A stretch of DNA of 64,000 nt, taken from positions 1-64,000 of the forward strand of contig JABJKS010000059.1 in assembly GCA_018660265.1 (NCBI GenBank), given 5' to 3'. The position numbers were made by a program, and so were the translations under genes. Within the stretch, counting starts at the first letter, position 1. Every line of letters starts with the position of its first letter. A model generated the notes under the pieces. It was not told where the DNA came from and ran no database searches. It saw nothing but the letters and a program-made list of their open reading frames with translations. Shown here piece by piece: positions 1 to 64,000 of the stretch. Origin of the DNA: Rhodospirillaceae bacterium. GTDB lineage: Bacteria; Pseudomonadota; Alphaproteobacteria; GCA-2731375.

Positions 1-224
1 AGGCGGCAAGAGCCGCCGAATGAACCCCGAACGTCAATCCCTAACACCTCTAAAAATTAGCCGCTGAAAACCGCCGTTGATCCGGCTGAAGCCGTGTGCT
101 CAGATCAAAGCTGATCGCGATCATGAATAATGTGGGCTAATTAGTTAACTGTCATCATAATTCCAATGTTAAAATTCTATTCGGCCAATGAAGAATGGCT
201 ACGGAGCGATGATGAGGGACTGGA

Positions 225-713
225 ATGGACCGCAACAGCCTACAAATCTTTCATGTTAACTTGAACTGCAGCGACCTCGACCGATCGGTTATGTTCTACG
301 AGTTGATCGGCTTCAGTGTCGTCAATGATTTCGGTTCGGACCAGCAAGGCTTTGCCGAAATCGGCTTGCCGCCGATCCTGCGGATGCCCGAAGATTGCGA
401 TGCCCGTGCCGTATTGATGGCCTTGTCGGACGACCCGAGGGCAACGCGGCTCGACCTGATCGAATGGAAGCGACCGGAAAGCGAACGTGTTGCAAAGGGC
501 GATCTGGCCCGTATCGGCTTTGGCCGCCTGTGTTTGAAAGTCAGGGATTGCCAGGAATTGCATGATAAACTGGCGGCAGCTGGCCACGCGCCTTACAGCG
601 CGCCGCTGGAGATCGTCATGGGCGGAACCCGACAACTGGTCTTCTGCGTCGACGACCCCGATGGAACGGTGGTCGAGTTCATGCAGTTTTTAAAACCCGG
701 ACGCGACAAATAG
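225..713 (+). CDS. VOC family (glyoxalase/dioxygenase fold) protein
   Basis: A 162-residue protein of the vicinal oxygen chelate fold. The N-terminus has the family signature of a strand followed by 'CSDLDRSVMFYELIGF', and the C-terminus has 'VVFCVDDPDGTVVEF'-like residues (LVFCVDDPDGTVVEFMQF), where the closing metal-binding Glu usually lies. Members include glyoxalases, ring-cleavage dioxygenases and antibiotic-resistance proteins. Nothing here fixes the substrate. The start ATG follows an AGGGA ribosome site at a good distance. It is convergent with the carboxylase gene. The family is secure but the function is unknown. Confidence 0.85.
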   Translation: MDRNSLQIFHVNLNCSDLDRSVMFYELIGFSVVNDFGSDQQGFAEIGLPPILRMPEDCDARAVLMALSDDPRATRLDLIEWKRPESERVAKGDLARIGFGRLCLKVRDCQELHDKLAAAGHAPYSAPLEIVMGGTRQLVFCVDDPDGTVVEFMQFLKPGRDK

Positions 714-755
714 CGTTGCCGCGCATTTTCGGTGCTCCGTTCAGGGCCAAAATGT

Positions 756-3700
756 TCAAGGCCTGAATTGTAATGCGCGCGGCTCCAGGCGTCCCGGTTT
801 GGAGACGATCTCGTAGGCGGTTTCGACCCATTCGCAGACCAGTTTGCGGGTATCCCTGGGGTCGATCATTTCCTCGATCTGGAAATGATTGAGGGGGCCA
901 ATCGGCCCGCGCGCGCTTTCGATGCGGGCGTTGATTTCTGCACGCAGGGCAATGGGGTCTTCAGCTTCCGCCAATTGCCGTTTGTAGGCCGCTTCGATAC
1001 CACCTTCGGGCGGGATGCCGCCGGTGTCCGCTGCGGGCCATGCGACCCGGACCGACGGCGTCGCCTTGGGCGTGGCATAGTTATTGCCCGCGACGCCAAA
1101 GCTGCGCCTGGCGATGACGGTAAAAATCGGCACCTTGATTTGTGCGAAGGCGACCATCCATTCACCGCCCTTGCGAATGGTGCCGGCGATTTCGTGCTCC
1201 AGGCCAACCGCGAAGCCCGGGTTGTCGACCAGATTCAAAAGCGGGATATGGAAAGTATCGCACAGGTCAATATGACGTCGCAGCTTATCGCAGCCATCCG
1301 CTGTCAGGGCACCGCCGTTGACGTGCCGGCTGTCCGAGGCGATGACGCCCAGGGGATGGCCGTTGAAGCGGACAAAGCCGGTGATTTGATCCGTGCCCCA
1401 GAGGGAGCCGATTTCGAAAAACGACTCTTTATCGGCCATCAATCGAATAGCCTTGCGCATGTCGAAGGTGGAGGTGCGGCTGCGTGGGATCAGCGTGAAC
1501 AGCTCCTCTTCCCGGCGGTCTGTTGGATCGTCCGGGTTCGGCGGCAACACCGACGGCGCTTCATAAGCGCTGGACGGCAGGTAAGAGAGAAAGCGACGGG
1601 TCTGGGCAACGGCGTCTTCCTCGCTCTCCGCCAGATTGTCGACGGAACCGTTGGTGCAGTGGATGCGCCAATCACCAAGTTCTTCCTTGCTGATGTCGTA
1701 ACCCATGGCATGGCTGACAACGGGTGGGCCGGCGACGAACAGTTGCGAGATATCCCGTACCATGACCGAAAAATGGCCTAGGACCGCTTTCGCCGCGCCG
1801 ATACCCACGACACTGCCCAGCAGCATATTGATCACGGGGATCGTGGATAGCTGCTCTGTATAAAGACTGCTGCCCAACTCCCCCGGCAGGAATGACCCGC
1901 CGCCGCCTGTGACCCTTGGCCGCCCGGCCTTGATCGCACCGGCGCTTTCTTTGGCATCGCTGTCACCGGATTGTTGTTGTTGCGGCACCATTGTGGCGAC
2001 ACTGCCGCCGCCTGATGAGCCGTCAAGCAGCCTGATCGACGGTGCCAGCATCTCCAAGGCAAGACCGTCCAGATGACGGCTTTTGGAACCGATGGCGCCA
2101 TCGGCATGTCCCCCGCGTGAGGTAAAGTCATCGGCGCAGACAATAGCCGTACGCCCGGCAATCTTACCCCATCCGCCGACATGATTGGCCGGCGTAAAAG
2201 CGGCAACATCGCCATACTCGTCATAAGTGGCGAAGCCTGCCAGACTGCCCACCTCCCGAAACGTATCGTCATCCAACAGCAGGCTGATCCGCTCCCGACA
2301 GTTCAATTTGTCCCGGGACCGCTGTCGGACCACGCCTGGATCATCGGACCCGGGTGCCAGGCGCGCGTGCGCCAGATTTTGCAGGGCTTCGACTTCTTCC
2401 AGCACCGGGGTCCAGGTCTCGTTGACGTCTCGTTCGGCCAGGTCCCGTTCCGCATCGCCCGCATCCGGCGTGATCCCGGCGACGACCTGGCCCGCCATGA
2501 CATTGTCGCCGACATGGACGGATTGGACCGCCGTGACCGTGCCCGAGCATGGGGCGGCAACAGCGGCTTCCATCTTCATGGCACTGATCACGAGCAGGGT
2601 ATCGCCAGCCTTGACGCGGCTGCCTTCGACCAGAGATATCTCCAAAATGCTGCCGGCCATGGGGCATTCCAGCGCTGTCGCGTTGCCGGCGATGTCCAAT
2701 GGCGGCAAACTAGATTCAAACTGAGCGTTGATCCGCCCCCCACCTGGAGTGATAAGGGTGGCTGCCTGTTGTTCCAGAAAATCAACCGCCTCTGCCGCCC
2801 CTTGTTGCTGGATGATATTGGATAGTTCCGGATTTTCCGCCATCAAAGAGGTTCTGGCATCGCCGTCGCGCACTTCTGGTTTTTCCAATATGGCCCTTAA
2901 CTGGGCGAGGTTGGTGGGCAGTCCACCGATATGGAATTCATCCAGGGCGGCGAGGGTGCGTTCGACAGAGGCGGGCAGGCTGCCACGGGAACTGGATGTA
3001 CATATGAGCTTTGCCAGCAACGGATCAAATTGACTGGGCGGTGTGTAGCCCAGATAGCCGCAGGCGTCGACGCGAATGCCGGGGCCCGACGGCTCCTTAT
3101 AGCCCGAAATGGTGCCCGCACCCTGGGCGACGACCCGGACTTGTACGGCATAACCCCTGGGCAGGCCAACCGCCGCTTGATCCCCCAGGCCCAACTGGTC
3201 CAACGACGCGCCGCCCGCGATGTGGAATTGCGCTTCCACCAGGTCGATACCTGTGACCTGCTCCGTCACTGTGTGTTCCACCTGGATGCGGGGATTGCAT
3301 TCAATGAAATAGTAATCCCCGCATTCGGGTGTCACCAGGAACTCGACCGTGCCGGCGTTGACGTAATCCGCCGCCTTGGCCAGCTTGATCGCATCATCAA
3401 GCATGTTTTGCCGCAGCGTTGGGTCAAGACCCGCCGCCGGGGCGATCTCAACGACTTTTTGATTGCGGATCTGCACCGAGCAATCCCGTTCATGCAGATG
3501 AACAGTCTGACCCTTGCCATCAGCCAGGATCTGCACTTCGATATGGCGGGGCCGTTCGATCAGCTTTTCGATGAATATGGAGCCATCACCAAAGGCGGCG
3601 GCGGCTTCGCTTTCGCAGCGCTGATAGGCTTCGCCCAACTCATCCTCGTTTTGTACCGCGCGCATGCCCCGCCCGCCACCGCCTGCAGCGGCCTTTAGCA

Positions 3701-4181
3701 TCACCGGATAACCAATGCCGTGGGCAATCTCGCGTGCTTCATCGCCGGAGGCGACCGCCGTGGTGCTGCCAGCGACAATGGGAATGCCACAGGACTGCGC
3801 CAATGCGCGCGCCGTGACCTTATCGCCGAATAATTGCAGTGCCGATGGGGACGGCCCGATAAAGGCGATGCTCTCAACCGCGCACATGGTCGCGAAATTG
3901 GCATTTTCGGACAGGAAGCCATAGCCGGGGTGAATGCAATCGCACTGCATTTCCTTGGCGATCTTGATGATCGCGGCACCATCTAGATAGGCGGCAACGG
4001 CATCTTGTTGGTTGGTCTCGCCGATGACATGGGTATGGGTTGTCAGCCGCGTGTGCAGGGACAATGCGTCCACCGGCGCATGGATCGAAACGGATTCGAT
4101 GCCCAACGCCTTGGCGGCTTTCGCAATGCGGATGGCGATTTCGCCACGGTTGGCGATCAAGACTCGGGTTGGCAGGCTCAT
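756..4181 (-). CDS. Single-chain biotin-dependent acyl-CoA carboxylase (BC-BCCP-CT)
   Basis: One polypeptide of about 1141 residues carries all three activities of a biotin-dependent carboxylase. The N-terminal biotin carboxylase begins MSLPTRVLIANRGEIAIR and has the glycine-rich ATP-grasp loop (GGGGRGM). A biotin carrier domain follows, with the AMKM motif and biotinyl lysine near residue 536. The C-terminal half is a carboxyltransferase with both CT subdomains. This order matches the single-chain long-chain acyl-CoA carboxylases rather than the split acc or pcc subunits. The upstream frame stays open to 4322, but I chose the ATG at 4181 because GAGGA sits just before it and homology begins there. 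The likely role is ATP-dependent carboxylation of an acyl-CoA. Chain-length preference cannot be read from sequence. Confidence 0.9.
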   Translation of the reverse strand: MSLPTRVLIANRGEIAIRIAKAAKALGIESVSIHAPVDALSLHTRLTTHTHVIGETNQQDAVAAYLDGAAIIKIAKEMQCDCIHPGYGFLSENANFATMCAVESIAFIGPSPSALQLFGDKVTARALAQSCGIPIVAGSTTAVASGDEAREIAHGIGYPVMLKAAAGGGGRGMRAVQNEDELGEAYQRCESEAAAAFGDGSIFIEKLIERPRHIEVQILADGKGQTVHLHERDCSVQIRNQKVVEIAPAAGLDPTLRQNMLDDAIKLAKAADYVNAGTVEFLVTPECGDYYFIECNPRIQVEHTVTEQVTGIDLVEAQFHIAGGASLDQLGLGDQAAVGLPRGYAVQVRVVAQGAGTISGYKEPSGPGIRVDACGYLGYTPPSQFDPLLAKLICTSSSRGSLPASVERTLAALDEFHIGGLPTNLAQLRAILEKPEVRDGDARTSLMAENPELSNIIQQQGAAEAVDFLEQQAATLITPGGGRINAQFESSLPPLDIAGNATALECPMAGSILEISLVEGSRVKAGDTLLVISAMKMEAAVAAPCSGTVTAVQSVHVGDNVMAGQVVAGITPDAGDAERDLAERDVNETWTPVLEEVEALQNLAHARLAPGSDDPGVVRQRSRDKLNCRERISLLLDDDTFREVGSLAGFATYDEYGDVAAFTPANHVGGWGKIAGRTAIVCADDFTSRGGHADGAIGSKSRHLDGLALEMLAPSIRLLDGSSGGGSVATMVPQQQQSGDSDAKESAGAIKAGRPRVTGGGGSFLPGELGSSLYTEQLSTIPVINMLLGSVVGIGAAKAVLGHFSVMVRDISQLFVAGPPVVSHAMGYDISKEELGDWRIHCTNGSVDNLAESEEDAVAQTRRFLSYLPSSAYEAPSVLPPNPDDPTDRREEELFTLIPRSRTSTFDMRKAIRLMADKESFFEIGSLWGTDQITGFVRFNGHPLGVIASDSRHVNGGALTADGCDKLRRHIDLCDTFHIPLLNLVDNPGFAVGLEHEIAGTIRKGGEWMVAFAQIKVPIFTVIARRSFGVAGNNYATPKATPSVRVAWPAADTGGIPPEGGIEAAYKRQLAEAEDPIALRAEINARIESARGPIGPLNHFQIEEMIDPRDTRKLVCEWVETAYEIVSKPGRLEPRALQFRP

Positions 4182-4416
4182 GTCGTTCCTCGCAAAATGA
4201 CTTTTTGTGACAGACGCAATATTGCCGATGGCCGCTGTCAATCTGAGAATGGAATTATGGCCTGCTGGACCGCCTTCGGTCAAAGTCGAACTCGCAACTA
4301 GAATGCCAAACGCCCCGGCCAATTTCTTGACCGAAGCGCGTGGTTTTTGATGGATCGATCCGGAGGGGAACCAGACCTTTCCAACTTGGCACCTTTCAGA
4401 AAGGCACCGTTATGAT

Positions 4417-4437
4417 GGGCCGGGAAAACCCCGGCCC
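4417..4437 (-). terminator. GC-rich hairpin after the chemoreceptor gene
   Basis: An 8-bp perfect stem (GGGCCGGG with CCCGGCCC) and a 5-nt loop lie seven bases beyond the stop codon of the minus-strand chemoreceptor gene. No strong T-run follows, so termination may be partial or factor-assisted. Confidence 0.5.
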
Positions 4438-4443
4438 AGGGGA

Positions 4444-6699
4444 TTATGCGGCCCTGACGGAATTCAGGAACTTATCCACTTCATCTTTCAAGCTGGTCGC
4501 CTGCTTGCTGAGACCATTGGTTGCTTCCAGTACCTGGCTGGCCGCCGAACCGGTTTCCTGGGCACCGCGATTTACTTCGCCCATGTTGGAGTTGACCTCT
4601 TCGGTGCCCTGCGCGGCCTCCTGCACATTTCGGCTAATCTCCTGCGTTGAGGCACCCTGTTCCTCGACAGCGGCAGAGATTGAATTGCCGATCTCGCTGA
4701 TTTGACTGATGGTCTGCGAGATACCTTCGATAGCGGTCACGGCAGAACCAGTCGCGGTCTGGATTTCTGCGATCTGACCAGAGATTTCCTCCGTCGCTTT
4801 CGCTGTCTGCGCGGCCAGGTTTTTCACTTCAGAGGCGACCACGGCAAAGCCCTTGCCCGCATCACCCGCCCGTGCCGCCTCGATCGTGGCGTTCAGGGCC
4901 AGCAAGTTGGTCTGATTGGCGATGTCGTTGATGAGGCCAACCACTTCGCCGATCTTCTGTGAAGCTTCCACCAAGCCTTGGACTTGTTCCGTCGCGCTCT
5001 GGGATTCCGCCACAGCGGTGTTGGAAATGTCAGAGGATTGACTGACCTGACGGGATATTTCCTGAACCGTCGCCGACATTTCCTCGGTCGCGGTTGCCAC
5101 CGATTGCACATTGGCACTGGCCTGAATGGAGGCGGTGGTAACGGTGGCGGATCGTTCAGAGGTCTGATCGGCGATGCCGCGCATTTCCTCGGCTGATGAG
5201 CTCATGCTTGTCGCCGAGTCGCCAACCGATTGTACAATGCCCATGACCGCGCTTTCGAAGTTATCGGCAAGTTGGATGCGCTCCTCTCGCATCCGCTTTT
5301 CGGCATCAAGGCGCTGGTGCTCTGCGTCCGCTTCCATGCGCTTGACGTTGATGGCATTGTCCTTAAAGACCTGGACTGTGCCCGCCATATCGCCAATTTC
5401 GTCCTTGCGTTCCGTGCCGGGAACTTCGATCTCAAGGTCACCTTCCGCCAGTTTGACCATGGCCGATGTCATGGAGGCAATTGGTTTGGCAATGCCATTG
5501 CCAATGATCCAGGCAAGGACACCACCAATCAGGATGGCGAGGCCAACGCAAATGGCGATTAGCAGATAGGTGGTGGACACCGTTTCCACGTTGCCGGCCC
5601 GGCGCTGTTCCATCAGAGCGGTTTCCTCAGCCGAGAACTCACCCATCAAGCGGCGGAACTCGTCGAAATACTTCTTACCGCGTGCCTCACCGATCAGATC
5701 AGCCATATCGTCCATGGTTTTGGCGTTGCCGATCTGGCGCCGCAGGGCGATGGCCGGTTCGGTAACCTTTTCTCTCCATTCGCTGATCGTCTTTTGGGTT
5801 TCTTTCAATAACTTGACCTGGGCCGGATTGTCGTTGACCGTCTGGCTCAAGCTATCTGTCAGTTCAATGAAGCGTTTGGAGCCAGACGTGTAGGGGGCAA
5901 GGAAAGCGTCCTGGCCTGCCAATAGATAGCCGCGCATGCCGGTCTCCATATCCACGGCAGCGGCAACAATGGCATTGGCGTGCTGGATCACCTTGTAGGT
6001 ATGGGCGACCCATTTTTCGTTCTCCGCCATGATCTCCAGCTGTTTGACGTCAACAGTGCTGCCCGATTTGGCAGTTCTCCTAACGGTCTCGAAGGTGGAT
6101 ACAAAATCGGCGTGACGTTTATCGAGCAGCGACTGTTCCCGTTCGATGAAGGTTTTGATCTGGCCGCGGAACTTGTCGAAATAGACCTTGCCCCGGGCTT
6201 CGCCGACCAGCGCAGCCATGTCGTTCATGGTTTGCGCATCGCCGATCTCCCGCCGCAACTGGATGGTCGGCTCCGTGACCTCGCTCTGCCATTCGCGCAG
6301 AACTTTTTCCACCTCACCCAGGCGGGCGACTTGTTTCGGGTTGTCGTTGACAGTTTGTTGTAGTTCCGTGATGCCTTGGTAGGTCGACGCCTCGCCGCCC
6401 TTATAGGGGTCAAGGAATTCATTCTTGCCGGCCAGCAAATAGCCGCGCATTCCGGTTTCCATATCCACGGCGGAACCAACGATGGCTGCTGCATCGCCCA
6501 GCACCTCGTGGGTGTGACCGACCCATTTGTTGGTGGTAACAATTGAATCGATGCCATAAACGGCGACGCCGCCCAGGCCGGCCAATAGGACCAGCGGCGA
6601 GCAAATGCCGATCAATATTTTCGGTTTGGTCTTCAGGTTGGAGAATACGTTCCCGCTCAATTTTTCTTTTACGACATTAACATCGTTTACATCGCCCAT
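4444..6699 (-). CDS. Methyl-accepting chemotaxis protein with two CHASE3 domains
   Basis: A chemoreceptor of 751 residues. A short cytoplasmic N-terminus is followed by a membrane helix at about 28-50. A periplasmic region holds two consecutive CHASE3-like domains, at about 50-190 and 205-345. Each contains the same signature, [14 protein letters not shown], followed by an F-L-x-P-Y motif. A second membrane helix lies near 375-400, then a HAMP domain, then a long coiled-coil signalling domain with the conserved hairpin tip ([18 protein letters not shown]). GAAGGG precedes the ATG. It presumably passes an unknown periplasmic or membrane-stress signal to CheA/CheW. CheZ and CheY genes lie 33 kb away in this window, but cheA and cheW are not seen. 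Confidence 0.95.
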
Positions 6700-7146
6700 T
6701 TTCTAACCCTTCTATTCTACCTTATATGCACGATTTAAATTCGGAATAATTTCCATGCAGCGCGCATAAATGCCCCAAAAACGAGAATGCAAATTTTAAA
6801 TTCGCATCCATGCCATATTCTGAAGCATAATTTTGCCTAAAATCGTTTAAAAACTATGAATAGGCGATGGGTACTCGAAAGTTGGGTTGAGTAGTATTGA
6901 TCTGGATTGGTTTTTACTTGAATTTGAAGTAATACGTCATCGGATGTAAAATTTGGTCATAATAATATTTCTAATATGATATATTGCGTACTGTGGCTTA
7001 TGACCCGGCATTTTCCCCTGCAAAGTGCCGAAGTCTCTGCCCGTGCGGCGTTTGCAATTCGTGCAATGACCACAAAAACCCTTTGCCGAGATAGAGGGCC
7101 ACTGGGGTATCCAGAGAGGCTCGGGAAACGGAACCTGATGCTCTGG
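6700..7146. other. AT-rich intergenic region upstream of the chemoreceptor gene
   Basis: This stretch of about 450 bases holds no credible gene. It is markedly more AT-rich than its surroundings from about 6710 to 6990 and should contain the chemoreceptor promoter, read on the minus strand. I could not identify convincing -35/-10, sigma-28 or sigma-54 sites. A plus-strand open frame at 6976-7215 runs into the antisense of the next gene and looks random. Confidence 0.6.
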
Positions 7147-8025
7147 TTATTGGCCGTCCTTCAATGCGCTTGCCTCGATGGCGTTCCACTCGGACAAACC
7201 CATCAACTCGCTTAACCCTTCCAGGGACATCAGGGCGTTGGTGCTTGCGCTGCCCAGGCGACCGTTGTTCAACAAATCACCATAGACGGCCATTTGGGCC
7301 GATAAAGCTACGCCCAGGCCAGTGACGGCATAGAACACCATTTTCACGCCAAGTGCCGCGAATTCATCGTGGGACAGCATGCTTTCGGGCCATTCGCCGA
7401 CGCCTCCCACCATGGCCAGGGGGCCATGCAGTTCTTTGCACAGGCGGGCCAGGTCCGTCACCTCGAACGGTTCGGCGATCATGGCCAGATCCGCACCGGC
7501 GGCGAAATAGGCGTTCAGGCGGGCGATGACCGCGTCCATGCCTTCATCCACCTTGGCGTCAGAGCGGGCAATGATGACAAAATCCGGGTCCTGGCGCGCT
7601 GCCAGGGCAGCCCGCAGGCGGGCCACCATTTCCCCCACCGGCACCACGGCCCGCCCGGCCATGCCGCCACAGCGTTTCGGCAGGGATTGATCCTCTATAT
7701 GGATGCCGGCGATCCCTGCACGTTCAAAATCCCGCACTGTGCGGTGGACATTGGTCAGGCCACCATAGCCCGTATCCGCATCCGAAATAACAGGAATGGG
7801 AACGGCGGCGGCAATATGGCCAGCATGGGTGACAATCTCCGCCTGAGAGGCGAGGCCGATATCCGGCATGCCCAGCAAAGATGCTTCCATGCCAAAGCCG
7901 GTTAAATATACCGCCCCATGGCCGAGAGCATGGACCACCCGGGCCGAGGCACCATCATAGGCACCTGGGATTAACAAAGGGCCGTCAGTGGCAAGTAAAT
8001 CTCGCAGCTTCGTCGTCGGTTTCAT
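7147..8025 (-). CDS. Isocitrate lyase/PEP mutase superfamily enzyme
   Basis: A 292-residue TIM-barrel enzyme related to 2-methylisocitrate lyase, PEP mutase and oxaloacetate decarboxylase. Visible active-site motifs are the metal-binding DADTGYG segment (near 78-84) and the catalytic-loop motif EDQSLPKRCGG, which keeps the lyase cysteine. The protein therefore probably cleaves or rearranges a C-C or P-C bond next to a carboxylate. It is the first gene of a likely catabolic island and lies just downstream of, and co-oriented with, the MFS transporter gene. The exact substrate is unknown. Confidence 0.85.
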   Translation of the reverse strand: MKPTTKLRDLLATDGPLLIPGAYDGASARVVHALGHGAVYLTGFGMEASLLGMPDIGLASQAEIVTHAGHIAAAVPIPVISDADTGYGGLTNVHRTVRDFERAGIAGIHIEDQSLPKRCGGMAGRAVVPVGEMVARLRAALAARQDPDFVIIARSDAKVDEGMDAVIARLNAYFAAGADLAMIAEPFEVTDLARLCKELHGPLAMVGGVGEWPESMLSHDEFAALGVKMVFYAVTGLGVALSAQMAVYGDLLNNGRLGSASTNALMSLEGLSELMGLSEWNAIEASALKDGQ

Positions 8026-8110
8026 ATTCCCAAACCTCCCATCCTAACTACATTCCAATGCCATCCTAACGCTGGCCATGATATTGCGCCATCGCACCTT
8101 GGAATAAGAT

Positions 8111-9346
8111 TTACGGGCGGGGCGGGCAATCCCGTACGCGCAGATAGATTGCAAATGTCACCAGGGCCATGACGGCGATAAAACCAAAGGCGGCCCGGTA
8201 ACCCATCTCACTGGCACCACCGGTTGCTGTCACAGCGACGTTGCCGATCAGGCCGCCGACCGCCATTTGCATCAAAGCGATCGAGATCATGATGCCCGTA
8301 TTGACCGTGCTCAGGCCCCGCCCGATCAAATGATCCGGCACCATGGCCCGGCCATGGGCCAGCAATATGGTGGGAAAGCCACAGGCCAGACCTAACAGAG
8401 CGAGCAGGACGGTCACCGTAATCAGGCCTGGCGACGGCAACAGGGCCAGGGTGCCCATAATGGCGGCAATGGCCAGGGCACCGCCAAGGACCAGGCCTTT
8501 CAGGGTATTCAAGACGCGGGATGCCTGGCCAAACAGGAAATGTCCCGCAACCCCAGAAATAGCCATGAAGATCAGCACGCTGCCCCGCTCTGTCTCGTTC
8601 AAGCCATGGATATCGTTCAGATACGGCCCGCCCCAGATGCCCAGGATCGTATTCCCCGCCGAAAGGGCCATGCCGCCGGCGGTAATACCCAGGATCCCCG
8701 GCGTACGCATCACGGCCCAGGAACCGGCCAGCACATCGCGCAGCTTTTCCTGTCGTTCCGGCCTGGCCTTGGCGTCGACGCCCGGGGGTTGGTCCCGCAT
8801 GGTCGCCATGGCCAGAATAGCAATCGCCGTCATCACGACACCGATGCCGAGAAAACTATCCCGCCAGCCAATAGAGGTGACCAAATAGGCCAAGGGAATT
8901 GTCGCCATGAAGGTTCCCAGCATGGCAAAACTGTTCAGGGTCGCGCCGATGGTGGTAAAGCGGTTCGCCGGGTAAAACCGCGCGATCACCAGAAAGGCAC
9001 CGGAAAATATTCCGGCACAACCAGCCCCCATCATCAGCCGGGCCAGCATCATCATGGGGCCAGAGGATGACAGGGCAAAGATAAAGGTCCCCCCTACCGT
9101 CAACAGGAACAATCCGCAAACCGTCAGCCGGGGGCCGAAACGGTCCAGCATCAAGCCCGTGGGGATTTGCAGCACGGCGTAGCTGAAAAAGAAGCCTGAT
9201 GCGATAAGGCCGAGCATTTCGGGCGTCAGGGACAGATCCGTGGCGAGTTCCGGGGCCAGCACCCCCATGGAGGAGCGGATGAATATATTCGCCAGACCAA
9301 GGCCGTAGAGCGCCGCCATCATCGGCAGTAAGGTCGGTGCTCTCAC
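8111..9346 (-). CDS. MFS transporter
   Basis: A 411-residue inner-membrane protein with about twelve hydrophobic helices and a typical MFS loop motif between helices 2 and 3 (GLMLDRFGPR, near residue 64). It resembles anion:cation symporters and sugar-phosphate-type permeases that import organic acids. Its gene is divergent from the racemase-fold and thiolase genes and co-directional with the lyase-family gene. A role as importer of the island's substrate is a reasonable inference. Substrate specificity is not readable. Confidence 0.88.
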   Translation of the reverse strand: MRAPTLLPMMAALYGLGLANIFIRSSMGVLAPELATDLSLTPEMLGLIASGFFFSYAVLQIPTGLMLDRFGPRLTVCGLFLLTVGGTFIFALSSSGPMMMLARLMMGAGCAGIFSGAFLVIARFYPANRFTTIGATLNSFAMLGTFMATIPLAYLVTSIGWRDSFLGIGVVMTAIAILAMATMRDQPPGVDAKARPERQEKLRDVLAGSWAVMRTPGILGITAGGMALSAGNTILGIWGGPYLNDIHGLNETERGSVLIFMAISGVAGHFLFGQASRVLNTLKGLVLGGALAIAAIMGTLALLPSPGLITVTVLLALLGLACGFPTILLAHGRAMVPDHLIGRGLSTVNTGIMISIALMQMAVGGLIGNVAVTATGGASEMGYRAAFGFIAVMALVTFAIYLRVRDCPPRP

Positions 9347-9465
9347 AATTGATCCTTTAAATACGCTGGCGACTGACGAAGGGTTACCGTCGCCTTATAC
9401 CAGCCAATTCCTAGCGCATCAAAGTGTGCTAACGTGGGACATGAAATTGAGCGGGGGAAAGCAAA

Positions 9466-10260
9466 ATGGCAGCCAAGGAAGCCGGGATCCGAATTTGTTA
9501 TCAAAGCTATGTCGACTATGAAAATGGCGCGACCTATTGGGACCATTTGCGCCGGCACATTGGCGACATTGTAGATGAGGGTACGGAAGTTGATGTTATT
9601 GGCATCACGCCGTTCGACAGCTATGCCCACCCCCTGGTTGAATTTCGCTGTGCCCGTGAAATGATCGCCCACGCCATACAGGCGGAGCGGGATGGTTATG
9701 ATGCCTTCATTGTCGGCCATTTTCAGGACGCGGGCCTGTATGAGGCGCGTTCAGCGGTGGATATTCCCGTCCTGGCCCTAGGTGAGGCGACTATGCTGTA
9801 TAGCTGTCAGTTGGGTCAGCAAAGCGGCATTGTCACCATCAACCCCCGCTTTATTCCCTGGTTCCATCACCAAATCGGCAAATATGGTCTGCGGGAGCGG
9901 GTGACGGGCGTCCATGCCATGACGTTTGAACCGGGGCAGATCATGGAAGGCTTTGACTCGCATGAAAACTTCGAAGAGGTAAAGCGCCTGTATGCCGAGC
10001 AGGCTAAGCCGTTGGTAGCCCAGGGCTGCGACGTTTTGATCCCGGGGGGCGGTATCCCCATGTTGTTGTTCGCGCGCGAACATAATCATAATGTTGACGG
10101 CGCGCCCATCATCAACGGTATCCCCATTGTGGTAAAGATGACGGAGATGGCGGTGAAGCTGCGCCGTCTGACGGGCCTGCATGTGAGCCGGACGTCCGAC
10201 TATGTGCAGCCGCCGCTCGAAGTGATCGAAGAATTTTTAACCCATCCCAAAGGGCTGTAA
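9466..10260 (+). CDS. Asp/Glu/hydantoin racemase-fold protein lacking both catalytic cysteines
   Basis: A 264-residue protein with the Asp/Glu/hydantoin racemase fold: N-terminal strand-loop, a D-A-F-I-V-G-H-F-Q-D-A-G-L segment and a C-terminal L-I-P-G-G-G-I-P motif. In true racemases these two positions carry the catalytic cysteines (ACFxD and LGCAG). Here they are His85 (in GHFQD) and Gly195 (in PGGG). A cofactor-free two-base racemase mechanism is thus unlikely. Decarboxylase, isomerase or binding roles are possible. The gene starts the plus-strand run that continues into the thiolase-fold gene 17 bases later. Confidence 0.8.
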   Translation: MAAKEAGIRICYQSYVDYENGATYWDHLRRHIGDIVDEGTEVDVIGITPFDSYAHPLVEFRCAREMIAHAIQAERDGYDAFIVGHFQDAGLYEARSAVDIPVLALGEATMLYSCQLGQQSGIVTINPRFIPWFHHQIGKYGLRERVTGVHAMTFEPGQIMEGFDSHENFEEVKRLYAEQAKPLVAQGCDVLIPGGGIPMLLFAREHNHNVDGAPIINGIPIVVKMTEMAVKLRRLTGLHVSRTSDYVQPPLEVIEEFLTHPKGL

Positions 10261-10277
10261 CGGATTTAAGAAGGGCT

Positions 10278-11468
10278 GTGGCCAACGTGTCGAAAAATTC
10301 CCGTATGAACTATGATGGCGTGGCTGTGTGCGTACCCGTGACCATTCCCTATAGCCGCTATTCCCTGCGCAGTGCGCATTGGTTTTGCGGCCGGGCCTTG
10401 GCGGAATTGATCAAGGTCGCCGGTATCGCTAAGGATGAGGTGGATGGCTTTTGCGTCTCCTCCTTCACCCTTGCACCGGATTCCGCCGTTGGCCTGATGC
10501 AACATCTTGGCGTCTCGCCCCGTTGGTTGGATCATATTCCCATGGGCGGCGCATCGGGTGGCGTCGGCCTGCGCCGTGCGGCCCGCGCGGTGCAATGCGG
10601 TGATGCGGAGATCGTCGCCTGTATTGCGGGCGATACCAATCATGTGGGCAGCTTCCGCAATACCATCGCCTCCTTCTCGCAATTCGCCAACGATGCGGTC
10701 TATCCCTATGGCTCCGGCGGGCCGAATGGGTCCTTTGCTTTTTTGACGGATCATTACATGCGGGAATTCGGTGCCAGGCGGGAAGACTTCGCCAAGCTAT
10801 GTATCGCGCAACGGGACAATGCCCTGGCTTTTCCCCATGCCCTGATGAAACGGCCCTTGACCCTGGATGCCTATATGGATGCCCGGCCCATTGCTGATCC
10901 GTTGTGCCTGTTCGATTGTGTCATGCCATGTGCGGGCGCTGAGGCCTATTTGGTGATGGCGGAGGATCGGGCGAAGTCTCTGAATTTGGATTACGCCAGG
11001 ATCCTCTCTACCATTGAACGTCACAACGCCTATCCCGACGATCCAATCCAGATCCGGGGCGGCTGGGCCATGGATGTTGACGGCTTCTATGACCTGGCCG
11101 GTATCGGGCCCGAGGATATTGATTTTCTGCAAGTTTATGACGACTACCCGGTGATCTGTTTTATGCAGATCGAAGATCTGGGATTTTGTAAAAAGGGCGA
11201 GGCGGCGGAATTTGTCCGCACACATGACCTCACCGTGGCGGGCGGCGATTTCCCCATTAATACCTCCGGTGGGCAATTATCCGTGGGTCAGGCGGGGGCG
11301 GCGGGCGGCTCCCTTGGCTTGGTAGAGACAATTCGGCAGTTGACCGATGCCAACCTGGGCGCGGTTGTGCAAGGTGCCCGCCATGGCCTGGCATCCTGCT
11401 TTGGCATGATCAATTATGATCGCGGCTTGTGCAGCTCTGCCGCGATTTTAGGGAGGGCAGGGGCATGA
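10278..11468 (+). CDS. Thiolase-fold (Ltp2/SCP-x-like) protein without thiolase catalytic residues
   Basis: A 396-residue thiolase-superfamily protein, usually annotated as lipid-transfer protein or acetyl-CoA acetyltransferase. The nucleophilic-cysteine position reads GGASG (Gly91), and the usual GHPxGATG histidine motif reads VGQAGAAGG (Gln338). It therefore cannot work as a classical thiolase. Known relatives of this type, such as steroid Ltp2, are retro-aldolases that need a DUF35 partner. The next gene, overlapping by ATGA, encodes a DUF35 protein, which supports that reading. The start is GTG with AAGAAGG six bases upstream. The inferred role is C-C cleavage of a beta-hydroxyacyl-CoA-like intermediate. 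Confidence 0.82.
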   Translation: MANVSKNSRMNYDGVAVCVPVTIPYSRYSLRSAHWFCGRALAELIKVAGIAKDEVDGFCVSSFTLAPDSAVGLMQHLGVSPRWLDHIPMGGASGGVGLRRAARAVQCGDAEIVACIAGDTNHVGSFRNTIASFSQFANDAVYPYGSGGPNGSFAFLTDHYMREFGARREDFAKLCIAQRDNALAFPHALMKRPLTLDAYMDARPIADPLCLFDCVMPCAGAEAYLVMAEDRAKSLNLDYARILSTIERHNAYPDDPIQIRGGWAMDVDGFYDLAGIGPEDIDFLQVYDDYPVICFMQIEDLGFCKKGEAAEFVRTHDLTVAGGDFPINTSGGQLSVGQAGAAGGSLGLVETIRQLTDANLGAVVQGARHGLASCFGMINYDRGLCSSAAILGRAGA

Positions 11469-12718
11469 CCACAAGATTGCCACCGCCTAAAAAGAAAGAC
11501 CCGATCGCCCGCACCTTGCAACCGACCCAGCCGCCCGGAAACCGTAGCCGGGAAGCGCAAGGCTTAACAGCTATGGCCGCCGTGGGCCGCTTTGCCTTGC
11601 AGACCTGCGCCGCCTGTGACCGGGTGCAATATCCACCCCAGCAGATTTGCGGCAATTGCCTGGGCGATGACCTGCCCTGGCGTGATGTGGACCCGGCCGG
11701 CGTGTTGTTGGCCGAGACGAAGCTGCATCATGCCAACGATCTGTATTTCCGTGATCGGATGCCCTGGCGTCTGGGCATGGTTAAAATGGACGCGGGGCCT
11801 GCGGTGGTGGCGCACATCGCAGAAGACTGCCAACAGGGCGATCGCGTCCGCCTGTCCCTGAACCTGGATCGCAGCGGCCATGCGGTGATGAACGCAAGGC
11901 CCGAAACCCCTGGGCCCAATCAAGAGGATGACCTGCAATTGCGTGAACTCAGCACGGATCCAAAGGACCGCCGGGTCTTGATCGTCGACGGCAAGACTGG
12001 TCTGGGGCTGGCCCTGGTAAAAGCTTTCAAGGCGGCGGGTGCGCGGGCGATTTACGTGGGCCATGCCGAGCCGTGGAAAACCTCCCCCTTCCTCGAAGAG
12101 ATCAAGGCCATAGCTGCGGATGCGGGGGGCATAACCCTGTTTCCCCTGGACGTTACCGATACGGATAGTGTCGAAAAACTCGCGTCTGTCCTCGGTGGCA
12201 AGGTGGAGATTATGGTCAACAACAGCTATCACCTGCGCCCGGGCGGCGCGGTCGATGGCCTGGACATGAATATCAGCCGGGAGGAAATGGACGTTCACTA
12301 TTTCGGTCTGTTGCGCCTGGCCGGTAACTTTGGCCCCGTACTACGCAGCCGGGGCGCAGATGGTGATCACGGGGCTTGCGCCTGGGTCAATATTCTGTCC
12401 GCCTATGCCCAGGTCAACAACCCTGCTTTTGGCACCTATTCGGCCTCCCAGGCAGCGGCCTGGTCGGTGGCGCAATGTATGCGGGCGGAAATGTCGGGGG
12501 GTGGCGTGCGCGTGGTCAATGCTTTCGCGGGTCCGCTGGAAGATGAATGGCATCAAATGGTGCCGCCGCCGAAGCTTGAGCCCGACATGGTGGCGGGCCG
12601 TATCGTCGCTGCCTTGCAAAAGGGCCTGGAAGATCTGGCCATAGGTGCCGTGGCAGAGGAAATTGCCGAACGATTGGCGGAAAACCCCAAGGAAATCGAA
12701 CGTGAAATCAAATTGTAA
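11465..12718 (+). CDS. DUF35 zinc-ribbon/OB-fold protein fused to a degenerate SDR domain
   Basis: A 417-residue two-domain protein. Residues about 1-160 form a DUF35 module, with a rubredoxin-like zinc ribbon (Cys48, Cys51, Cys62, Cys65) and an OB-fold. Residues about 170-417 form a short-chain dehydrogenase-like Rossmann domain. In that domain the nucleotide loop reads VDGKTGLG instead of TGxxxGIG. The active-site motif is Tyr325-S-A-S-Gln329, so the usual YxxxK lysine is missing. The ATG overlaps the stop of the thiolase-fold gene, indicating translational coupling and a probable complex. The SDR part may be structural or bind a CoA ester rather than catalyse redox chemistry. Confidence 0.82.
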   Translation: MTTRLPPPKKKDPIARTLQPTQPPGNRSREAQGLTAMAAVGRFALQTCAACDRVQYPPQQICGNCLGDDLPWRDVDPAGVLLAETKLHHANDLYFRDRMPWRLGMVKMDAGPAVVAHIAEDCQQGDRVRLSLNLDRSGHAVMNARPETPGPNQEDDLQLRELSTDPKDRRVLIVDGKTGLGLALVKAFKAAGARAIYVGHAEPWKTSPFLEEIKAIAADAGGITLFPLDVTDTDSVEKLASVLGGKVEIMVNNSYHLRPGGAVDGLDMNISREEMDVHYFGLLRLAGNFGPVLRSRGADGDHGACAWVNILSAYAQVNNPAFGTYSASQAAAWSVAQCMRAEMSGGGVRVVNAFAGPLEDEWHQMVPPPKLEPDMVAGRIVAALQKGLEDLAIGAVAEEIAERLAENPKEIEREIKL

Positions 12719-12732
12719 AGGTGGGCGTGCTT

Positions 12733-13533
12733 ATGGCTGAGGCCAAATCACAAGGTGGATTACTGACCGGATTAATGGGCGGGATCTTGGGTGGAGGTAT
12801 CCAGGTGGTGGATTTGACCATGACCCTGCAGCCGGATGTGCCCACCATCGTCATGCCCCCTGAACTGGGCCAGTCCTGGCCCTTCCGGATGGAGGAGATA
12901 TCCCGCTATGATCATCGGGGGCCGTTTTGCTATTGGAATAATCTGTCCTGCGGCGAACATACGGGCACGCACTTCGATGCGCCCATTCATTGGGTCTCGG
13001 GCAAGGATCTGCCCGCGAACACGACGGATACCATTCCGGTGGAGAAGTTTTTAGCCCATGCCTGCGTGATCGATTGCTCCCAGGCCGCCGCTGCTGATCC
13101 CGACTACCTTTTGACCCAGGGCGTGGTGGAGGATTGGGAGGCGGAACACGGCATAATCCCAGCTAGGTCCTGGCTGTTGATGCGGACGGATTGGTCCAAA
13201 AAAAGTGATCCGGCAGCCTATATGAATATGGATGAAGAGGGTGCGCATACCCCTGGCCCGCACGAGGATCTGATCCCCTGGCTGATCGAAGAACGGGATG
13301 TCATCGGCTTTGGCTCAGAGGCGGTGGGCACGGATGCGGGCCAGGCGCAACATTCCAATGTCCCCTTTCCCTGTCATTACCATATGCATGGCAACAACCG
13401 CTTTGGCCTGCCGGCGTTGACCAACCTGGATGCCTTGCCGCCCCAAGGCGCGGTGTTGATCACGCCGCCATTGAAAATCCGCCAAGGCTCCGGCAGCCCG
13501 GCTCGGGTTTTGGCCTTGGTGGAGACGTCTTGA
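12733..13533 (+). CDS. Cyclase family protein (metal-dependent hydrolase, kynurenine formamidase fold)
   Basis: About 266 residues with the hallmark metal-binding motif HTGTHFDAPIHW near residue 76 of the chosen start, as in kynurenine formamidase, isatin hydrolase and related 'cyclase' hydrolases. The likely chemistry is hydrolysis of an amide or lactone-like bond with a bound divalent metal. I prefer the ATG at 12733 to the GTG at 12721 because the AAAGGTG site is better spaced. The stop overlaps the start of the ligase gene (TGATG), so it is coupled within the island operon. The substrate is unknown. Confidence 0.85.
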   Translation: MAEAKSQGGLLTGLMGGILGGGIQVVDLTMTLQPDVPTIVMPPELGQSWPFRMEEISRYDHRGPFCYWNNLSCGEHTGTHFDAPIHWVSGKDLPANTTDTIPVEKFLAHACVIDCSQAAAADPDYLLTQGVVEDWEAEHGIIPARSWLLMRTDWSKKSDPAAYMNMDEEGAHTPGPHEDLIPWLIEERDVIGFGSEAVGTDAGQAQHSNVPFPCHYHMHGNNRFGLPALTNLDALPPQGAVLITPPLKIRQGSGSPARVLALVETS

Positions 13534-15071
13534 TGGCCGCCGACTTTCAACCTACCGAAAATATTCGCCGTGCCGGCGGCGGCAATGTGGGGCGTATCTT
13601 TGCCACCCAGGCCCGGCGCTTTCCCAATGACATTGCCCTCGTCGATGGTGCCAACGGGGATGAAAGCCTGACCTACGCGCAATTGAATAAACGGGTCAAT
13701 CAACTGGCCCATGTCATGCTGGAACGCGGCGTCGGCGTTGGTGATCGGGTTGGGCTGTTGTCGCGCAATTGCGGGCCGTTCATTGAGGTGGATTTAGCGG
13801 CCGCCAAAATCGGTGCCATAACCACCTCCCTCAACTGGCGTCTCGCGCCGACGGAATTGCACCATTGTATCGCGCTGACCACGCCGAGCCTGATGTTCAC
13901 CCAGGATGTCTATCTGCCTGCGTTGGAAGGAACGAAACCAACCCGTTTGGTTTTCGGCCCGGAATACGAGGCAGCCTTGGCCGCTGCCCCTGATGGGGAA
14001 CCCGCCGTTGATGCGGGCGGCGAAGATGGCATGTTGATCATCTTCACCTCCGGCACCACTGGTTTGCCAAAAGGCGCTTTGATCAGTCACCGGGCCATGA
14101 TCGCGCGCACGGGCATCTATGGCGCCGAAATGAACGCACCCGCCAAGGATACTTTTGCAGCCTGGACGCCGTTGTTCCATATGGGGGCGAATGATTTCGC
14201 TCTGGCCACCCTGATGCGCGGGGGCAAGGTCATTACCATCGACGGCTATCAACCACAGGCCATGGTTGCCGCCATAGAAGGCGAGGCCATGCATTACCTG
14301 CCCCTGATCCCCGGCATGATCATGGAATTTATCGATGTGCTGCGGGACGGCAATGTCCAACCCAAAGGCATCGGTATGATCGGGGCCATGGCGGATCTGG
14401 TGCCGCGCCAGCAGTTGGCGGAGATTACCACGTTGTTGGATGCGCCCTATCTGAACACATTCGGCTCCACGGAAACCGGTACGCCGCCTGCGACGGCCAG
14501 CTTTGTCGCCATTGGTTCGGCGCCGACATCGTTGTCGAAGACCCAGAACGATTTTTGCGAAATTCGTTTGGTGGATGCCGACGATAACGAAGTCGCGGAT
14601 GGCGAACCGGGGGAATTGGCCATTCGCGGGCCATCCCTGTTCAGCGGCTATTGGAACAACGATGAAGCCAACGCGGAGGCATTTCGCGGCGGTTGGTTCC
14701 ACATGGGCGATGTCTTTCGCCGTAACACAGACGGCAGTCTGGATTTCGTGGACCGGGTCAAATACATGATCAAATCAGGCGGAGAGAACATCTACCCGGC
14801 CGAGATTGAACAATATATCCTGGCTGACCCGCGCGTGGCGGATGCCGCCGTAGTCCGCAAATCGGACGCAAAATGGGGCGAAGTCCCGGTTGTCTTCGCC
14901 GCCCGGCGGGAGGCTGGTTTGACGGCAGAGGACCTGATCGCCACCTGCGCCGGCAAATTGGCCCGCTACAAACTGCCCAAGGAAGTCCACTTCATAGACT
15001 TCGACGACTTCCCCCGCTCCACCACCGGCAAAATCCAACGCCACGAACTGGAGGCGCGGCTGGAGCCGTAA
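13533..15071 (+). CDS. AMP-dependent acyl-CoA synthetase/ligase
   Basis: A 512-residue ANL-superfamily ligase. It shows the P-loop-like motif FTSGTTGLPKG, the adenylate-binding NTFGSTETG segment, the hinge region and the C-terminal GKIQRHEL motif with its catalytic lysine. It activates a carboxylic acid as acyl-AMP and then acyl-CoA. It ends the coupled plus-strand run and probably primes the island's acid substrate for the thiolase-fold/DUF35 step. The ATG at 13533 overlaps the preceding stop. Acid specificity cannot be told. Confidence 0.92.
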   Translation: MAADFQPTENIRRAGGGNVGRIFATQARRFPNDIALVDGANGDESLTYAQLNKRVNQLAHVMLERGVGVGDRVGLLSRNCGPFIEVDLAAAKIGAITTSLNWRLAPTELHHCIALTTPSLMFTQDVYLPALEGTKPTRLVFGPEYEAALAAAPDGEPAVDAGGEDGMLIIFTSGTTGLPKGALISHRAMIARTGIYGAEMNAPAKDTFAAWTPLFHMGANDFALATLMRGGKVITIDGYQPQAMVAAIEGEAMHYLPLIPGMIMEFIDVLRDGNVQPKGIGMIGAMADLVPRQQLAEITTLLDAPYLNTFGSTETGTPPATASFVAIGSAPTSLSKTQNDFCEIRLVDADDNEVADGEPGELAIRGPSLFSGYWNNDEANAEAFRGGWFHMGDVFRRNTDGSLDFVDRVKYMIKSGGENIYPAEIEQYILADPRVADAAVVRKSDAKWGEVPVVFAARREAGLTAEDLIATCAGKLARYKLPKEVHFIDFDDFPRSTTGKIQRHELEARLEP

Positions 15072-15135
15072 CGCGCCGCCAATGATGCCAGAACGCCACT
15101 CAATTCGAACATGATCAACAGGACGTCATCCTTCA

Positions 15136-16044
15136 ATGAACAGTGAGTCAGACGGTGTATCGCCGCAGGTTGGCTATACGCTGATGGTTACCACGTGGCT
15201 GTGCTGGGGGTTTAGCTATCCGGCGACGTCGTTTGTGCTGCGGACCATAGATGTGTGGAGCAGCCGGTTGCTGGTTATGGGCGCTGCTGCGATTGTATTG
15301 TTGGCATTGGGCCGTCTACAGGGGGCATCGTTAAAAGTGCCGCGCAGCCATTGGCCCGACCTGATCATTGCCGCGATCTGCAATATGGCGATCTTCCAGA
15401 TCGGCATGACTTATGGGGTGCAATTACTCAGTGCCGGGCGTACCTCTGTCATCGTTTATACCATGCCGTTGTGGGCCAGTATTTTCGCCGTGTTCATATT
15501 GCGGGAGCGGTTGAGCTGGCCGCGCATGGTGGCCCTGGCTCTGGGTCTGATTGGTTTGGCTATATTGATCGGACAGGATCTGACCCATCTGCGGAATGCG
15601 CCCCTGGGGGCCGGCCTGACCCTGATGGCGGCGGTGTTTTTCGGCCTTGGGACGGTCTGGATGAAGCGGCGGATCTGGCAGAACAATCCCACTGTCCTGG
15701 CCGGCTGGCAGTTGCTTATTGCCACTCTGCCGGTGGCCTTGATCTGGGGTTTTTCGGACGCCCGGCTATCTCCCGGCAGCGTCAGTACGGATAGCTGGTT
15801 GGCCTTTGTCTATTTGATATTTATCGCCAATGCCCTGGCCTATTTTGCCTGGTTCCGGGTGGTGGCGCATTTCCCTGCCGCCGTAACAGGTATTGGCGCC
15901 ATGGCCGTGCCGATTGTCGGCGTGCTGGCCAGCGCCTGGTTGTTGGATGAGAAGATGGGTTGGCGGGAATGGAGCGCACTGGGCCTGATCGTTTGCGCCC
16001 TGGCCCTTAATCTCGCCTCTACTTTACAGAGGCGGGCTGTATAA
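15136..16044 (+). CDS. EamA/DMT family transporter
   Basis: A 302-residue membrane protein with ten predicted helices in two EamA repeats. The first repeat begins near LMVTTWLCWGFSYPATSFV and the second near GLTLMAAVFFGLGTVWMKRR. These are usually metabolite exporters or importers of the inner membrane. It lies 64 bases after the ligase gene in the same direction and is convergent with the TetR gene. It may export or import an island metabolite. Confidence 0.88.
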   Translation: MNSESDGVSPQVGYTLMVTTWLCWGFSYPATSFVLRTIDVWSSRLLVMGAAAIVLLALGRLQGASLKVPRSHWPDLIIAAICNMAIFQIGMTYGVQLLSAGRTSVIVYTMPLWASIFAVFILRERLSWPRMVALALGLIGLAILIGQDLTHLRNAPLGAGLTLMAAVFFGLGTVWMKRRIWQNNPTVLAGWQLLIATLPVALIWGFSDARLSPGSVSTDSWLAFVYLIFIANALAYFAWFRVVAHFPAAVTGIGAMAVPIVGVLASAWLLDEKMGWREWSALGLIVCALALNLASTLQRRAV

Positions 16045-16051
16045 GTGCATC

Positions 16052-16678
16052 TTATGTGCCGAGGAAAATGACCCGAACGTAGTCCCGCAACAGCATGATC
16101 TGTTTTGGCAGAACCTCCTTGTCGCGAAGCACCTTGGAGATGATGATACCGCCGTCCACCAGGACGGATACCATATCCGCCAGGGCGTCGAAATCGACCG
16201 GAATTTTGGGTGGGTAGCGTTCCGCGATCAGGTCGAAGCGTTCCCGAAAGCGTTGCCGCCATTGTAGAACCGCCTCGGTGTTGAGTTCACGCACATCCCT
16301 GTCGAATAAATTCTCCTGATAACAATAGGAGGCGACCAGACAGCCGGGATGCCCATTGGGTAGATCCTGCATCATCTCCGCGAACATTTTTAGTCCGACC
16401 AGGAAACCGTGCAAGGGATCTTCATGCAGCTCATCCCCGCGGCGGAACAAATCGTCCAGCAAAGCCTCTTCATCGTCGATGTAGCGTTGCAGCAAGGCGC
16501 GGGCCAACTCATTCTTGTTTTTGAAATGGTAGAAAAAGCCGCTTTTGGTGATGCCCACCGCTGCAATCAATTCATCAATTGAGGTTGCCGCGAAGCCTTT
16601 GGCCAACACCGACTGGGCCGCGAATTCCAGCAGATGCTGCCGCGTTTCGGGGCCGCGCTTGGGTGAAATTTCGTTCAT
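16052..16678 (-). CDS. TetR/AcrR family transcriptional regulator
   Basis: About 208 residues. The N-terminal helix-turn-helix is typical of the family (residues about 15-60, including TSIDELIAAVGITKSGFFYHF) and is followed by an all-helical ligand domain. I chose the ATG at 16678, just after two TTG codons. The gene is convergent with the EamA gene and divergent from the methyltransferase gene at 16935. It may control either side, and a candidate operator is listed separately. Confidence 0.88.
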   Translation of the reverse strand: MNEISPKRGPETRQHLLEFAAQSVLAKGFAATSIDELIAAVGITKSGFFYHFKNKNELARALLQRYIDDEEALLDDLFRRGDELHEDPLHGFLVGLKMFAEMMQDLPNGHPGCLVASYCYQENLFDRDVRELNTEAVLQWRQRFRERFDLIAERYPPKIPVDFDALADMVSVLVDGGIIISKVLRDKEVLPKQIMLLRDYVRVIFLGT

Positions 16679-16712
16679 CAACAAAGCCTATAAGGTGGCT
16701 ACTTCGCAGTAG

Positions 16713-16727
16713 TGTACCATAGGTATA
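16713..16727. promoter_or_regulatory. Candidate TetR operator (imperfect inverted repeat)
   Basis: The imperfect palindrome TGTACCATAGGTATA, with core TACC-ATA-GGTA, lies 35 bases upstream of the TetR start in the divergent intergenic region. Position and symmetry fit an autoregulatory operator, but a single copy is weak evidence. Confidence 0.35.
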
Positions 16728-16934
16728 GTTAATCGCCAGTTTCCCTGTCGACCGTCCCTGCGAACGACTGGTGTATATGATGAAAATCTAACTAACTTGT
16801 TGATTTAAAAGACGTATCAAAATAACTCTCATGTACCAAACCACGAGTTCACTAGTTTCTAAGCGGTAGATGAACAAAATATCTTACCAGGCGCCGGCAC
16901 TTCGCCAGGCGGTCTTTGAGAAGGGATTTTTGTT

Positions 16935-17882
16935 ATGGCCAAGTATCGCACGGACCTGCCCCAGCAAAATGGTGGGATGTTTCTGATGGACAGTGGAATG
17001 GAAACCACTTTGATTTTTCACAATGGCATTGATCTGCCTTGCTTTGCCGCCTTTGATCTATTGCGGACGGCAGGCGGTAAGGAGACCTTGCGTCAATATT
17101 ATCAAACTCATGTTGCGATTGCGCAAAAGGATAGCGTCGGCTTTGTATTGGAATCCGCGACCTGGCGGGCCAGCTCTGACTGGGGTGCGAAATTGGGTTA
17201 TTCCCGTGAAGCCCTGGCCGCCGCGAACGAGGAAGCTGTTGAGCTGTTGGCGGAGGTGCGCGACGAATTCGAAGGCCCGGACAACCCCATCGTCATCTGC
17301 GGCAGCATGGGCCCGCGCGGCGACGGCTATGTCGCAGGTGAGATCATGACGCCGGATGAAGCCCAGGCCTATCATCAGGAGCAGATCAACACCTTTGCCG
17401 GCACGGAGGCCGACATGATCAACGTCATGACGATGACCAATACGCCGGAGGTCATCGGCATCACGAAGGCGGCCCAGGCAGCGGGCATCCCCGTGGTCAT
17501 CGCCTTCACCGTGGAAACCGACGGTAACTTGCCCACGGGGCAGCCCCTGGCCGAAGCAATTGCTGAGGTTGACGCGGCAACCGGGTCAGGTCCAGCCTAT
17601 TACATGATCAACTGCGCCCATCCCAGCCATTTTGCCGACAAGCTGGACGGCGATCAGGCCTGGATGAAACGCCTGGGTGGCCTGCGGGCCAATGCCTCGC
17701 GCTGTAGCCATGCGGAGCTGGATGCGGCAGAGGCGCTGGATTCTGGTGATCCGGTGGAATTGGCCGGGGAATATGTCGATATCCTGCAGCGCCACAGCCA
17801 GATCAACGTTCTGGGTGGTTGTTGTGGTACGGACCATCGCCACATCGCGGCGATTAGCGAGGCCTGCCGACCGTCGTTTTAA
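16935..17882 (+). CDS. Homocysteine S-methyltransferase family protein
   Basis: A 315-residue TIM-barrel protein of the homocysteine-binding methyltransferase family. It contains the zinc site formed by a cysteine in ...MINCAHP (near 224) and the paired cysteines of GGCCGTDHRHI near the C-terminus. Family members move a methyl group from S-methylmethionine, betaine or a corrinoid donor to homocysteine. No B12-binding or folate domain is attached. AGAAGGG precedes the ATG. It is monocistronic, with a terminator immediately downstream. Confidence 0.9.
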   Translation: MAKYRTDLPQQNGGMFLMDSGMETTLIFHNGIDLPCFAAFDLLRTAGGKETLRQYYQTHVAIAQKDSVGFVLESATWRASSDWGAKLGYSREALAAANEEAVELLAEVRDEFEGPDNPIVICGSMGPRGDGYVAGEIMTPDEAQAYHQEQINTFAGTEADMINVMTMTNTPEVIGITKAAQAAGIPVVIAFTVETDGNLPTGQPLAEAIAEVDAATGSGPAYYMINCAHPSHFADKLDGDQAWMKRLGGLRANASRCSHAELDAAEALDSGDPVELAGEYVDILQRHSQINVLGGCCGTDHRHIAAISEACRPSF

Positions 17883-17898
17883 TTCGGTTTCTACTGGC

Positions 17899-17932
17899 AA
17901 AACCGTCCATTCCTCAGGGAGTGGACGGTTTT
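17899..17932. terminator. Bidirectional Rho-independent terminator
   Basis: A perfect 11-bp stem (AAAACCGTCCA with TGGACGGTTTT) has a 12-nt loop. It sits 16 bases after the methyltransferase stop and between convergent genes. The A/T ends provide a U-tract in both directions. Confidence 0.75.
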
Positions 17933-17992
17933 GTCGTGTCCGGAATTGCGTCGAATTTAAATCAAAACCTCGGAACCGCCTTATGCAATAAA

Positions 17993-18082
17993 GGCTGCAA
18001 CGGCAGCCCGGCGCTTGTGCGCCGCCACCATGTCGTTCTCTGCGGAGCGTCGCGCCCTGGCGCAAAAAGCGGGAGCGATAAA
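17993..18082 (-). repeat. Dispersed 3'-end structured repeat, copy A
   Basis: This 90-base stretch closely matches the reverse complement of 23560-23634. It begins three bases past the stop of the deacylase gene, so in that gene's sense direction it reads TTTATCGCTC..., exactly as copy B does after the gene ending at 23526. It contains two hairpins: GGCGC-ACAA-GCGCC, and GGCTGC-CGTT-GCAGCC. In copy B the latter becomes GGCCGC/GCGGCC, a compensatory change. It is likely a REP-like or terminator-associated repeat. Confidence 0.65.
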
Positions 18083-18085
18083 GGT

Positions 18086-19789
18086 TTAGTTGCTGCGCAG
18101 AACCTTGCCGGCCAAAGCGCCCGCGTGTTCGCCATTCTCCATGAACAACTGGCCGTTGACGAACATCTGTCGGTAACCTTCCGACTTCTGAATATAGCGG
18201 CCCGCGCCGGTGGGGAAATCATGCACGAATTCCGGGCCCCGCAAATGCAGCTTGTCGAAATCGATGACGTTGATATCGGCGAATGCGCCAGGCGCAAGGA
18301 TGCCCCGGCCTTTCATGTCGTACAAAGCCGCAGGTTCGCCGGTCAGCTTATGGATGGCGTTCTCAATACTGAAAGCACGTCTTTCCTTGACCCAATAAGT
18401 CAGGAAGTACGTGGGCAGGGAGGCATCCATGATCTGGCCGCAATGGGCCCCTGAATCCCCCAGACCCAACACCACATTGGGATCATGCAGCATCCTCTCC
18501 ACCGCAGTCATTTCCGGATTAAGGAAGGGAAAATTGAACAATGCCAGACCGTTGTCCCGGATCGACAATTCAATAAAGGCATCCGGCACGGACATGTTCA
18601 GTTGTGTTGCCTGAACGGTCAGACTTTGACTTGGGTCGAGATCATAACGCGGGGCGTCATGGGACATCAGGAAAAGGTCTTCGAATTCCATGGGCGGCAT
18701 ATCCGCCAGGGCCTGTTCCACCATAGAGGCGCGATATTCACTGTTCCGCAGCTTCGCCAGCTTTTCCGGCAAACTCATACCGCGCAGGGCGCGCCAGGCA
18801 GGCGCCCGGTCAAACGGCGTGCGGTTTTGAAAGCCGAACAGGACACCAATGCCCCGTGCGGTGGACTGGGGATTAATCTTGGCGCCACCTTTGACCGCCT
18901 CAGCCACCTTTTCCAGGGTCCAGCCATAGCCTTCGGGCACCTGGCGGTTTTGCGCCAGCCCGAACGTTATCGGCCGGCCCGTATCGCGGCTGATATCCGT
19001 CATCCAGGCAATTTCACTTTCGATATTGGCCTTGGTCTCTTCCGCGGTATCGGCGGTGATGGCGGTGGCGGCTTCCACCACGCCCCGGCCATGTTCGCCC
19101 AGGGCGGCGCAGATGCCCTTTAGCTCCTGCGCCGTGGCATAGGTGCCGGGCACGGCATCGCCGTCAGGTGTGAAATGCAACGGTGTGCGCGAGGTGGAGA
19201 AACCCAGGGCGCCGCCTGCCATGGCTTCGGATACAGCATCATGCATGGCATCGATCTGTTCTACGCTGGCGGGGGTGTTTTCCAATGCCTCCTCCCCCAT
19301 GGCGTATAGCCGCAGAGCGCAATGGCCCACCAGGCCACCGACATTGATGCCTTTGGGCAAATCATCCAGGGCACCGAGATATTCGCCATAGCTTTCCCAG
19401 TTCCACTGCATGCCTTCGTTGATGCATTTGGCGGGGATGTCCTCAACCGATTCCATTAACCGGGTCAAATATTCGCGATCCTCCGGCTTGCAGGGGGCAA
19501 AGGTCACACCGCAATTGCCCATAACGGCAGAGGTTACCCCATGCCAGCAGGAGGACGAGGCGATGGGATCCCAGCTGATCTGAGCATCAAGATGGGTGTG
19601 GATATCGACAAAGCCCGGCGTAACCAACTGGCCGTCCGCGTCGACCGTCTGTTTGGCCGTGCCCTCAACTTCCCCCACAGCTCCAATGGCGACAATTTTG
19701 TCGTCGGTCACCGCCACATCGCCGCGATAGCCCGCAGCACCCGTACCATCAACGATAGTACCGTTCTTGATCACCAGATCATACGCCAT
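18086..19789 (-). CDS. N-acyl-D-amino-acid deacylase family amidohydrolase
   Basis: A 567-residue amidohydrolase. It shows the N-terminal beta-sandwich and the metal-binding TPGFVDIHTHLD motif near residue 58, followed by the ASSSCWHGVTS region and GNCGV motif typical of D-aminoacylases and dihydropyrimidinase-like enzymes. A GDSGAHCG motif near the C-terminus supplies the catalytic Asp. It hydrolyses N-acyl bonds of D-amino acids or similar amides in known relatives. It lies 33 bases downstream of acs in the same direction, so co-transcription is plausible. Released acetate would then be activated by Acs, which is an inference only. Confidence 0.88.
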   Translation of the reverse strand: MAYDLVIKNGTIVDGTGAAGYRGDVAVTDDKIVAIGAVGEVEGTAKQTVDADGQLVTPGFVDIHTHLDAQISWDPIASSSCWHGVTSAVMGNCGVTFAPCKPEDREYLTRLMESVEDIPAKCINEGMQWNWESYGEYLGALDDLPKGINVGGLVGHCALRLYAMGEEALENTPASVEQIDAMHDAVSEAMAGGALGFSTSRTPLHFTPDGDAVPGTYATAQELKGICAALGEHGRGVVEAATAITADTAEETKANIESEIAWMTDISRDTGRPITFGLAQNRQVPEGYGWTLEKVAEAVKGGAKINPQSTARGIGVLFGFQNRTPFDRAPAWRALRGMSLPEKLAKLRNSEYRASMVEQALADMPPMEFEDLFLMSHDAPRYDLDPSQSLTVQATQLNMSVPDAFIELSIRDNGLALFNFPFLNPEMTAVERMLHDPNVVLGLGDSGAHCGQIMDASLPTYFLTYWVKERRAFSIENAIHKLTGEPAALYDMKGRGILAPGAFADINVIDFDKLHLRGPEFVHDFPTGAGRYIQKSEGYRQMFVNGQLFMENGEHAGALAGKVLRSN

Positions 19790-19822
19790 GTCGTGTCCCC
19801 ATATATTGATGTCTTAGTGTTT

Positions 19823-21763
19823 CTATTTGTTCTGCCTGTTCTCGATCAGATCTTCGACCACCGCCGGCTCCGCCAAAGTGGATGTGTCGCCCAGGTTAGA
19901 GAAATCATCTTCGGCGATCTTGCGCAGGATACGGCGCATGATCTTGCCGGAGCGGGTTTTCGGCAGGCCCGGTGCGAACTGGATCAGATCCGGCGATGCG
20001 ATGGGCCCGATATCTTTGCGCACCCATTGCACCAGCTCCTTGCGCAGGTCCTCATCCCCGTCCAGGCCCGCATTCAAGGTAACATAGGCATAGATGCCCT
20101 GGCCCTTGATGTCGTGGGGATAGCCGACCACCGCCGCCTCGGCCACGTCATGGTGGCCCACCAACGAGCTTTCAACTTCCGCCGTGCCCATACGATGGCC
20201 CGAGACGTTGATGACATCGTCAACCCGCCCCGTGATCCAGTAATAGCCGTCTTCGTCCCTGCGGCAGCCGTCGCCGGTGAAATATTTGCCGGGATAGGTG
20301 GAAAAATAGGCCTCGATAAAGCGATCATGATCGCCATAAAGCGTCCGCATCTGCCCTGGCCAACTGTCCAGAATGCACAGGTTGCCCGAAGCTGCACCTT
20401 CCATCAATTCACCTTCGCCATCCACCAACGCCGGTTTGATGCCAAAGAAGGGCCGCGTGGCGGAACCCGGTTTCAGGTCGGTCGCACCTGGCAGGGGCGT
20501 GATCAGAATGCCGCCTGTTTCCGTCTGCCACCAGGTATCGACGATGGGGCAGCGCCCGTCACCGACCACATTGTGGTACCACAGCCAGGCTTCGGGATTG
20601 ATCGGCTCGCCCACCGAACCCAACAGGCGGATGGAACTGCGGGAGGTTTTCTTGACCGGCCCGTCGCCTTCCCGCATCAGGGCGCGGATGGCCGTTGGTG
20701 CGGTGTAGTAAATGTTGATCCGATGTTTGTCGCAAACTTCCCAATGGCGGGAGGCATCAGGGTAATTCGGCACCCCTTCGAACATCACGGTGGTGGCGCC
20801 GTTGGATAGCGGGCCATAGAGAATATAGCTGTGCCCGGTAACCCAACCCACATCGGCGGTGCACCAATAGATATCGCCGTCGTGATAATCGAAGACGTAC
20901 TGATGGGTCATGGAGGCATAAACCATATAGCCCCCCGTGGTGTGCAAGACGCCCTTGGGCTTGCCGGTGGAGCCGGAGGTATAGAGGATGAACAGCGGAT
21001 CTTCCGCGCCCATTTCCTCCGCCGGGCATTCCTCCGATTGATCGGCAACCAGTTCGTGATACCAAACGTCCCGTCCGGCCTTCATATTAGCCTCGGCACC
21101 GGTACGGTTGACCACCACGCAATGATCGACGGTCGGACATTTTTCCAACGCCGCGTCTGTGTTCGCCTTCAATGGGATCGGCTTGCCGCCGCGCATGCCT
21201 TCATCGGAAGTGATGACGATATTGGATTCGCAATCATGAATACGGCCCGCCAAAGCATCGGGAGAGAAACCGCCGAAGACCACGGAATGCGGGGCACCAA
21301 TGCGGGCACAAGCCAGCACGGCCACCGCGATCTCGGGTATCATGGGTAGATAGATCGTGACCCGGTCGCCCCGTTTGACGCCCAGAGATTTCAGGCCGTT
21401 GGCGAATTTGCAGACAGCGGCATGAAGTTCGCCATAGGTAAATGACATTGAATCCGCCGGGTCGTCGCCTTCCCAGATGATCGCGGTCTGATCGCGCCGG
21501 GTTTCCAAGTGGCGGTCCAGACAATTGTAAGAGGCGTTCAGGCTGCCGTCTTCATACCATTTGATGGAGACATCACCTGGGCCATAGGTGGTGTTCTTCA
21601 CCTTTGTGTAGGGTTTGAACCAATCAATGCGTTTGCCCTGTTCGCCCCAAAAGCCGTCCGGATCATCCAGGGATTGCTGATACATGGCCAGGTATTTGTC
21701 GTTGTCCGCAAAGGCCTTTTCGGCCCAGGCACCAGGTACGGGGAATAGTTCGTTGTCGCTCAT
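19823..21763 (-). CDS. acs: Acetyl-CoA synthetase
   Basis: A 646-residue AMP-forming acetate:CoA ligase, the normal length for Acs. Visible are the N-terminal ACAS domain, the phosphate-binding loop [12 protein letters not shown], the WWQTETGG motif and the C-terminal [13 protein letters not shown] motif with the catalytic, acetylation-regulated lysine. It converts acetate, ATP and CoA to acetyl-CoA. Its upstream region is unusual. A 14-bp tandem repeat (21820-21889) and a twin-hairpin element (21927-22195) lie between it and the divergent oxidoreductase gene, so either could affect its expression. Confidence 0.97.
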
Positions 21764-21819
21764 TTTTGCCTCCCTAGATTATTTGCATTTATTATCCCGA
21801 TAAAGGGGACCTCGGACAA

Positions 21820-21889
21820 GGCCAGACACGACAGACCCGACACGACAGGCCAGACACGATAGGCCAGACACGACAGGCCCGACACGGCG
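21820..21889. repeat. Five tandem 14-bp units upstream of acs
   Basis: Five head-to-tail copies of GGCCAGACACGACA and close variants occupy exactly 70 bases, starting 57 bases before the acs start. Copies 1 and 4 are identical and the others differ by one to four bases. The arrangement looks like a short variable-number tandem repeat in the acs leader or promoter. Confidence 0.85.
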
Positions 21890-21962
21890 GAGAAAGTAAT
21901 ATGGGACACGCTCCGACCACCTGGGGCTAGTGTCCTGGTTCAGAAATACGTCATGTTTAGGA

Positions 21963-22056
21963 TCGGTTCTCCGGACCTCCGGGTAGGAGGCATACCGCCG
22001 GCGATGCGGCACATCGTCAAGGGATACCGACGCCATCCGGAGGTCCGGAGAACCGA
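21963..22056 (+). repeat. Left hairpin of the twin-hairpin element
   Basis: A perfect 20-bp stem (21963-21982 with 22037-22056) encloses a 54-nt loop. Within the loop a 6-of-8-bp stem (21989-21996 with 22021-22028) and a 7-bp inner stem including one G.T pair (22000-22006 with 22012-22018) carry a 5-nt terminal loop. The layout equals that of the right hairpin. Confidence 0.8.
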
Positions 22057-22065
22057 CCAAATTGG

Positions 22066-22159
22066 CGGTCTAAGAGGCCCCTCGGACGTCGTTGTGCGGC
22101 CTTCATGATGCAACACATCACGACGGGCCACACGCCTAGCCGAGGGGCCTCTTAGACCG
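22066..22159 (-). repeat. Right hairpin of the twin-hairpin element
   Basis: A perfect 20-bp stem (22066-22085 with 22140-22159) and a 54-nt loop. Read on the minus strand, the loop has an 8-bp stem and a 7-bp stem at the same loop offsets as in the left hairpin, with several base pairs changed on both sides. Confidence 0.8.
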
Positions 22160-22248
22160 TCCTAAATACGGCGTATCTCTGAACCAGGACACTAGCAAAC
22201 ATAATTCCTCTGTGCCACGATGGGGCATCAAAAATTGGGGATATGCTC

Positions 22249-23526
22249 ATGAACCGGCAAAACGTTGACAAAAAGCACATAACGCAGTCTTCCGAGACAG
22301 CTTCATCGGCTTATGTGCCGACCCTCCAACTCACCGAAGGGCAACCAGCACCCATCGCCGCGAACGGTGGCTTATCCTACCTGTCGTTCGACCGGGACGG
22401 GGATGGAGGTACGGCTGCCGCGACCGAGGCGGCGCTGACCCAGATTGCCGAGGGCGCAGGGCAGGCGGTTATCGACATGCTCGACAATGCGCCCCCTGGC
22501 CCAATCGAGACAAAGTGGGGCATCGGGTTTCGCGGCTATGGGGAATGCATGGACTATATTCATGCCAACAATATTGAAGCGCCTGAAGGCGGCCTCGCGC
22601 TTCCTTTGCCCTATACCATCGTTGAGCAACCGTCCTATTCCATTGTATCATCGAACGCGCTTTGGCAGGATCCAAGCCGTGAGGCCGATGCAAAAGCGTT
22701 GCGCAAGGACGAAGAAGACAACGTGCGGCAACGGCTGTTTTATCCCCAGGTGATGCGCGATGCGCGGCGCATTGAAGAATACTACCCGGGCCTTTCGCCA
22801 AATAGCCCCGAAAGCATGGACAAGCTTGGCGTCTCGCTGGCCCATTGCGAGTCCAAGTGCGAGAATTTTTATGACGCCGCCGAGGTGGAGCGTGTTTTCT
22901 ACCCGGAGATTGAAAAGCTGTTGTTGGAATTTTTCCCTGGGGCGACGGACGCGCTTGTCTACAATCACGACGTATTTGACAAGGACTATCAGGGTGACCG
23001 TACGGAAGATCAGGACAACAAGAACCCAGGGGTGAATGCCAACTACGCCAACCTTGTGCACAACGACCTGAACGACAATAGCGGCCGTGTGCGCTGCCGT
23101 GAGCTGCTGACGAAGAACCTGCGGAACTTTGGCCGGGAGCAACATTATACCGAGGCCGAGGCCGACGCGAAGATGTCGCGGCGGTTCATGTCGATCAACC
23201 TCGCCAAACCGATGGAGACTGTGCGCCAATACCCCTTCGTTCTTTGCGCCTGGCCCTCGTTTGCCAAACAGCCGTATATCAATAACTACCGGGTCTACGA
23301 CGACCGCGTTGGTGAAACCACCCGCTTTACCCATGACCCCGGTCACGAATGGTACTGGCTTCCCGCGCAGACGCCAACGGAGGTGTCAATGCTAAAGTGC
23401 TACGACTCGGTCACCGACGGCTCCGTCTCGCGCTGGTCATTCCATACGGCTTGCATCGACCCAACTGCGCCCGAGGATGCGCCGTGCCGCAAAAACGTCG
23501 TGGTCCGGTCCTATGTCTTCTTTTAG
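22249..23526 (+). CDS. CmcJ/NvfI family oxidoreductase
   Basis: About 425 residues. The second half matches the CmcJ/NvfI (also asaB or GA4-desaturase-like) family. It has a YNHDVFD segment, an R-containing region with NLAKPMETVRQYPFVLC, HEWYWLPAQTPTEV, and the family-defining LKCYDSVTDG...HTACIDP...VRSYVFF ending. Characterised relatives are Fe(II)/2-oxoglutarate-type enzymes in natural-product pathways. The usual VHxD segment reads VHNDLND here. ATG at 22249 is preferred over 22243 because GGGGA is then properly spaced. It stands alone, divergent from acs, with a terminator at its end. The substrate is unknown. Confidence 0.78.
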   Translation: MNRQNVDKKHITQSSETASSAYVPTLQLTEGQPAPIAANGGLSYLSFDRDGDGGTAAATEAALTQIAEGAGQAVIDMLDNAPPGPIETKWGIGFRGYGECMDYIHANNIEAPEGGLALPLPYTIVEQPSYSIVSSNALWQDPSREADAKALRKDEEDNVRQRLFYPQVMRDARRIEEYYPGLSPNSPESMDKLGVSLAHCESKCENFYDAAEVERVFYPEIEKLLLEFFPGATDALVYNHDVFDKDYQGDRTEDQDNKNPGVNANYANLVHNDLNDNSGRVRCRELLTKNLRNFGREQHYTEAEADAKMSRRFMSINLAKPMETVRQYPFVLCAWPSFAKQPYINNYRVYDDRVGETTRFTHDPGHEWYWLPAQTPTEVSMLKCYDSVTDGSVSRWSFHTACIDPTAPEDAPCRKNVVVRSYVFF

Positions 23527-23562
23527 ACCTTTTCGATATTCATCGCGTAAGGTCTAGTTTTT
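23524..23562 (+). terminator. Rho-independent terminator of the CmcJ-like gene
   Basis: The hairpin TAGACCTT / AAGGTCTA (8 bp, 17-nt loop) begins at the stop codon itself and is followed by GTTTTT. The T-tract also opens the structured repeat copy B. Confidence 0.7.
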
Positions 23563-23634
23563 ATCGCTCACGCTTGTGCCCAAGCGCACCGCTCCGCGGG
23601 GGCGGCGCAAAAGCGCCGGGCCGCCGTCGCGGCC
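23560..23634 (+). repeat. Dispersed 3'-end structured repeat, copy B
   Basis: 75 bases matching the reverse complement of 17993-18082, in the sense direction of the gene that ends at 23526. It opens with TTTATCGCTC and contains GGCGC-AAAA-GCGCC and GGCCGC-CGTC-GCGGCC hairpins. Relative to copy A it lacks about 11 bases in the middle. The second hairpin shows a compensated T-A to C-G change. Confidence 0.65.
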
Positions 23635-23686
23635 TTAATCGAGTAATTCGACTGCGGAAACAGCCTAGCAATCTGTCGAAACGACT

Positions 23687-24625
23687 CTACACATCCCAGC
23701 TTGCGAAAATGGCGCGCAGGGCGGTGACAAAGGCCAGCGGCTGATCCATGGTCAGATGATGCTGGGCATCGGGAATGCAGATCATGGGGTTGGCGGGATC
23801 AAATATGGGTGCCATATAATCCACGACCTCCCCGCCGAAAATTGCGCTGTCCTCACCATAGATCATCGCCTTGGGGCAGGGTAGCTGGCGCAGATAATCC
23901 TCCATCGGCTCGTCATGCAATCCGGCGACGCGGGCTGATGGGTCGAATTTCCAGGTATATCCGCCTTCGCATTCCTTCAGGGAATGGCGGGCGATATGTT
24001 CGACGACATATTCATTGTCGCAGAATTGCGGCGGAATGGGCCGAAAGCGGTAGATCATCTCGTCCCTGTCCGTATAGACCCGGTTGGGGGGACGCTTGGG
24101 TGGGTCAAAAAACCGGGATTTTTCCCCCGTAGGTCGATTTTCCGGGCGCAGGGGGGAATCTACGATAACGGCACCTGAAATTTCCGCGCTATGGGCGTGG
24201 GCATAGCACATGGTCATATAGCCACCGAAACTGTGCCCCACGATGATTGGCTTTTCACCCAGATTGGCATCGGCCAGCACCGCGGCGATTTCAGGCACGT
24301 GGACATTGCTGCCATAGCCCTCGCGCCAACCGCTGTCGCCCATGCCGGATAGATCAATGGCCGCGATTGGCCGATCAGCAGAGAAGAACGGCGCGATGAA
24401 ATCCCACCAATGGGCATGCGCGCTGGCCCCGTGAATGAATAATATGCCGGGGCGGGACGATGTCTCGGGCCCCCAACGCAAATAATGAATATCACAGTCC
24501 ATGACCTGCAGTTTGTGCGAGGTCGGGGTGTTTTTCAGGGCCTGTTCGAACCAATAAGGTGGTTCCATTGGCGGCGGGTCCTGGGGCTGTCCTTGGGGCT
24601 GCTCCATCGGCGGTTCATCATACAT
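23687..24625 (-). CDS. Alpha/beta hydrolase
   Basis: A 312-residue alpha/beta-hydrolase-fold enzyme. It has the oxyanion segment LFIHGASAHAHWWD, the nucleophile elbow GHSFGGY (catalytic Ser), a later Asp region (YGEDSAIFGG) and the C-terminal catalytic His in DAQHHLTMDQP. The first 25 residues are a proline/glutamine-rich tail (MEQPQGQPQDPPPMEPP) with no signal peptide, so the enzyme should be cytoplasmic. Esterase, lactonase or epoxide-hydrolase activity is possible. It is divergent from the O-methyltransferase gene. Confidence 0.88.
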   Translation of the reverse strand: MYDEPPMEQPQGQPQDPPPMEPPYWFEQALKNTPTSHKLQVMDCDIHYLRWGPETSSRPGILFIHGASAHAHWWDFIAPFFSADRPIAAIDLSGMGDSGWREGYGSNVHVPEIAAVLADANLGEKPIIVGHSFGGYMTMCYAHAHSAEISGAVIVDSPLRPENRPTGEKSRFFDPPKRPPNRVYTDRDEMIYRFRPIPPQFCDNEYVVEHIARHSLKECEGGYTWKFDPSARVAGLHDEPMEDYLRQLPCPKAMIYGEDSAIFGGEVVDYMAPIFDPANPMICIPDAQHHLTMDQPLAFVTALRAIFASWDV

Positions 24626-24891
24626 AGATCTTATCCATATTCTGGCGAATCCTGATTATCACCACGCCATCATACACGCCTTGTTTCACTATGGCCGCAG
24701 AATTCCATATGCCCACAAAGGCATCTGCGAACGGACGGGAATTTTGCGCTTCCCCATGTTGCAGCTATACTTGCCGGGTTGGTCTTTGTGGGCGCGTGGC
24801 CTTTCCATTGGCAGGTTCGGTAGAAGACTTGAGGAATGCCCCTTATTTAAACGCCCCGTATTTAGGTTCGTATTGGATCGTAGGAGGAAAC

Positions 24892-25926
24892 ATGACTAGA
24901 GAAGATTTCACGCTCGATATGAAGACCGAGCGGATGACGGATATCGCGCTTGCATTCAAGAAAACCTGCACCATGCTTGGGGCCATCGACTTGGATTTTT
25001 TCAGTCATGTCGCCGCTGGCGCAGGCACCGCTGCGGAACTGGGTGCGGCCATGGGGATTGAGGCTGAAAAGGCCGACCGGCTGCTCACCGCCTGCAAGGC
25101 AATGGATTTAGTCCGGGAGGTTGATGGCCGCCACGTCAATATGAGCGATGTGGAGCGTTATTTGGTGAAAGACAGCCGAACATATTTTGGCGACTATTTG
25201 CTCTACATCGCCCGGCGCGACTACCCTGATTGGGACAATGTCGCCGAAAACCTGACAACGGTGGCCGACGGCGACGGGCGCGACGAACGCAGCTATCTCA
25301 ACGCCCTGGCGGACCCGGAGGCTGCGCGCCGCTTCACCGTCGCCGGCTACGAAGCGTCCATCGGGCTGGGTCACAAGCTGGCCAAGGAATACGATTTTTC
25401 CCGCTTTGGCCGTTGGCTCGACGTGGCAGGCGGATCGGGCTGCTACGCCATTCCCGCCTGCGAACGCAATGCCGACCTGCAGGTGACGATCATGGATCAG
25501 CCCAACGTCATCGTCATCGCTCAGGAATTCATTGCCAAGCATGGGCTGGAGGGCCGCATCGATACCATGGCCGGCAACTTCCTGGAGACACCGTTTCCTG
25601 AAGGTCACGATCTGGCATCCTACATCACGCCATTACAGGGTTATATGCCCGACGAGATCATCGCTGTTTTGCACCGCACCCTCGACGCGCTCAAACCGGG
25701 CGGTGAAATGCTGATCATCGACTACATGTTGGAAGATGATAAGACCGGGCCCCTGGACCCCGCCTTCGTCAACCTTGCCGGTGTGCGCCGGGGGCGCTAT
25801 CTGGGACGGGTCAACACGGGTGCCGAATGGTGCGACTTTCTTGGCCAGGCCGGCTATGTCAACGCCACGTCACGCTGGTTCACGCCGCATCAACTTGGCC
25901 TCATCACGGCGCAAAAGCCGGCTTAG
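24892..25926 (+). CDS. SAM-dependent O-methyltransferase-like protein (family 2 type)
   Basis: About 344 residues. A helical N-terminal dimerisation/winged-helix region (about 1-110) is followed by a Rossmann methyltransferase domain with the SAM motif LDVAGGSGCYAIP and a downstream ALKPGGEMLIIDYML motif. This matches the plant-type O-methyltransferase/hydroxyneurosporene methyltransferase layout. The frame is open from 24691, but the ATG at 24892 has an excellent AGGAGG site and begins the conserved part. Its 3' end carries the long hairpin at 25925. The acceptor is unknown. Confidence 0.85.
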   Translation: MTREDFTLDMKTERMTDIALAFKKTCTMLGAIDLDFFSHVAAGAGTAAELGAAMGIEAEKADRLLTACKAMDLVREVDGRHVNMSDVERYLVKDSRTYFGDYLLYIARRDYPDWDNVAENLTTVADGDGRDERSYLNALADPEAARRFTVAGYEASIGLGHKLAKEYDFSRFGRWLDVAGGSGCYAIPACERNADLQVTIMDQPNVIVIAQEFIAKHGLEGRIDTMAGNFLETPFPEGHDLASYITPLQGYMPDEIIAVLHRTLDALKPGGEMLIIDYMLEDDKTGPLDPAFVNLAGVRRGRYLGRVNTGAEWCDFLGQAGYVNATSRWFTPHQLGLITAQKPA

Positions 25927-25985
25927 AGCAATTTTCAATCACTTGGATACACGCTTGTGATCCAGGTGATTGGTGCAATCGCTCT
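25925..25985. repeat. Long palindrome starting AGAGCAATTTTCAAT, copy 1
   Basis: A hairpin begins at the methyltransferase stop codon. The outer arm AGAGCAATT pairs with AATCGCTCT (one mismatch), and the inner 13-bp arm CAATCACTTGGAT pairs with ATCCAGGTGATTG (one G.T). The loop is 11 nt. It shares its first 15 bases with the palindrome at 27857, suggesting a dispersed repeat family. It may also act as a terminator. Confidence 0.6.
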
Positions 25986-26012
25986 TAGACATGTTTTAAG
26001 GGATTCAATTCT

Positions 26013-27122
26013 GTGAAAGCACTTGTCATTGGCGGCACCGGGCCGACCGGACCATATCTTGTAAACGGCCTTATCGCGCAAGGCTACGATGTCTCGATCA
26101 TGCATCGCGGCACCCATGACAGCGATGAGATACCCCGTTCCGTTGAGCGGATCATCGGTGATCCGCATTTCCGCGAGACCTTGCATGAAGCGCTCCATGG
26201 CCGGTCCTTTGATCTGATCATCGCCACCTATGGCCGTATCCGCTATATCGCCGAAATTGTCGGGGCCTATACGGACCGGCTGATCACGGTCGGAGGCGCA
26301 CCGTGTTTTCGCGGGGTTTTGCAGCCGGAGGCATTATTTCCCGCCGGTTTGCAAGTGCCTCTGCCCGAGGACGCCCAGAAGGTGGAAAGCGAAGAGGAAT
26401 TTCGTTTTGGCCATCTGGTCCGCATGGCGGAAGAAGCCGTCATGCAAGGCCATTCTGACGGCCATTACAGTGCCACGCATTTTCGTTATCCCGTCGTCTA
26501 TGGCCCCCGGCAACTAACCCCAACCGTTTGGTCCATCATGCGCCGCTTTATGGATGGCCGTTCTTATATGGTGCTGCCTGACGGTGGCCTTACCCTGACG
26601 ACGCGGGGCTATTCCGAGAATGTCGCCCATGCGGTTCTGCTTGCCGCGCAGAAGCCCGATGTCGCTGCCGGACAGATTTATGATTGCGGCGACGAGCATC
26701 AATTGACCATGGCGCAATGGATTGAGGTCGTGGCCCGGGCGATGGACAGCGAGATCGAAATCATCGGCGTGCCCGATGCCTATGCCCATCCGGCGCGGGG
26801 CTTGATGATGTTCCATGGCCCCTCGAACCACCAGCTGTTCGATCTTTACAAGGTGAAATCAGAATTGGGATACCGGGATGTCGTCAGCCCCCTTGATGCC
26901 ATGGCACGAACCGTGCGCTGGTATCGTGACAACCCACCCGAAGAAACGCCGGAGTTCGTCGCCGAAATGGCCAAGAATTATGGCCTGGAAGATGCCATTG
27001 TCCCCGTCTACCGGGACAGCTGTGAACGTCTGGCTGCCATCGACTATGTGCAGCCGGAATTCCACCACCCCTATCCGCACCCAAAACGGCCAGGCCTGGA
27101 TCGCGATCACCGGGCCCGATAG
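26013..27122 (+). CDS. NAD-dependent epimerase/dehydratase (extended SDR)
   Basis: A 369-residue extended short-chain dehydrogenase/reductase-like protein. The N-terminal dinucleotide loop is VIGGTGPTGPYLV. The usual YxxxK pair is represented around 'ATHFRYPVVYGPRQ', so the catalytic tyrosine context is not canonical. NAD(P)-linked sugar or sterol-type conversions are typical, but a regulatory or isoflavone-reductase-like role cannot be excluded. GTG start with AAGGG upstream. It follows the methyltransferase gene in the same direction with the palindrome between them. Confidence 0.8.
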   Translation: MKALVIGGTGPTGPYLVNGLIAQGYDVSIMHRGTHDSDEIPRSVERIIGDPHFRETLHEALHGRSFDLIIATYGRIRYIAEIVGAYTDRLITVGGAPCFRGVLQPEALFPAGLQVPLPEDAQKVESEEEFRFGHLVRMAEEAVMQGHSDGHYSATHFRYPVVYGPRQLTPTVWSIMRRFMDGRSYMVLPDGGLTLTTRGYSENVAHAVLLAAQKPDVAAGQIYDCGDEHQLTMAQWIEVVARAMDSEIEIIGVPDAYAHPARGLMMFHGPSNHQLFDLYKVKSELGYRDVVSPLDAMARTVRWYRDNPPEETPEFVAEMAKNYGLEDAIVPVYRDSCERLAAIDYVQPEFHHPYPHPKRPGLDRDHRAR

Positions 27123-27160
27123 AGCCCGGATTAGAGCTGATAGGTGCTGATTATTGCTGA

Positions 27161-27832
27161 CTAGAACGGTTTGGTCGCCCCGACAAAGGCGATCAACAGA
27201 ACCACCAGCCACAATGTGCCGGCTGCGCTGCCGGCATTGATGCGGTTCTTTTTCATTCGCTTCTCGCCCTCGATCCGCTCCTCACCACCGGCGCGTACCA
27301 TCTCGAAGATCGGCTCCCACCGGTTGGCGGCGCTGAGGATCCAATTGGCGGAAAGCGCCATCAGGCCGTAGAGCACCAATTTTACGGCGATCCAGCGTTC
27401 AGCCACCGGTTCGCCGGTGATCAGGGCATAAACCCCAAGCGCGGCCATGGCCAAGGCAACCAGGAAGAATAAGATCTGGTTGGTTTTGTCGAGGGAGCCT
27501 TCCCGCGATGTGCCGATGGCAAAGCGCCCGGCCCATAACATCGCCAACCAGGCAAGGCTGAGGGCCCATATCAAAACCAGCCATCCGCCCGTGACCTCCG
27601 AGCCGTGATAAACCGCGAGATTGAAGCCGATGGGCAGGATCAACGGCGCGCAGGTGCGTGGTGCCATGTCGACTTTCTGCCGGATACCGCGTACCCGCAG
27701 CCGCTCCTCAAGACTAAGGTCTTCCCGCGTCAATTGGCTGTCGCAGAAAAACACCCCAAGATCGGAGCCGAGCCAATAACCGAACAATAGTACATGGGCG
27801 AAAATCAAGACATCCTGGAACTCGATAAGCAT
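27161..27832 (-). CDS. Conserved integral membrane protein
   Basis: A 223-residue protein with about five or six hydrophobic helices. The first helix carries a histidine (LIFAHVLLFGYWLG). The loop after it is charged and contains SLEERLRVRGIRQKVDMAPR. The penultimate loop is very basic and acidic (GGEERIEGEKRMKKNRI). It resembles small haem/copper-type membrane proteins such as HemJ or CopD in general layout, but I do not recognise the family. It is convergent with the epimerase gene and has its own upstream region carrying palindrome copy 2. Confidence 0.7.
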   Translation of the reverse strand: MLIEFQDVLIFAHVLLFGYWLGSDLGVFFCDSQLTREDLSLEERLRVRGIRQKVDMAPRTCAPLILPIGFNLAVYHGSEVTGGWLVLIWALSLAWLAMLWAGRFAIGTSREGSLDKTNQILFFLVALAMAALGVYALITGEPVAERWIAVKLVLYGLMALSANWILSAANRWEPIFEMVRAGGEERIEGEKRMKKNRINAGSAAGTLWLVVLLIAFVGATKPF

Positions 27833-27856
27833 GATGATGTTTCCTCAATTACCACA

Positions 27857-27930
27857 AGAGCAATTTTCAATAAACCAGTGTCGCCACATAAGCTTTGTTG
27901 GCGTGACTAAAGTGTTTGGTTCAATTGCTC
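27857..27930. repeat. Palindrome starting AGAGCAATTTTCAAT, copy 2
   Basis: Outer arms GAGCAATT and AATTGCTC pair perfectly (8 bp). Further short paired blocks lie inside (AACCA/TGGTT and CGCCA/TGGCG). The first 15 bases equal those of the palindrome at 25925. It lies just upstream of the membrane protein gene. Confidence 0.55.
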
Positions 27931-27935
27931 GATAC

Positions 27936-27973
27936 TAAAAAGTCATAGCGCATTTAAATAAATGCGCTATGAC
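27936..27973 (-). terminator. Rho-independent terminator of the maleate isomerase-like gene
   Basis: A perfect 14-bp stem (27942-27955 with 27960-27973) has an AAAT loop. On the minus strand it is followed by TTTTT. It lies 86 bases past the stop of the minus-strand isomerase gene. Confidence 0.75.
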
Positions 27974-28059
27974 GGCGATCTTATGGTGGTCGCTCGTACT
28001 GGAAGCATCGTCTCACTATTGCAGGGTTATGCCAAATTTTTCAGTGGAACGTCCGCTCA

Positions 28060-28797
28060 TCAGGCGACGCGGAATAACCGTCCCAGACCATCAAGGGCGT
28101 CATCCACGCCCGCCGCCCTTAACGTCGCCCACAATGTGGCCTGGCTGCTGGTGACCACGGGCTTGCCGTGCGCAATCTCCATCGCCCCGATCAAGCCGAA
28201 GGTCGGAAGATCTGTGCAGCTGATGACAATGGCGTCGGCCTGATCACGATCAACAGAACGCACCAACGCCTCAACCCGCGATCTCGTCGTACGGTGTATC
28301 AACGGGTAGTCAGAGGGTCCATTGGCACCCAGACCAAGGCCTTCGATCGCAAGAACATCCACGCCCTGGGATGCTAGGAATTCCGCTTCGTGGTCATTGA
28401 GGCGTTGATCATAAGGCGTGGCGACGGCAATTTTTTTCGCGCCCAAGATTTCAAGCGCATCAACGATGGCGGCTGCCGTGGTCACGCAGGGCAGATCACA
28501 AAGGCTGCGCATGTAATCGGGCAGGCTATGCCGGGGCGAAATCAATGAGCCCGCCGTGCAGCCGTACGCAATTGCCGCCACGCCCGCGGGGGCTAGGCTG
28601 CCCACGGCAATGCTCAGATCATCATACAGGGCTTGTCTGCCGGCCGGCGTTTGCGTGTCGGTGTGCAATATCATGCGTGCGGTATGGACACTGACGCCGT
28701 CGGGCACGGCGCTATTCCATTCGGCTTCATTGACCGTATTTGTCGTCGGAACAATGAGGCCGATCTTGGCGCGGTAACCGTATGTGGGATTGTTCAT
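28060..28797 (-). CDS. Maleate isomerase/arylmalonate decarboxylase-like Asp/Glu racemase-fold protein
   Basis: About 245 residues starting MNNPTYGYRAKIGLIVPTTNT. Both catalytic cysteines of the racemase fold are present, in AIAYGCTAGS and VISCTDLPT, as in maleate cis-trans isomerases. This contrasts with the racemase-fold protein at 9466, which has neither. The enzyme probably isomerises or decarboxylates a small dicarboxylate. The open frame extends to 28884, but similarity and the weak GGG site favour the ATG at 28797. It is divergent from the creatininase-family gene, across a region containing a 14-bp triple repeat. Confidence 0.82.
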   Translation of the reverse strand: MNNPTYGYRAKIGLIVPTTNTVNEAEWNSAVPDGVSVHTARMILHTDTQTPAGRQALYDDLSIAVGSLAPAGVAAIAYGCTAGSLISPRHSLPDYMRSLCDLPCVTTAAAIVDALEILGAKKIAVATPYDQRLNDHEAEFLASQGVDVLAIEGLGLGANGPSDYPLIHRTTRSRVEALVRSVDRDQADAIVISCTDLPTFGLIGAMEIAHGKPVVTSSQATLWATLRAAGVDDALDGLGRLFRVA

Positions 28798-28938
28798 GCC
28801 CAAAATGATAGCCCCTAATTGGCGCTGCCGCCACCAGGCCTGGCACCGCACCATCTGCCTGATCTGGGGCGTTTTGCGGGCCATCGCAAAACCCAGGGTC
28901 CTTAATAAGACTACAATTTACTCTAAATTCCGTACAAT

Positions 28939-28980
28939 CAATTCAATGTGGCCAATTCAATGTGGCCAATTCAATGTGCC
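28939..28980. repeat. Three tandem 14-bp units upstream of the creatininase-family gene
   Basis: CAATTCAATGTGGC occurs three times in a row; the last unit ends GTGCC. The array ends 56 bases before the GTG start at 29037, in the divergent promoter region. Its sequence is unrelated to the 14-bp array at 21820. Confidence 0.8.
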
Positions 28981-29036
28981 CAGTGCCTTTGATCATGGTC
29001 GTCGCCAAATATGAAGTTTTGAGCAGGAGTTTTAGC

Positions 29037-29792
29037 GTGCAGTTACAGATGCAAACCTGGGCCGAAGTGGAACGTTACCTTGAAACCTCCAGCGTCATCA
29101 TTATGCCCATTGGCTCGACCGAGCAGCATGGCCCCAACGGCCTGATCGGCACCGATGCGGTGACCTCCGAAGCCATTGCCCGCGCCGTGGGCGCAGCGAC
29201 GGATACAATGGTTGCGCCCACGATCGCCGTTGGCATGGCGCAACATCACATGGCCTTTTCCGGCTCCATGACACTGCGGCCTGCTACCATGATCGCCATG
29301 ATCGGTGACTATGTGAACAGTCTGGCCCATCACGGTTTCGATAAATTCTTCTTCATCAACGGCCATGGCGGCAACAGCGCCACGGTCGAGGCGGCATTTC
29401 AGGAAATCTATACCGCCCATATCATGCCCGGTGGCAGCAACGAACCATCCGTCCGCTGCTATCTGCGCAATTGGTGGCAGGGCCCTAAAATGGGCCCCCT
29501 GGCCAAGGACCTATATGGCGATAAGGACGGCATGCATGCCACCATCTCGGAAGTCGCAGTGACGCAATATCTGTTTCCGGAGGATATTAAATCCGGTCCG
29601 GGTATAGACGATATGGGCCCACCCGAACCCTTGCGTGAGCGATGGAGCGACGGCAACGACTACCGTGCCAAATTCCCCGACGGCCGTATCGGCTCCCACC
29701 CCTACCTGGCCACGCCGGAGGCCGGGAAGCAGATATTCGACCTCGCCGTCAGCGAAATAACCGAGGAGGTCGCGGCCTACGCCAAGCGGTGA
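29037..29792 (+). CDS. Creatininase family protein
   Basis: About 251 residues. Metal-binding motifs of the creatinine amidohydrolase fold are clear: MPIGSTEQHGPNG (Glu and His), GTDAVTSEAIA (Asp), FINGHGGNSAT and MHATISEVAVT (Glu). Family members hydrolyse creatinine, or cyclic amides such as the FAPy intermediate, or take part in cofactor (mycofactocin) maturation. No mycofactocin genes are visible here. The GTG start at 29037 is chosen for its AGGAG site seven bases upstream; the frame is open from 28962 through the tandem repeat. Confidence 0.88.
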   Translation: MQLQMQTWAEVERYLETSSVIIMPIGSTEQHGPNGLIGTDAVTSEAIARAVGAATDTMVAPTIAVGMAQHHMAFSGSMTLRPATMIAMIGDYVNSLAHHGFDKFFFINGHGGNSATVEAAFQEIYTAHIMPGGSNEPSVRCYLRNWWQGPKMGPLAKDLYGDKDGMHATISEVAVTQYLFPEDIKSGPGIDDMGPPEPLRERWSDGNDYRAKFPDGRIGSHPYLATPEAGKQIFDLAVSEITEEVAAYAKR

Positions 29793-29885
29793 GATACGGC
29801 GTTACAATTTTTTTCGTGCCTTTGGCCACCAGGCTGTGCTAATCTTAACAATATTGATTATGTCAAACTGAACGGGAGGCATAAC

Positions 29886-30143
29886 GTGATCGTAGAATTC
29901 GTTCTTGGTGCCGCCCTGGTCATTATGACGACGGCTGCCCTGATTATGTGGCTATCGAGCATTACAACGGGTCTGACGGCGATGTTGTCGGTGGCTGTTG
30001 TCATGACCGTGGCGGTGTTGGTTCTTAAAGCACAAGCGGCTATGGGCGTACCCATATTGGACAGCTTGCACGTGGTGCTGGTGATTAGCCTGCTGGTCGC
30101 ACCGATTATCGCTATCGCGTTCGCCGATTGGCGTAAAGCTTAG
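29886..30143 (+). CDS. Small membrane protein of unknown function
   Basis: 85 residues from a GTG start preceded by GGGAGG. Three hydrophobic segments (about 3-26, 30-50 and 58-78) are separated by very short loops, and the C-terminus is basic (ADWRKA). No motif is recognised. It lies 94 bases after the creatininase-family gene and is convergent with the SDR gene. Confidence 0.6.
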   Translation: MIVEFVLGAALVIMTTAALIMWLSSITTGLTAMLSVAVVMTVAVLVLKAQAAMGVPILDSLHVVLVISLLVAPIIAIAFADWRKA

Positions 30144-30176
30144 GAAAGTGCTGAAAACTCCCTAAAACTTGTCGCC

Positions 30177-30953
30177 CTAGAACTTGTTATAGGCACCATC
30201 AATGATGAAGGTGTCGCCGGAATGATAGGCTGATGCGTCGGAGGCGATATAGACCGCGACGCCGCCAAAATCCTCTTTCACGCCCCAACGCCGTTGCGGA
30301 ATGCGTGGCTTTACCGCCGCCACGAACTTGTCCCAGGCAAAGGCGTTGTCAGTCATGGGGGTTTCGATCCAGCCGGGCAGCACGGAGTTGGCGGTAACGC
30401 CATAACGCGCCATGCCCGAGGCAAGGGATATCATCATAGAAATCAGCGCCCCTTTACTGGCCGCATAATGGACCGAGGCGGGGGACGATTCGATTGCCGC
30501 CAAGGATGCGGTGCCAACTAAACGGCCGCCGCCCTCCCGTTCCGTCATATGTTTGGCCGCCGCCTGCAGGGTATAGAAGGCACCATCCAGGTTTACATCC
30601 ATGACCCTGCGCCATTCTTCGGGCGGCATATCGACGAAGCTGGCTGAGGCTGAGCGGCCCGAAACACCGGCATTAGCGAAGCAACTATCGACCCGTCCGA
30701 ATTGCGTCAAGGTTTGCCCAAAAGCTTTCTTTACCGCTGTCTGGTCCGAGACATCGCAGACCATCGCCGCGGCCTTGCCCCCGTGACTTTGCAATTGTTC
30801 CAGCGCGGCTGCGTTCTTCTCAGCGTTGGTGCCCCAAATGCAAACGTCCGCGCCGGCCTGGGCCATGGCCTCGGCAAAGCCAAGGCCGATGCCGCTGTTG
30901 CCGCCTGTTACCAAGGCGACCTTGCCGCTAAGATCGAAGGGTTGATATGCCAT
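30177..30953 (-). CDS. Short-chain dehydrogenase/reductase
   Basis: A 258-residue classical SDR with an intact cofactor loop (VTGGNSGIGLG), the NAG motif (ANAGVSG), a serine in the VGTASLAAIESS region and a complete YxxxK motif (HYAASK). It should be an NAD(P)-dependent oxidoreductase of an alcohol or ketone. It ends convergently with the small membrane protein gene and begins 40 bases upstream of the 3' end of the moa genes. The substrate is unknown. Confidence 0.92.
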   Translation of the reverse strand: MAYQPFDLSGKVALVTGGNSGIGLGFAEAMAQAGADVCIWGTNAEKNAAALEQLQSHGGKAAAMVCDVSDQTAVKKAFGQTLTQFGRVDSCFANAGVSGRSASASFVDMPPEEWRRVMDVNLDGAFYTLQAAAKHMTEREGGGRLVGTASLAAIESSPASVHYAASKGALISMMISLASGMARYGVTANSVLPGWIETPMTDNAFAWDKFVAAVKPRIPQRRWGVKEDFGGVAVYIASDASAYHSGDTFIIDGAYNKF

Positions 30954-30994
30954 TGCTGTTGGTTCCTTTAAGTCTACGAAAATTCTTCGGATGA

Positions 30995-31450
30995 TTATTT
31001 GTCTGTTTTCCAGCGGGCGGCGGCATCATCATCGCCCTGGCGGGCGGCAACCCAATTGCTCTCACCACCCACTTCTTCCAGCTTCCAAAATGGTGCCCTG
31101 GTTTTTAGCCAATCCATCAAAAAGGCGCAGGCCTCGAACGCCGCTTCCCGGTGCGATGACGTCGCCGCGCACAACACGATCTGATCGCCGGGCAACAGAC
31201 GGCCATGGCGGTGGATAATCAGGACCTTGTCCAGGGGCCAGCGCGCCAAGGCCTCCGCCTCCAACTGCGCCAACTGCCGTTCCGTCATGCCGGGATAATG
31301 TTCCAGGGTCATGGCGGATAACTCCCCCGGACCCGCCACATCCCGCACCAGCCCAATGAAAGAAGCGACGGCACCTACCTCTGTGCGGCCCCGGCTTAAG
31401 GCGGCCAGTTCGGCACCGACATCGAAATCGTCAGTCTGGACCTTGATCAT
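30995..31450 (-). CDS. moaE: Molybdopterin synthase catalytic subunit
   Basis: A 151-residue MoaE. The conserved HRHGRLLPGD segment and the C-terminal APFWKLEEVGG...W motif with the catalytic lysine are present. With MoaD it converts precursor Z (cPMP) to molybdopterin. Start ATG at 31450 lies four bases after the moaD stop. The open frame reaching 31579 only overlaps moaD. It is the last gene of the uvrC-pgsA-mobB-moeA-moaD-moaE run. Confidence 0.95.
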   Translation of the reverse strand: MIKVQTDDFDVGAELAALSRGRTEVGAVASFIGLVRDVAGPGELSAMTLEHYPGMTERQLAQLEAEALARWPLDKVLIIHRHGRLLPGDQIVLCAATSSHREAAFEACAFLMDWLKTRAPFWKLEEVGGESNWVAARQGDDDAAARWKTDK

Positions 31451-31454
31451 TGGC

Positions 31455-31706
31455 CTAGCCGCCCGTGACAGGGGGAAAAAACGCCACCTCGTCGCCCGCG
31501 CTGATGGGGGCATCCGCCTTGGCGTAATCCTGATTGATGGCGCAGCGTACGATGGCAGGGTCCTTGAAGGCTTCTGCATGGCCGTCTGATTGTTGCGTCA
31601 GCCACGTCATCAATTCAGCCACCGTTGTGACATCGCCGGGCGGCTGCACAGCTTCCTCAGCCACGCCAACCCGGTCCCGCAGCCAGGAAAAATACAACAC
31701 CTTCAT
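31455..31706 (-). CDS. moaD: Molybdopterin synthase sulfur carrier subunit
   Basis: An 83-residue ubiquitin-fold sulfur carrier. It begins MKVLYFSWLRDRVGVAEE and ends in the required Gly-Gly (PPVTGG), where thiocarboxylate forms. The start overlaps the moeA stop (ATGA). It is the partner of the following moaE product. Confidence 0.95.
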   Translation of the reverse strand: MKVLYFSWLRDRVGVAEEAVQPPGDVTTVAELMTWLTQQSDGHAEAFKDPAIVRCAINQDYAKADAPISAGDEVAFFPPVTGG

Positions 31707-32968
31707 GAGGCCACCTCGTCAAAGGGCATAAAGTCCACCGCCTGGCCCGCCCTAATTTCTGTCACATCCTCGCCTATTTCAACAAGGCCATGGGTCTGCA
31801 CCAGGGAATTGATGATGCCGGAGCCTTGGGGCCGGAACAAAACCGCGCGTGGTGCGGTGCCATCGGGCTGGCGGTCCAGGCGGGCGCGCAACCACTCCCG
31901 GCGTCCGGCCTTTTTCTCAAAGTCGAAATCTGCGGCGACCCGATATAATACGGGATCCAGATCAACGGCGCCCGCCATACCCAGGATCAGGGGCCGGGCA
32001 AAGCGCAGAAAGCAGACCATGGCGGCGACAGGATTGCCCGGCAGTCCGACAAAGGCAGCGTCACCGATCTGACCCAGGGCCAGGGGGCGTCCCGGCTTGA
32101 TCGCCACACGCCAGAAATTCAGATGCCCCAACGCTTCCACCGCGCCGCGAACATGATCCTCATCGCCCACAGATACCCCGCCCGAAGTCAGCAGCAGATC
32201 ATGGTTCTTTGCCGCTGCATCCAGGCCCGCCTGCACCCTATCGGCCCGATCCGGTAAAATACCTAAATCGGAAACCTCCGCGCCCAGGCCGGTAATCAGG
32301 GCCAGCAAGATTTGCCGGTTGGCGTCATAGACCGCACCCATGGGCAGTGTTGTGCCGGGCTCGGCCAATTCATCACCGGTGGAAAACACCCCGACCCGCA
32401 GGCGGCGGTACAATGCCAGTTTCCCATGCCCGACGGAGGCGGCCAGTCCAAGATCCTGGGCCCGGAGCCTTTGGCCCTTTGCCAGCACTGTCGCGCCTTG
32501 TTTTGTATCTTCACCCTGATGGCGGCGATTGGCACCCAGCTTTAATCCCGGTGGTACCGTGAGTTTGCCGTCCACGATATCGACATCCTCCTGCATCACC
32601 ACCGTATCCGCATCCGCCGGCATTACGGCACCGGTGAATATACGCACGGCTTTGCCCGGTTCCAGGGGCTGTTCGAATGGATGGCCCGCGGCGGAGCGGC
32701 CCTGGATCGCAAAATCCGTGGGCTTGTCGGGGGAGAGGTCCTGGTGACGCAGGGCATAGCCATCAACGGCGGAATTGGCGTGCGGTGGGACATCCAGGCC
32801 GGAAATCACGTCCTTGGCCAATATGCGGCCCAAACCCTGGGACAGGGGCAGGCTTTCCAGCCGATCTTGCGTCACGATGACCGTGCGTTCCCGCAGAACT
32901 GCCAGGGCCTCGGCTGTGGACATTAAATCCTCAACCTGGTTGAAACAGTCATCGGCAAGCTTGTTCAT
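31703..32968 (-). CDS. moeA: Molybdopterin molybdotransferase
   Basis: A 421-residue MoeA. The signatures are the NSAVDGYAL motif, RIFTGAVMPADADTVVMQED, the STGDEL region and the TSGGVSVG motif of the MPT-binding domain. It inserts molybdate into adenylated molybdopterin. The start overlaps the mobB stop by one base (TAATG). A separate mogA-type adenylyltransferase gene is not seen nearby. Confidence 0.95.
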   Translation of the reverse strand: MNKLADDCFNQVEDLMSTAEALAVLRERTVIVTQDRLESLPLSQGLGRILAKDVISGLDVPPHANSAVDGYALRHQDLSPDKPTDFAIQGRSAAGHPFEQPLEPGKAVRIFTGAVMPADADTVVMQEDVDIVDGKLTVPPGLKLGANRRHQGEDTKQGATVLAKGQRLRAQDLGLAASVGHGKLALYRRLRVGVFSTGDELAEPGTTLPMGAVYDANRQILLALITGLGAEVSDLGILPDRADRVQAGLDAAAKNHDLLLTSGGVSVGDEDHVRGAVEALGHLNFWRVAIKPGRPLALGQIGDAAFVGLPGNPVAAMVCFLRFARPLILGMAGAVDLDPVLYRVAADFDFEKKAGRREWLRARLDRQPDGTAPRAVLFRPQGSGIINSLVQTHGLVEIGEDVTEIRAGQAVDFMPFDEVAS

Positions 32969-33516
32969 TATGCCGGCCCTTCGGAGCGACAGAATTCAAT
33001 CACAAAATCCGCCACGGCGTGGACGTCATCCAAATCCAACAATGGCACGGGCAGTTCCGGGCCGTCGGGGCAATAATTGGCGGCGAGCCCTATAAAACTC
33101 CGATCATTGCGACATAACAAGGGTTTATCCAGGCCCTGGCGATGTACTTCAAGCTTCTTATGGCCTTCGGCCTTGAAACCCTCCACCAAAATCAGGTCCA
33201 CCGGGCTCATATGGGCCAGCAGGGCCGCCAGCCCGGGTTCCGGTTCGTCTCTGTTTTCATGCATCAGGGCCCACCGGGCACCGGACCCTATCAGAACCTC
33301 GGTCGCGCCGGCCTCGCGATGACGATGGGAATCCTTGCCCGGCTTGTCCACATCAAAAGTGTGATGGGCATGTTTGACAGTGGATACTTTCAGGCCCCGC
33401 CCCGTCAGATTTGGAATTAACTTGGTCAGCAGCGTGGTTTTGCCCGCACCGCTCCACCCCGTGACGCCCAGTACATTCATTTGGACACTCATTTGCGCAT
33501 TCTTGGCGACATTCAC
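32968..33516 (-). CDS. mobB: Molybdopterin-guanine dinucleotide biosynthesis adaptor protein B
   Basis: A 182-residue P-loop GTPase with Walker A GWSGAGKTTLL near residue 20 and the conserved VKHAHHTFDVDKPGKDS segment. MobB assists MobA in forming the guanine dinucleotide cofactor. The GTG start overlaps the pgsA stop (GTGA). In-frame ATG codons at residues 9 and 13 are alternative starts. mobA itself is not in the window. Confidence 0.93.
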   Translation of the reverse strand: MNVAKNAQMSVQMNVLGVTGWSGAGKTTLLTKLIPNLTGRGLKVSTVKHAHHTFDVDKPGKDSHRHREAGATEVLIGSGARWALMHENRDEPEPGLAALLAHMSPVDLILVEGFKAEGHKKLEVHRQGLDKPLLCRNDRSFIGLAANYCPDGPELPVPLLDLDDVHAVADFVIEFCRSEGPA

Positions 33517-34127
33517 TGCCCATCCACCTCTTCGCCGCCCGCCTTTACACCGCTGGCGGCCGTCTCGGGTGTCATGTTGGTGACATGGTGCAGCCCAGCC
33601 TTGAGGTAGTCATAGCCGGTATAGATGGTGAAAAGTGCCGCAATCCACATGCCTGCCTGGCCTATGGCCATGGCGGGGATGGGATCCCAACCGGCGTCCC
33701 CGACGATCAGGAAACCTATTGCCAGCATCTGTACAGCGGTTTTCCATTTCGCCACCCGGCTGACTGGGACGCTGACACGCAGCTCGGCCAGGAATTCCCG
33801 CAGGCCGGAGACCAGAATCTCCCGGCACAGGATGACGACAGTGGGTAAAATGGTCCAATCTCCAATGCGCCCCACGTACACCAGCATCAAAAGAGTGGCA
33901 GCCACCAACAGTTTATCCGCGACCGGGTCAAGAAACCGGCCCAGGCCGCTTTCCTCCCCCCGGCTGCGGGCCAGGTAGCCGTCCAGGATATCTGTAATCC
34001 CGGCAGCGGTGAAAATTGTAAAGGCCAGCCAATTGGACAAGGGCGATGACAAATAGAAAGCGCCGATCAGGGCGGGAATTGCCAGGATCCGAGACAAAGT
34101 CAGTAGATTTGGTAAAGTTGTAAGCAT
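33513..34127 (-). CDS. pgsA: CDP-diacylglycerol-glycerol-3-phosphate 3-phosphatidyltransferase
   Basis: A 204-residue membrane enzyme that forms phosphatidylglycerophosphate. It has the start typical of the family (LPNLLTLSRI) and the complete CDP-alcohol phosphotransferase motif (DILDGYLAR, then G and two Asp in GLGRFLDPVADK), plus about five membrane helices. ATG 34127 is preferred to the TTG at 34181, which lacks a ribosome site. It lies 69 bases after uvrC, a frequent neighbour in alphaproteobacteria. Confidence 0.94.
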   Translation of the reverse strand: MLTTLPNLLTLSRILAIPALIGAFYLSSPLSNWLAFTIFTAAGITDILDGYLARSRGEESGLGRFLDPVADKLLVAATLLMLVYVGRIGDWTILPTVVILCREILVSGLREFLAELRVSVPVSRVAKWKTAVQMLAIGFLIVGDAGWDPIPAMAIGQAGMWIAALFTIYTGYDYLKAGLHHVTNMTPETAASGVKAGGEEVDGQ

Positions 34128-34196
34128 GTTTCTGAATCGCAATCCCTGTAGACAAGGCAGAGTATAAGGATTTAGCGCCAAGGTTAAAGCGTGCCT

Positions 34197-36227
34197 TCAG
34201 CCTTCCGGATGAAAGAAGTCATAAATTTTTTGTGCGACGGTTTTGGAAATACCACTGACGGTTTCCAGGTCCGTCAGACCGGCCGTCTCCACGGCCCGGG
34301 CAGAGCCGAAATGGTTCAACAGCGCGCGTTTTCGGCCAGGGCCGATGCCGGCAATACTGTCCAGGGCGGATTTGTCCATGCGCTTGGCCCGGCGCGCCCG
34401 GTGGGTGCCAATGGCAAAGCGATGCGCCTCATCCCGCAGGCGTTGGAGGAAATACAGCACGGCACTGCGCGGCGGCAATGAAATCACCGGTTTGTCGGGC
34501 AGATGCAGCTGCTCCAACCCCGCATTGCGATCCGGCCCTTTAGAGATGGCGGCAAGGGCGACGCCGGTGACGCCAAGATCTGCAAACACCTCTCGTACCG
34601 CCGTCAATTGCCCGATGCCGCCGTCAATCAGGACCAGATCGGGCCATTCACCGGCGACCCTGGCATTTTCGCTGCTGCTTGTAGCCGCTTCGCCTTCTTC
34701 GCTCCCTTCAGCCGCCTCTGCAGCAGCCTGGGCCTTTAATAACCGGGCAAAGCGGCGGTGCAGGACTTCCCGCATCATGCCATAATCATCACCGGGGGTT
34801 ATGCTCTCATCCTTGATATTGAATTTACGATAGGCGTTCTTCTGCATCCCTTCGGGACCGGCGACAATCATGGCACCAATGGCGTCTGTCCCCATGATAT
34901 GGCTGTTGTCATAGACTTCGATCCGATTTGGTGGGCTGTCCAGGGCGAACAAATCGGCGATATCCTCCAACAGACGCCGTTGCGAGGCGTTTTCAGCCAG
35001 CCGTCGGGCCAGGGCTTCGCGTGCATTGGTCTGGGCATGGTTGACCAGTTCCCGCCGCTGGCCCTGTTTGGGGCAATGCAGGCGCACTTTGCGATCCGCC
35101 TTGACGCTTAACGCTTCGGCGATCAACGCATGGTTCTCCGGCCATGTGTTGAGAAGGATTTCTTTTGGCGGCGGCTTGTCGTCGTAGAACTGACCCAGAA
35201 ATGCGCTCAAAACTTCTTCCGGCGTTGTTTCCCGGCCATGGCTTGGGAAATAGGCCCGGTTGCCCCAATTCTGCCCTGCCCGGAAGAAGAACACCTGAAT
35301 ACAGCTTTGCCCCCCTTCCATATGTATGGCGACAATATCGGCTTCCCCAACGCTGGCCACATTGATGCCTTGATGGGCCTGGACGTGGGCCAGGGCGCGA
35401 AGCCGGTCCCGATATACGGCAGCCGTCTCGAAAGCCAAATCGGCGCTGGCGGCCTCCATACGCTGGGACAGGCCGTGTTGTACCTCGCGGCTGCGCCCGG
35501 ACAGGAAATCCCGCGCCTCTTTGACCAGTTCGCTATAGGCGTCGGCGTCGATGCGGCCCACACAAGGGCCGGCGCAACGGCGAATTTGATACTGCAGACA
35601 AGGCCGGGTACGGGCAGCAAATATACTGTCGGAGCAGGAGCGGAGGGGAAAAGCCTTTTGCAGGGTATTCAGCGTACGATTGACAGAGGAGGCCGAGGCG
35701 AAGGGCCCGAAATATTCCCCCTTGCGGTTTCGTGCGCCACGGTGTTTGGCCAGTTGCGGCCATTCGTGGTCCCCGGTGATGATGATAAAGGGGAAAGATT
35801 TATCGTCCCGCAACAAAATATTGTAGCGGGGCCGAAGGCGCTTGATCAGATTGGATTCAAGCAGCAGCGCCTCAACTTCCGTGTGCGTTGTGACCACTTC
35901 CATGGCGCGGGTTTCGGCAATCATACGCAGGGTGCGTGTGTTTAAACCAGCCGGTTGGGCATAGTTGCGTACCCGGTTTTTCAGGTTCTTGGCCTTACCC
36001 ACGTAAAGGACTTCGCCATCCCGGGCCAGCATACGATAAACCCCCGGCGCGCCGGGCATTGTCTCCAACGCCTTGCGGATGGCATCCCGGCCATGCCCGA
36101 TGTCCAGACCGCCGTTGTCGACGTTGTCGACGCCGTCGACCGGACGGTCATCGGGGGGGAGTTCCGGTGGTTGTACAGTGGGTTTGTCGGCCTTTGCCAT
36201 GGTGCTATTTTCCGTGCCTTTTTCCAT
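34197..36227 (-). CDS. uvrC: Excinuclease ABC subunit C
   Basis: A 676-residue UvrC. The N-terminal GIY-YIG nuclease ([21 protein letters not shown]) is followed by a UVR motif, the C-terminal endonuclease with the RNase-H-like fold ([19 protein letters not shown]) and a terminal helix-hairpin-helix pair. It makes both incisions around UvrB-bound lesions. About 50 acidic and proline-rich residues precede the nuclease. A start at 36200 is also possible. It is the first gene of the Moco-containing operon. A low-complexity alanine/glutamate insert lies near the middle. Confidence 0.96.
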
Positions 36228-36602
36228 TCGTCAATGGCGGATTGGCATAACAATACAGGTTTACAGCCAATCTCCACCTCCTATCCACCTTTTCTGTGGA
36301 TAAGCATGTGGGGAAGCCGCTCCAGGCGGTATCAATATGGCGGAATCCCGCCTATTCGCCCGCTTTGCCTAAAAAATAGGCAAATTCGTAACGCATTGAA
36401 ATTAAACACAAAAAATAAAGACCCGTGGATTAGCCCCGGTGTATATCTTTAAAGTAAGGCAAACCCTACCAAAACCTCAACGATGTCAATGGCCTGTGCA
36501 CAAAGAACCATGTTTGGCGCGGATTTTAACCATTGGCAGGCAAGTCAAGGGATGTATCGCCGCCATATTTGCACAATATCCGATGGAGCGCCGGACCAAT
36601 TG
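36228..36602. other. Intergenic region upstream of uvrC with DnaA-box-like sites
   Basis: This 375-base stretch has no convincing gene. It should hold the uvrC promoter. TGTGGATAA at 36295-36303 is an exact consensus DnaA box on the minus strand, and CTATCCACC at 36281-36289 is a weaker inverted match. The middle (about 36360-36420) is AT-rich. No array of boxes is seen, so it is not called an origin. Confidence 0.5.
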
Positions 36603-37661
36603 TCATGCAATTGATGCAAGTAAAAAAGCCGGTGGACGTAGAATATCCGCGCTCTGCTTCGCGGCTGTTGGGGGGCTCTCTTTCAGCGCGTGGGATTTAG
36701 GCATTCCGGATATGCCATGATAAAGCGAAAATATATAAACTAAGTAGGCGGCAGTTAAAAAGGCACCATAGCGGCGCGAGATCGGACGGCCGCGTAAGAC
36801 AAATGGGGTTATCAGAATTGCCGCCGATACCATAATCCATAAATCATAGCTGGTAATTTGGGCTGATATGGGAATTTCCGCGACCATTGAGGTGATCCCC
36901 ATGATGCCGAGAATATTAAACAGGTTGGAGCCAATGACATTGCCGATGGCGACGTCACCATGACGGCGAATGGCGGCAACCAGGGAAGTCGCCAGCTCCG
37001 GCAACGAGGTTCCCAGGGCAACCAGCGAAAGACCGATGGTCGCTTCCGATACGCCGGCGGCCAGGGCCATGTCCATGGCGCCATGGATCAACAAATCGCC
37101 ACCGGTCACCAAGCCGGCGATGCCCACTATGATAAAGCCGAAGGACAGCCAAATAGAATGGGGACGGGTCGCGATACCCTCAATTTCATCGACAATAGCT
37201 TCTGCCGTGGCTTCGTTTTCCTCCCGCCCGGAAAAGTATGACCAGGTCAGATAGCCGCACAGCAAAGACGTCATGATGGCACCTTGCCAGTTCAGTATCT
37301 GCCCGCTTAGACACAGGGCGGCAAACCCAATGGTCACCGCGAACATAATGGCCCCGTCCCGGCGGATCGCCTCAACATTGCAGGCAATGGGAAAAATTAT
37401 GGCAGGCAGGCCAAGGACAAGCAGAATATTCGCGATGTTGGAGCCGACCACATTGCCAATGGCAATTTGCGGCGATCCGTTTAAGACCGCATCCAGGCTG
37501 ACTACCAATTCCGGTGAGGAGGTGCCAAAGGCCACCACAGTCAGGCCAATGACCAGGGGCGGAACTTCCAGCCGTTGCGCCAATGTCACGGCACCCCGGA
37601 CAAGAACATCGCCACCGATTAGTAGCAGCACAAGGCCGCCGGCAACCATTAGATAGGTCAT
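36603..37661 (-). CDS. Calcium/sodium antiporter (CaCA family)
   Basis: About 352 residues with two inverted halves of five helices each. Each half bears an alpha-repeat: VVAFGTSSPELVVSL...GNVVGSNIANI, and LVALGTSLPELATSL...GNVIGSNLFNI. These form the ion-binding core of YrbG-type Ca2+(K+)/Na+ exchangers. The start MTYLMVAGG at 37661 is chosen. The longer frame to 37811 translates a repeat-like His/Tyr-rich stretch and is not family-like. It is divergent from the HAD gene. Confidence 0.92.
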   Translation of the reverse strand: MTYLMVAGGLVLLLIGGDVLVRGAVTLAQRLEVPPLVIGLTVVAFGTSSPELVVSLDAVLNGSPQIAIGNVVGSNIANILLVLGLPAIIFPIACNVEAIRRDGAIMFAVTIGFAALCLSGQILNWQGAIMTSLLCGYLTWSYFSGREENEATAEAIVDEIEGIATRPHSIWLSFGFIIVGIAGLVTGGDLLIHGAMDMALAAGVSEATIGLSLVALGTSLPELATSLVAAIRRHGDVAIGNVIGSNLFNILGIMGITSMVAEIPISAQITSYDLWIMVSAAILITPFVLRGRPISRRYGAFLTAAYLVYIFSLYHGISGMPKSHALKESPPTAAKQSADILRPPAFLLASIA

Positions 37662-38002
37662 GCTGCGACTACACCGCCGGTTGCCAAGTTCATAGTGATC
37701 ATAGTGATCATGGTATTCATGGGGTCCGATTGGAGCAAATATCGCAAGCCGGTCACGCGAAACATTGGACGCCTCGGAAATTAGGGAATGCGCCCACCGG
37801 GTCGCGTGCAAGCTCTATATAGAGGTCTAAGGCACAGCTTTGAAGAGGTTATTCGCCACAAATGCTGTTCGTTCTGCCGTATTGTCAAAATATGCGCAGG
37901 GGGATATGCATGCAGACAGCATTGCCGTCACAGTGTCGCCACATTACTGCCCCATTGCTGCCCGGGGCGGTGTCCACAAATTTTCACGTATTTGGGTTCT
38001 TC
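37662..38002. other. Divergent intergenic region between antiporter and HAD genes
   Basis: This 341-base stretch carries two head-to-tail CATAGTGAT copies and a partial third (37691-37717) near the antiporter start. It must contain promoters for both genes, but I cannot assign them. Open frames extending both genes into it are not conserved-looking. Confidence 0.5.
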
Positions 38003-38896
38003 ATGAGCATCACAATTATCAACGGTTTGGCGGAGCTGGCCGACCAATATGATCTTTTCATCTTTGATCTATGGGGCGTGGTCCATGATGGGGTCGCAGC
38101 CTACCCCAATGCCGCTGATTGTCTGCAACGCCTGCGTCAAGGGGGCGGACGGGTTGTCTTGCTTTCCAATGCGCCGCGGCCCAGTGCATCAGTGGCGCAG
38201 CATCTGGCGGAACTTGGTGTTTCCAAAGACTTGTACGATTGGCTGTTGACCTCTGGTGAGGCGACGGCAAATGCAATCGCTGCCACGGCCTCGGGCTCGG
38301 GCGGTACGGCGCGCCCGGCTTATTATCATCTGGGCCCCGAACGCAACCGTCCCACCCTGGAAGCCTGCGGTGGCCGTGAAGTGGCAATTGATGCTGCCGA
38401 GATGATCATTTGTACCGGATTTTTCGATGATGAAACCGAAACAGCGGAAGACTATCGGGACTTTTTGACAGCGGCTGCGGCGCGTGGCCTACCCCTGATT
38501 TGCGCCAATCCGGATGTTGTGGTTATGCGCGGCGAACAGATGATCCCATGTGCTGGTGCCCTGGCCGCGCTTTATGAACAGTTAGGCGGCACTGTACAGC
38601 GCTACGGTAAGCCATTTCCTGCCATATTCGATCTGTTATTTGCCGAGACGCCGCATATCCCACGGCATCGCGCCGTGATGGTCGGTGACGGCCTGCCAAC
38701 GGATATTCGGGGTGCCCGTCGGGCCGGTATTAATGCCATATGGATTGCCGGCGGAATTCATGCGACCGATTTGGCGCTTGGCCCGAATGGGGAGTTGGAG
38801 GCAGAGAAAGTGCACAGTGTCGCCGAACAAGCGGACGAACAACCCCTGGCAATTATGCCGTGGCTACAATGGTCTTCGGAGATCAGGCAACGATAA
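38003..38896 (+). CDS. HAD superfamily hydrolase, subfamily IIA-like (TIGR01459 type)
   Basis: A 297-residue HAD-fold phosphatase-like protein of the class seen in alphaproteobacteria. Motif I reads FIFDLWGVVHDG, where the usual DxDGTL second Asp is replaced by Trp (D-L-W-G). Motif II is VLLSNAPRP, and motif IV lies in MVGDGLPTDIRGARRAGI. The cap is of the C2 (NagD) type. Loss of the acid/base Asp implies altered or absent phosphatase activity. It is convergent with cheZ with a five-base gap. ATG 38003 is the family start. Confidence 0.87.
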   Translation: MSITIINGLAELADQYDLFIFDLWGVVHDGVAAYPNAADCLQRLRQGGGRVVLLSNAPRPSASVAQHLAELGVSKDLYDWLLTSGEATANAIAATASGSGGTARPAYYHLGPERNRPTLEACGGREVAIDAAEMIICTGFFDDETETAEDYRDFLTAAAARGLPLICANPDVVVMRGEQMIPCAGALAALYEQLGGTVQRYGKPFPAIFDLLFAETPHIPRHRAVMVGDGLPTDIRGARRAGINAIWIAGGIHATDLALGPNGELEAEKVHSVAEQADEQPLAIMPWLQWSSEIRQR

Positions 38897-38901
38897 CAAT
38901 G

Positions 38902-39972
38902 TTAGTCGAACATTGCGTCGATATCGTCCTGTGACGCTTCTTTGCCCATATCAGCCGTCAACGGCACGATATCATCCAGCTCTGGCTGATCATCATCCGC
39001 AGCAACATCTGGGGCAACATCTGGCGCGTCAGCTTCAATAGCTGCCGCTTTGGGTTCGGGTTTGCCGGCTGCTTCAACTTCAATCTTTGGCTTTGGCTCT
39101 GGTTCCGCCGTTACGGCATCATCGACGCTGTCAAACATCGCATCAATATCGTCCTGATCGACGTCCGCCCCAGGCTCGGCTTTATCTTCGCTACCGTTTA
39201 AGTCGGTATCGTTTAACTCGACACCATTTTTCGTGCCGGTATCTGTGTCCGGTGCAGGCATTTCCTCTGAAACGCTCTCGACCGCAATACTTTCAACAGG
39301 CGCTTCCGCAGTTACGTCGCCTGACAGAAGTTCGTCGATCTCCGACTGTTCTATACCTTGACCATCAAGGGCGGGACCGTTCAAAAGATCCTGATCCGGC
39401 CTGTCATCGTCGGTATGCATACCAAACTGTTGGGCATCGCCCTCCGCATCGACGATGTCCGGACCCCAAGCGTCCTGCAGGCCGTGTAGCCGTTCTTCAA
39501 TATAAGTCAGCGTGGCAACAACCTTGTTAATGCGCTGGCCGGTAATATCCTGGAAAGAACAGGCTTCGAATATCCGCATACAGGCATCATTGACGACGTC
39601 ACCGTATTCATCCGTAGCCTGGTCGGCGGCCATGATTTCCTCCGCCGCGTCCATGATCGTGCCTGTTGCCTCTTCCGTCGACGCGACAATGGCGTCCAGC
39701 TCCAAACCGGCACGAGGCAGCTTTTCCTGCTTAAGGTCGTTCGGTCGCAGCTCTGCGATTTCGCCACGTGCGCGATCAATATAGCTTGAAAGACCCCGAA
39801 ACTCGGAATACAGCGTGGTATCAATGGAATTGAAATATCGCTGCATAGTCCCCAGCAAGACTTCTGTAACGCCCGCGATATCGCCGAGCGTTACCGCGGT
39901 CGCGCGGTTGGTGCGCAGGTGATCGACCAATTGCTCGATCCCAACACTAACCTCTTCCGTATCCATCAACAC
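38902..39972 (-). CDS. cheZ: Chemotaxis phosphatase CheZ with three CheY-docking-like peptides
   Basis: A 356-residue CheZ. The helical-bundle region is about 15-165 and carries the catalytic FQDITGQ motif (Asp142 and Gln146 correspond to the E. coli Asp143/Gln147). An acidic, proline- and alanine-rich tail of about 190 residues follows. Besides the expected C-terminal CheY-binding peptide (347-356, SQDDIDAMFD), two internal copies lie at 208-217 (EQSEIDELLS) and 272-281 (DQDDIDAMFD). CheZ dephosphorylates CheY-P. cheY lies 58 bases upstream on the same strand, so they form a pair. Confidence 0.9.
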   Translation of the reverse strand: MLMDTEEVSVGIEQLVDHLRTNRATAVTLGDIAGVTEVLLGTMQRYFNSIDTTLYSEFRGLSSYIDRARGEIAELRPNDLKQEKLPRAGLELDAIVASTEEATGTIMDAAEEIMAADQATDEYGDVVNDACMRIFEACSFQDITGQRINKVVATLTYIEERLHGLQDAWGPDIVDAEGDAQQFGMHTDDDRPDQDLLNGPALDGQGIEQSEIDELLSGDVTAEAPVESIAVESVSEEMPAPDTDTGTKNGVELNDTDLNGSEDKAEPGADVDQDDIDAMFDSVDDAVTAEPEPKPKIEVEAAGKPEPKAAAIEADAPDVAPDVAADDDQPELDDIVPLTADMGKEASQDDIDAMFD

Positions 39973-40030
39973 AACTCCAAGAAACAGTTAGACGCCCAGA
40001 CAATGAAGGCCATGACAAAACGCAATCGGA

Positions 40031-40417
40031 TCAGAAATCACCGATGACAGATGTCATTTTGGTCTTCAGTGTCGCCGCGTTAAATGGCTTCACGATGTAG
40101 TTGTTGACCCCGGCTTTTTTCGCCGCAATGACGTTTTCAGTCTTGGATTCCGCCGTAATCATAATAAACGGCATTTCCTGCATCTTTTCGTCAGAACGAA
40201 TTTCCTTCAACAACTGGTAACCGGTCATCGGTTCCATATTCCAATCGGAAATCACCAGATTGTATTCCTTGCCACGCAGCTTTTGCAGCGCCGCCGCCCC
40301 GTCAGTTGCTTCATCGACGTTATTGAAGCCAAGTTGCTTCAATAGATTGCGGATAATTCGCAGCATCGTCTTGTAATCATCGACGATGAGGATAGTCATA
40401 TTCATATCGACAGCCAT
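40031..40417 (-). CDS. cheY: CheY-family chemotaxis response regulator
   Basis: A 128-residue single receiver domain. Phosphorylation site Asp58 (ISDWNM), metal-binding Asp13/Asp14, Thr88 (MITAES) and Lys110 (IVKPF) are all present. It has no output domain and so should act on the flagellar motor switch. ATG 40417 is chosen over the in-frame upstream Met at 40480. It is transcribed just before cheZ. The downstream switch complex and CheA are outside the window. Confidence 0.93.
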   Translation of the reverse strand: MAVDMNMTILIVDDYKTMLRIIRNLLKQLGFNNVDEATDGAAALQKLRGKEYNLVISDWNMEPMTGYQLLKEIRSDEKMQEMPFIMITAESKTENVIAAKKAGVNNYIVKPFNAATLKTKMTSVIGDF

Positions 40418-40686
40418 AGGTTCTGCCCCATTCGATCCAATTAAACAGTCAGCCAATTTGTTATGTTGCCTACAGGTCATTTGGACAGATTTCTGTCCCC
40501 CTCCCTCTGTGCAACGCGGACATATTGCGCGAGGCCACTGAATATTTGGTTAACATCGCCCAGATCGTATTCACGTTGTTTGAAACGCCAGCAACGTCTT
40601 CTTGATACTGTGTTCCATCTCTTGTCCCAGGTCCGATGCGGCGCTATATTTTGCCGTCAGTCCCCCTTCCTGCATTGCGGTAGATC

Positions 40687-41199
40687 ATGAACAATCCCAA
40701 GCCAAAGCCCGGCACAGACGCCAAATCAGCCATTCAGGCGACAAATATTTTCAAAGAATTACACGGCCATTTTATCGAAGATCTGGAAGTCGGCATGACC
40801 GATTTTTATTCCCGTACCATCACCGAAGCGGATATCGTCATGTTCGCCGGCATCACCGGTGATATGAACCCTGTGCACATGAACCGCGAATTTGCCGAAC
40901 AAACTCAATTCGGTGGTCCCATAGCCCACGGCATGTTGACGGCCAGTCTGATTTCCACCGTGGTGGGGACCAAGCTGCCGGGGCCAGGCGCAATCTATAT
41001 GTCCCAGAACATCCGCTTCACCGCACCGGTCAGGGCGGGTGACACAATTACGGCGGTGGCCACGGTCACGGATGTGAATGTGGAAAAGCGTCGTTGCGCG
41101 CTGGAGACCATTTGCGTTCGCGGCGATGAGGTTGTGGTCAAGGGCGATGCCTTGTTGTTGGTGCCGACGCGCAAGACTTTCGAAAATTCAGGGGATTAG
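40687..41199 (+). CDS. MaoC-like (R)-specific enoyl-CoA hydratase
   Basis: A 170-residue hot-dog-fold protein. The hydratase catalytic motif ITGDMNPVHMN (Asp and His) is intact, followed by GGPIAHGML. It resembles PhaJ, which supplies (R)-3-hydroxyacyl-CoA from beta-oxidation enoyl-CoA. The first 25 residues (PKPKPGTDAKSA) are a polar extension. It is divergent from cheY and 40 bases upstream of ribF. It could also belong to other acyl-CoA pathways in the window. Confidence 0.9.
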   Translation: MNNPKPKPGTDAKSAIQATNIFKELHGHFIEDLEVGMTDFYSRTITEADIVMFAGITGDMNPVHMNREFAEQTQFGGPIAHGMLTASLISTVVGTKLPGPGAIYMSQNIRFTAPVRAGDTITAVATVTDVNVEKRRCALETICVRGDEVVVKGDALLLVPTRKTFENSGD

Positions 41200-41239
41200 C
41201 CAGTTGCTTCAGATCGTTTGAGGTCCAATACTCCTGATC

Positions 41240-42217
41240 ATGCGTATTATTCGTCACATCCAGGATATTCCTGCGGAACTGCGCGGCGGCGCGGTCGCCG
41301 TGGGCAATTTCGACGGTATGCACCGGGGCCACCAGGCCTTGATCCGTCAATGCCGGGCCAGGGCTGATCGTGTCGATGGCCCGGCTGTTGCCTTGACCTT
41401 CGAGCCACACCCCCGGACATTGTTTCAGGCCGATGCCCCGCCCTTTCGTCTGACGCCGTTTCGTTCCAAGGCGCGCCTGTTGTCGGACCTGGGCGTCAAT
41501 TGTCTGACCAGCCTGCGCTTCAACAAAGCGATCAGTCTACAGCCGGCCGAGGATTTTATCCGGACTGTGCTGGTTGAGGGGCTGGGTGCGCGGCATGTGA
41601 TTGTCGGCTATGACTTTGTCTTCGGTCACCGCCGGGCCGGCAATGCCGCCATGTTGCAGGCGTTCGGCGACCAGCATGATTTTGCTGTGTCCGTGCTTGA
41701 ACCTGTCACCCATGACGATGACGTCTGTTCATCAACCATTATTCGGGTGGATCTGGAAACCGGCCGTTGCCGCCGGGCCGCGGAATTACTGGGCCATTGG
41801 TGGGAGGTTGAGGGACGGGTCCGCGGCGGCGAGCGGCGCGGCCGCTTATTGGGCTTCCCAACGGCGAACCTGCATCTTCGTGACACCGCGTTGCGGCCGG
41901 CGCTGGGGGTTTATGCCATTCGCTTCGGTCTGAAAGAAAATGGTGCAACCAAATGGTATCCCGGCGTCGCCAACCTGGGCAACCGGCCGACGTTTGACGG
42001 CAAGGGCATTACCTTGGAATCTCATTTATTTGACTTCGATGCTGATATTTATGGTCGCCACGGACGGGTCGCCTTCATCGAACATTTGCGCCCGGAAATA
42101 AAATTCGATGGCCTTGACGCTATCAAGGCGCAGATCGCCCTTGATGGCGAAAAGGCCCGCAATATATTGGCCGATCCCGCAAACGCGCAGGATTTGTTTG
42201 AAATTGGACGGCCCTGA
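41240..42217 (+). CDS. ribF: Bifunctional riboflavin kinase/FAD synthetase
   Basis: A 325-residue RibF. The N-terminal nucleotidyltransferase domain has VAVGNFDGMHRGH near residue 20 and the SSTIIR motif. The C-terminal riboflavin kinase domain has LLGFPTANL and GVANLGNRPTF. It makes FMN and then FAD, which is needed by several flavoproteins in the window. No FMN riboswitch is apparent upstream. Confidence 0.96.
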   Translation: MRIIRHIQDIPAELRGGAVAVGNFDGMHRGHQALIRQCRARADRVDGPAVALTFEPHPRTLFQADAPPFRLTPFRSKARLLSDLGVNCLTSLRFNKAISLQPAEDFIRTVLVEGLGARHVIVGYDFVFGHRRAGNAAMLQAFGDQHDFAVSVLEPVTHDDDVCSSTIIRVDLETGRCRRAAELLGHWWEVEGRVRGGERRGRLLGFPTANLHLRDTALRPALGVYAIRFGLKENGATKWYPGVANLGNRPTFDGKGITLESHLFDFDADIYGRHGRVAFIEHLRPEIKFDGLDAIKAQIALDGEKARNILADPANAQDLFEIGRP

Positions 42218-42264
42218 AGAATGCTATAGTGATTTTTTCTATCTAACACTAAATGGGGAACACC

Positions 42265-45200
42265 ATGACAATTGCCGCTGTAACACTTGATGATAAGTAC
42301 GAACAGGAACAAGGTCGGGTGTTTATGACCGGAATGCAGGCCCTGGTGCGCCTGCCGATGTTGCAGCGTCAACGCGATGTGGCGGCGGGTTTAAATACGG
42401 CGGGCTTTATCTCCGGCTATCGTGGTTCTCCCATTGGTGGTTATGATGCGGCACTTTGGTCAGCCTCACGCTTTCTCGAACGCAGCCATATCAAGTTCCA
42501 ACCAGGTCTGAACGAGGATCTGGCCCTGACCGCCGTTTGGGGCACGCAACAGGTCAACCTGTGGGCCGGCGGTAAATATGATGGCGTCTTTGGCATCTGG
42601 TACGGCAAAGGCCCCGGCGTAGACCGCAGTGGCGACGCCATCAAGCATTTGAACTATGACGGTACTGCGAAATATGGCGGCGTCTTAATGATTGCCGGCG
42701 ATGACCACGGTGCCAAATCATCAACCCTGCCACATCAGAGCGAGCCTGCGTTCATGGCCGCCGCCGTGCCGATATTTCATCCTGCAGGCGTTCAGGAATA
42801 TCTTGATCTGGGCTTGCACGGGTTTGCCATGTCCCGCTTTTCGGGCTGTGCCGTCGGCTTCAAGGCGGTCGGCGAGACCGTGGAAAGTTCCGCCTCCGTC
42901 ACCGTCGATCCAAATGCTGTGGAGATAGCCAAGACGATCGATTTCGATATGCCCGGCGACGGCCTGAACCTGCGTTATCCTGACGATATTATGGAGAAGG
43001 AAAGCCGCCTTCTGCAATACAAGCTGCCCGCCGCCCAGGCCTACGCCCGTGCCAATCGCCTGGACAAAGTGATCTTTGACAGCCCGCGTCCGCGTTTGGG
43101 CATTGTCACCACGGGCAAATCCTATCTGGATGTGCGTCAGGCTTTCGACGAACTGGGTCTGACGGCGGAAATGATCGCGGATATGGGTATCCGCCTCTAC
43201 AAAGTCGCCATGACCTGGCCGTTGGAACCGCAAGGCGCTTTGGAATTCGCCAAGGACCTGGAAGAGATCCTGGTGATTGAGGAAAAACGTCCGATCCTGG
43301 AAGATCAATTGCGCACGTTGCTGTATGGCCAGCCCGGCGCACCGCGCCGCATCGTCGGTAAAAAGGACGAGGCGAATAATCCCCTGTTGCCCCAGACTGG
43401 CGAGCTGACCCCCGGCCAGGTGGCCCAAACCATCGTTGGACGGCTGAAAAAATACAGTGACATGCCTGATTTTGATCAGCGCCTGGCCCGCATCGAACAG
43501 ATTGAGACCGGTGCCAAGGGTTCGCCGCCAACAATTCTACGTACGCCGTATTTCTGCTCCGGCTGCCCGCACAATACCTCGACCAAGGTGCCGAGTGGCA
43601 GCCGCGCTCTGGCCGGTATCGGCTGTCACGGCATGTCTTTGTGGATGCCCGATCGCAATACCCAGACCATTACGCACATGGGTGCTGAAGGGGTGAACTG
43701 GATCGGCCAGGCACCTTTCACCAAAACGGATCATGTCTTCCAAAACCTTGGTGACGGCACCTATTATCATTCCGGGCTGTTGGCCTTACGCGCGGCAGTC
43801 GATGCGGGCGTCAATATTACCTACAAAATTCTGTTCAACGATGCGGTGGCGATGACGGGCGGGCAGCCGGTCGTCAATGCTGAAGACAGTAAACTGACCC
43901 CGGACGAGATCAGCCGGCAGGTCCATGCCGAAGGGGTGACCAAGATCGCTCTGGTGACGGACGAGCCGGATAAATATCCCATCGGCACCAACTGGGCCCC
44001 GGGCGTTACCATTCATCATCGCGATGACCTGGATATGGTACAGCGGGACCTGCGGACGACGGCGGGTTGTACGGTTATGATTTACGACCAAACCTGTGCC
44101 GCGGAGAAACGCCGGCGGCGCAAGCGGGGGCTGTTCCCCGATCCCGCCAAGCGGGCCTTTATCAATGACCTGGTGTGCGAAGCCTGCGGCGATTGCTCGG
44201 TTGCTTCGAACTGTGTTTCCGTGTTGCCGAAGGAGACGGAATGGGGCCGCAAGCGGCAGATCGACCAATCCAACTGCAACAAGGATTATTCCTGCGTCAA
44301 CGGCTTTTGCCCCAGCTTTGTCACGGTCCATGGCGGCGATGTGCGCAAGGCGAAAAAGCAGCAAGCCGCAGGTGCTGGCGGCAACCAGTGGGATGAATTG
44401 TTTGCCAAGTTACCGACGCCGGAGCTGCCGTCGTCCGCCGAACCTTATGGCATTCTGATCACAGGCATCGGCGGCACCGGTGTGGTCACCGTTTCCGCCC
44501 TGTTGGGCATGGCGGCACACCTTGAAGGTAAAGGTGTCTCGGCCCTGGATATGGCTGGACTGGCGCAAAAGAACGGCGCTGTTACTTCCCACATTCGCAT
44601 CGCCGATAACCCGGATGATTTATATGCAGTGCGCATTGCCACCGGTGGGTCGAAGCTGATCCTGGGTTGCGACATTGTCGTCGCTGCAGGTGAAAACGTG
44701 CTTTCCACCATCAACGAAGGGGTCACGGCGGCTGTGGTCAACAGCCATGTGGTGCCCACGGCTCAGTTCCTTGAGGATCAGAATATGTCCATGGCCGGCG
44801 ACGGTCTGATGGAACAATTGCAGGGCGCGATGGGCAAGGATTTCAGCCATTTCCTCAACGCAACCAAGTTGGCGACGGCGTTGATGGGGGACTCCATCGC
44901 GGCCAACCTGTTCCTGTTGGGCGCGGCTTATCAAAAAGGCTATCTACCCCTGTCTTTGGAAGCCATCGAAGGTGCCATTGAAATCAATGGCGTCGCGGTT
45001 GAGGCCAACAAGCAGACCTTTTCCTGGGGCCGTCTGGCAGCCTACGATCTGGCGGCGGTTGAAACCATTGCCGCACCCCTGGTCACGGGGCAGGCGACGA
45101 CGGCAGAGGGCTTAAGCCTGGAACAGCAAATTGACAAGCGTGTGGCCTATCTGACGGATTATCAGGATGCCGCCTATGCCGCCCGTTACCGTGCCATGGT

Positions 45201-45774
45201 TGATCGCGCCCTTGCGGCGGAAAAAGACAAAGCCGCCGGCATGGACGGATTGGGGGAGGCCGTGGCCCTGAATTTCTTCCGTCTGATGGCCTACAAGGAC
45301 GAATACGAAGTGGCGCGTTTGTATACCGATGGCCGCTTTATGGAGCAGATTAACCAGCAGTTTGAGGGTGATTTCAGCCTGCGTCTGCACATGGCCCCGC
45401 CCTTGATTGCCCAGCGTGATCAGACCAGCGGCCATCTTAAGAAGCGGGAGTTCGGCCCCTGGATGTTAAAGGCCATGCCGCTGCTGGCCCGTATGCGTGG
45501 CCTGCGTGGCGGTGCCTTCGATATCTTTGGTCGCACCGCGGAACGCCGGATGGAGCGGCAATTGATCACCGATTATGAAACGACCATGGCAGAAGTTCTG
45601 GCCGGCCTGAACCATGACAATTACGCCATGGCGGCCAACATTGCCGAGGTTCCCGACCGCATTCGCGGCTTTGGCCACGTCAAGGAAAAGGCCCTGGCGA
45701 AGGCGAAAAAGGCCGAGGCGGAGATGTTGGAATTGTACCGCACGCCCAGTGATCAGAGCTCGGCTGCGGAGTAG
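42265..45774 (+). CDS. Indolepyruvate:ferredoxin oxidoreductase, fused alpha-beta
   Basis: About 1169 residues combining the TPP-dependent large part with its 2-oxoacid ferredoxin oxidoreductase gamma-like C-terminal part. A cysteine-rich iron-sulfur segment lies between them (CEACGDCSVASNC, and later CNKDYSCVNGFC). The conserved CSGCPHNTST and HMGAEGVNW motifs mark the TPP domain. It decarboxylates aryl or branched 2-oxoacids to acyl-CoA with reduced ferredoxin. ATG 42265 is preferred over 42253 because GGGGA is well spaced. Such fused aerobic-type enzymes are common in proteobacteria. Confidence 0.94.
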   Translation: MTIAAVTLDDKYEQEQGRVFMTGMQALVRLPMLQRQRDVAAGLNTAGFISGYRGSPIGGYDAALWSASRFLERSHIKFQPGLNEDLALTAVWGTQQVNLWAGGKYDGVFGIWYGKGPGVDRSGDAIKHLNYDGTAKYGGVLMIAGDDHGAKSSTLPHQSEPAFMAAAVPIFHPAGVQEYLDLGLHGFAMSRFSGCAVGFKAVGETVESSASVTVDPNAVEIAKTIDFDMPGDGLNLRYPDDIMEKESRLLQYKLPAAQAYARANRLDKVIFDSPRPRLGIVTTGKSYLDVRQAFDELGLTAEMIADMGIRLYKVAMTWPLEPQGALEFAKDLEEILVIEEKRPILEDQLRTLLYGQPGAPRRIVGKKDEANNPLLPQTGELTPGQVAQTIVGRLKKYSDMPDFDQRLARIEQIETGAKGSPPTILRTPYFCSGCPHNTSTKVPSGSRALAGIGCHGMSLWMPDRNTQTITHMGAEGVNWIGQAPFTKTDHVFQNLGDGTYYHSGLLALRAAVDAGVNITYKILFNDAVAMTGGQPVVNAEDSKLTPDEISRQVHAEGVTKIALVTDEPDKYPIGTNWAPGVTIHHRDDLDMVQRDLRTTAGCTVMIYDQTCAAEKRRRRKRGLFPDPAKRAFINDLVCEACGDCSVASNCVSVLPKETEWGRKRQIDQSNCNKDYSCVNGFCPSFVTVHGGDVRKAKKQQAAGAGGNQWDELFAKLPTPELPSSAEPYGILITGIGGTGVVTVSALLGMAAHLEGKGVSALDMAGLAQKNGAVTSHIRIADNPDDLYAVRIATGGSKLILGCDIVVAAGENVLSTINEGVTAAVVNSHVVPTAQFLEDQNMSMAGDGLMEQLQGAMGKDFSHFLNATKLATALMGDSIAANLFLLGAAYQKGYLPLSLEAIEGAIEINGVAVEANKQTFSWGRLAAYDLAAVETIAAPLVTGQATTAEGLSLEQQIDKRVAYLTDYQDAAYAARYRAMVDRALAAEKDKAAGMDGLGEAVALNFFRLMAYKDEYEVARLYTDGRFMEQINQQFEGDFSLRLHMAPPLIAQRDQTSGHLKKREFGPWMLKAMPLLARMRGLRGGAFDIFGRTAERRMERQLITDYETTMAEVLAGLNHDNYAMAANIAEVPDRIRGFGHVKEKALAKAKKAEAEMLELYRTPSDQSSAAE

Positions 45775-45785
45775 CCTTTTTTTAC

Positions 45786-45804
45786 GGCCGTAATTGTTAC
45801 GGCC
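45786..45804 (+). terminator. Small hairpin after the indolepyruvate oxidoreductase gene
   Basis: An 8-bp stem GGCCGTAA/TTACGGCC with a TTG loop lies 11 bases beyond the stop. The T-run lies before it, not after, so intrinsic termination is doubtful. Confidence 0.35.
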
Positions 45805-45825
45805 TAATTGTAAGGGGGTGAGCAG

Positions 45826-47289
45826 ATGCCTTATTCCCGGGCCATGGCGTTTCGTCGCTTGGCGGGTGAGCATATGGGCCCGCCGCCGCCAACCCTGTTG
45901 CCTGGTAGTACCGTCGGCGCGGCGGTGGAAATGCTGGTCGAGACCACCAGCGCCATAGTCGTCATCGTTGATGAAAACAGAATTCCCCGTGGTGTTCTGA
46001 CGGAACAGGACGTGGTGCGCAGGATCGCCTTCCGCCTGGAGGACAGCGCCGCGCTTGATGGCGTTGCGAGCCGACCGGTCAGGGTAATTCGGTCGGGGGA
46101 TTTGATGTTTCATGCCATCGCCCGCATGCGCCGGGCCCATTTGCGGCACATGCCCGTGGTTGATGATCGCGACCAATTGGTGGGTATGTTGACCCTGGAC
46201 GGTGCCTTGGCCGCCATCAACAGCCAATTGGTTGATCAGATCGAAAACCTGACCCAGGCGGATGATCCCGCCGGCATGACCCTGGTTCGGGCGGCGCAAA
46301 TTCAGGTGGCGGAGCAATTGTTTTCCGACGATGTACCAACGCCTGAAATTCAAAGTCTGGTCAGCCATATCAACAACGATATCTATCGCCGCATGATGCG
46401 CCATTGTGTCGCCACGATGGAGAATGAAGGCCGCGGCTCGCCACCCCGGGAATTCTGTCTGATCGTGATGGGATCGGGCGGACGAGGGGAGAGCTATTTA
46501 AACCCGGATCAGGACAATGGTCTGATCATCGCCGATTATCCTGACGACCAGCATGATGCCATAGACGGTTATTTCTCAGAATTGTCGGAACGTCTGACCC
46601 AGGCCATGCATGCGGCCGGCATGCCCCTTTGCAATGGCTATGTCATGGCGGTGAACCCGTTGTGGCGCAAGACGGCGCGGCAATGGCGGGCGCAAATGGA
46701 CTACTGGCTGGCCCAACGCAACGGTTCGGCCTTGCGGTTGGCGGATATATTTTTCGATTTTCGTGGGGTTGCCGGGGAACGTCGGCTCGCCGCCCAATTG
46801 CGCGATTATATTACGGACCGCCTGCACAACGATCGTGGGTTTTTGCGGGAAATGTATCTCCAAGACGAAGGTTTCGGCGTTGCCTTGGGCCTCTTCAACC
46901 GCTTCATCGTCGAGAAGAATGATAAAGCCCATCGGGGCGAACTGAACCTGAAGATTACCGGTACCCTGCCATTGGTCGATGCGATCCGCGCCCTTGCCCT
47001 GCTGCACGGTGTGTCTGAAACGGGCACACTGGTACGCATCGCCAATTTGCACGCCCTCAAGGTCCTGGACAATGACGAGGCTGATTATCTTAGCGGTGCC
47101 TATCATCACATCACCAATCTGCTGTTGCGCCAACAAATGGCGGACCAGCGCCAAGGCAAAGAAATCAGCTACTATGTTCATCCCGACAGCCTGACGGATC
47201 GGGAGGATGATATGCTGGTGGATGCCTTGAAGGCCATTCGTGACCTGCGGGAGAGAATTCGCAGCGATCTGGGCGGTGGTCTGTTTTAG
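45826..47289 (+). CDS. CBS-pair / DUF294 nucleotidyltransferase-like protein
   Basis: A 487-residue protein. Two CBS domains span about 20-135 and a DUF294 putative nucleotidyltransferase begins near 215 with MGSGGRGESYLNPDQDNG (GS motif plus paired Asp). A helical DUF294_C region ends the protein. No cyclic-nucleotide domain precedes the CBS pair. GlnD-like uridylyltransferases share this catalytic core, so it may modify a partner protein. As I recall it, relatives often neighbour an epsilon-type exonuclease gene. Here the exonuclease domain is nearby, but fused to a transporter. Confidence 0.87.
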   Translation: MPYSRAMAFRRLAGEHMGPPPPTLLPGSTVGAAVEMLVETTSAIVVIVDENRIPRGVLTEQDVVRRIAFRLEDSAALDGVASRPVRVIRSGDLMFHAIARMRRAHLRHMPVVDDRDQLVGMLTLDGALAAINSQLVDQIENLTQADDPAGMTLVRAAQIQVAEQLFSDDVPTPEIQSLVSHINNDIYRRMMRHCVATMENEGRGSPPREFCLIVMGSGGRGESYLNPDQDNGLIIADYPDDQHDAIDGYFSELSERLTQAMHAAGMPLCNGYVMAVNPLWRKTARQWRAQMDYWLAQRNGSALRLADIFFDFRGVAGERRLAAQLRDYITDRLHNDRGFLREMYLQDEGFGVALGLFNRFIVEKNDKAHRGELNLKITGTLPLVDAIRALALLHGVSETGTLVRIANLHALKVLDNDEADYLSGAYHHITNLLLRQQMADQRQGKEISYYVHPDSLTDREDDMLVDALKAIRDLRERIRSDLGGGLF

Positions 47290-47316
47290 CGCCTGCGTGC
47301 CATCAGATGGATCAGA

Positions 47317-48321
47317 TCAGCCGCCCCAAACTTCACCATAAACCCGCATCCAGTTCAGGCCGAGGATCTTTCTGACATCATCCTCGGCAAAACCGCGTTC
47401 GAGCAGACGTGCCGTCAGATTGCGGAGGGTTTGCGGTGTTTCGATGCCTTTGGGATACATATAGGGCGGGGCAGGGTATTCGGCCTCACGCCAATGGCCG
47501 TCCGCGATCATTCGGTCATAGCGGACACGGGCGTCCGCGTCACTTTCCACGCCGTGTTGACCAAGATAATAGTCAATGCCGATGCCCACGTGATCGATCC
47601 CCACCAAATCCGCTTTGTAGGCCATGTCATCGATAAATTGATCCAGGCTGGGTTGGCCTTTCGCGGTTAGGAATGATGGGAAGCCCACGGTGCCAACGAC
47701 GCCGCCGCTGGTCGCTACGGCCCGGATGAGGTCGTCTTCGATATTGCGCCGGCTGTCATATACGGCGCGGGCGTTGGCGTGGGAGATGATGACGGGGGCC
47801 TGCGACACCTCGACCGCTTCCATGCTCGTGCGATGGCCCGTGTGGGCGCAATCGACGATCATTCCCAGGGCGTTCAACCTTTCGATCAGGGCCACACCGA
47901 AATAGCTTAAGCCACCGTCCGTACGTTCCGCCGCGCCGTCGCCGACAAGGTTCTTCCGGTTATAACAAAGCTGCACAATGCGCAGCCCGGCGGCGTGATA
48001 GGCATCGACCAGATCCAATTCATCCTCTAGCAAGGTTGTGCCCTGACAATGCAGGATCAGGCCTAGTTTACCTTCCCGCTTCGCCTGCTCGATATCACCG
48101 GCGGTAAGCACCAGTAACGTATCGTCGCGGCTGCGAATGTAGCGATGCCAGCCGCCAATGGCGGCAAAGCCTGTACGCGCGTTGCCGCTCATCCCTGAAA
48201 TAGTCGGTGCAATGGCGGTTGCCCCGCCCTGACGCCACCAATCGAGGTAGCTTGGGTCTTGTGCCAGGGGACACGTGGCGTCAATTACGATGGCGTCGCT
48301 GTGCAATGCCTCGGCATCCAT
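47317..48321 (-). CDS. Peptidase M19 (membrane dipeptidase) family protein with altered metal site
   Basis: A 334-residue TIM-barrel protein of the M19 family. It retains DCAHTGH, ISHANARA and a late IDHVGIGIDYY. The N-terminal HxD metal ligands are replaced (D14-A-T-C-P), and the bridging glutamate position reads CQG (Gln93). No signal peptide or lipobox is present, so it is cytoplasmic. It may have a one-metal or altered amidohydrolase activity rather than classical renal-dipeptidase activity. It is convergent with the CBS-DUF294 gene. Confidence 0.8.
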   Translation of the reverse strand: MDAEALHSDAIVIDATCPLAQDPSYLDWWRQGGATAIAPTISGMSGNARTGFAAIGGWHRYIRSRDDTLLVLTAGDIEQAKREGKLGLILHCQGTTLLEDELDLVDAYHAAGLRIVQLCYNRKNLVGDGAAERTDGGLSYFGVALIERLNALGMIVDCAHTGHRTSMEAVEVSQAPVIISHANARAVYDSRRNIEDDLIRAVATSGGVVGTVGFPSFLTAKGQPSLDQFIDDMAYKADLVGIDHVGIGIDYYLGQHGVESDADARVRYDRMIADGHWREAEYPAPPYMYPKGIETPQTLRNLTARLLERGFAEDDVRKILGLNWMRVYGEVWGG

Positions 48322-48398
48322 TTGTTTCTCTCCACTGTGACTTCACCTCGTTCAGGAAGGGGATGATAGGCAAATCCCAAGGGAATGGAAATCGGATC

Positions 48399-49910
48399 CT
48401 AATAGTGTTTCTGCAGGCGGCGAAAATGGCGGGCCTTTTTTGACAGGCTGAGAAGATCGCCAACAGTTTTCGATCTCTCCGCCAGGGATAATAGAGCCAG
48501 GAAAACCTCCCCCGTAGCCAGGCTGTCGCCCAACGCGGTATGGCGGTCGGCCTCGGGCAAAACCACGCCGTGACGAATGGCCAGGGCATCCAGGTCATGC
48601 TCCCTGGCACCTGGCTCCAGCACCGCAGACAGCAACAGGGTATCGAGAACCGTCTGGTTGAAGACCGGCGCGCCGTCTTTCACAGCCAGTTCCAAAAACT
48701 TCATATCGAAGGCGGCGTTATGGGCGACCAGGATGCCGTCACCACAAAAAGCATGGAAATCCTGCAACACCGGGCCGATTGCGCGGCTGTTGCTGACTTG
48801 TGCGTCAGTGATGCCGTGAAAAGTCGTTGAAAATGGCGGAATGGCCCGGCCCGGATTGACCAGTTCATTAAAAATCTGGTCCCGTTGAATGACGCCACCA
48901 ACGATACGCACGCCTGCTATTTGGACGATCCGATCACCTGTCGATGGTTCCAGCCCGGTGGTCTCCGTGTCGAAGGCCACAAATGTTTGATCGCACAGCA
49001 ATCTGTCATCGGGCGCTTTTTGCAAGCGGCCCAGAACATGGGGGCCTAACAAGGTCGGCACGGCGACGCCCAGCATGACGATGGCGATAGCAGCGATTTC
49101 CAGGATTTGAATGGTCTCGCCCAGGAAAAACGCCGCCATGGGCACGGACAATGGCCCGACCAGGCTGGCGAACAATGAGGTGCGGGCTACGGGCAGGCGG
49201 CTGAGGGAAAAATTCAGCAGGAAGAAGGGCCCGGCAGTGGCGATGCCGCCCAGATACAGCATCAGGATGACAATATCTGTGTCCAGCGTCTCCATCGGCG
49301 CTGCCGGGCCTTGCAAAAAATTCAGGGCCAACAGCCCAATGCCCAGGGACATTGTCATCTGCCAGGCGGTGGTGACCATGGGCCGGCCCTGTGTCTGGGC
49401 CACCCTGCGGCCAATCAGCGAGGTGCCCACGGCAGCCAGAACGCCGCAGATTGCCAGAAAATCGCCGAACAAATCGCCCTCGCCCGAGGCTTGATTGGCC
49501 TGCACCAGCAGGAGTGCCCCGGCAAAGGCCAGGACCGCGCCGAACATGACGTTGGGATTGATCGCCTCTCGCAAGACAATGCGCCCGGCGATGGGCATGA
49601 TCAAAGGCATCAGGGCCCAAAACATGGCCACATTGATGGCGGAGGTATGATGCATGGCCCAGACCATCAGAACGGAAACCAGGCCTGGATCCATCATGCC
49701 CATCATCAGGGGCCGGGGGGCCTCCCGCAATTTTACCGGTTGCCGGGTGATCAGGACCATTGCCCACATGACGGCGGCAGCCAGCATGAAACGTCCGCCC
49801 ACCACTTCGCCAATAGACATGTGCATGACGGCGGCCTTGCTGCCCACCAGCGAGGATGACCACAAGACCACGGCCAGTAACATTGCCAAAACCGGCATCA
49901 GCTGTTCCAA
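48399..49910 (-). CDS. EamA/DMT transporter fused to a DnaQ-type 3'-5' exonuclease
   Basis: One open frame of 503 residues. Residues about 1-295 form a full ten-helix EamA transporter with two repeats. After a short linker (GPHVLGRLQKAPDD) a DEDDh exonuclease occupies about 305-503. ExoI is FDTETTG, ExoII is HNAAFDMKFL and ExoIII is HTALGDS, so all catalytic acids and the His are present. Topology would place the exonuclease after helix ten, most likely in the cytoplasm. The exonuclease resembles the epsilon-like proteins often paired with CBS-DUF294 genes. I see no obvious ATG at the junction to indicate two separate genes. Confidence 0.85.
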   Translation of the reverse strand: MEQLMPVLAMLLAVVLWSSSLVGSKAAVMHMSIGEVVGGRFMLAAAVMWAMVLITRQPVKLREAPRPLMMGMMDPGLVSVLMVWAMHHTSAINVAMFWALMPLIMPIAGRIVLREAINPNVMFGAVLAFAGALLLVQANQASGEGDLFGDFLAICGVLAAVGTSLIGRRVAQTQGRPMVTTAWQMTMSLGIGLLALNFLQGPAAPMETLDTDIVILMLYLGGIATAGPFFLLNFSLSRLPVARTSLFASLVGPLSVPMAAFFLGETIQILEIAAIAIVMLGVAVPTLLGPHVLGRLQKAPDDRLLCDQTFVAFDTETTGLEPSTGDRIVQIAGVRIVGGVIQRDQIFNELVNPGRAIPPFSTTFHGITDAQVSNSRAIGPVLQDFHAFCGDGILVAHNAAFDMKFLELAVKDGAPVFNQTVLDTLLLSAVLEPGAREHDLDALAIRHGVVLPEADRHTALGDSLATGEVFLALLSLAERSKTVGDLLSLSKKARHFRRLQKHY

Positions 49911-49956
49911 TCAGGAAAACGAACATTGATACACTACCACAGAGGAGCACCACGCC

Positions 49957-51210
49957 ATGGCGGACGTCTACATCATTGGCAGCTATTCCACCCGTTTTCA
50001 AAAATGGCCGGATAAAAGCTTCAAGGACCTGACCCGTGAAGCCTATCTGGGCGTGCTTGACGACAGCGGCTTGGACAATGGTGACGAGATTGAGATCGCC
50101 TATTTCGGCAATTGCGGCCTGGGCACCTTTGGCCAACCCTGTATACGAGGCCAGGTCTGTTTCACACCCCTGGTGCAGGAGGGGCTATTCCCCGAACGGG
50201 TCCCCACGGTGAATGTGGAGGACGCCTGCGCGACGTCTTCCGTTGCCATGAACGGAGCCTGGAAAGACATCCTGTCAGGCCAGTCCCATTTAGCCATCGC
50301 CATGGGGGTGGAAAAAACCTATGTGCCCGATGATCCCGCCGCCACCATGGAACTGTTCGCAGGCGGCATCGATCAACTGGATCCCGAAGTTTGGCAGACC
50401 CATTACAGGGAACAGGGCGAGGCTATGGGCAAACCGTTCGAGACCGGGCCGGGCCGTACCATCTTCATGGACACCTATGCCATGCAGGCCAGCCACCATA
50501 TGAAGAAATGGGGCACCACCCAGAAACAGATCGCCGTCGGCGCAGCCAAGAACCACAACAACGGCTCCCTCAATCCCCTGGCGCAGTACCAGTTCGAGAT
50601 GTCCGTCGACGAAGTGTTGGCGGATCGGGAAGTCAGCCACCCTTTAACCCGCGCCATGTGCGCGCCGATAGGTGATGGTGCCGCAGCCGCCATTTTGTGT
50701 TCCGCTGATTATCTGCGCAATCTGCCCAGCGAAATTCAAAGCCGGGCCGTGAAGGTTAAAGCCTCCGCTCTGTCGGGAGGGAAATATCGCAGTCTTGACG
50801 AGCCGGGTTTGACCAAGATCGCCGCCGACAAGGCCTATGCCTTTGCCGGTGTGCGGCCTGGAGACATCGATGTGGCGGAGGTGCACGATGCCACCTCGTT
50901 CTGTGAAATCTATCAGATGGAAATGATGGGCTTTTGCGAGATTGGGGCGGGCGGTAAATTTGTTGGTGATGGACATACCATGCTGGATGGCAAGATCCCC
51001 GTGAACACCTCCGGCGGGTTGGTCTCCAAGGGGCATCCCGTGGGGGCCACGGGGCTGTCCATGATCCACGAATTGACCTCGCAGTTGCGCGGTGAAGCCG
51101 GTGCGCGTCAGGTCGATGGTGCCCGGCTGGCCCTGGCGGAAAACGGCGGTGGTGTCATGGGTATGGAAGAGGCCGCCGCCTGCATTACGATTTTGGAAAA
51201 GGACATATAG
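49957..51210 (+). CDS. Thiolase/SCP-x-like acetyl-CoA acetyltransferase
   Basis: A 417-residue thiolase-family protein. Unlike the one at 10278 it keeps the nucleophilic cysteine (Cys91 in EDACATSS) and the histidine motif (His360 in KGHPVGATG). The C-terminal second cysteine is in a less typical AACITIL context. It probably cleaves or forms a beta-ketoacyl-CoA bond. It begins a tight operon, with the FMN oxidase gene four bases behind. It is divergent from the EamA-exonuclease gene. Confidence 0.88.
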   Translation: MADVYIIGSYSTRFQKWPDKSFKDLTREAYLGVLDDSGLDNGDEIEIAYFGNCGLGTFGQPCIRGQVCFTPLVQEGLFPERVPTVNVEDACATSSVAMNGAWKDILSGQSHLAIAMGVEKTYVPDDPAATMELFAGGIDQLDPEVWQTHYREQGEAMGKPFETGPGRTIFMDTYAMQASHHMKKWGTTQKQIAVGAAKNHNNGSLNPLAQYQFEMSVDEVLADREVSHPLTRAMCAPIGDGAAAAILCSADYLRNLPSEIQSRAVKVKASALSGGKYRSLDEPGLTKIAADKAYAFAGVRPGDIDVAEVHDATSFCEIYQMEMMGFCEIGAGGKFVGDGHTMLDGKIPVNTSGGLVSKGHPVGATGLSMIHELTSQLRGEAGARQVDGARLALAENGGGVMGMEEAAACITILEKDI

Positions 51211-51214
51211 GGTC

Positions 51215-52372
51215 ATGGCCATACGGGCGGTGGCCCAGTGTCACAATATCGACGATCTGCGCGGTTTAGCCGCGCGCAAAGTGCCGAAGATGATCTTTGA
51301 TTTCATTGACGGCGGGGCGGAGGATGAATTTACCCTGCGGCGCAGCAGCGATGGCTTCAACAGCTATCAACTGGTGCCGCATAATTTCGTGGATGTGTCC
51401 GAGATCAATATCGCAACAGAGGTCCTGGGCCGTGCCGTTGACGCGCCCCTGATCGTCTCCCCCATGGGACTGCAAAAGTTGTTTCATCATAAGGGCGAAG
51501 AGGCCCTGGTGCCCGCTGCCGGCAACCACAACATCCCTTATACCTTATCGTCGGCGTCCTCCACTTCCATCGAGGGGGTGGGGAACCTGTCCAGCGGGCC
51601 GAAATGGTTTCAGATCTATGTCTGGAAAGACCGCGAGATCGTGCGCGATTTCATTGACCGCTGCAAAGGTGCCGGTTTCTCCGCCCTGTGTCTGACCGTG
51701 GATGTGCCCATCACCGGCAACCGGGAACGGGATGTGCGCAACGGCTTTGCCCTGCCCTTGAAGCTGACCCCGGCCATGGTTTTGAATATTTTAAGCAAAC
51801 CTTGCTGGCTGTACCATGCCAAGCGCAATCCCCTGCCCACATTGGCCAATCTGGTGGATCGGGGGGAGGGGGATACTTCCGTCGCCAACCTGTCCCGCTA
51901 TACGGAAGAGCAGCTGGAAAAGGCGATCAGCTGGGATGATGCTGCGGAAATGAAAGCGCAATGGGATGGGCCGTTGGGTATCAAGGGCGTGTTGCGGGCC
52001 GAAGATGCCGCCCGTGCCGCCGAGATGGGTTTCGATGCGGTGATCGTTTCCAACCATGGCGGCCGACAGCTGGATCATGCGCCGGCCCCCATCGATGTAT
52101 TGCCGGAAATCGTTGAAGCCGTCGATGGGCGTTGTCAGGTTATTCTGGACGGCGGCGTGCGCCGGGGCACGGATGTTCTGAAGGCGTTATGTCTTGGCGC
52201 GACCGCCTGCATGGCGGGCCGGCCCTATCTTTTTGGCCTGGCGGCGGGTGGCCAGGCCGGGGCTGAGCGGGCCATGGAAATCCTGAAGGGCGAGATACGC
52301 CGGGACATGATGTTGCTGGGCTGTGCCGATGTAAAAGACCTCGGTCCACAATTTTTGCGACAAGTTGGATGA
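51215..52372 (+). CDS. FMN-dependent alpha-hydroxy-acid oxidase/dehydrogenase
   Basis: About 385 residues with the lactate oxidase/glycolate oxidase fold. FMN and substrate motifs include the N-terminal FIDGGAEDEFTLRR, VSPMGLQKLFHHKGE, and the active-site VIVSNHGGRQLDHAPA with the catalytic His and Arg. A phosphate-binding loop follows in DGGVRRGTDVLKALCLGA. It oxidises an (S)-2-hydroxy acid to a 2-oxo acid. ATG 51215 lies four bases after the thiolase stop. It is part of a catabolic operon with the amidohydrolase. Confidence 0.92.
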   Translation: MAIRAVAQCHNIDDLRGLAARKVPKMIFDFIDGGAEDEFTLRRSSDGFNSYQLVPHNFVDVSEINIATEVLGRAVDAPLIVSPMGLQKLFHHKGEEALVPAAGNHNIPYTLSSASSTSIEGVGNLSSGPKWFQIYVWKDREIVRDFIDRCKGAGFSALCLTVDVPITGNRERDVRNGFALPLKLTPAMVLNILSKPCWLYHAKRNPLPTLANLVDRGEGDTSVANLSRYTEEQLEKAISWDDAAEMKAQWDGPLGIKGVLRAEDAARAAEMGFDAVIVSNHGGRQLDHAPAPIDVLPEIVEAVDGRCQVILDGGVRRGTDVLKALCLGATACMAGRPYLFGLAAGGQAGAERAMEILKGEIRRDMMLLGCADVKDLGPQFLRQVG

Positions 52373-52376
52373 AACA

Positions 52377-54068
52377 ATGGAACGAATAACCGTCTATACC
52401 GCGCAACGGATCTACACCATGGATCCAGGCCGCCCTGTCGCCTCTGCCATTGCCATATCGGAGGGGCGGATCGTCTCGGTCGGCAGCCTTGAAAGTATGC
52501 AGCCCTGGTTGCGCCGGCTGCCCCATGACATCGATGATCGCTTCAAGGACGATATTCTGATGCCGGGCTTTATCGACCCCCACACCCATCTGCGCATGTC
52601 CGGTACTTATATGGGCCTGCATTATGTCGGGCCCATTACCTCGCATGCGCCGTCAGGCCCGCAGGCGCCCCTGGCATCCCGTGACGCAGTTCTGGTGCGC
52701 CTGAAGGAATTGGTGGAGGCGACGAACGATCCAGAACGTCCGATCATCACCTGGGGTTATGATCCGGGCATGCAGGGCGGGCACCTGGACCGGGATATGC
52801 TGGATGCCATATCAGACACGGTGCCGATCTGGGTCCTCGCCTACGCACCGCACATTGTCTACACCAACACGCCCATGCTGGAACGCACCGGCGTGACCGA
52901 GGACACGACGGCGCACGGCATCGGGCGCTATCCCGATGGCCGTCTGAACGGTTGGTTTATCGAAACCAGCGCCGTCGGCACCGCGACCCGGCCCGTGATC
53001 AAGGATGTCTACCGCCCCGGCTTTGGCCAGGAGGCGCTGCTGCATCAAGCCAAGGTCGCGGTCCAAAACGGGGTCACGACGGTGGCCGATATGGGCTGGG
53101 GGTTCGAGTCGTTCGAGCGGGAATGGGATGACCACATGGCCGTGGTCAACCAGCCTGATTTTCCCCTGCGTATATTGATGACACCGTTTGAGGCCCGCCT
53201 GAACGGGAAATATGGCGATGACGCCCTGGACTATCTGAAATCCATGGCGAGCCAAGGCACGGACAAACTGTCGGTTCATGGTGTGAAATTCATCAACGAC
53301 GGCTCCTACCCATCCATGACCCTGCGCCTGAATTTTCCGGGTTATCTGGATGGCGAAGTTGGCTTGACCGGAGAGACCCCGTGGGCGGAAATGGTGGCGC
53401 GGATGCTGCCCTACTGGCAGGCTGGAATGCATATCCATTCCCATGCCAACGGCGACGAAACGGTCGATATGACCCTGGACACCCTGGCTGAATTGCAGGT
53501 CCGCCATCCACGCTTTGACCACAGATTTACCGTCGAACATTATTGTATCTCTACCGTGGCCCAGGGCAAACGCCTGGCAGCCCTGGGTGGGCTGGCCAGC
53601 GTCAATCCATACTTTGTCCACTACCGCTCGTTGATCCACGCCGACAGCGGCTTTGGCCCCGACCGTTCGGAAGCAACCGCTCGCCTGGGTACGTTGGCCG
53701 AAGCAGGCGTAACCTTCGCCCTGCATTCGGATTTCAATCTCGTCGTCGGCCCCATGGCGCCCTTGGTTGCTGCCTGGATCGCGGTGAACCGCATTGCCCT
53801 GGACGAGGCAACGGTGATGGCACCGGGGGAACGTATCTCGGTGGAACGCGCCCTGCGTGCGGTGACCATAGATGCGGCCTACGTGCTGAACCGGGATCAT
53901 GAGATCGGCAGTCTGGAAGTGGGCAAGCTGGCGGATCTGGCAGTTTTGGGCGGTGATCCTTTTGCCGTTGATCCCATGGCCTTGCGGGATATCCCCGTCA
54001 AAGGAACGGTGATCGCGGGCCGACCTCATATGATCCCCCGTGTGATCCCCCATACGATCAATGGCTAG
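52377..54068 (+). CDS. YtcJ-like metal-dependent amidohydrolase
   Basis: About 563 residues. The N-terminal composite domain precedes the metal motif MPGFIDPHTHLRMSG. Later motifs are IHSHANGDETVDM, RFTVEHYCIS and FALHSDFNLVVG, all typical of YtcJ/amidohydrolase-3 proteins. These hydrolyse amide or related bonds in diverse compounds. ATG 52377 lies four bases behind the FMN oxidase stop; the in-frame TTG at 52365 overlaps that gene. The stop overlaps the CobW start by eight bases, which suggests translational coupling. Confidence 0.9.
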   Translation: MERITVYTAQRIYTMDPGRPVASAIAISEGRIVSVGSLESMQPWLRRLPHDIDDRFKDDILMPGFIDPHTHLRMSGTYMGLHYVGPITSHAPSGPQAPLASRDAVLVRLKELVEATNDPERPIITWGYDPGMQGGHLDRDMLDAISDTVPIWVLAYAPHIVYTNTPMLERTGVTEDTTAHGIGRYPDGRLNGWFIETSAVGTATRPVIKDVYRPGFGQEALLHQAKVAVQNGVTTVADMGWGFESFEREWDDHMAVVNQPDFPLRILMTPFEARLNGKYGDDALDYLKSMASQGTDKLSVHGVKFINDGSYPSMTLRLNFPGYLDGEVGLTGETPWAEMVARMLPYWQAGMHIHSHANGDETVDMTLDTLAELQVRHPRFDHRFTVEHYCISTVAQGKRLAALGGLASVNPYFVHYRSLIHADSGFGPDRSEATARLGTLAEAGVTFALHSDFNLVVGPMAPLVAAWIAVNRIALDEATVMAPGERISVERALRAVTIDAAYVLNRDHEIGSLEVGKLADLAVLGGDPFAVDPMALRDIPVKGTVIAGRPHMIPRVIPHTING

Positions 54069-55089
54069 CGGATCGCAAACACGCCGCCTGGTGGCGGAGT
54101 GGGATTTCCTGCTTTCCTCTCTGCAAGGCTCGTCGCCTGAAAATCAGGTCGTCGCGGACGTTGCGGAACATATTCCCGTTACTGTGCTGTCAGGTTTCCT
54201 TGGGTCCGGTAAAACCACCATGCTGGCCCACCTGTTGCAGGGCGACCACGGCCAGAAGTTGGCAGCGGTGGTCAATGATGTGGGTGCCCTGAATATTGAT
54301 GCAGCCATGGTCGCGGACACCCAGGGCGATGTTATTCAATTGACCAACGGCTGCAGTTGTTGCGCCCTGGGCCCGGAATTGGCGCGCAGTCTTGAGCAAA
54401 TCTGCCGACAGGATAGCCCCCCCGACGGTATTGTGATTGAGGCCAGCGGCATTGCCGACCCGGCGGGCCTGGGCGTCGTTATCGCGGGGGGGGCGGGCAT
54501 CCGCCTGGATGGTATCGTCACAGTCATTGACGGCACCGCCCTGGCCAGATGGCTGGAACATCCGGCAACGGCAACGCTTTTTCAACGGCAATTGGATGCC
54601 GCTCATTTGTTGGTGTTGAATAAAGTGGACCTCATTGATGGCGATAAAATTATTGAAGCAACCAATCGCCTGGCGAATTTGGCCCCGGGTCGTCCAGTCA
54701 TCGCGACGGAACAGGGCCGGTTGGATCCTGAACTGGCCCTGGGGGCCGCCTATCGCGGTGCGCGGCCTGATCCGGGAAGCCATGGCCATGATGCCAGCGG
54801 CTTTTCAGCCCATAGCATCGAATTGAACCGGCCGGTCGAACGACGCCGCCTGGTGGCTGTGTTGGCCGATCTGCCCGCTGGGTTGATCCGCGTGAAAGGC
54901 TTTGTTGAAACATCGGATGCGCTCGGTCGCAAGCAGACGGTTCAGGCCGTTGGCCGCCTGTGGAGTATTGAACCGACGCGCCGGGATATCGATCCGCAAG
55001 TTAGTGATGCCCTGGTGCTCATCGGCCTCGCGGATCAAGCTGAAACCTGGTTGCCTGAATTCAAACAGGGCCTTCTTTCACAGCCCTGA
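54061..55089 (+). CDS. CobW/COG0523 family GTP-dependent metallochaperone
   Basis: A 342-residue G3E GTPase. The P-loop GFLGSGKTT is at 45-53, the metal-binding GCSCC motif at 97-101, the guanine-binding NKVD motif near 197, and a CobW C-terminal domain follows. About 40 non-conserved residues precede the GTPase domain. Translational coupling to the metal-dependent amidohydrolase suggests it delivers metal (often zinc) to that enzyme, which is an inference. Its 3' end overlaps the convergent EamA gene by 29 bases. Confidence 0.92.
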   Translation: MASGSQTRRLVAEWDFLLSSLQGSSPENQVVADVAEHIPVTVLSGFLGSGKTTMLAHLLQGDHGQKLAAVVNDVGALNIDAAMVADTQGDVIQLTNGCSCCALGPELARSLEQICRQDSPPDGIVIEASGIADPAGLGVVIAGGAGIRLDGIVTVIDGTALARWLEHPATATLFQRQLDAAHLLVLNKVDLIDGDKIIEATNRLANLAPGRPVIATEQGRLDPELALGAAYRGARPDPGSHGHDASGFSAHSIELNRPVERRRLVAVLADLPAGLIRVKGFVETSDALGRKQTVQAVGRLWSIEPTRRDIDPQVSDALVLIGLADQAETWLPEFKQGLLSQP

Positions 55090-56014
55090 GGTGGCGCCAG
55101 GGACGACCATCAATGGCGATTAGGCCAAGGCCGATCAGCGCCATGCCCGCCAGATGTTTCAGCAGCAGGATTTCATCCAGGAACAGTACGCCCAGCACAA
55201 TGGCGCAGACCGGCATCAAAAAGGTGACCAGCAACAGGTTGGTCGCCCCTGCCGTGGCCAGAATGCGGAAATAAAGAATATAGGCCAGGACCGTCGAGAG
55301 GATCGCCACGGCACAGAGCGCACTGATCGCGGCGAACGACGGCATGGGCAAAGTCCAGGGCTGATCGACAAACATCATCACCGGCACCAGAATGACGCTG
55401 GAGGCAACCACCTGTCCCGTCGCCGTTGTCAAGGGTGTCAGGCCCATGGCCCGAAACCGGCGGCCATAGACGCCTGCAAAACCATACGAGATAGCGGCGC
55501 CCAGACAGGCGCATTGGGCCAGAACAGCCATGCCCAGAATGCCCAGGGCATCGCTGCCGATCATCACAGCGACCCCGGCGAGACCGAAGATTACGCCTGC
55601 CAGGCGGCCCGGCGTCATGCGCTCATCCGGCGTGAACCAATGGGCAATTACAACAGTGAACAACGGCGTCGTTGCATTCAGGATTGATGCCAAGCCGGAG
55701 CCGATATGGGACTGCCCCCATACGATCAGGGAAAACGGCAGCACATTATTCAACAACCCCATGGCAAAGAAGGCCGTCCATAATTGTCTGGAATGCGGGA
55801 TCTTGTGTCCCATGGCCCGGCTGAGGGCATATAGGATTACAGCGGCCAGGGCGATGCGGCTGACAACCACGGTAAAGGTCGGCAGTTCCTTCACCGCAAC
55901 GCCGTTGAAAAAGAATGACACGCCCCAAAGCCCGGTCAACGCCAACAACATGGCCCATTCAAGGGCGCTCATTGCGTGGTTTGTCGGCTGGTTTATGTCT
56001 ACTGACCGGGTCAT
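55061..56014 (-). CDS. EamA/DMT family transporter
   Basis: A 317-residue protein with ten predicted helices in two EamA repeats, the first containing LTGLWGVSFFFNGVAVKELP. It is likely an inner-membrane metabolite exporter. The gene overlaps the 3' end of the CobW gene on the opposite strand by 29 bases, a convergent overlap that implies some antisense transcription. A 13-bp direct repeat (TGTTTTTGAATTC, twice, 56090-56116) lies upstream of it. Confidence 0.9.
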   Translation of the reverse strand: MTRSVDINQPTNHAMSALEWAMLLALTGLWGVSFFFNGVAVKELPTFTVVVSRIALAAVILYALSRAMGHKIPHSRQLWTAFFAMGLLNNVLPFSLIVWGQSHIGSGLASILNATTPLFTVVIAHWFTPDERMTPGRLAGVIFGLAGVAVMIGSDALGILGMAVLAQCACLGAAISYGFAGVYGRRFRAMGLTPLTTATGQVVASSVILVPVMMFVDQPWTLPMPSFAAISALCAVAILSTVLAYILYFRILATAGATNLLLVTFLMPVCAIVLGVLFLDEILLLKHLAGMALIGLGLIAIDGRPWRHLRAVKEGPV

Positions 56015-56122
56015 CGGCTTACCTTCACACGTACGTCGTCCATGAAGTCTGGTTAGACACCTGTCCTGTATTTGAGACTACCCATTTCTTGTTTTTGAAT
56101 TCCTGTTTTTGAATTCGGGCCA

Positions 56123-57343
56123 TCAAGCCGTTTCTTTGCGGCTCATCAAAAACCAGACCTCGGTCGCGCCCAGTCCCTTGACGTCCACTGTGCCTTGATG
56201 TTCGCAGTGGAATTGATCCTTTAAGAGCTCATAAGTGGCTTGTGTGATTTGAATGGCGCCGGGTTGGCCATGCGATTCCATGCGGGAAGCTGTATTTACA
56301 GCCTCGCCCCAAAGATCATAGCTAAATTTGCGCCGGCCAATGACGCCGGCCACCGCAGGGCCCGAATTAATGCCGTAGCGTAAGTTCAGTTTATGGCCAC
56401 TGAATTCGTGGCTGTTCATGTATTCGCGCATTTCCAGGGCCATGGCAGCCAAGGCTTGGGCGTGATCTGTCCGGGGTCGTGGGACACCTGCGGCAACCAT
56501 GTAACAATCACCAATGGTTTTGATTTTTTCCAGGCCGTATTTATCGGTAAGTACATCCATCTGGCTGAACACTTCGTTCAACATCTTGACCAATTCTTTC
56601 GGAGACATAGTGGCGGATAGCAGCGTGAAATCGACCACGTCGGCAAATAGGATGCTGGTGCTTTCAAATTGATCGGCGATGGTGCGCTGTTGGTCCCGCA
56701 ACAGAGCGACGATTTCCTTGGGCAGTATGTTTAGCAACAAAGATTCCGATTGGGACTGGAATTCATTCTTTCGCAGAACGAAGTAATAGACCATGGAGAA
56801 AACAAACGCGGAAACTCCAACCAGATTGATCACGAAAAAAAATGTCAGCCAATTGGTAGAAAGGGATGAGGTATAGTTAAGGTAGGGCTGTATCAGGCCG
56901 CCGATAACGACCAGAGCAATGAATGCGCCGAACCAATACGGTGCCCGGCGAGGTTCATCAAACAACATTGCGCCCATGGGACAAATCAATGCCCATATTA
57001 TGACGGCACTACCCGGCACAAATCCACCTAAGGACAGCATCAACAGATTTGGCAGTAATAAGATCAGGGTCAATTGGCTAAAGCGGAAAAACTGGTAACG
57101 CCGGGTCAGACCAAAATGCGTGATGCTTAAAACAGAGAAAATGCCATAAGAAAACGGGATCATGCCGGCCAAGCGTTCCCCAAGGGCAAAATACATAGCT
57201 CCCCAGCCCAGGCCCGCGAAGACAAAAGGCACAGCGCAAACCACAAGCAGGGATTTATTGAGGCGGATATCGTTTTCATCCGCCGGATCGGCGCCTATTA
57301 AGGTCAGCCAAACGAACCATTTCTGCAAGACTTTGGACATCAA
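56123..57343 (-). CDS. Membrane-bound class III adenylate cyclase
   Basis: A 406-residue protein. About six helices occupy residues 25-190, followed by a class III cyclase domain (about 220-400). Metal-binding aspartates lie in ILFADVVDFT and TIGDCYM. The adenine-specifying Lys (KIKTIGD) and Asp (YDLWGEAVNTASRM) are in place, as is the transition-state Arg. It makes cAMP at the membrane. No HAMP domain is visible between the parts. It is monocistronic and downstream of the CitE-like gene in the same direction, 11 bases away. Confidence 0.92.
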   Translation of the reverse strand: MMSKVLQKWFVWLTLIGADPADENDIRLNKSLLVVCAVPFVFAGLGWGAMYFALGERLAGMIPFSYGIFSVLSITHFGLTRRYQFFRFSQLTLILLLPNLLMLSLGGFVPGSAVIIWALICPMGAMLFDEPRRAPYWFGAFIALVVIGGLIQPYLNYTSSLSTNWLTFFFVINLVGVSAFVFSMVYYFVLRKNEFQSQSESLLLNILPKEIVALLRDQQRTIADQFESTSILFADVVDFTLLSATMSPKELVKMLNEVFSQMDVLTDKYGLEKIKTIGDCYMVAAGVPRPRTDHAQALAAMALEMREYMNSHEFSGHKLNLRYGINSGPAVAGVIGRRKFSYDLWGEAVNTASRMESHGQPGAIQITQATYELLKDQFHCEHQGTVDVKGLGATEVWFLMSRKETA

Positions 57344-57354
57344 ATAGGCTCGGT

Positions 57355-58245
57355 CTAATTTGAGACCCGTTCGGCGATGGCCAGAATGCGGTTCATTTCC
57401 CGTAAAACCGGTTTTTCAATCAGCTTACCGTCAACCACCACAAGGCCCGTATCGGCATCTGCGAAGGCCTGCAGAATACGCCGGGCGTGGGCGACCTGGA
57501 CCTCGTCCGGCGTGAAGACAGCATTGAGGATGGGGATTTGTTTCGGATGGATAGAACCTTTGCCGCTAAAACCCAAATCCCGTGCCATGCTCGCCTCCCG
57601 CTCCATGCCCGCCAAATCCTCCAAATCCAGATAGGGCACGTCGATGGCGTCGATGCCCTGGGAGGCAGCCGCATGCACGATGCGGGAGCGGGCATAAAGC
57701 AACGGCTCCCAGGCATTTTGGCATCGCAGTTCCGCCGCCATATCGACGCCGCCGAAAAACAGCGCATCGATGCGTGAGGATGCCCGCGCGATGTCATGCA
57801 CCGCTTCCAACCCCGCATTGGTCTCGATGATCACATGCAGGCGGGTGGGATGGCCACGTTCGGTAAGGAGATCATCAAGCCAGACAATCTCATCCGGGCT
57901 TTTCACCTTGGGCAGCATCAGGGCAGGCGGCGGTGTGTCCGTCGCCAGGACGGCCTGCACATCGGCCAGACCGAACGCTTCCCGCAGACAGTTGATGCGT
58001 ACGATACGCTCCACACCGTCGTTGGCACCATCGCCGGTACCATCACCGGTATGGGGTTCGGCAAACAACGCCAGGCCTTTCGCCCGCGCCTCCGCCTTGT
58101 CCTTGGGGGCGATGCCGTCCTCCAACTCCACGCAAACAATATCGGTGCCGCAGGCCAGTGCCTTGGGAAACATATCCGGGCGCAGGCCCGGGGAAAATAT
58201 GAAGCTACGTCGTGGACGTACCATACGTTCGGTTTGTTGGTTCAT
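57355..58245 (-). CDS. HpcH/HpaI aldolase/CitE-like lyase
   Basis: A 296-residue TIM-barrel protein of the citrate lyase beta-subunit-like family. It begins RPRRSFIFSPGLRPDMFPKAL, has ELEDGIAPKDKAEAR (metal-binding Glu/Asp), MLPKVKSP and a second metal site in FFGGVDMAAEL. Stand-alone CitE-like proteins cleave or thioester-hydrolyse malyl-, citramalyl- or beta-methylmalyl-CoA. The longer frame up to 58341 is not conserved-looking; AGAGG precedes the ATG at 58245. It is divergent from the FAD oxidoreductase gene. Confidence 0.9.
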   Translation of the reverse strand: MNQQTERMVRPRRSFIFSPGLRPDMFPKALACGTDIVCVELEDGIAPKDKAEARAKGLALFAEPHTGDGTGDGANDGVERIVRINCLREAFGLADVQAVLATDTPPPALMLPKVKSPDEIVWLDDLLTERGHPTRLHVIIETNAGLEAVHDIARASSRIDALFFGGVDMAAELRCQNAWEPLLYARSRIVHAAASQGIDAIDVPYLDLEDLAGMEREASMARDLGFSGKGSIHPKQIPILNAVFTPDEVQVAHARRILQAFADADTGLVVVDGKLIEKPVLREMNRILAIAERVSN

Positions 58246-58367
58246 TGGGCGTCTACCTCTACTAATTCGTTGCCTGCAGATTATAGGATTATGATTTTTC
58301 TGTCCCTGGGTTTGTGGTGGATTGCTGATTGGTGCTAGCATTATATCTTGCGGGCAAAGAAGGATGA

Positions 58368-59834
58368 ATGATCATGAGCGGCGAAAATTTTTCCAATACC
58401 ATTGGCAGTGAACGGGGCACGGAAATTTTTGGCGGCGGCGAGGCCAAGACACCTCGGCGAGCGCGTCCGGCAAAAACCATTCAGGAAGCGGCACGGGAAA
58501 CCCCGGTATTTGCCGAGACGGATGTCCTGGTGGTTGGCGGCGGGCCATCGGGCACGGCAGCTGCCATCGCTGCCGGGCGTTTGGGTGCCGATGTTACCTT
58601 GGTGGAGCGCTATAATCATCTGGGCGGCTTGTCCACGGGCGGTCTGGTCATCTGGATCGACCGGATGTCCGATTGGAATGGCCAGCAGGTAATCTGCGGC
58701 CTCGCCAAGGACTTTCTGGACCGCCTGCCAGGCGATGCGGTAGCTGGGCCGGCACGCACGGATTGGGGCAAATCCGATGCGGCAACAGCGGCCTATTGGG
58801 CCCAGCGTACGGCGGCCTTCCACGGTATCGTTACGTGGTCCCCGACCATTGACCCGGAGGCTATGAAGACCTTGTCCATGCAAATGGCGCTGGAGCAAAA
58901 AGTGCGATTAACCTTCCACGCCTATGCGGTTGATCCCATTGTCGAGGACGGCGTCATGCGTGGTGCCATTTTTGAAAGCAAGGAAGGCCGCCAGGCGATC
59001 CTGGCCAAAACTGTCATCGACACCACGGGTGATGCTGATCTGCTGGCCCGGGCCGGTCTGTCGTTCGAGACTGACAGCGACCCGACCGATATTCATTCCT
59101 GCATCAATACAGCCTTTATGATCGGCGGCGTCGATATGGCACGCTGGTTGGACTTCAAGGCCAACGATGAACAGGGTTTCAAGGAATTCATGAACCTGGG
59201 CCGGGGAAAATTGCAATATTTTGAAAAGCCGTTCGTCTCCTGGCGGGACGACATTGCTTTGTTCATGGGGCCCCGCCTGGCAGGTTACAGCGCCGTGGAT
59301 GTTGAGGATTTGAGCGCCGTTGAAATCCGTTCCCGCCAGCTTACCGTTGGTCATGTGGAGACCTATCGCCAGCACGCACCGGGTTTTGAGAACGCCTTCC
59401 TGATGTTGGGCGCGCCGCAGATCGGCGTACGTCATAGCCGCCGTATGGAGGGATTGAACAAAGTTGTCCGGGCCCAATGGGACGGCGGTAAAGTCTGGGA
59501 TGACGAGGTTGGTGTTTCAACCTCCCTGGCACCCAAATTCCCGAATATTTCCGTGCCCTATGGTGCCTTGGTGCCGGCGGGTATTGATGGGGTGTTGGCC
59601 GCAGGCCGGCACATCGCCTGCGATACCTCCTCGCACTCGTTCCTCCGTGAAGTGCCGCAATGCTGGCTGACCGGGCATGCAGCCGGCGTCGCCGGTGCCC
59701 TGGCGGCCAATGCGGGGATCCAGCCGCGGGCAGTGGAACCCCGCCTGATCCAACGGGAATTATTGCGCCAGGGCGCCTATCTGTCGCCGTCTATTCAGGC
59801 AGTGTCAGGCTCCGGCACGAAAGCGGCGGAATAA
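58368..59834 (+). CDS. FAD-dependent oxidoreductase
   Basis: A 488-residue flavoprotein. The FAD-binding fold starts with VLVVGGGPSGTAAAIAAGRLGADVTLVER near residue 52 and continues with the GGLSTGG motif of the FAD_oxidored family. A second segment, IDTTGDADLLARAG, fits the same group. The first 50 residues are polar and not conserved. Substrates in this family are largely unknown. AAGAAGG precedes two close ATGs (58368 and 58374). It is convergent with rhlE. Confidence 0.88.
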   Translation: MIMSGENFSNTIGSERGTEIFGGGEAKTPRRARPAKTIQEAARETPVFAETDVLVVGGGPSGTAAAIAAGRLGADVTLVERYNHLGGLSTGGLVIWIDRMSDWNGQQVICGLAKDFLDRLPGDAVAGPARTDWGKSDAATAAYWAQRTAAFHGIVTWSPTIDPEAMKTLSMQMALEQKVRLTFHAYAVDPIVEDGVMRGAIFESKEGRQAILAKTVIDTTGDADLLARAGLSFETDSDPTDIHSCINTAFMIGGVDMARWLDFKANDEQGFKEFMNLGRGKLQYFEKPFVSWRDDIALFMGPRLAGYSAVDVEDLSAVEIRSRQLTVGHVETYRQHAPGFENAFLMLGAPQIGVRHSRRMEGLNKVVRAQWDGGKVWDDEVGVSTSLAPKFPNISVPYGALVPAGIDGVLAAGRHIACDTSSHSFLREVPQCWLTGHAAGVAGALAANAGIQPRAVEPRLIQRELLRQGAYLSPSIQAVSGSGTKAAE

Positions 59835-59842
59835 AACCAGCG

Positions 59843-61114
59843 TTAGGCTGCCTTGGCAGTCCCGCGCCCAGCGCTCTGCCGTCCGCGATTATCGTTGCGG
59901 GGCCGGCGATTGGGACGATTGGGGCGCTTTTTACCCTGGGACGGACGTTGGGCCGGGCTTGTATCATTGGCAATATCGGCGGCGTGGTAGGGATGATCTT
60001 CCATCACCGGTACGTTTTGGCGAATGACTTTTTCGATGTCCCGCAGATAGGCCCGTTCTTCGTGATCGCACAACGAAATAGCCATGCCGCCCGCTCCGGC
60101 ACGGGCCGTGCGCCCGATGCGATGCACATAACTTTCCGGCTCGTTCGGTAGTTCGAAATTGATGACGTGGGTTACGCCTTCCACATCAATGCCACGGGCG
60201 GCGATATCCGTTGCCACCAAGGCCCGCAATTTGCCGTCACGAAAGCCTTTTAGGGCGCGCTGACGGGCGTTCTGGGTTTTGTTGCCGTGGATGGCATCGG
60301 CGTCGATGCCGCATTGGTTCAAATGCTTGGCGACCCGGTTGGCACCATGTTTGGTACGGGTGAAGACCAGTACGCGCTTGATGTCTTCATTGCTTAACAA
60401 GTCGCTCAACAGGGCGCGTTTCTTGTCTTTGGCGACGAACAGCACTTGTTGTTGCACTTTTTCCGCTGTTGTTGCCGCCGGTGCGGCTTCAACCTTCACC
60501 GGATCATTCAGCAGGCCATCCGCCAGGCCTTGCACGGATTTCGGCATGGTGGCAGAGAACAACATGGTCTGACGCCGTTTCGGCACGGCGGCTATGATTT
60601 TCTTCACATCACGGACAAAGCCCATGTCGAGCATACGGTCCGCTTCATCCAGAATGAAAACCTCAACTGCGTCCAGCCGCACATGGCCCTGGTTCATCAG
60701 GTCCAGCAGGCGGCCCGGTGTTGCCACCAGCACATGCAGGCCCTTGGCCAGGGCTTGGATCTGCGGGCGGATGGACACACCGCCGAAGACCACGGCCGAA
60801 CGCATGCCCAGATGTCGGCTGTAGCCGCGAATGCTGTCGTTAATCTGCCCCGCCAACTCGCGCGTGGGTGCCAGGATCAGGGCCCTGGGTTTGCCACGTA
60901 CGGGCTGGCTGGTGTCATCTGCCAAACGGTGCAGCAGGGGCAGCGCGAACGCTGCTGTTTTGCCGGTACCTGTCTGGGCCACACCCAGTAGATCGTGACC
61001 TTGAAGCAGGGGCGGAATGGCTTTCGCCTGGATCGGCGTAGGAGTCGTGTAACCTTCGTCCTCAATCGCGCGGAGGATCGGCTGGGCCAGTTCAAGGCCC
61101 GCAAAATTCGTCAT
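59843..61114 (-). CDS. rhlE: DEAD-box ATP-dependent RNA helicase, RhlE type
   Basis: A 423-residue RNA helicase. It shows the Q-motif ([17 protein letters not shown]), Walker [13 protein letters not shown] box ([10 protein letters not shown]), SAT, and [10 protein letters not shown] motif VI. A basic tail rich in Arg, Asn, Gln and Gly follows ([14 protein letters not shown]). Such proteins remodel ribosomal or degradosomal RNA, often at low temperature. The 306-base upstream region may carry a regulated leader. Confidence 0.93.
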
Positions 61115-61420
61115 GTATTATGTATCTTTCTCAACAAACATTATGGCGCTTCGCCCCAACTATTTGGTGCGGTGAGCGTGTAAGCACGGCAAACGCCATG
61201 CCGACGTGGCCTGCCCAACACCAGAATTATTTCGGTATCGGCAACGGCTCGTCTATCGAAACGCCCAGATTTGTCGGAATCAAAATTGGTGGGTTTGATA
61301 GTTTATCAAACCGAAATACGATGCTTATCGACCGTAAAGGGGAGTGTCGCTGCCGCCCATAAAGCAAATTATTGTTGCAAAGTCAAGGTAATTTCATTTG
61401 GGCGTATTTTAGCAGATTTC
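61115..61420. other. Intergenic region upstream of rhlE with a perfect 9-bp hairpin
   Basis: 306 bases without a convincing gene. At 61292-61312 GGTTTGATA pairs with TATCAAACC across a GTT loop. On the minus strand it is followed by a short TTTT, so it could end the small-gene transcript or lie in the rhlE leader. The rhlE promoter must lie here but is not identified. Confidence 0.5.
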
Positions 61421-61651
61421 TTAAACTCTGGCGATGTCCGTGATTTTGGCACGGCGCTGACCGGAACGCTGGGCAATTTCGTTGTCTTGATCTTCAATTG
61501 CGGTGCGGGCCAGGTCATCAATGGTGTCGCCAAAAGATTGATCCAGCAAATCGTTCGAAATGCGCCGGTTCGACGTGACCGAGCCGTCCTCGTACGTCAC
61601 ATTGAACATCATGTATACGGCACTTTTGCCCTTGGGCTTTTTACGAGCCAT
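61421..61651 (-). CDS. Small conserved protein of unknown function
   Basis: A 76-residue protein beginning MARKKPKGKSAVYMMFNV, preceded by a strong GGAGG. It has a basic N-terminus, a beta-strand-like YMMFNVTYEDGSVTSNRR segment and an acidic helix (DTIDDLARTAIEDQDNEIA) ending in a basic patch. No membrane segment or metal motif is present. It looks like a cytoplasmic nucleic-acid or protein-binding factor, but that is a guess. The frame extends to 61861, yet the ribosome site and composition support the short form. Confidence 0.75.
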   Translation of the reverse strand: MARKKPKGKSAVYMMFNVTYEDGSVTSNRRISNDLLDQSFGDTIDDLARTAIEDQDNEIAQRSGQRRAKITDIARV

Positions 61652-61945
61652 GTCTCGGCCTCCATTGAAACGGGACAAACGCACGGCCAAATAGCCAAAA
61701 CCTTGTCGCACTGATCTAAAATTACTGGTGGGTTGCCCCAGCCCCCCATAACTCAAAAGAGTTACTCTACGACCTTCTCCAGCTTTCGCCTCAGCTTCCA
61801 CTATTGTGCCGTATTTGCGCGCCTTGATATCCTCTATGGGGCGGAAGGGCAACAAATTCATTTATTCTCATGCTGCCGCCCTTCGAAAACCCACGAAATT
61901 GCTTTAGGCTTATCCTTCCTGTCTTGATTTGAAATCAGGTGCTCC

Positions 61946-63163
61946 ATGGATATGAGCTTCAGTGCGGAAGATGCGGCGTTTCGGGCCGAGGTGCGACGCT
62001 ATTTAGCGGAGGCAACACCTCCCCGTCTGAAATACAAGGTGGAAAACGGCATAGAGATGCAGCGCGACGATGTCGTCGGGTGGCATAAAACCCTACACAA
62101 AAAGGGCTGGGTCGCGCCGAACTGGCCAGCCGAATATGGTGGTCCGGGTTGGAGCCTGACGCAGAAATATATCTATGATGAAGAACTGGGACTGGCCGGT
62201 GCACCCCGCCTGGTGGTGTTCGGTATCAATATGTGCGGCCCGGTCTTGATTGGCTTCGGCACCGAGGCGCAGAAACAGAAATTCCTGCCCCCCATGCTGT
62301 CGGGGGAACATATTTGGTGTCAGGGCTATTCCGAGCCTGAGGCGGGATCAGATCTGGCCTCCCTACGGACCATGGCGGTGCGGGAGGGGGATGAATGGGT
62401 CATCAACGGGGTGAAAACCTGGACCACCAAGGCGCACTGGTCCGATTGGTGTTTTCTATTGGCGCGGACCAGTACGGAAGGCCGGAAACAGGAAGGTATC
62501 AGTTTCATTCTGGTGGATCTGAAAACCCCGGGGATAGAGATCAGGCCGATTTATCTTCTCGATGGCCTGCATGAAACCAACATGGTCTATTTCACGGACG
62601 TACGGGTGCCGGTTGAGAATACGGTGGGCGAAATTCACAAAGGCTGGTCCATCGGCAAATATCTCCTCGCCCATGAACGCATGTCTGGCGGCTCACTCGG
62701 TCATCAGAAAACCCTGCTACGGCAATTGAAACAGATCGCCGGTCAGGACGAAGTTGTGGGCGGCAAACCCTTGGCCAAAGACCCGGCGTTTGCGCAGAAA
62801 ATCGCGACGATCGAGCTGGAGTTGCGAACTCTGGAGGCCTTTAACATGCGGGCCATCGACAAATTTTCCAAAGATGGAGAATTGGGCAGCAAGGCCCTGG
62901 GGGTCGAAGCGAATATCTTTAAGATGCGCAGCACCGAAATCCATCAGCGCCTGACCGAGTTGAAGGTAGAGGCGATTGGTCAATACGCCATGCCGAACCA
63001 GATGGCGGCCCTGAAGGAAGGTTGGAACGAGCCAGCCGTGGGGGCTGAATATGCCAACGGTTGCATGCCGGCCTACTTGCATTTTCGCAAACTTTCGATT
63101 TACTCCGGCTCCAACGAGATACAGCACGACATCATTGCCAAGGCGCATTTAGGATTAAAATAA
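61946..63163 (+). CDS. Acyl-CoA dehydrogenase
   Basis: A 405-residue flavoprotein. It has the N-terminal helical domain, the WCQGYSEPEAGSDLASL FAD/substrate signature near residue 125, the middle WTTKAHW beta-domain, and the C-terminal helical domain ending YSGSNEIQHDIIAKAHLGL. It oxidises an acyl-CoA to the enoyl-CoA and passes electrons to ETF. The stop overlaps the start of the quinone-reductase gene (TAATG), so the two are co-translated. Confidence 0.94.
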   Translation: MDMSFSAEDAAFRAEVRRYLAEATPPRLKYKVENGIEMQRDDVVGWHKTLHKKGWVAPNWPAEYGGPGWSLTQKYIYDEELGLAGAPRLVVFGINMCGPVLIGFGTEAQKQKFLPPMLSGEHIWCQGYSEPEAGSDLASLRTMAVREGDEWVINGVKTWTTKAHWSDWCFLLARTSTEGRKQEGISFILVDLKTPGIEIRPIYLLDGLHETNMVYFTDVRVPVENTVGEIHKGWSIGKYLLAHERMSGGSLGHQKTLLRQLKQIAGQDEVVGGKPLAKDPAFAQKIATIELELRTLEAFNMRAIDKFSKDGELGSKALGVEANIFKMRSTEIHQRLTELKVEAIGQYAMPNQMAALKEGWNEPAVGAEYANGCMPAYLHFRKLSIYSGSNEIQHDIIAKAHLGLK

Positions 63164-64000
63164 TGAAAGCCATGATCATCCGTAAAAGCGGCGCGCCGGA
63201 GGTCTTTGAACTTGCCGATATCCCGGTGCCCGAAATCGGCCCGCAACAGGTTCTGGTCCGTGTCGCAGCGACCTCCGTCAACCCGGTGGATTGGAAAATT
63301 CGCAAGCTGGGTCCGCCAATAGGCCCCGAAATGCCCGCCGTGTTGCAGGGCGATGTTTCTGGCTTGGTGGAGGCAGTGGGCCGGGAGGTCTCGGATTTCA
63401 AGATTGGTGATGAGGTCTATGGCTGTGCCGGCGGCGTTAAGGGGACAGGCGGTGCCTTGGCCGAATTCATGGCCTGTGACGGGGAATATCTGGCACCAAA
63501 ACCTTCGAACCTCTCTATGGAAGAGGCTGCGGCCCTGCCCCTTGTTTGCCTGACGGCCTGGGAAGGTCTGGTTGACGGGGCCAATGTGGGCTGGGGCCAA
63601 ACGGTCCTGGTACATGCGGGCGTGGGCGGCGTTGGCCATGTCGCCATACAGATCGCCATTGCCCGTGGGGCCACGGTATATGCCACCGTGTCGGGGCCGG
63701 AAAAGGCCGAGCTGGTGCGCGGTATGGGTGCCATACCCATCAATTATCGTGACAACAGCGTTGCCGACTATGTGGCCGAACATACAGGCGGGGTCGGTTT
63801 TGATATCGTCTATGATACGGTGGGCGGCGATAACATTCCAAAGTCGTGGGAGGCTGCGAAATTGCGCGGCACCGTGATCAGTTGCCAGACCAATTCGACC
63901 CAGGACCTGACGCCGCTGCACCTTAAGGGTCTGCAGCATATTGGCGTTCTGATGCTGATCCCGCTGTTGCATGGCCGGGGTGGGGAACGTCATGGCGAAA
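63163..64000 (+). CDS. Quinone oxidoreductase/MDR family protein (cut by window end)
   Basis: At least 279 residues are visible and the frame is still open at the window edge. The start MKAMIIRKSGAPEVFELADIP is typical of zinc-independent medium-chain dehydrogenase/quinone reductases. The NPVDWKIR segment and the NADPH-binding loop HAGVGGVGHVAIQIA (near residue 150) are intact, and no zinc-binding cysteines are seen. It probably reduces quinones or enoyl compounds with NADPH. Its ATG overlaps the acyl-CoA dehydrogenase stop. Confidence 0.9.
   Translation, partial: MKAMIIRKSGAPEVFELADIPVPEIGPQQVLVRVAATSVNPVDWKIRKLGPPIGPEMPAVLQGDVSGLVEAVGREVSDFKIGDEVYGCAGGVKGTGGALAEFMACDGEYLAPKPSNLSMEEAAALPLVCLTAWEGLVDGANVGWGQTVLVHAGVGGVGHVAIQIAIARGATVYATVSGPEKAELVRGMGAIPINYRDNSVADYVAEHTGGVGFDIVYDTVGGDNIPKSWEAAKLRGTVISCQTNSTQDLTPLHLKGLQHIGVLMLIPLLHGRGGERHGE

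Follow-up and report, generated by a model that had tools for sequence, protein, structure and literature searches.

What is the 269-bp element that lies between acs and a CmcJ-like gene in this alphaproteobacterial genome, and which part of it lasts? Miniature inverted-repeat transposable elements (MITEs) are normally defined by their ends, and their interiors are regarded as filler. In the window—the whole 64,000-nucleotide stretch of DNA that was analysed—the element runs from CTAG to CTAG (21927–22195, no strand assigned) and holds no open reading frame of 100 amino acids. It is located 163 bp upstream of acs (19823–21763, minus strand) and 47 bp upstream of a gene for a CmcJ/NvfI-family oxidoreductase (22243–23526); both neighbours had been named in the original prediction, and both are confirmed. 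Between the element and acs, in the upstream region of that gene, a 14-bp unit (AGGCCAGACACGAC-like) recurs about five times head to tail (21819–21888).

The element opens with a left terminal inverted repeat (TIR) of type CTAGTGTCCTGGTTCAGAA (21927–21962, plus strand), which has its TA target within CTAG and shares its type with an IS630 end at locus L336. Hairpin A follows (21963–22056, sense on the plus strand), and is built from a perfect 20-bp stem (21963–21982/22037–22056), a TAGGAG/CGACG internal loop with tandem G.A pairs, an 8-bp inner stem, and a GATG-5-CATC terminal hairpin. A 9-nt spacer, CCAAATTGG, forms the centre (22057–22065, no strand assigned). Beyond it, hairpin B (22066–22159, sense on the minus strand) repeats the architecture of A in inverted orientation with its own perfect 20-bp stem (22066–22085/22140–22159), and the right TIR closes the element (22160–22195, minus strand). 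The predicted 36-94-9-94-36 layout, with its 20-bp stems and 54-nt loops, is exact (36+94+9+94+36 = 269). The claim that the element is symmetrical to the base holds for this layout but not for the sequence—hairpins A and B are diverged homologues, about 75% alike, and the 36-nt TIRs are imperfect, with 32 of 36 positions matched by eye. Similarly, the 54-nt loops have the predicted length but are not open, since each contains the 8-bp inner stem and a terminal hairpin of 6–7 bp. The element folds at -182 kcal/mol (z = -16.6 relative to dinucleotide shuffles); this value, together with copies of about 97% identity elsewhere in the genome, indicates that the structure in the window is not due to chance.

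Other copies, which a mobile family should have, are plentiful both here and in relatives. We estimate about 25 elements in the genome itself, a count that is approximate because contigs break at repeats. BLAST recovered four full copies at 96–100% identity (including the window copy), one at 77%, and five partial copies at contig ends at 97–99%; copies in congeners are 267–269 bp long and 78–85% identical. We joined the flanks of 12 elements from the own genome and searched them against 11 genomes of the genus; several sites proved to be empty in congeners. At L114, the corresponding site in genome G003 reads GACGGAGTAAG, and the element of our genome is inserted exactly at that TAA stop codon; alignable empty sites were also found for L110, L112, L123, and L004. 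The expectation of empty sites was therefore realised for other copies; the window copy, with flanks that are not conserved in the 11 congeners searched, yielded none. At L112 the congener has uninterrupted, apparently coding sequence, which indicates that insertions are not always gentle. At the left ends of L052, L066, L067, L110, and L114 the insertion coincides with or adjoins the upstream gene's stop codon (TAG in CTAG, or TAA in TNA), and no bias was found in gene arrangement around the elements (30 codirectional, 23 divergent, and 15 convergent, using a crude ORF call). Among the derivatives, truncated forms occur (L050 and L073), and a 49-bp form consists of the two ends only, without hairpins (L013, 1501–1549; G000:C91:82592–82640).

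The ends of these elements are far more varied than their layout. Among elements of constant layout the TIR sequences fall into about 14 clusters, including CTAGTGTCCTGG..., ATACCAAGG...GACCCATA, CTAGTACCCACT..., CTAGAGC..., TTAGGAGCCTG..., and others, and the stretch up to the hairpin stays at about 33–36 nt across types. The target is either CTAG or a duplicated 3-bp TNA. Window-type elements sit in CTAG on both sides, a palindrome in which TA and CTAG targets are indistinguishable; T3-type elements have the TNA duplication, which is exact in 24 of 45 cases (a count that includes a few non-T3 ends).

Several of these TIR types match the ends of IS630 elements. In the same genus, IS630 (PF13358) elements end in TACCAA...ACCCAT, CTAGAGCGTTTCC..., or CTAGTGGTCTGAATCA..., and match several types; L134, an IS630-like element of 1166 bp that has TAA target copies, carries T3-type (TACCAA...) ends, which L134 and L135 have in common with hairpin elements. 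For the window type, an IS630 end in another genus (G276), CTAGTGTCCTGGTTCAGAAGTTCG, matches 22 of the first 24 bases of the element, and the adjoining DNA encodes a C-terminus that matches annotated IS630 transposases of Bradyrhizobium plasmids, whose own annotated ends (CTAGTGT..) match the window type at 18–19 of 24 positions. The expected transposases with similar ends are thus found in G276 and Bradyrhizobium, and same-genus IS630-like elements match sister types. No IS630 with exact window-type ends was found inside the genus; in the own genome no intact transposase has the exact 36-bp ends, and the closest match, from another genus, is a 149-bp piece at a contig end. At one locus (L047, 1757 onward; G002:C88), a hairpin element directly borders one end of an IS630 transposase element, the two having a CTAG in common. 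In summary, the element is short and non-coding, has TIRs, dispersed copies, and empty sites, and has its ends in common with autonomous IS630 elements; these features support the predicted assignment of the window element as a putative non-autonomous IS630-type element, or MITE. To judge from sequence, it is a "parasite of a parasite" that has probably been spread through many alphaproteobacteria by IS630-type transposases.

How widely is the interior distributed? Of 385 genomes sampled from the class, 34 contain the unit according to a covariance model of the single hairpin (R1), and these span more than 20 families; the model also matched in two genomes of another class of the same phylum and 61 times in the own genome (both strands counted). 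The named contigs that carry it come mostly from uncultured Rhodospirillaceae and other Alphaproteobacteria. Seven off-group matches to a short pattern (in Akkermansiaceae, Hymenobacter, Rhizobium, and others) had no model hit and were taken as chance, and neither the plasmid collection (four element types) nor the viral contigs gave a match. In all 100 of 100 hairpin pairs a plus-sense hairpin precedes a minus-sense one, so that a sense hairpin is met first from either side, and the 9-nt spacer is present in 67 of the 100. Among 86 distinct elements, 65 combine one type A start (ATC) with one type B start (ACG); none is AA or BB. The constant layout, set against about 14 TIR types of which several match different IS630 ends, argues that the core is older than any one set of ends; the retention of A plus B in each element while the TIRs vary argues that the two hairpins are old and distinct, with ends that changed around both.

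The hairpins are also conserved as structures. In a set of 25 divergent units, 94.4% of cells pair and 32 of 37 pairs have double changes, with a covariation score of 0.78 as opposed to 0.22 for shuffled and at most 0.17 for slid controls. Letters are conserved at unpaired or non-canonical positions, namely TAGGAG / CGACG with G26.A69 and A27.G68, and CAAG opposite GCxG; these may form tandem sheared pairs. The non-canonical pair 27.68 itself covaries (A.G in 56, C.A in 16, with few exceptions), and positions 22 and 74 form Watson-Crick pairs in 34 cases, compared with 20 in shuffles. Conservation of the internal loops and of the non-canonical pair extends over more than 20 families. No terminator-like T-run was found.

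Could such hairpins nevertheless be functionless? Quasi-palindromes are corrected by template switching or gene conversion, and an ordinary IS630 MITE might have its stems kept perfect by this exchange between arms; the perfect stems beside fast-changing sequence, and the existence of a few deletion derivatives (the 49-bp L013; truncated L050/L073), would fit. Duplex or gene-conversion explanations predict symmetry between G.T and A.C mismatches, however, and this prediction can be examined strand by strand. We counted wobbles with one unit per 80% cluster and with pairing registers set from Watson-Crick pairs only. On the sense strand, the ratio of G.T to A.C is 65:19 in the outer stem (p = 5e-7) and 78:6 in the inner stem (p = 5e-17); by hairpin, it is 44:13 in A and 60:5 in B. 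The TIRs of the same elements, which serve as the control, are balanced at 38:35. Since A and B are both G.T-rich although their sense strands are opposite, a strand-biased mutation process is argued against; the excess in the hairpins and the balance in the TIRs instead indicate that the hairpins are selected as single strands and the TIRs as duplex. Repair is strand-symmetric and would leave no such excess, nor does it account for internal loops and a non-canonical pair kept across more than 20 families. The functionless reading is already contradicted, and we regard it as very improbable. The covariation and the strand-specific wobble pairs together support the original prediction that the element preserves its structures. 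That prediction foresaw neither the recurrence of the core with many different ends nor selection on one strand.

The same counts bear on the idea that the hairpins directly aid IS630 transposition, as a cruciform that joins the ends or binds an accessory protein, with no role in transcripts. The hairpin-to-end distance is fixed in all types and most copies keep both hairpins, as this idea would have it; yet a duplex or cruciform function does not predict a sense-strand wobble bias, one core is served by different IS630 types and two target-duplication modes, and small CTAGTGTC-ended elements without the core exist in another genome. We consider this role improbable. The CTAGTGTC-ended elements, 76–79-bp palindromes without the twin-hairpin core, are found in G136 (L334, L348, and L351, from 1501; L334 and L348 on the reverse strand), where two kinds lie side by side about 13 bp apart; they represent a separate MITE family.

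The hairpins thus seem to do some job as single-stranded RNA or DNA, one that has outlived several changes of ends. In the DNA version, the hairpins of the same mobile element would be extruded either on the lagging-strand template or within a transposition intermediate, where a transposase helper, or a host protein of replication or recombination, would bind them—one sense hairpin per strand, like the REP/BIME pairs used by RAYT. The G.T counts fit single-stranded DNA with G.T wobbles equally well, hairpin A gives a good fold under DNA parameters (z = -6.3), the inverted pairs resemble BIMEs, and the conserved internal loops suggest recognition by a protein. On the other side, IS630 is taken to move as duplex DNA; the wobble content of the inner stem is RNA-like; 17 Y1/RAYT transposase loci of related genomes yielded one weak hairpin match, about 1 kb away; and the base before TAG is variable and pairs with position 74, in contrast to the fixed GTAG of REPs. 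We therefore hold a single-stranded DNA role to be unlikely, if less so than the transposition aid. For the same reasons (the varying, paired base before TAG, and Y1 loci without flanking copies) a RAYT-mobilised REP/BIME origin was rejected. High wobble tolerance, together with stop-codon and intergenic insertion that exposes the element to read-through, leads us to infer that RNA is the more likely working form.

The reading that we prefer, to which we give an even chance, is that of an IS630-mobilised MITE carrying an old twin-hairpin cargo that acts as RNA in read-through transcripts via a host factor. IS630-superfamily transposases would mobilise the element in trans and recognise only its ends, and the cargo between these would consist of hairpins A and B, which are structured, homologous, and mutually inverted. 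The RNA form would be made when transcription of a neighbouring gene enters the element; transcription from either side would reach a sense hairpin about 36 nt in, and the element would thus act alike in both insertion orientations. The internal loops would most likely be recognised by a host factor that is widely conserved—an RNA-binding protein, nuclease, or RNA polymerase—which would fix the fate of the read-through transcript, whether by processing, 3'-end protection, or continued transcription, with the outcome that insertions at stop codons and in operons would be tolerated. Such a role in transcript fate would account for a core that is retained even as the ends change to those of whichever IS630 is active. 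A broader claim can be made more tentatively, with rather less than even confidence: that this is a structured RNA family carried class-wide by transposons, whose twin hairpin works in both directions, acts in cis on entering transcripts, and persists by changing its IS630 ends. On that reading, what lasts would be the RNA core and not the transposon; should the hairpin bind a host factor, Alphaproteobacteria would have a widespread RNA–protein contact still to be described.

As a transposon, the element represents a new IS630 MITE family that can be compared with RUP of Streptococcus pneumoniae, a 107-bp non-autonomous repeat mobilised by IS630-Spn1, with ends that match a resident IS630 and TA-containing targets (PMC2229807). 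What is distinctive is the conserved, covarying, strand-selected twin-hairpin core common to many end sets, which RUP lacks across end sets and families. In this family, conservation lies in the interior and it is the ends that are exchanged, the reverse of the usual view of MITEs. Rfam 15 gave no match over the element at E up to 1 (window plus 10 divergent loci), and we found no description of the family in the freely accessible literature searched. BOX of S. pneumoniae is likewise a modular mobile repeat with a predicted RNA fold that is seen in transcripts, but it belongs to another phylum and has other modules, and it is not reported to have a twin inverted design or a fixed layout (PMC3049150). 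Correia elements (NEMIS) of Neisseria and ERIC of enterobacteria are MITE-like palindromic repeats for which, according to the same source, cutting of the RNA by RNase III or RNase E is reported or suspected (PMC3049150). Unlike the window element, these are single palindromes and lack paired, inverted homologous hairpins whose internal loops are conserved. REP/BIME units with RAYT have inverted hairpin pairs and a TAG-G motif at the foot; the window element differs from them in that it has mobilising ends of IS630 type and does not conserve the GTAG guide. By its description, RIME of rhizobia, 106 bp long with two large palindromes, is an alphaproteobacterial repeat that resembles the element in having two palindromes and differs in length (106 versus 269 bp). 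The strand-specific wobble test, with an element's own TIRs as the control, separates single-strand from duplex selection without experiment, and it could help with ERIC, Correia, BOX, and other repeats for which an RNA role is debated. Outside the class, a solitary diverged unit without visible terminal repeats lies between pstB-like and phoU-like genes (L290, 865–959; G728), and is possibly a non-transposon relative of the hairpin.
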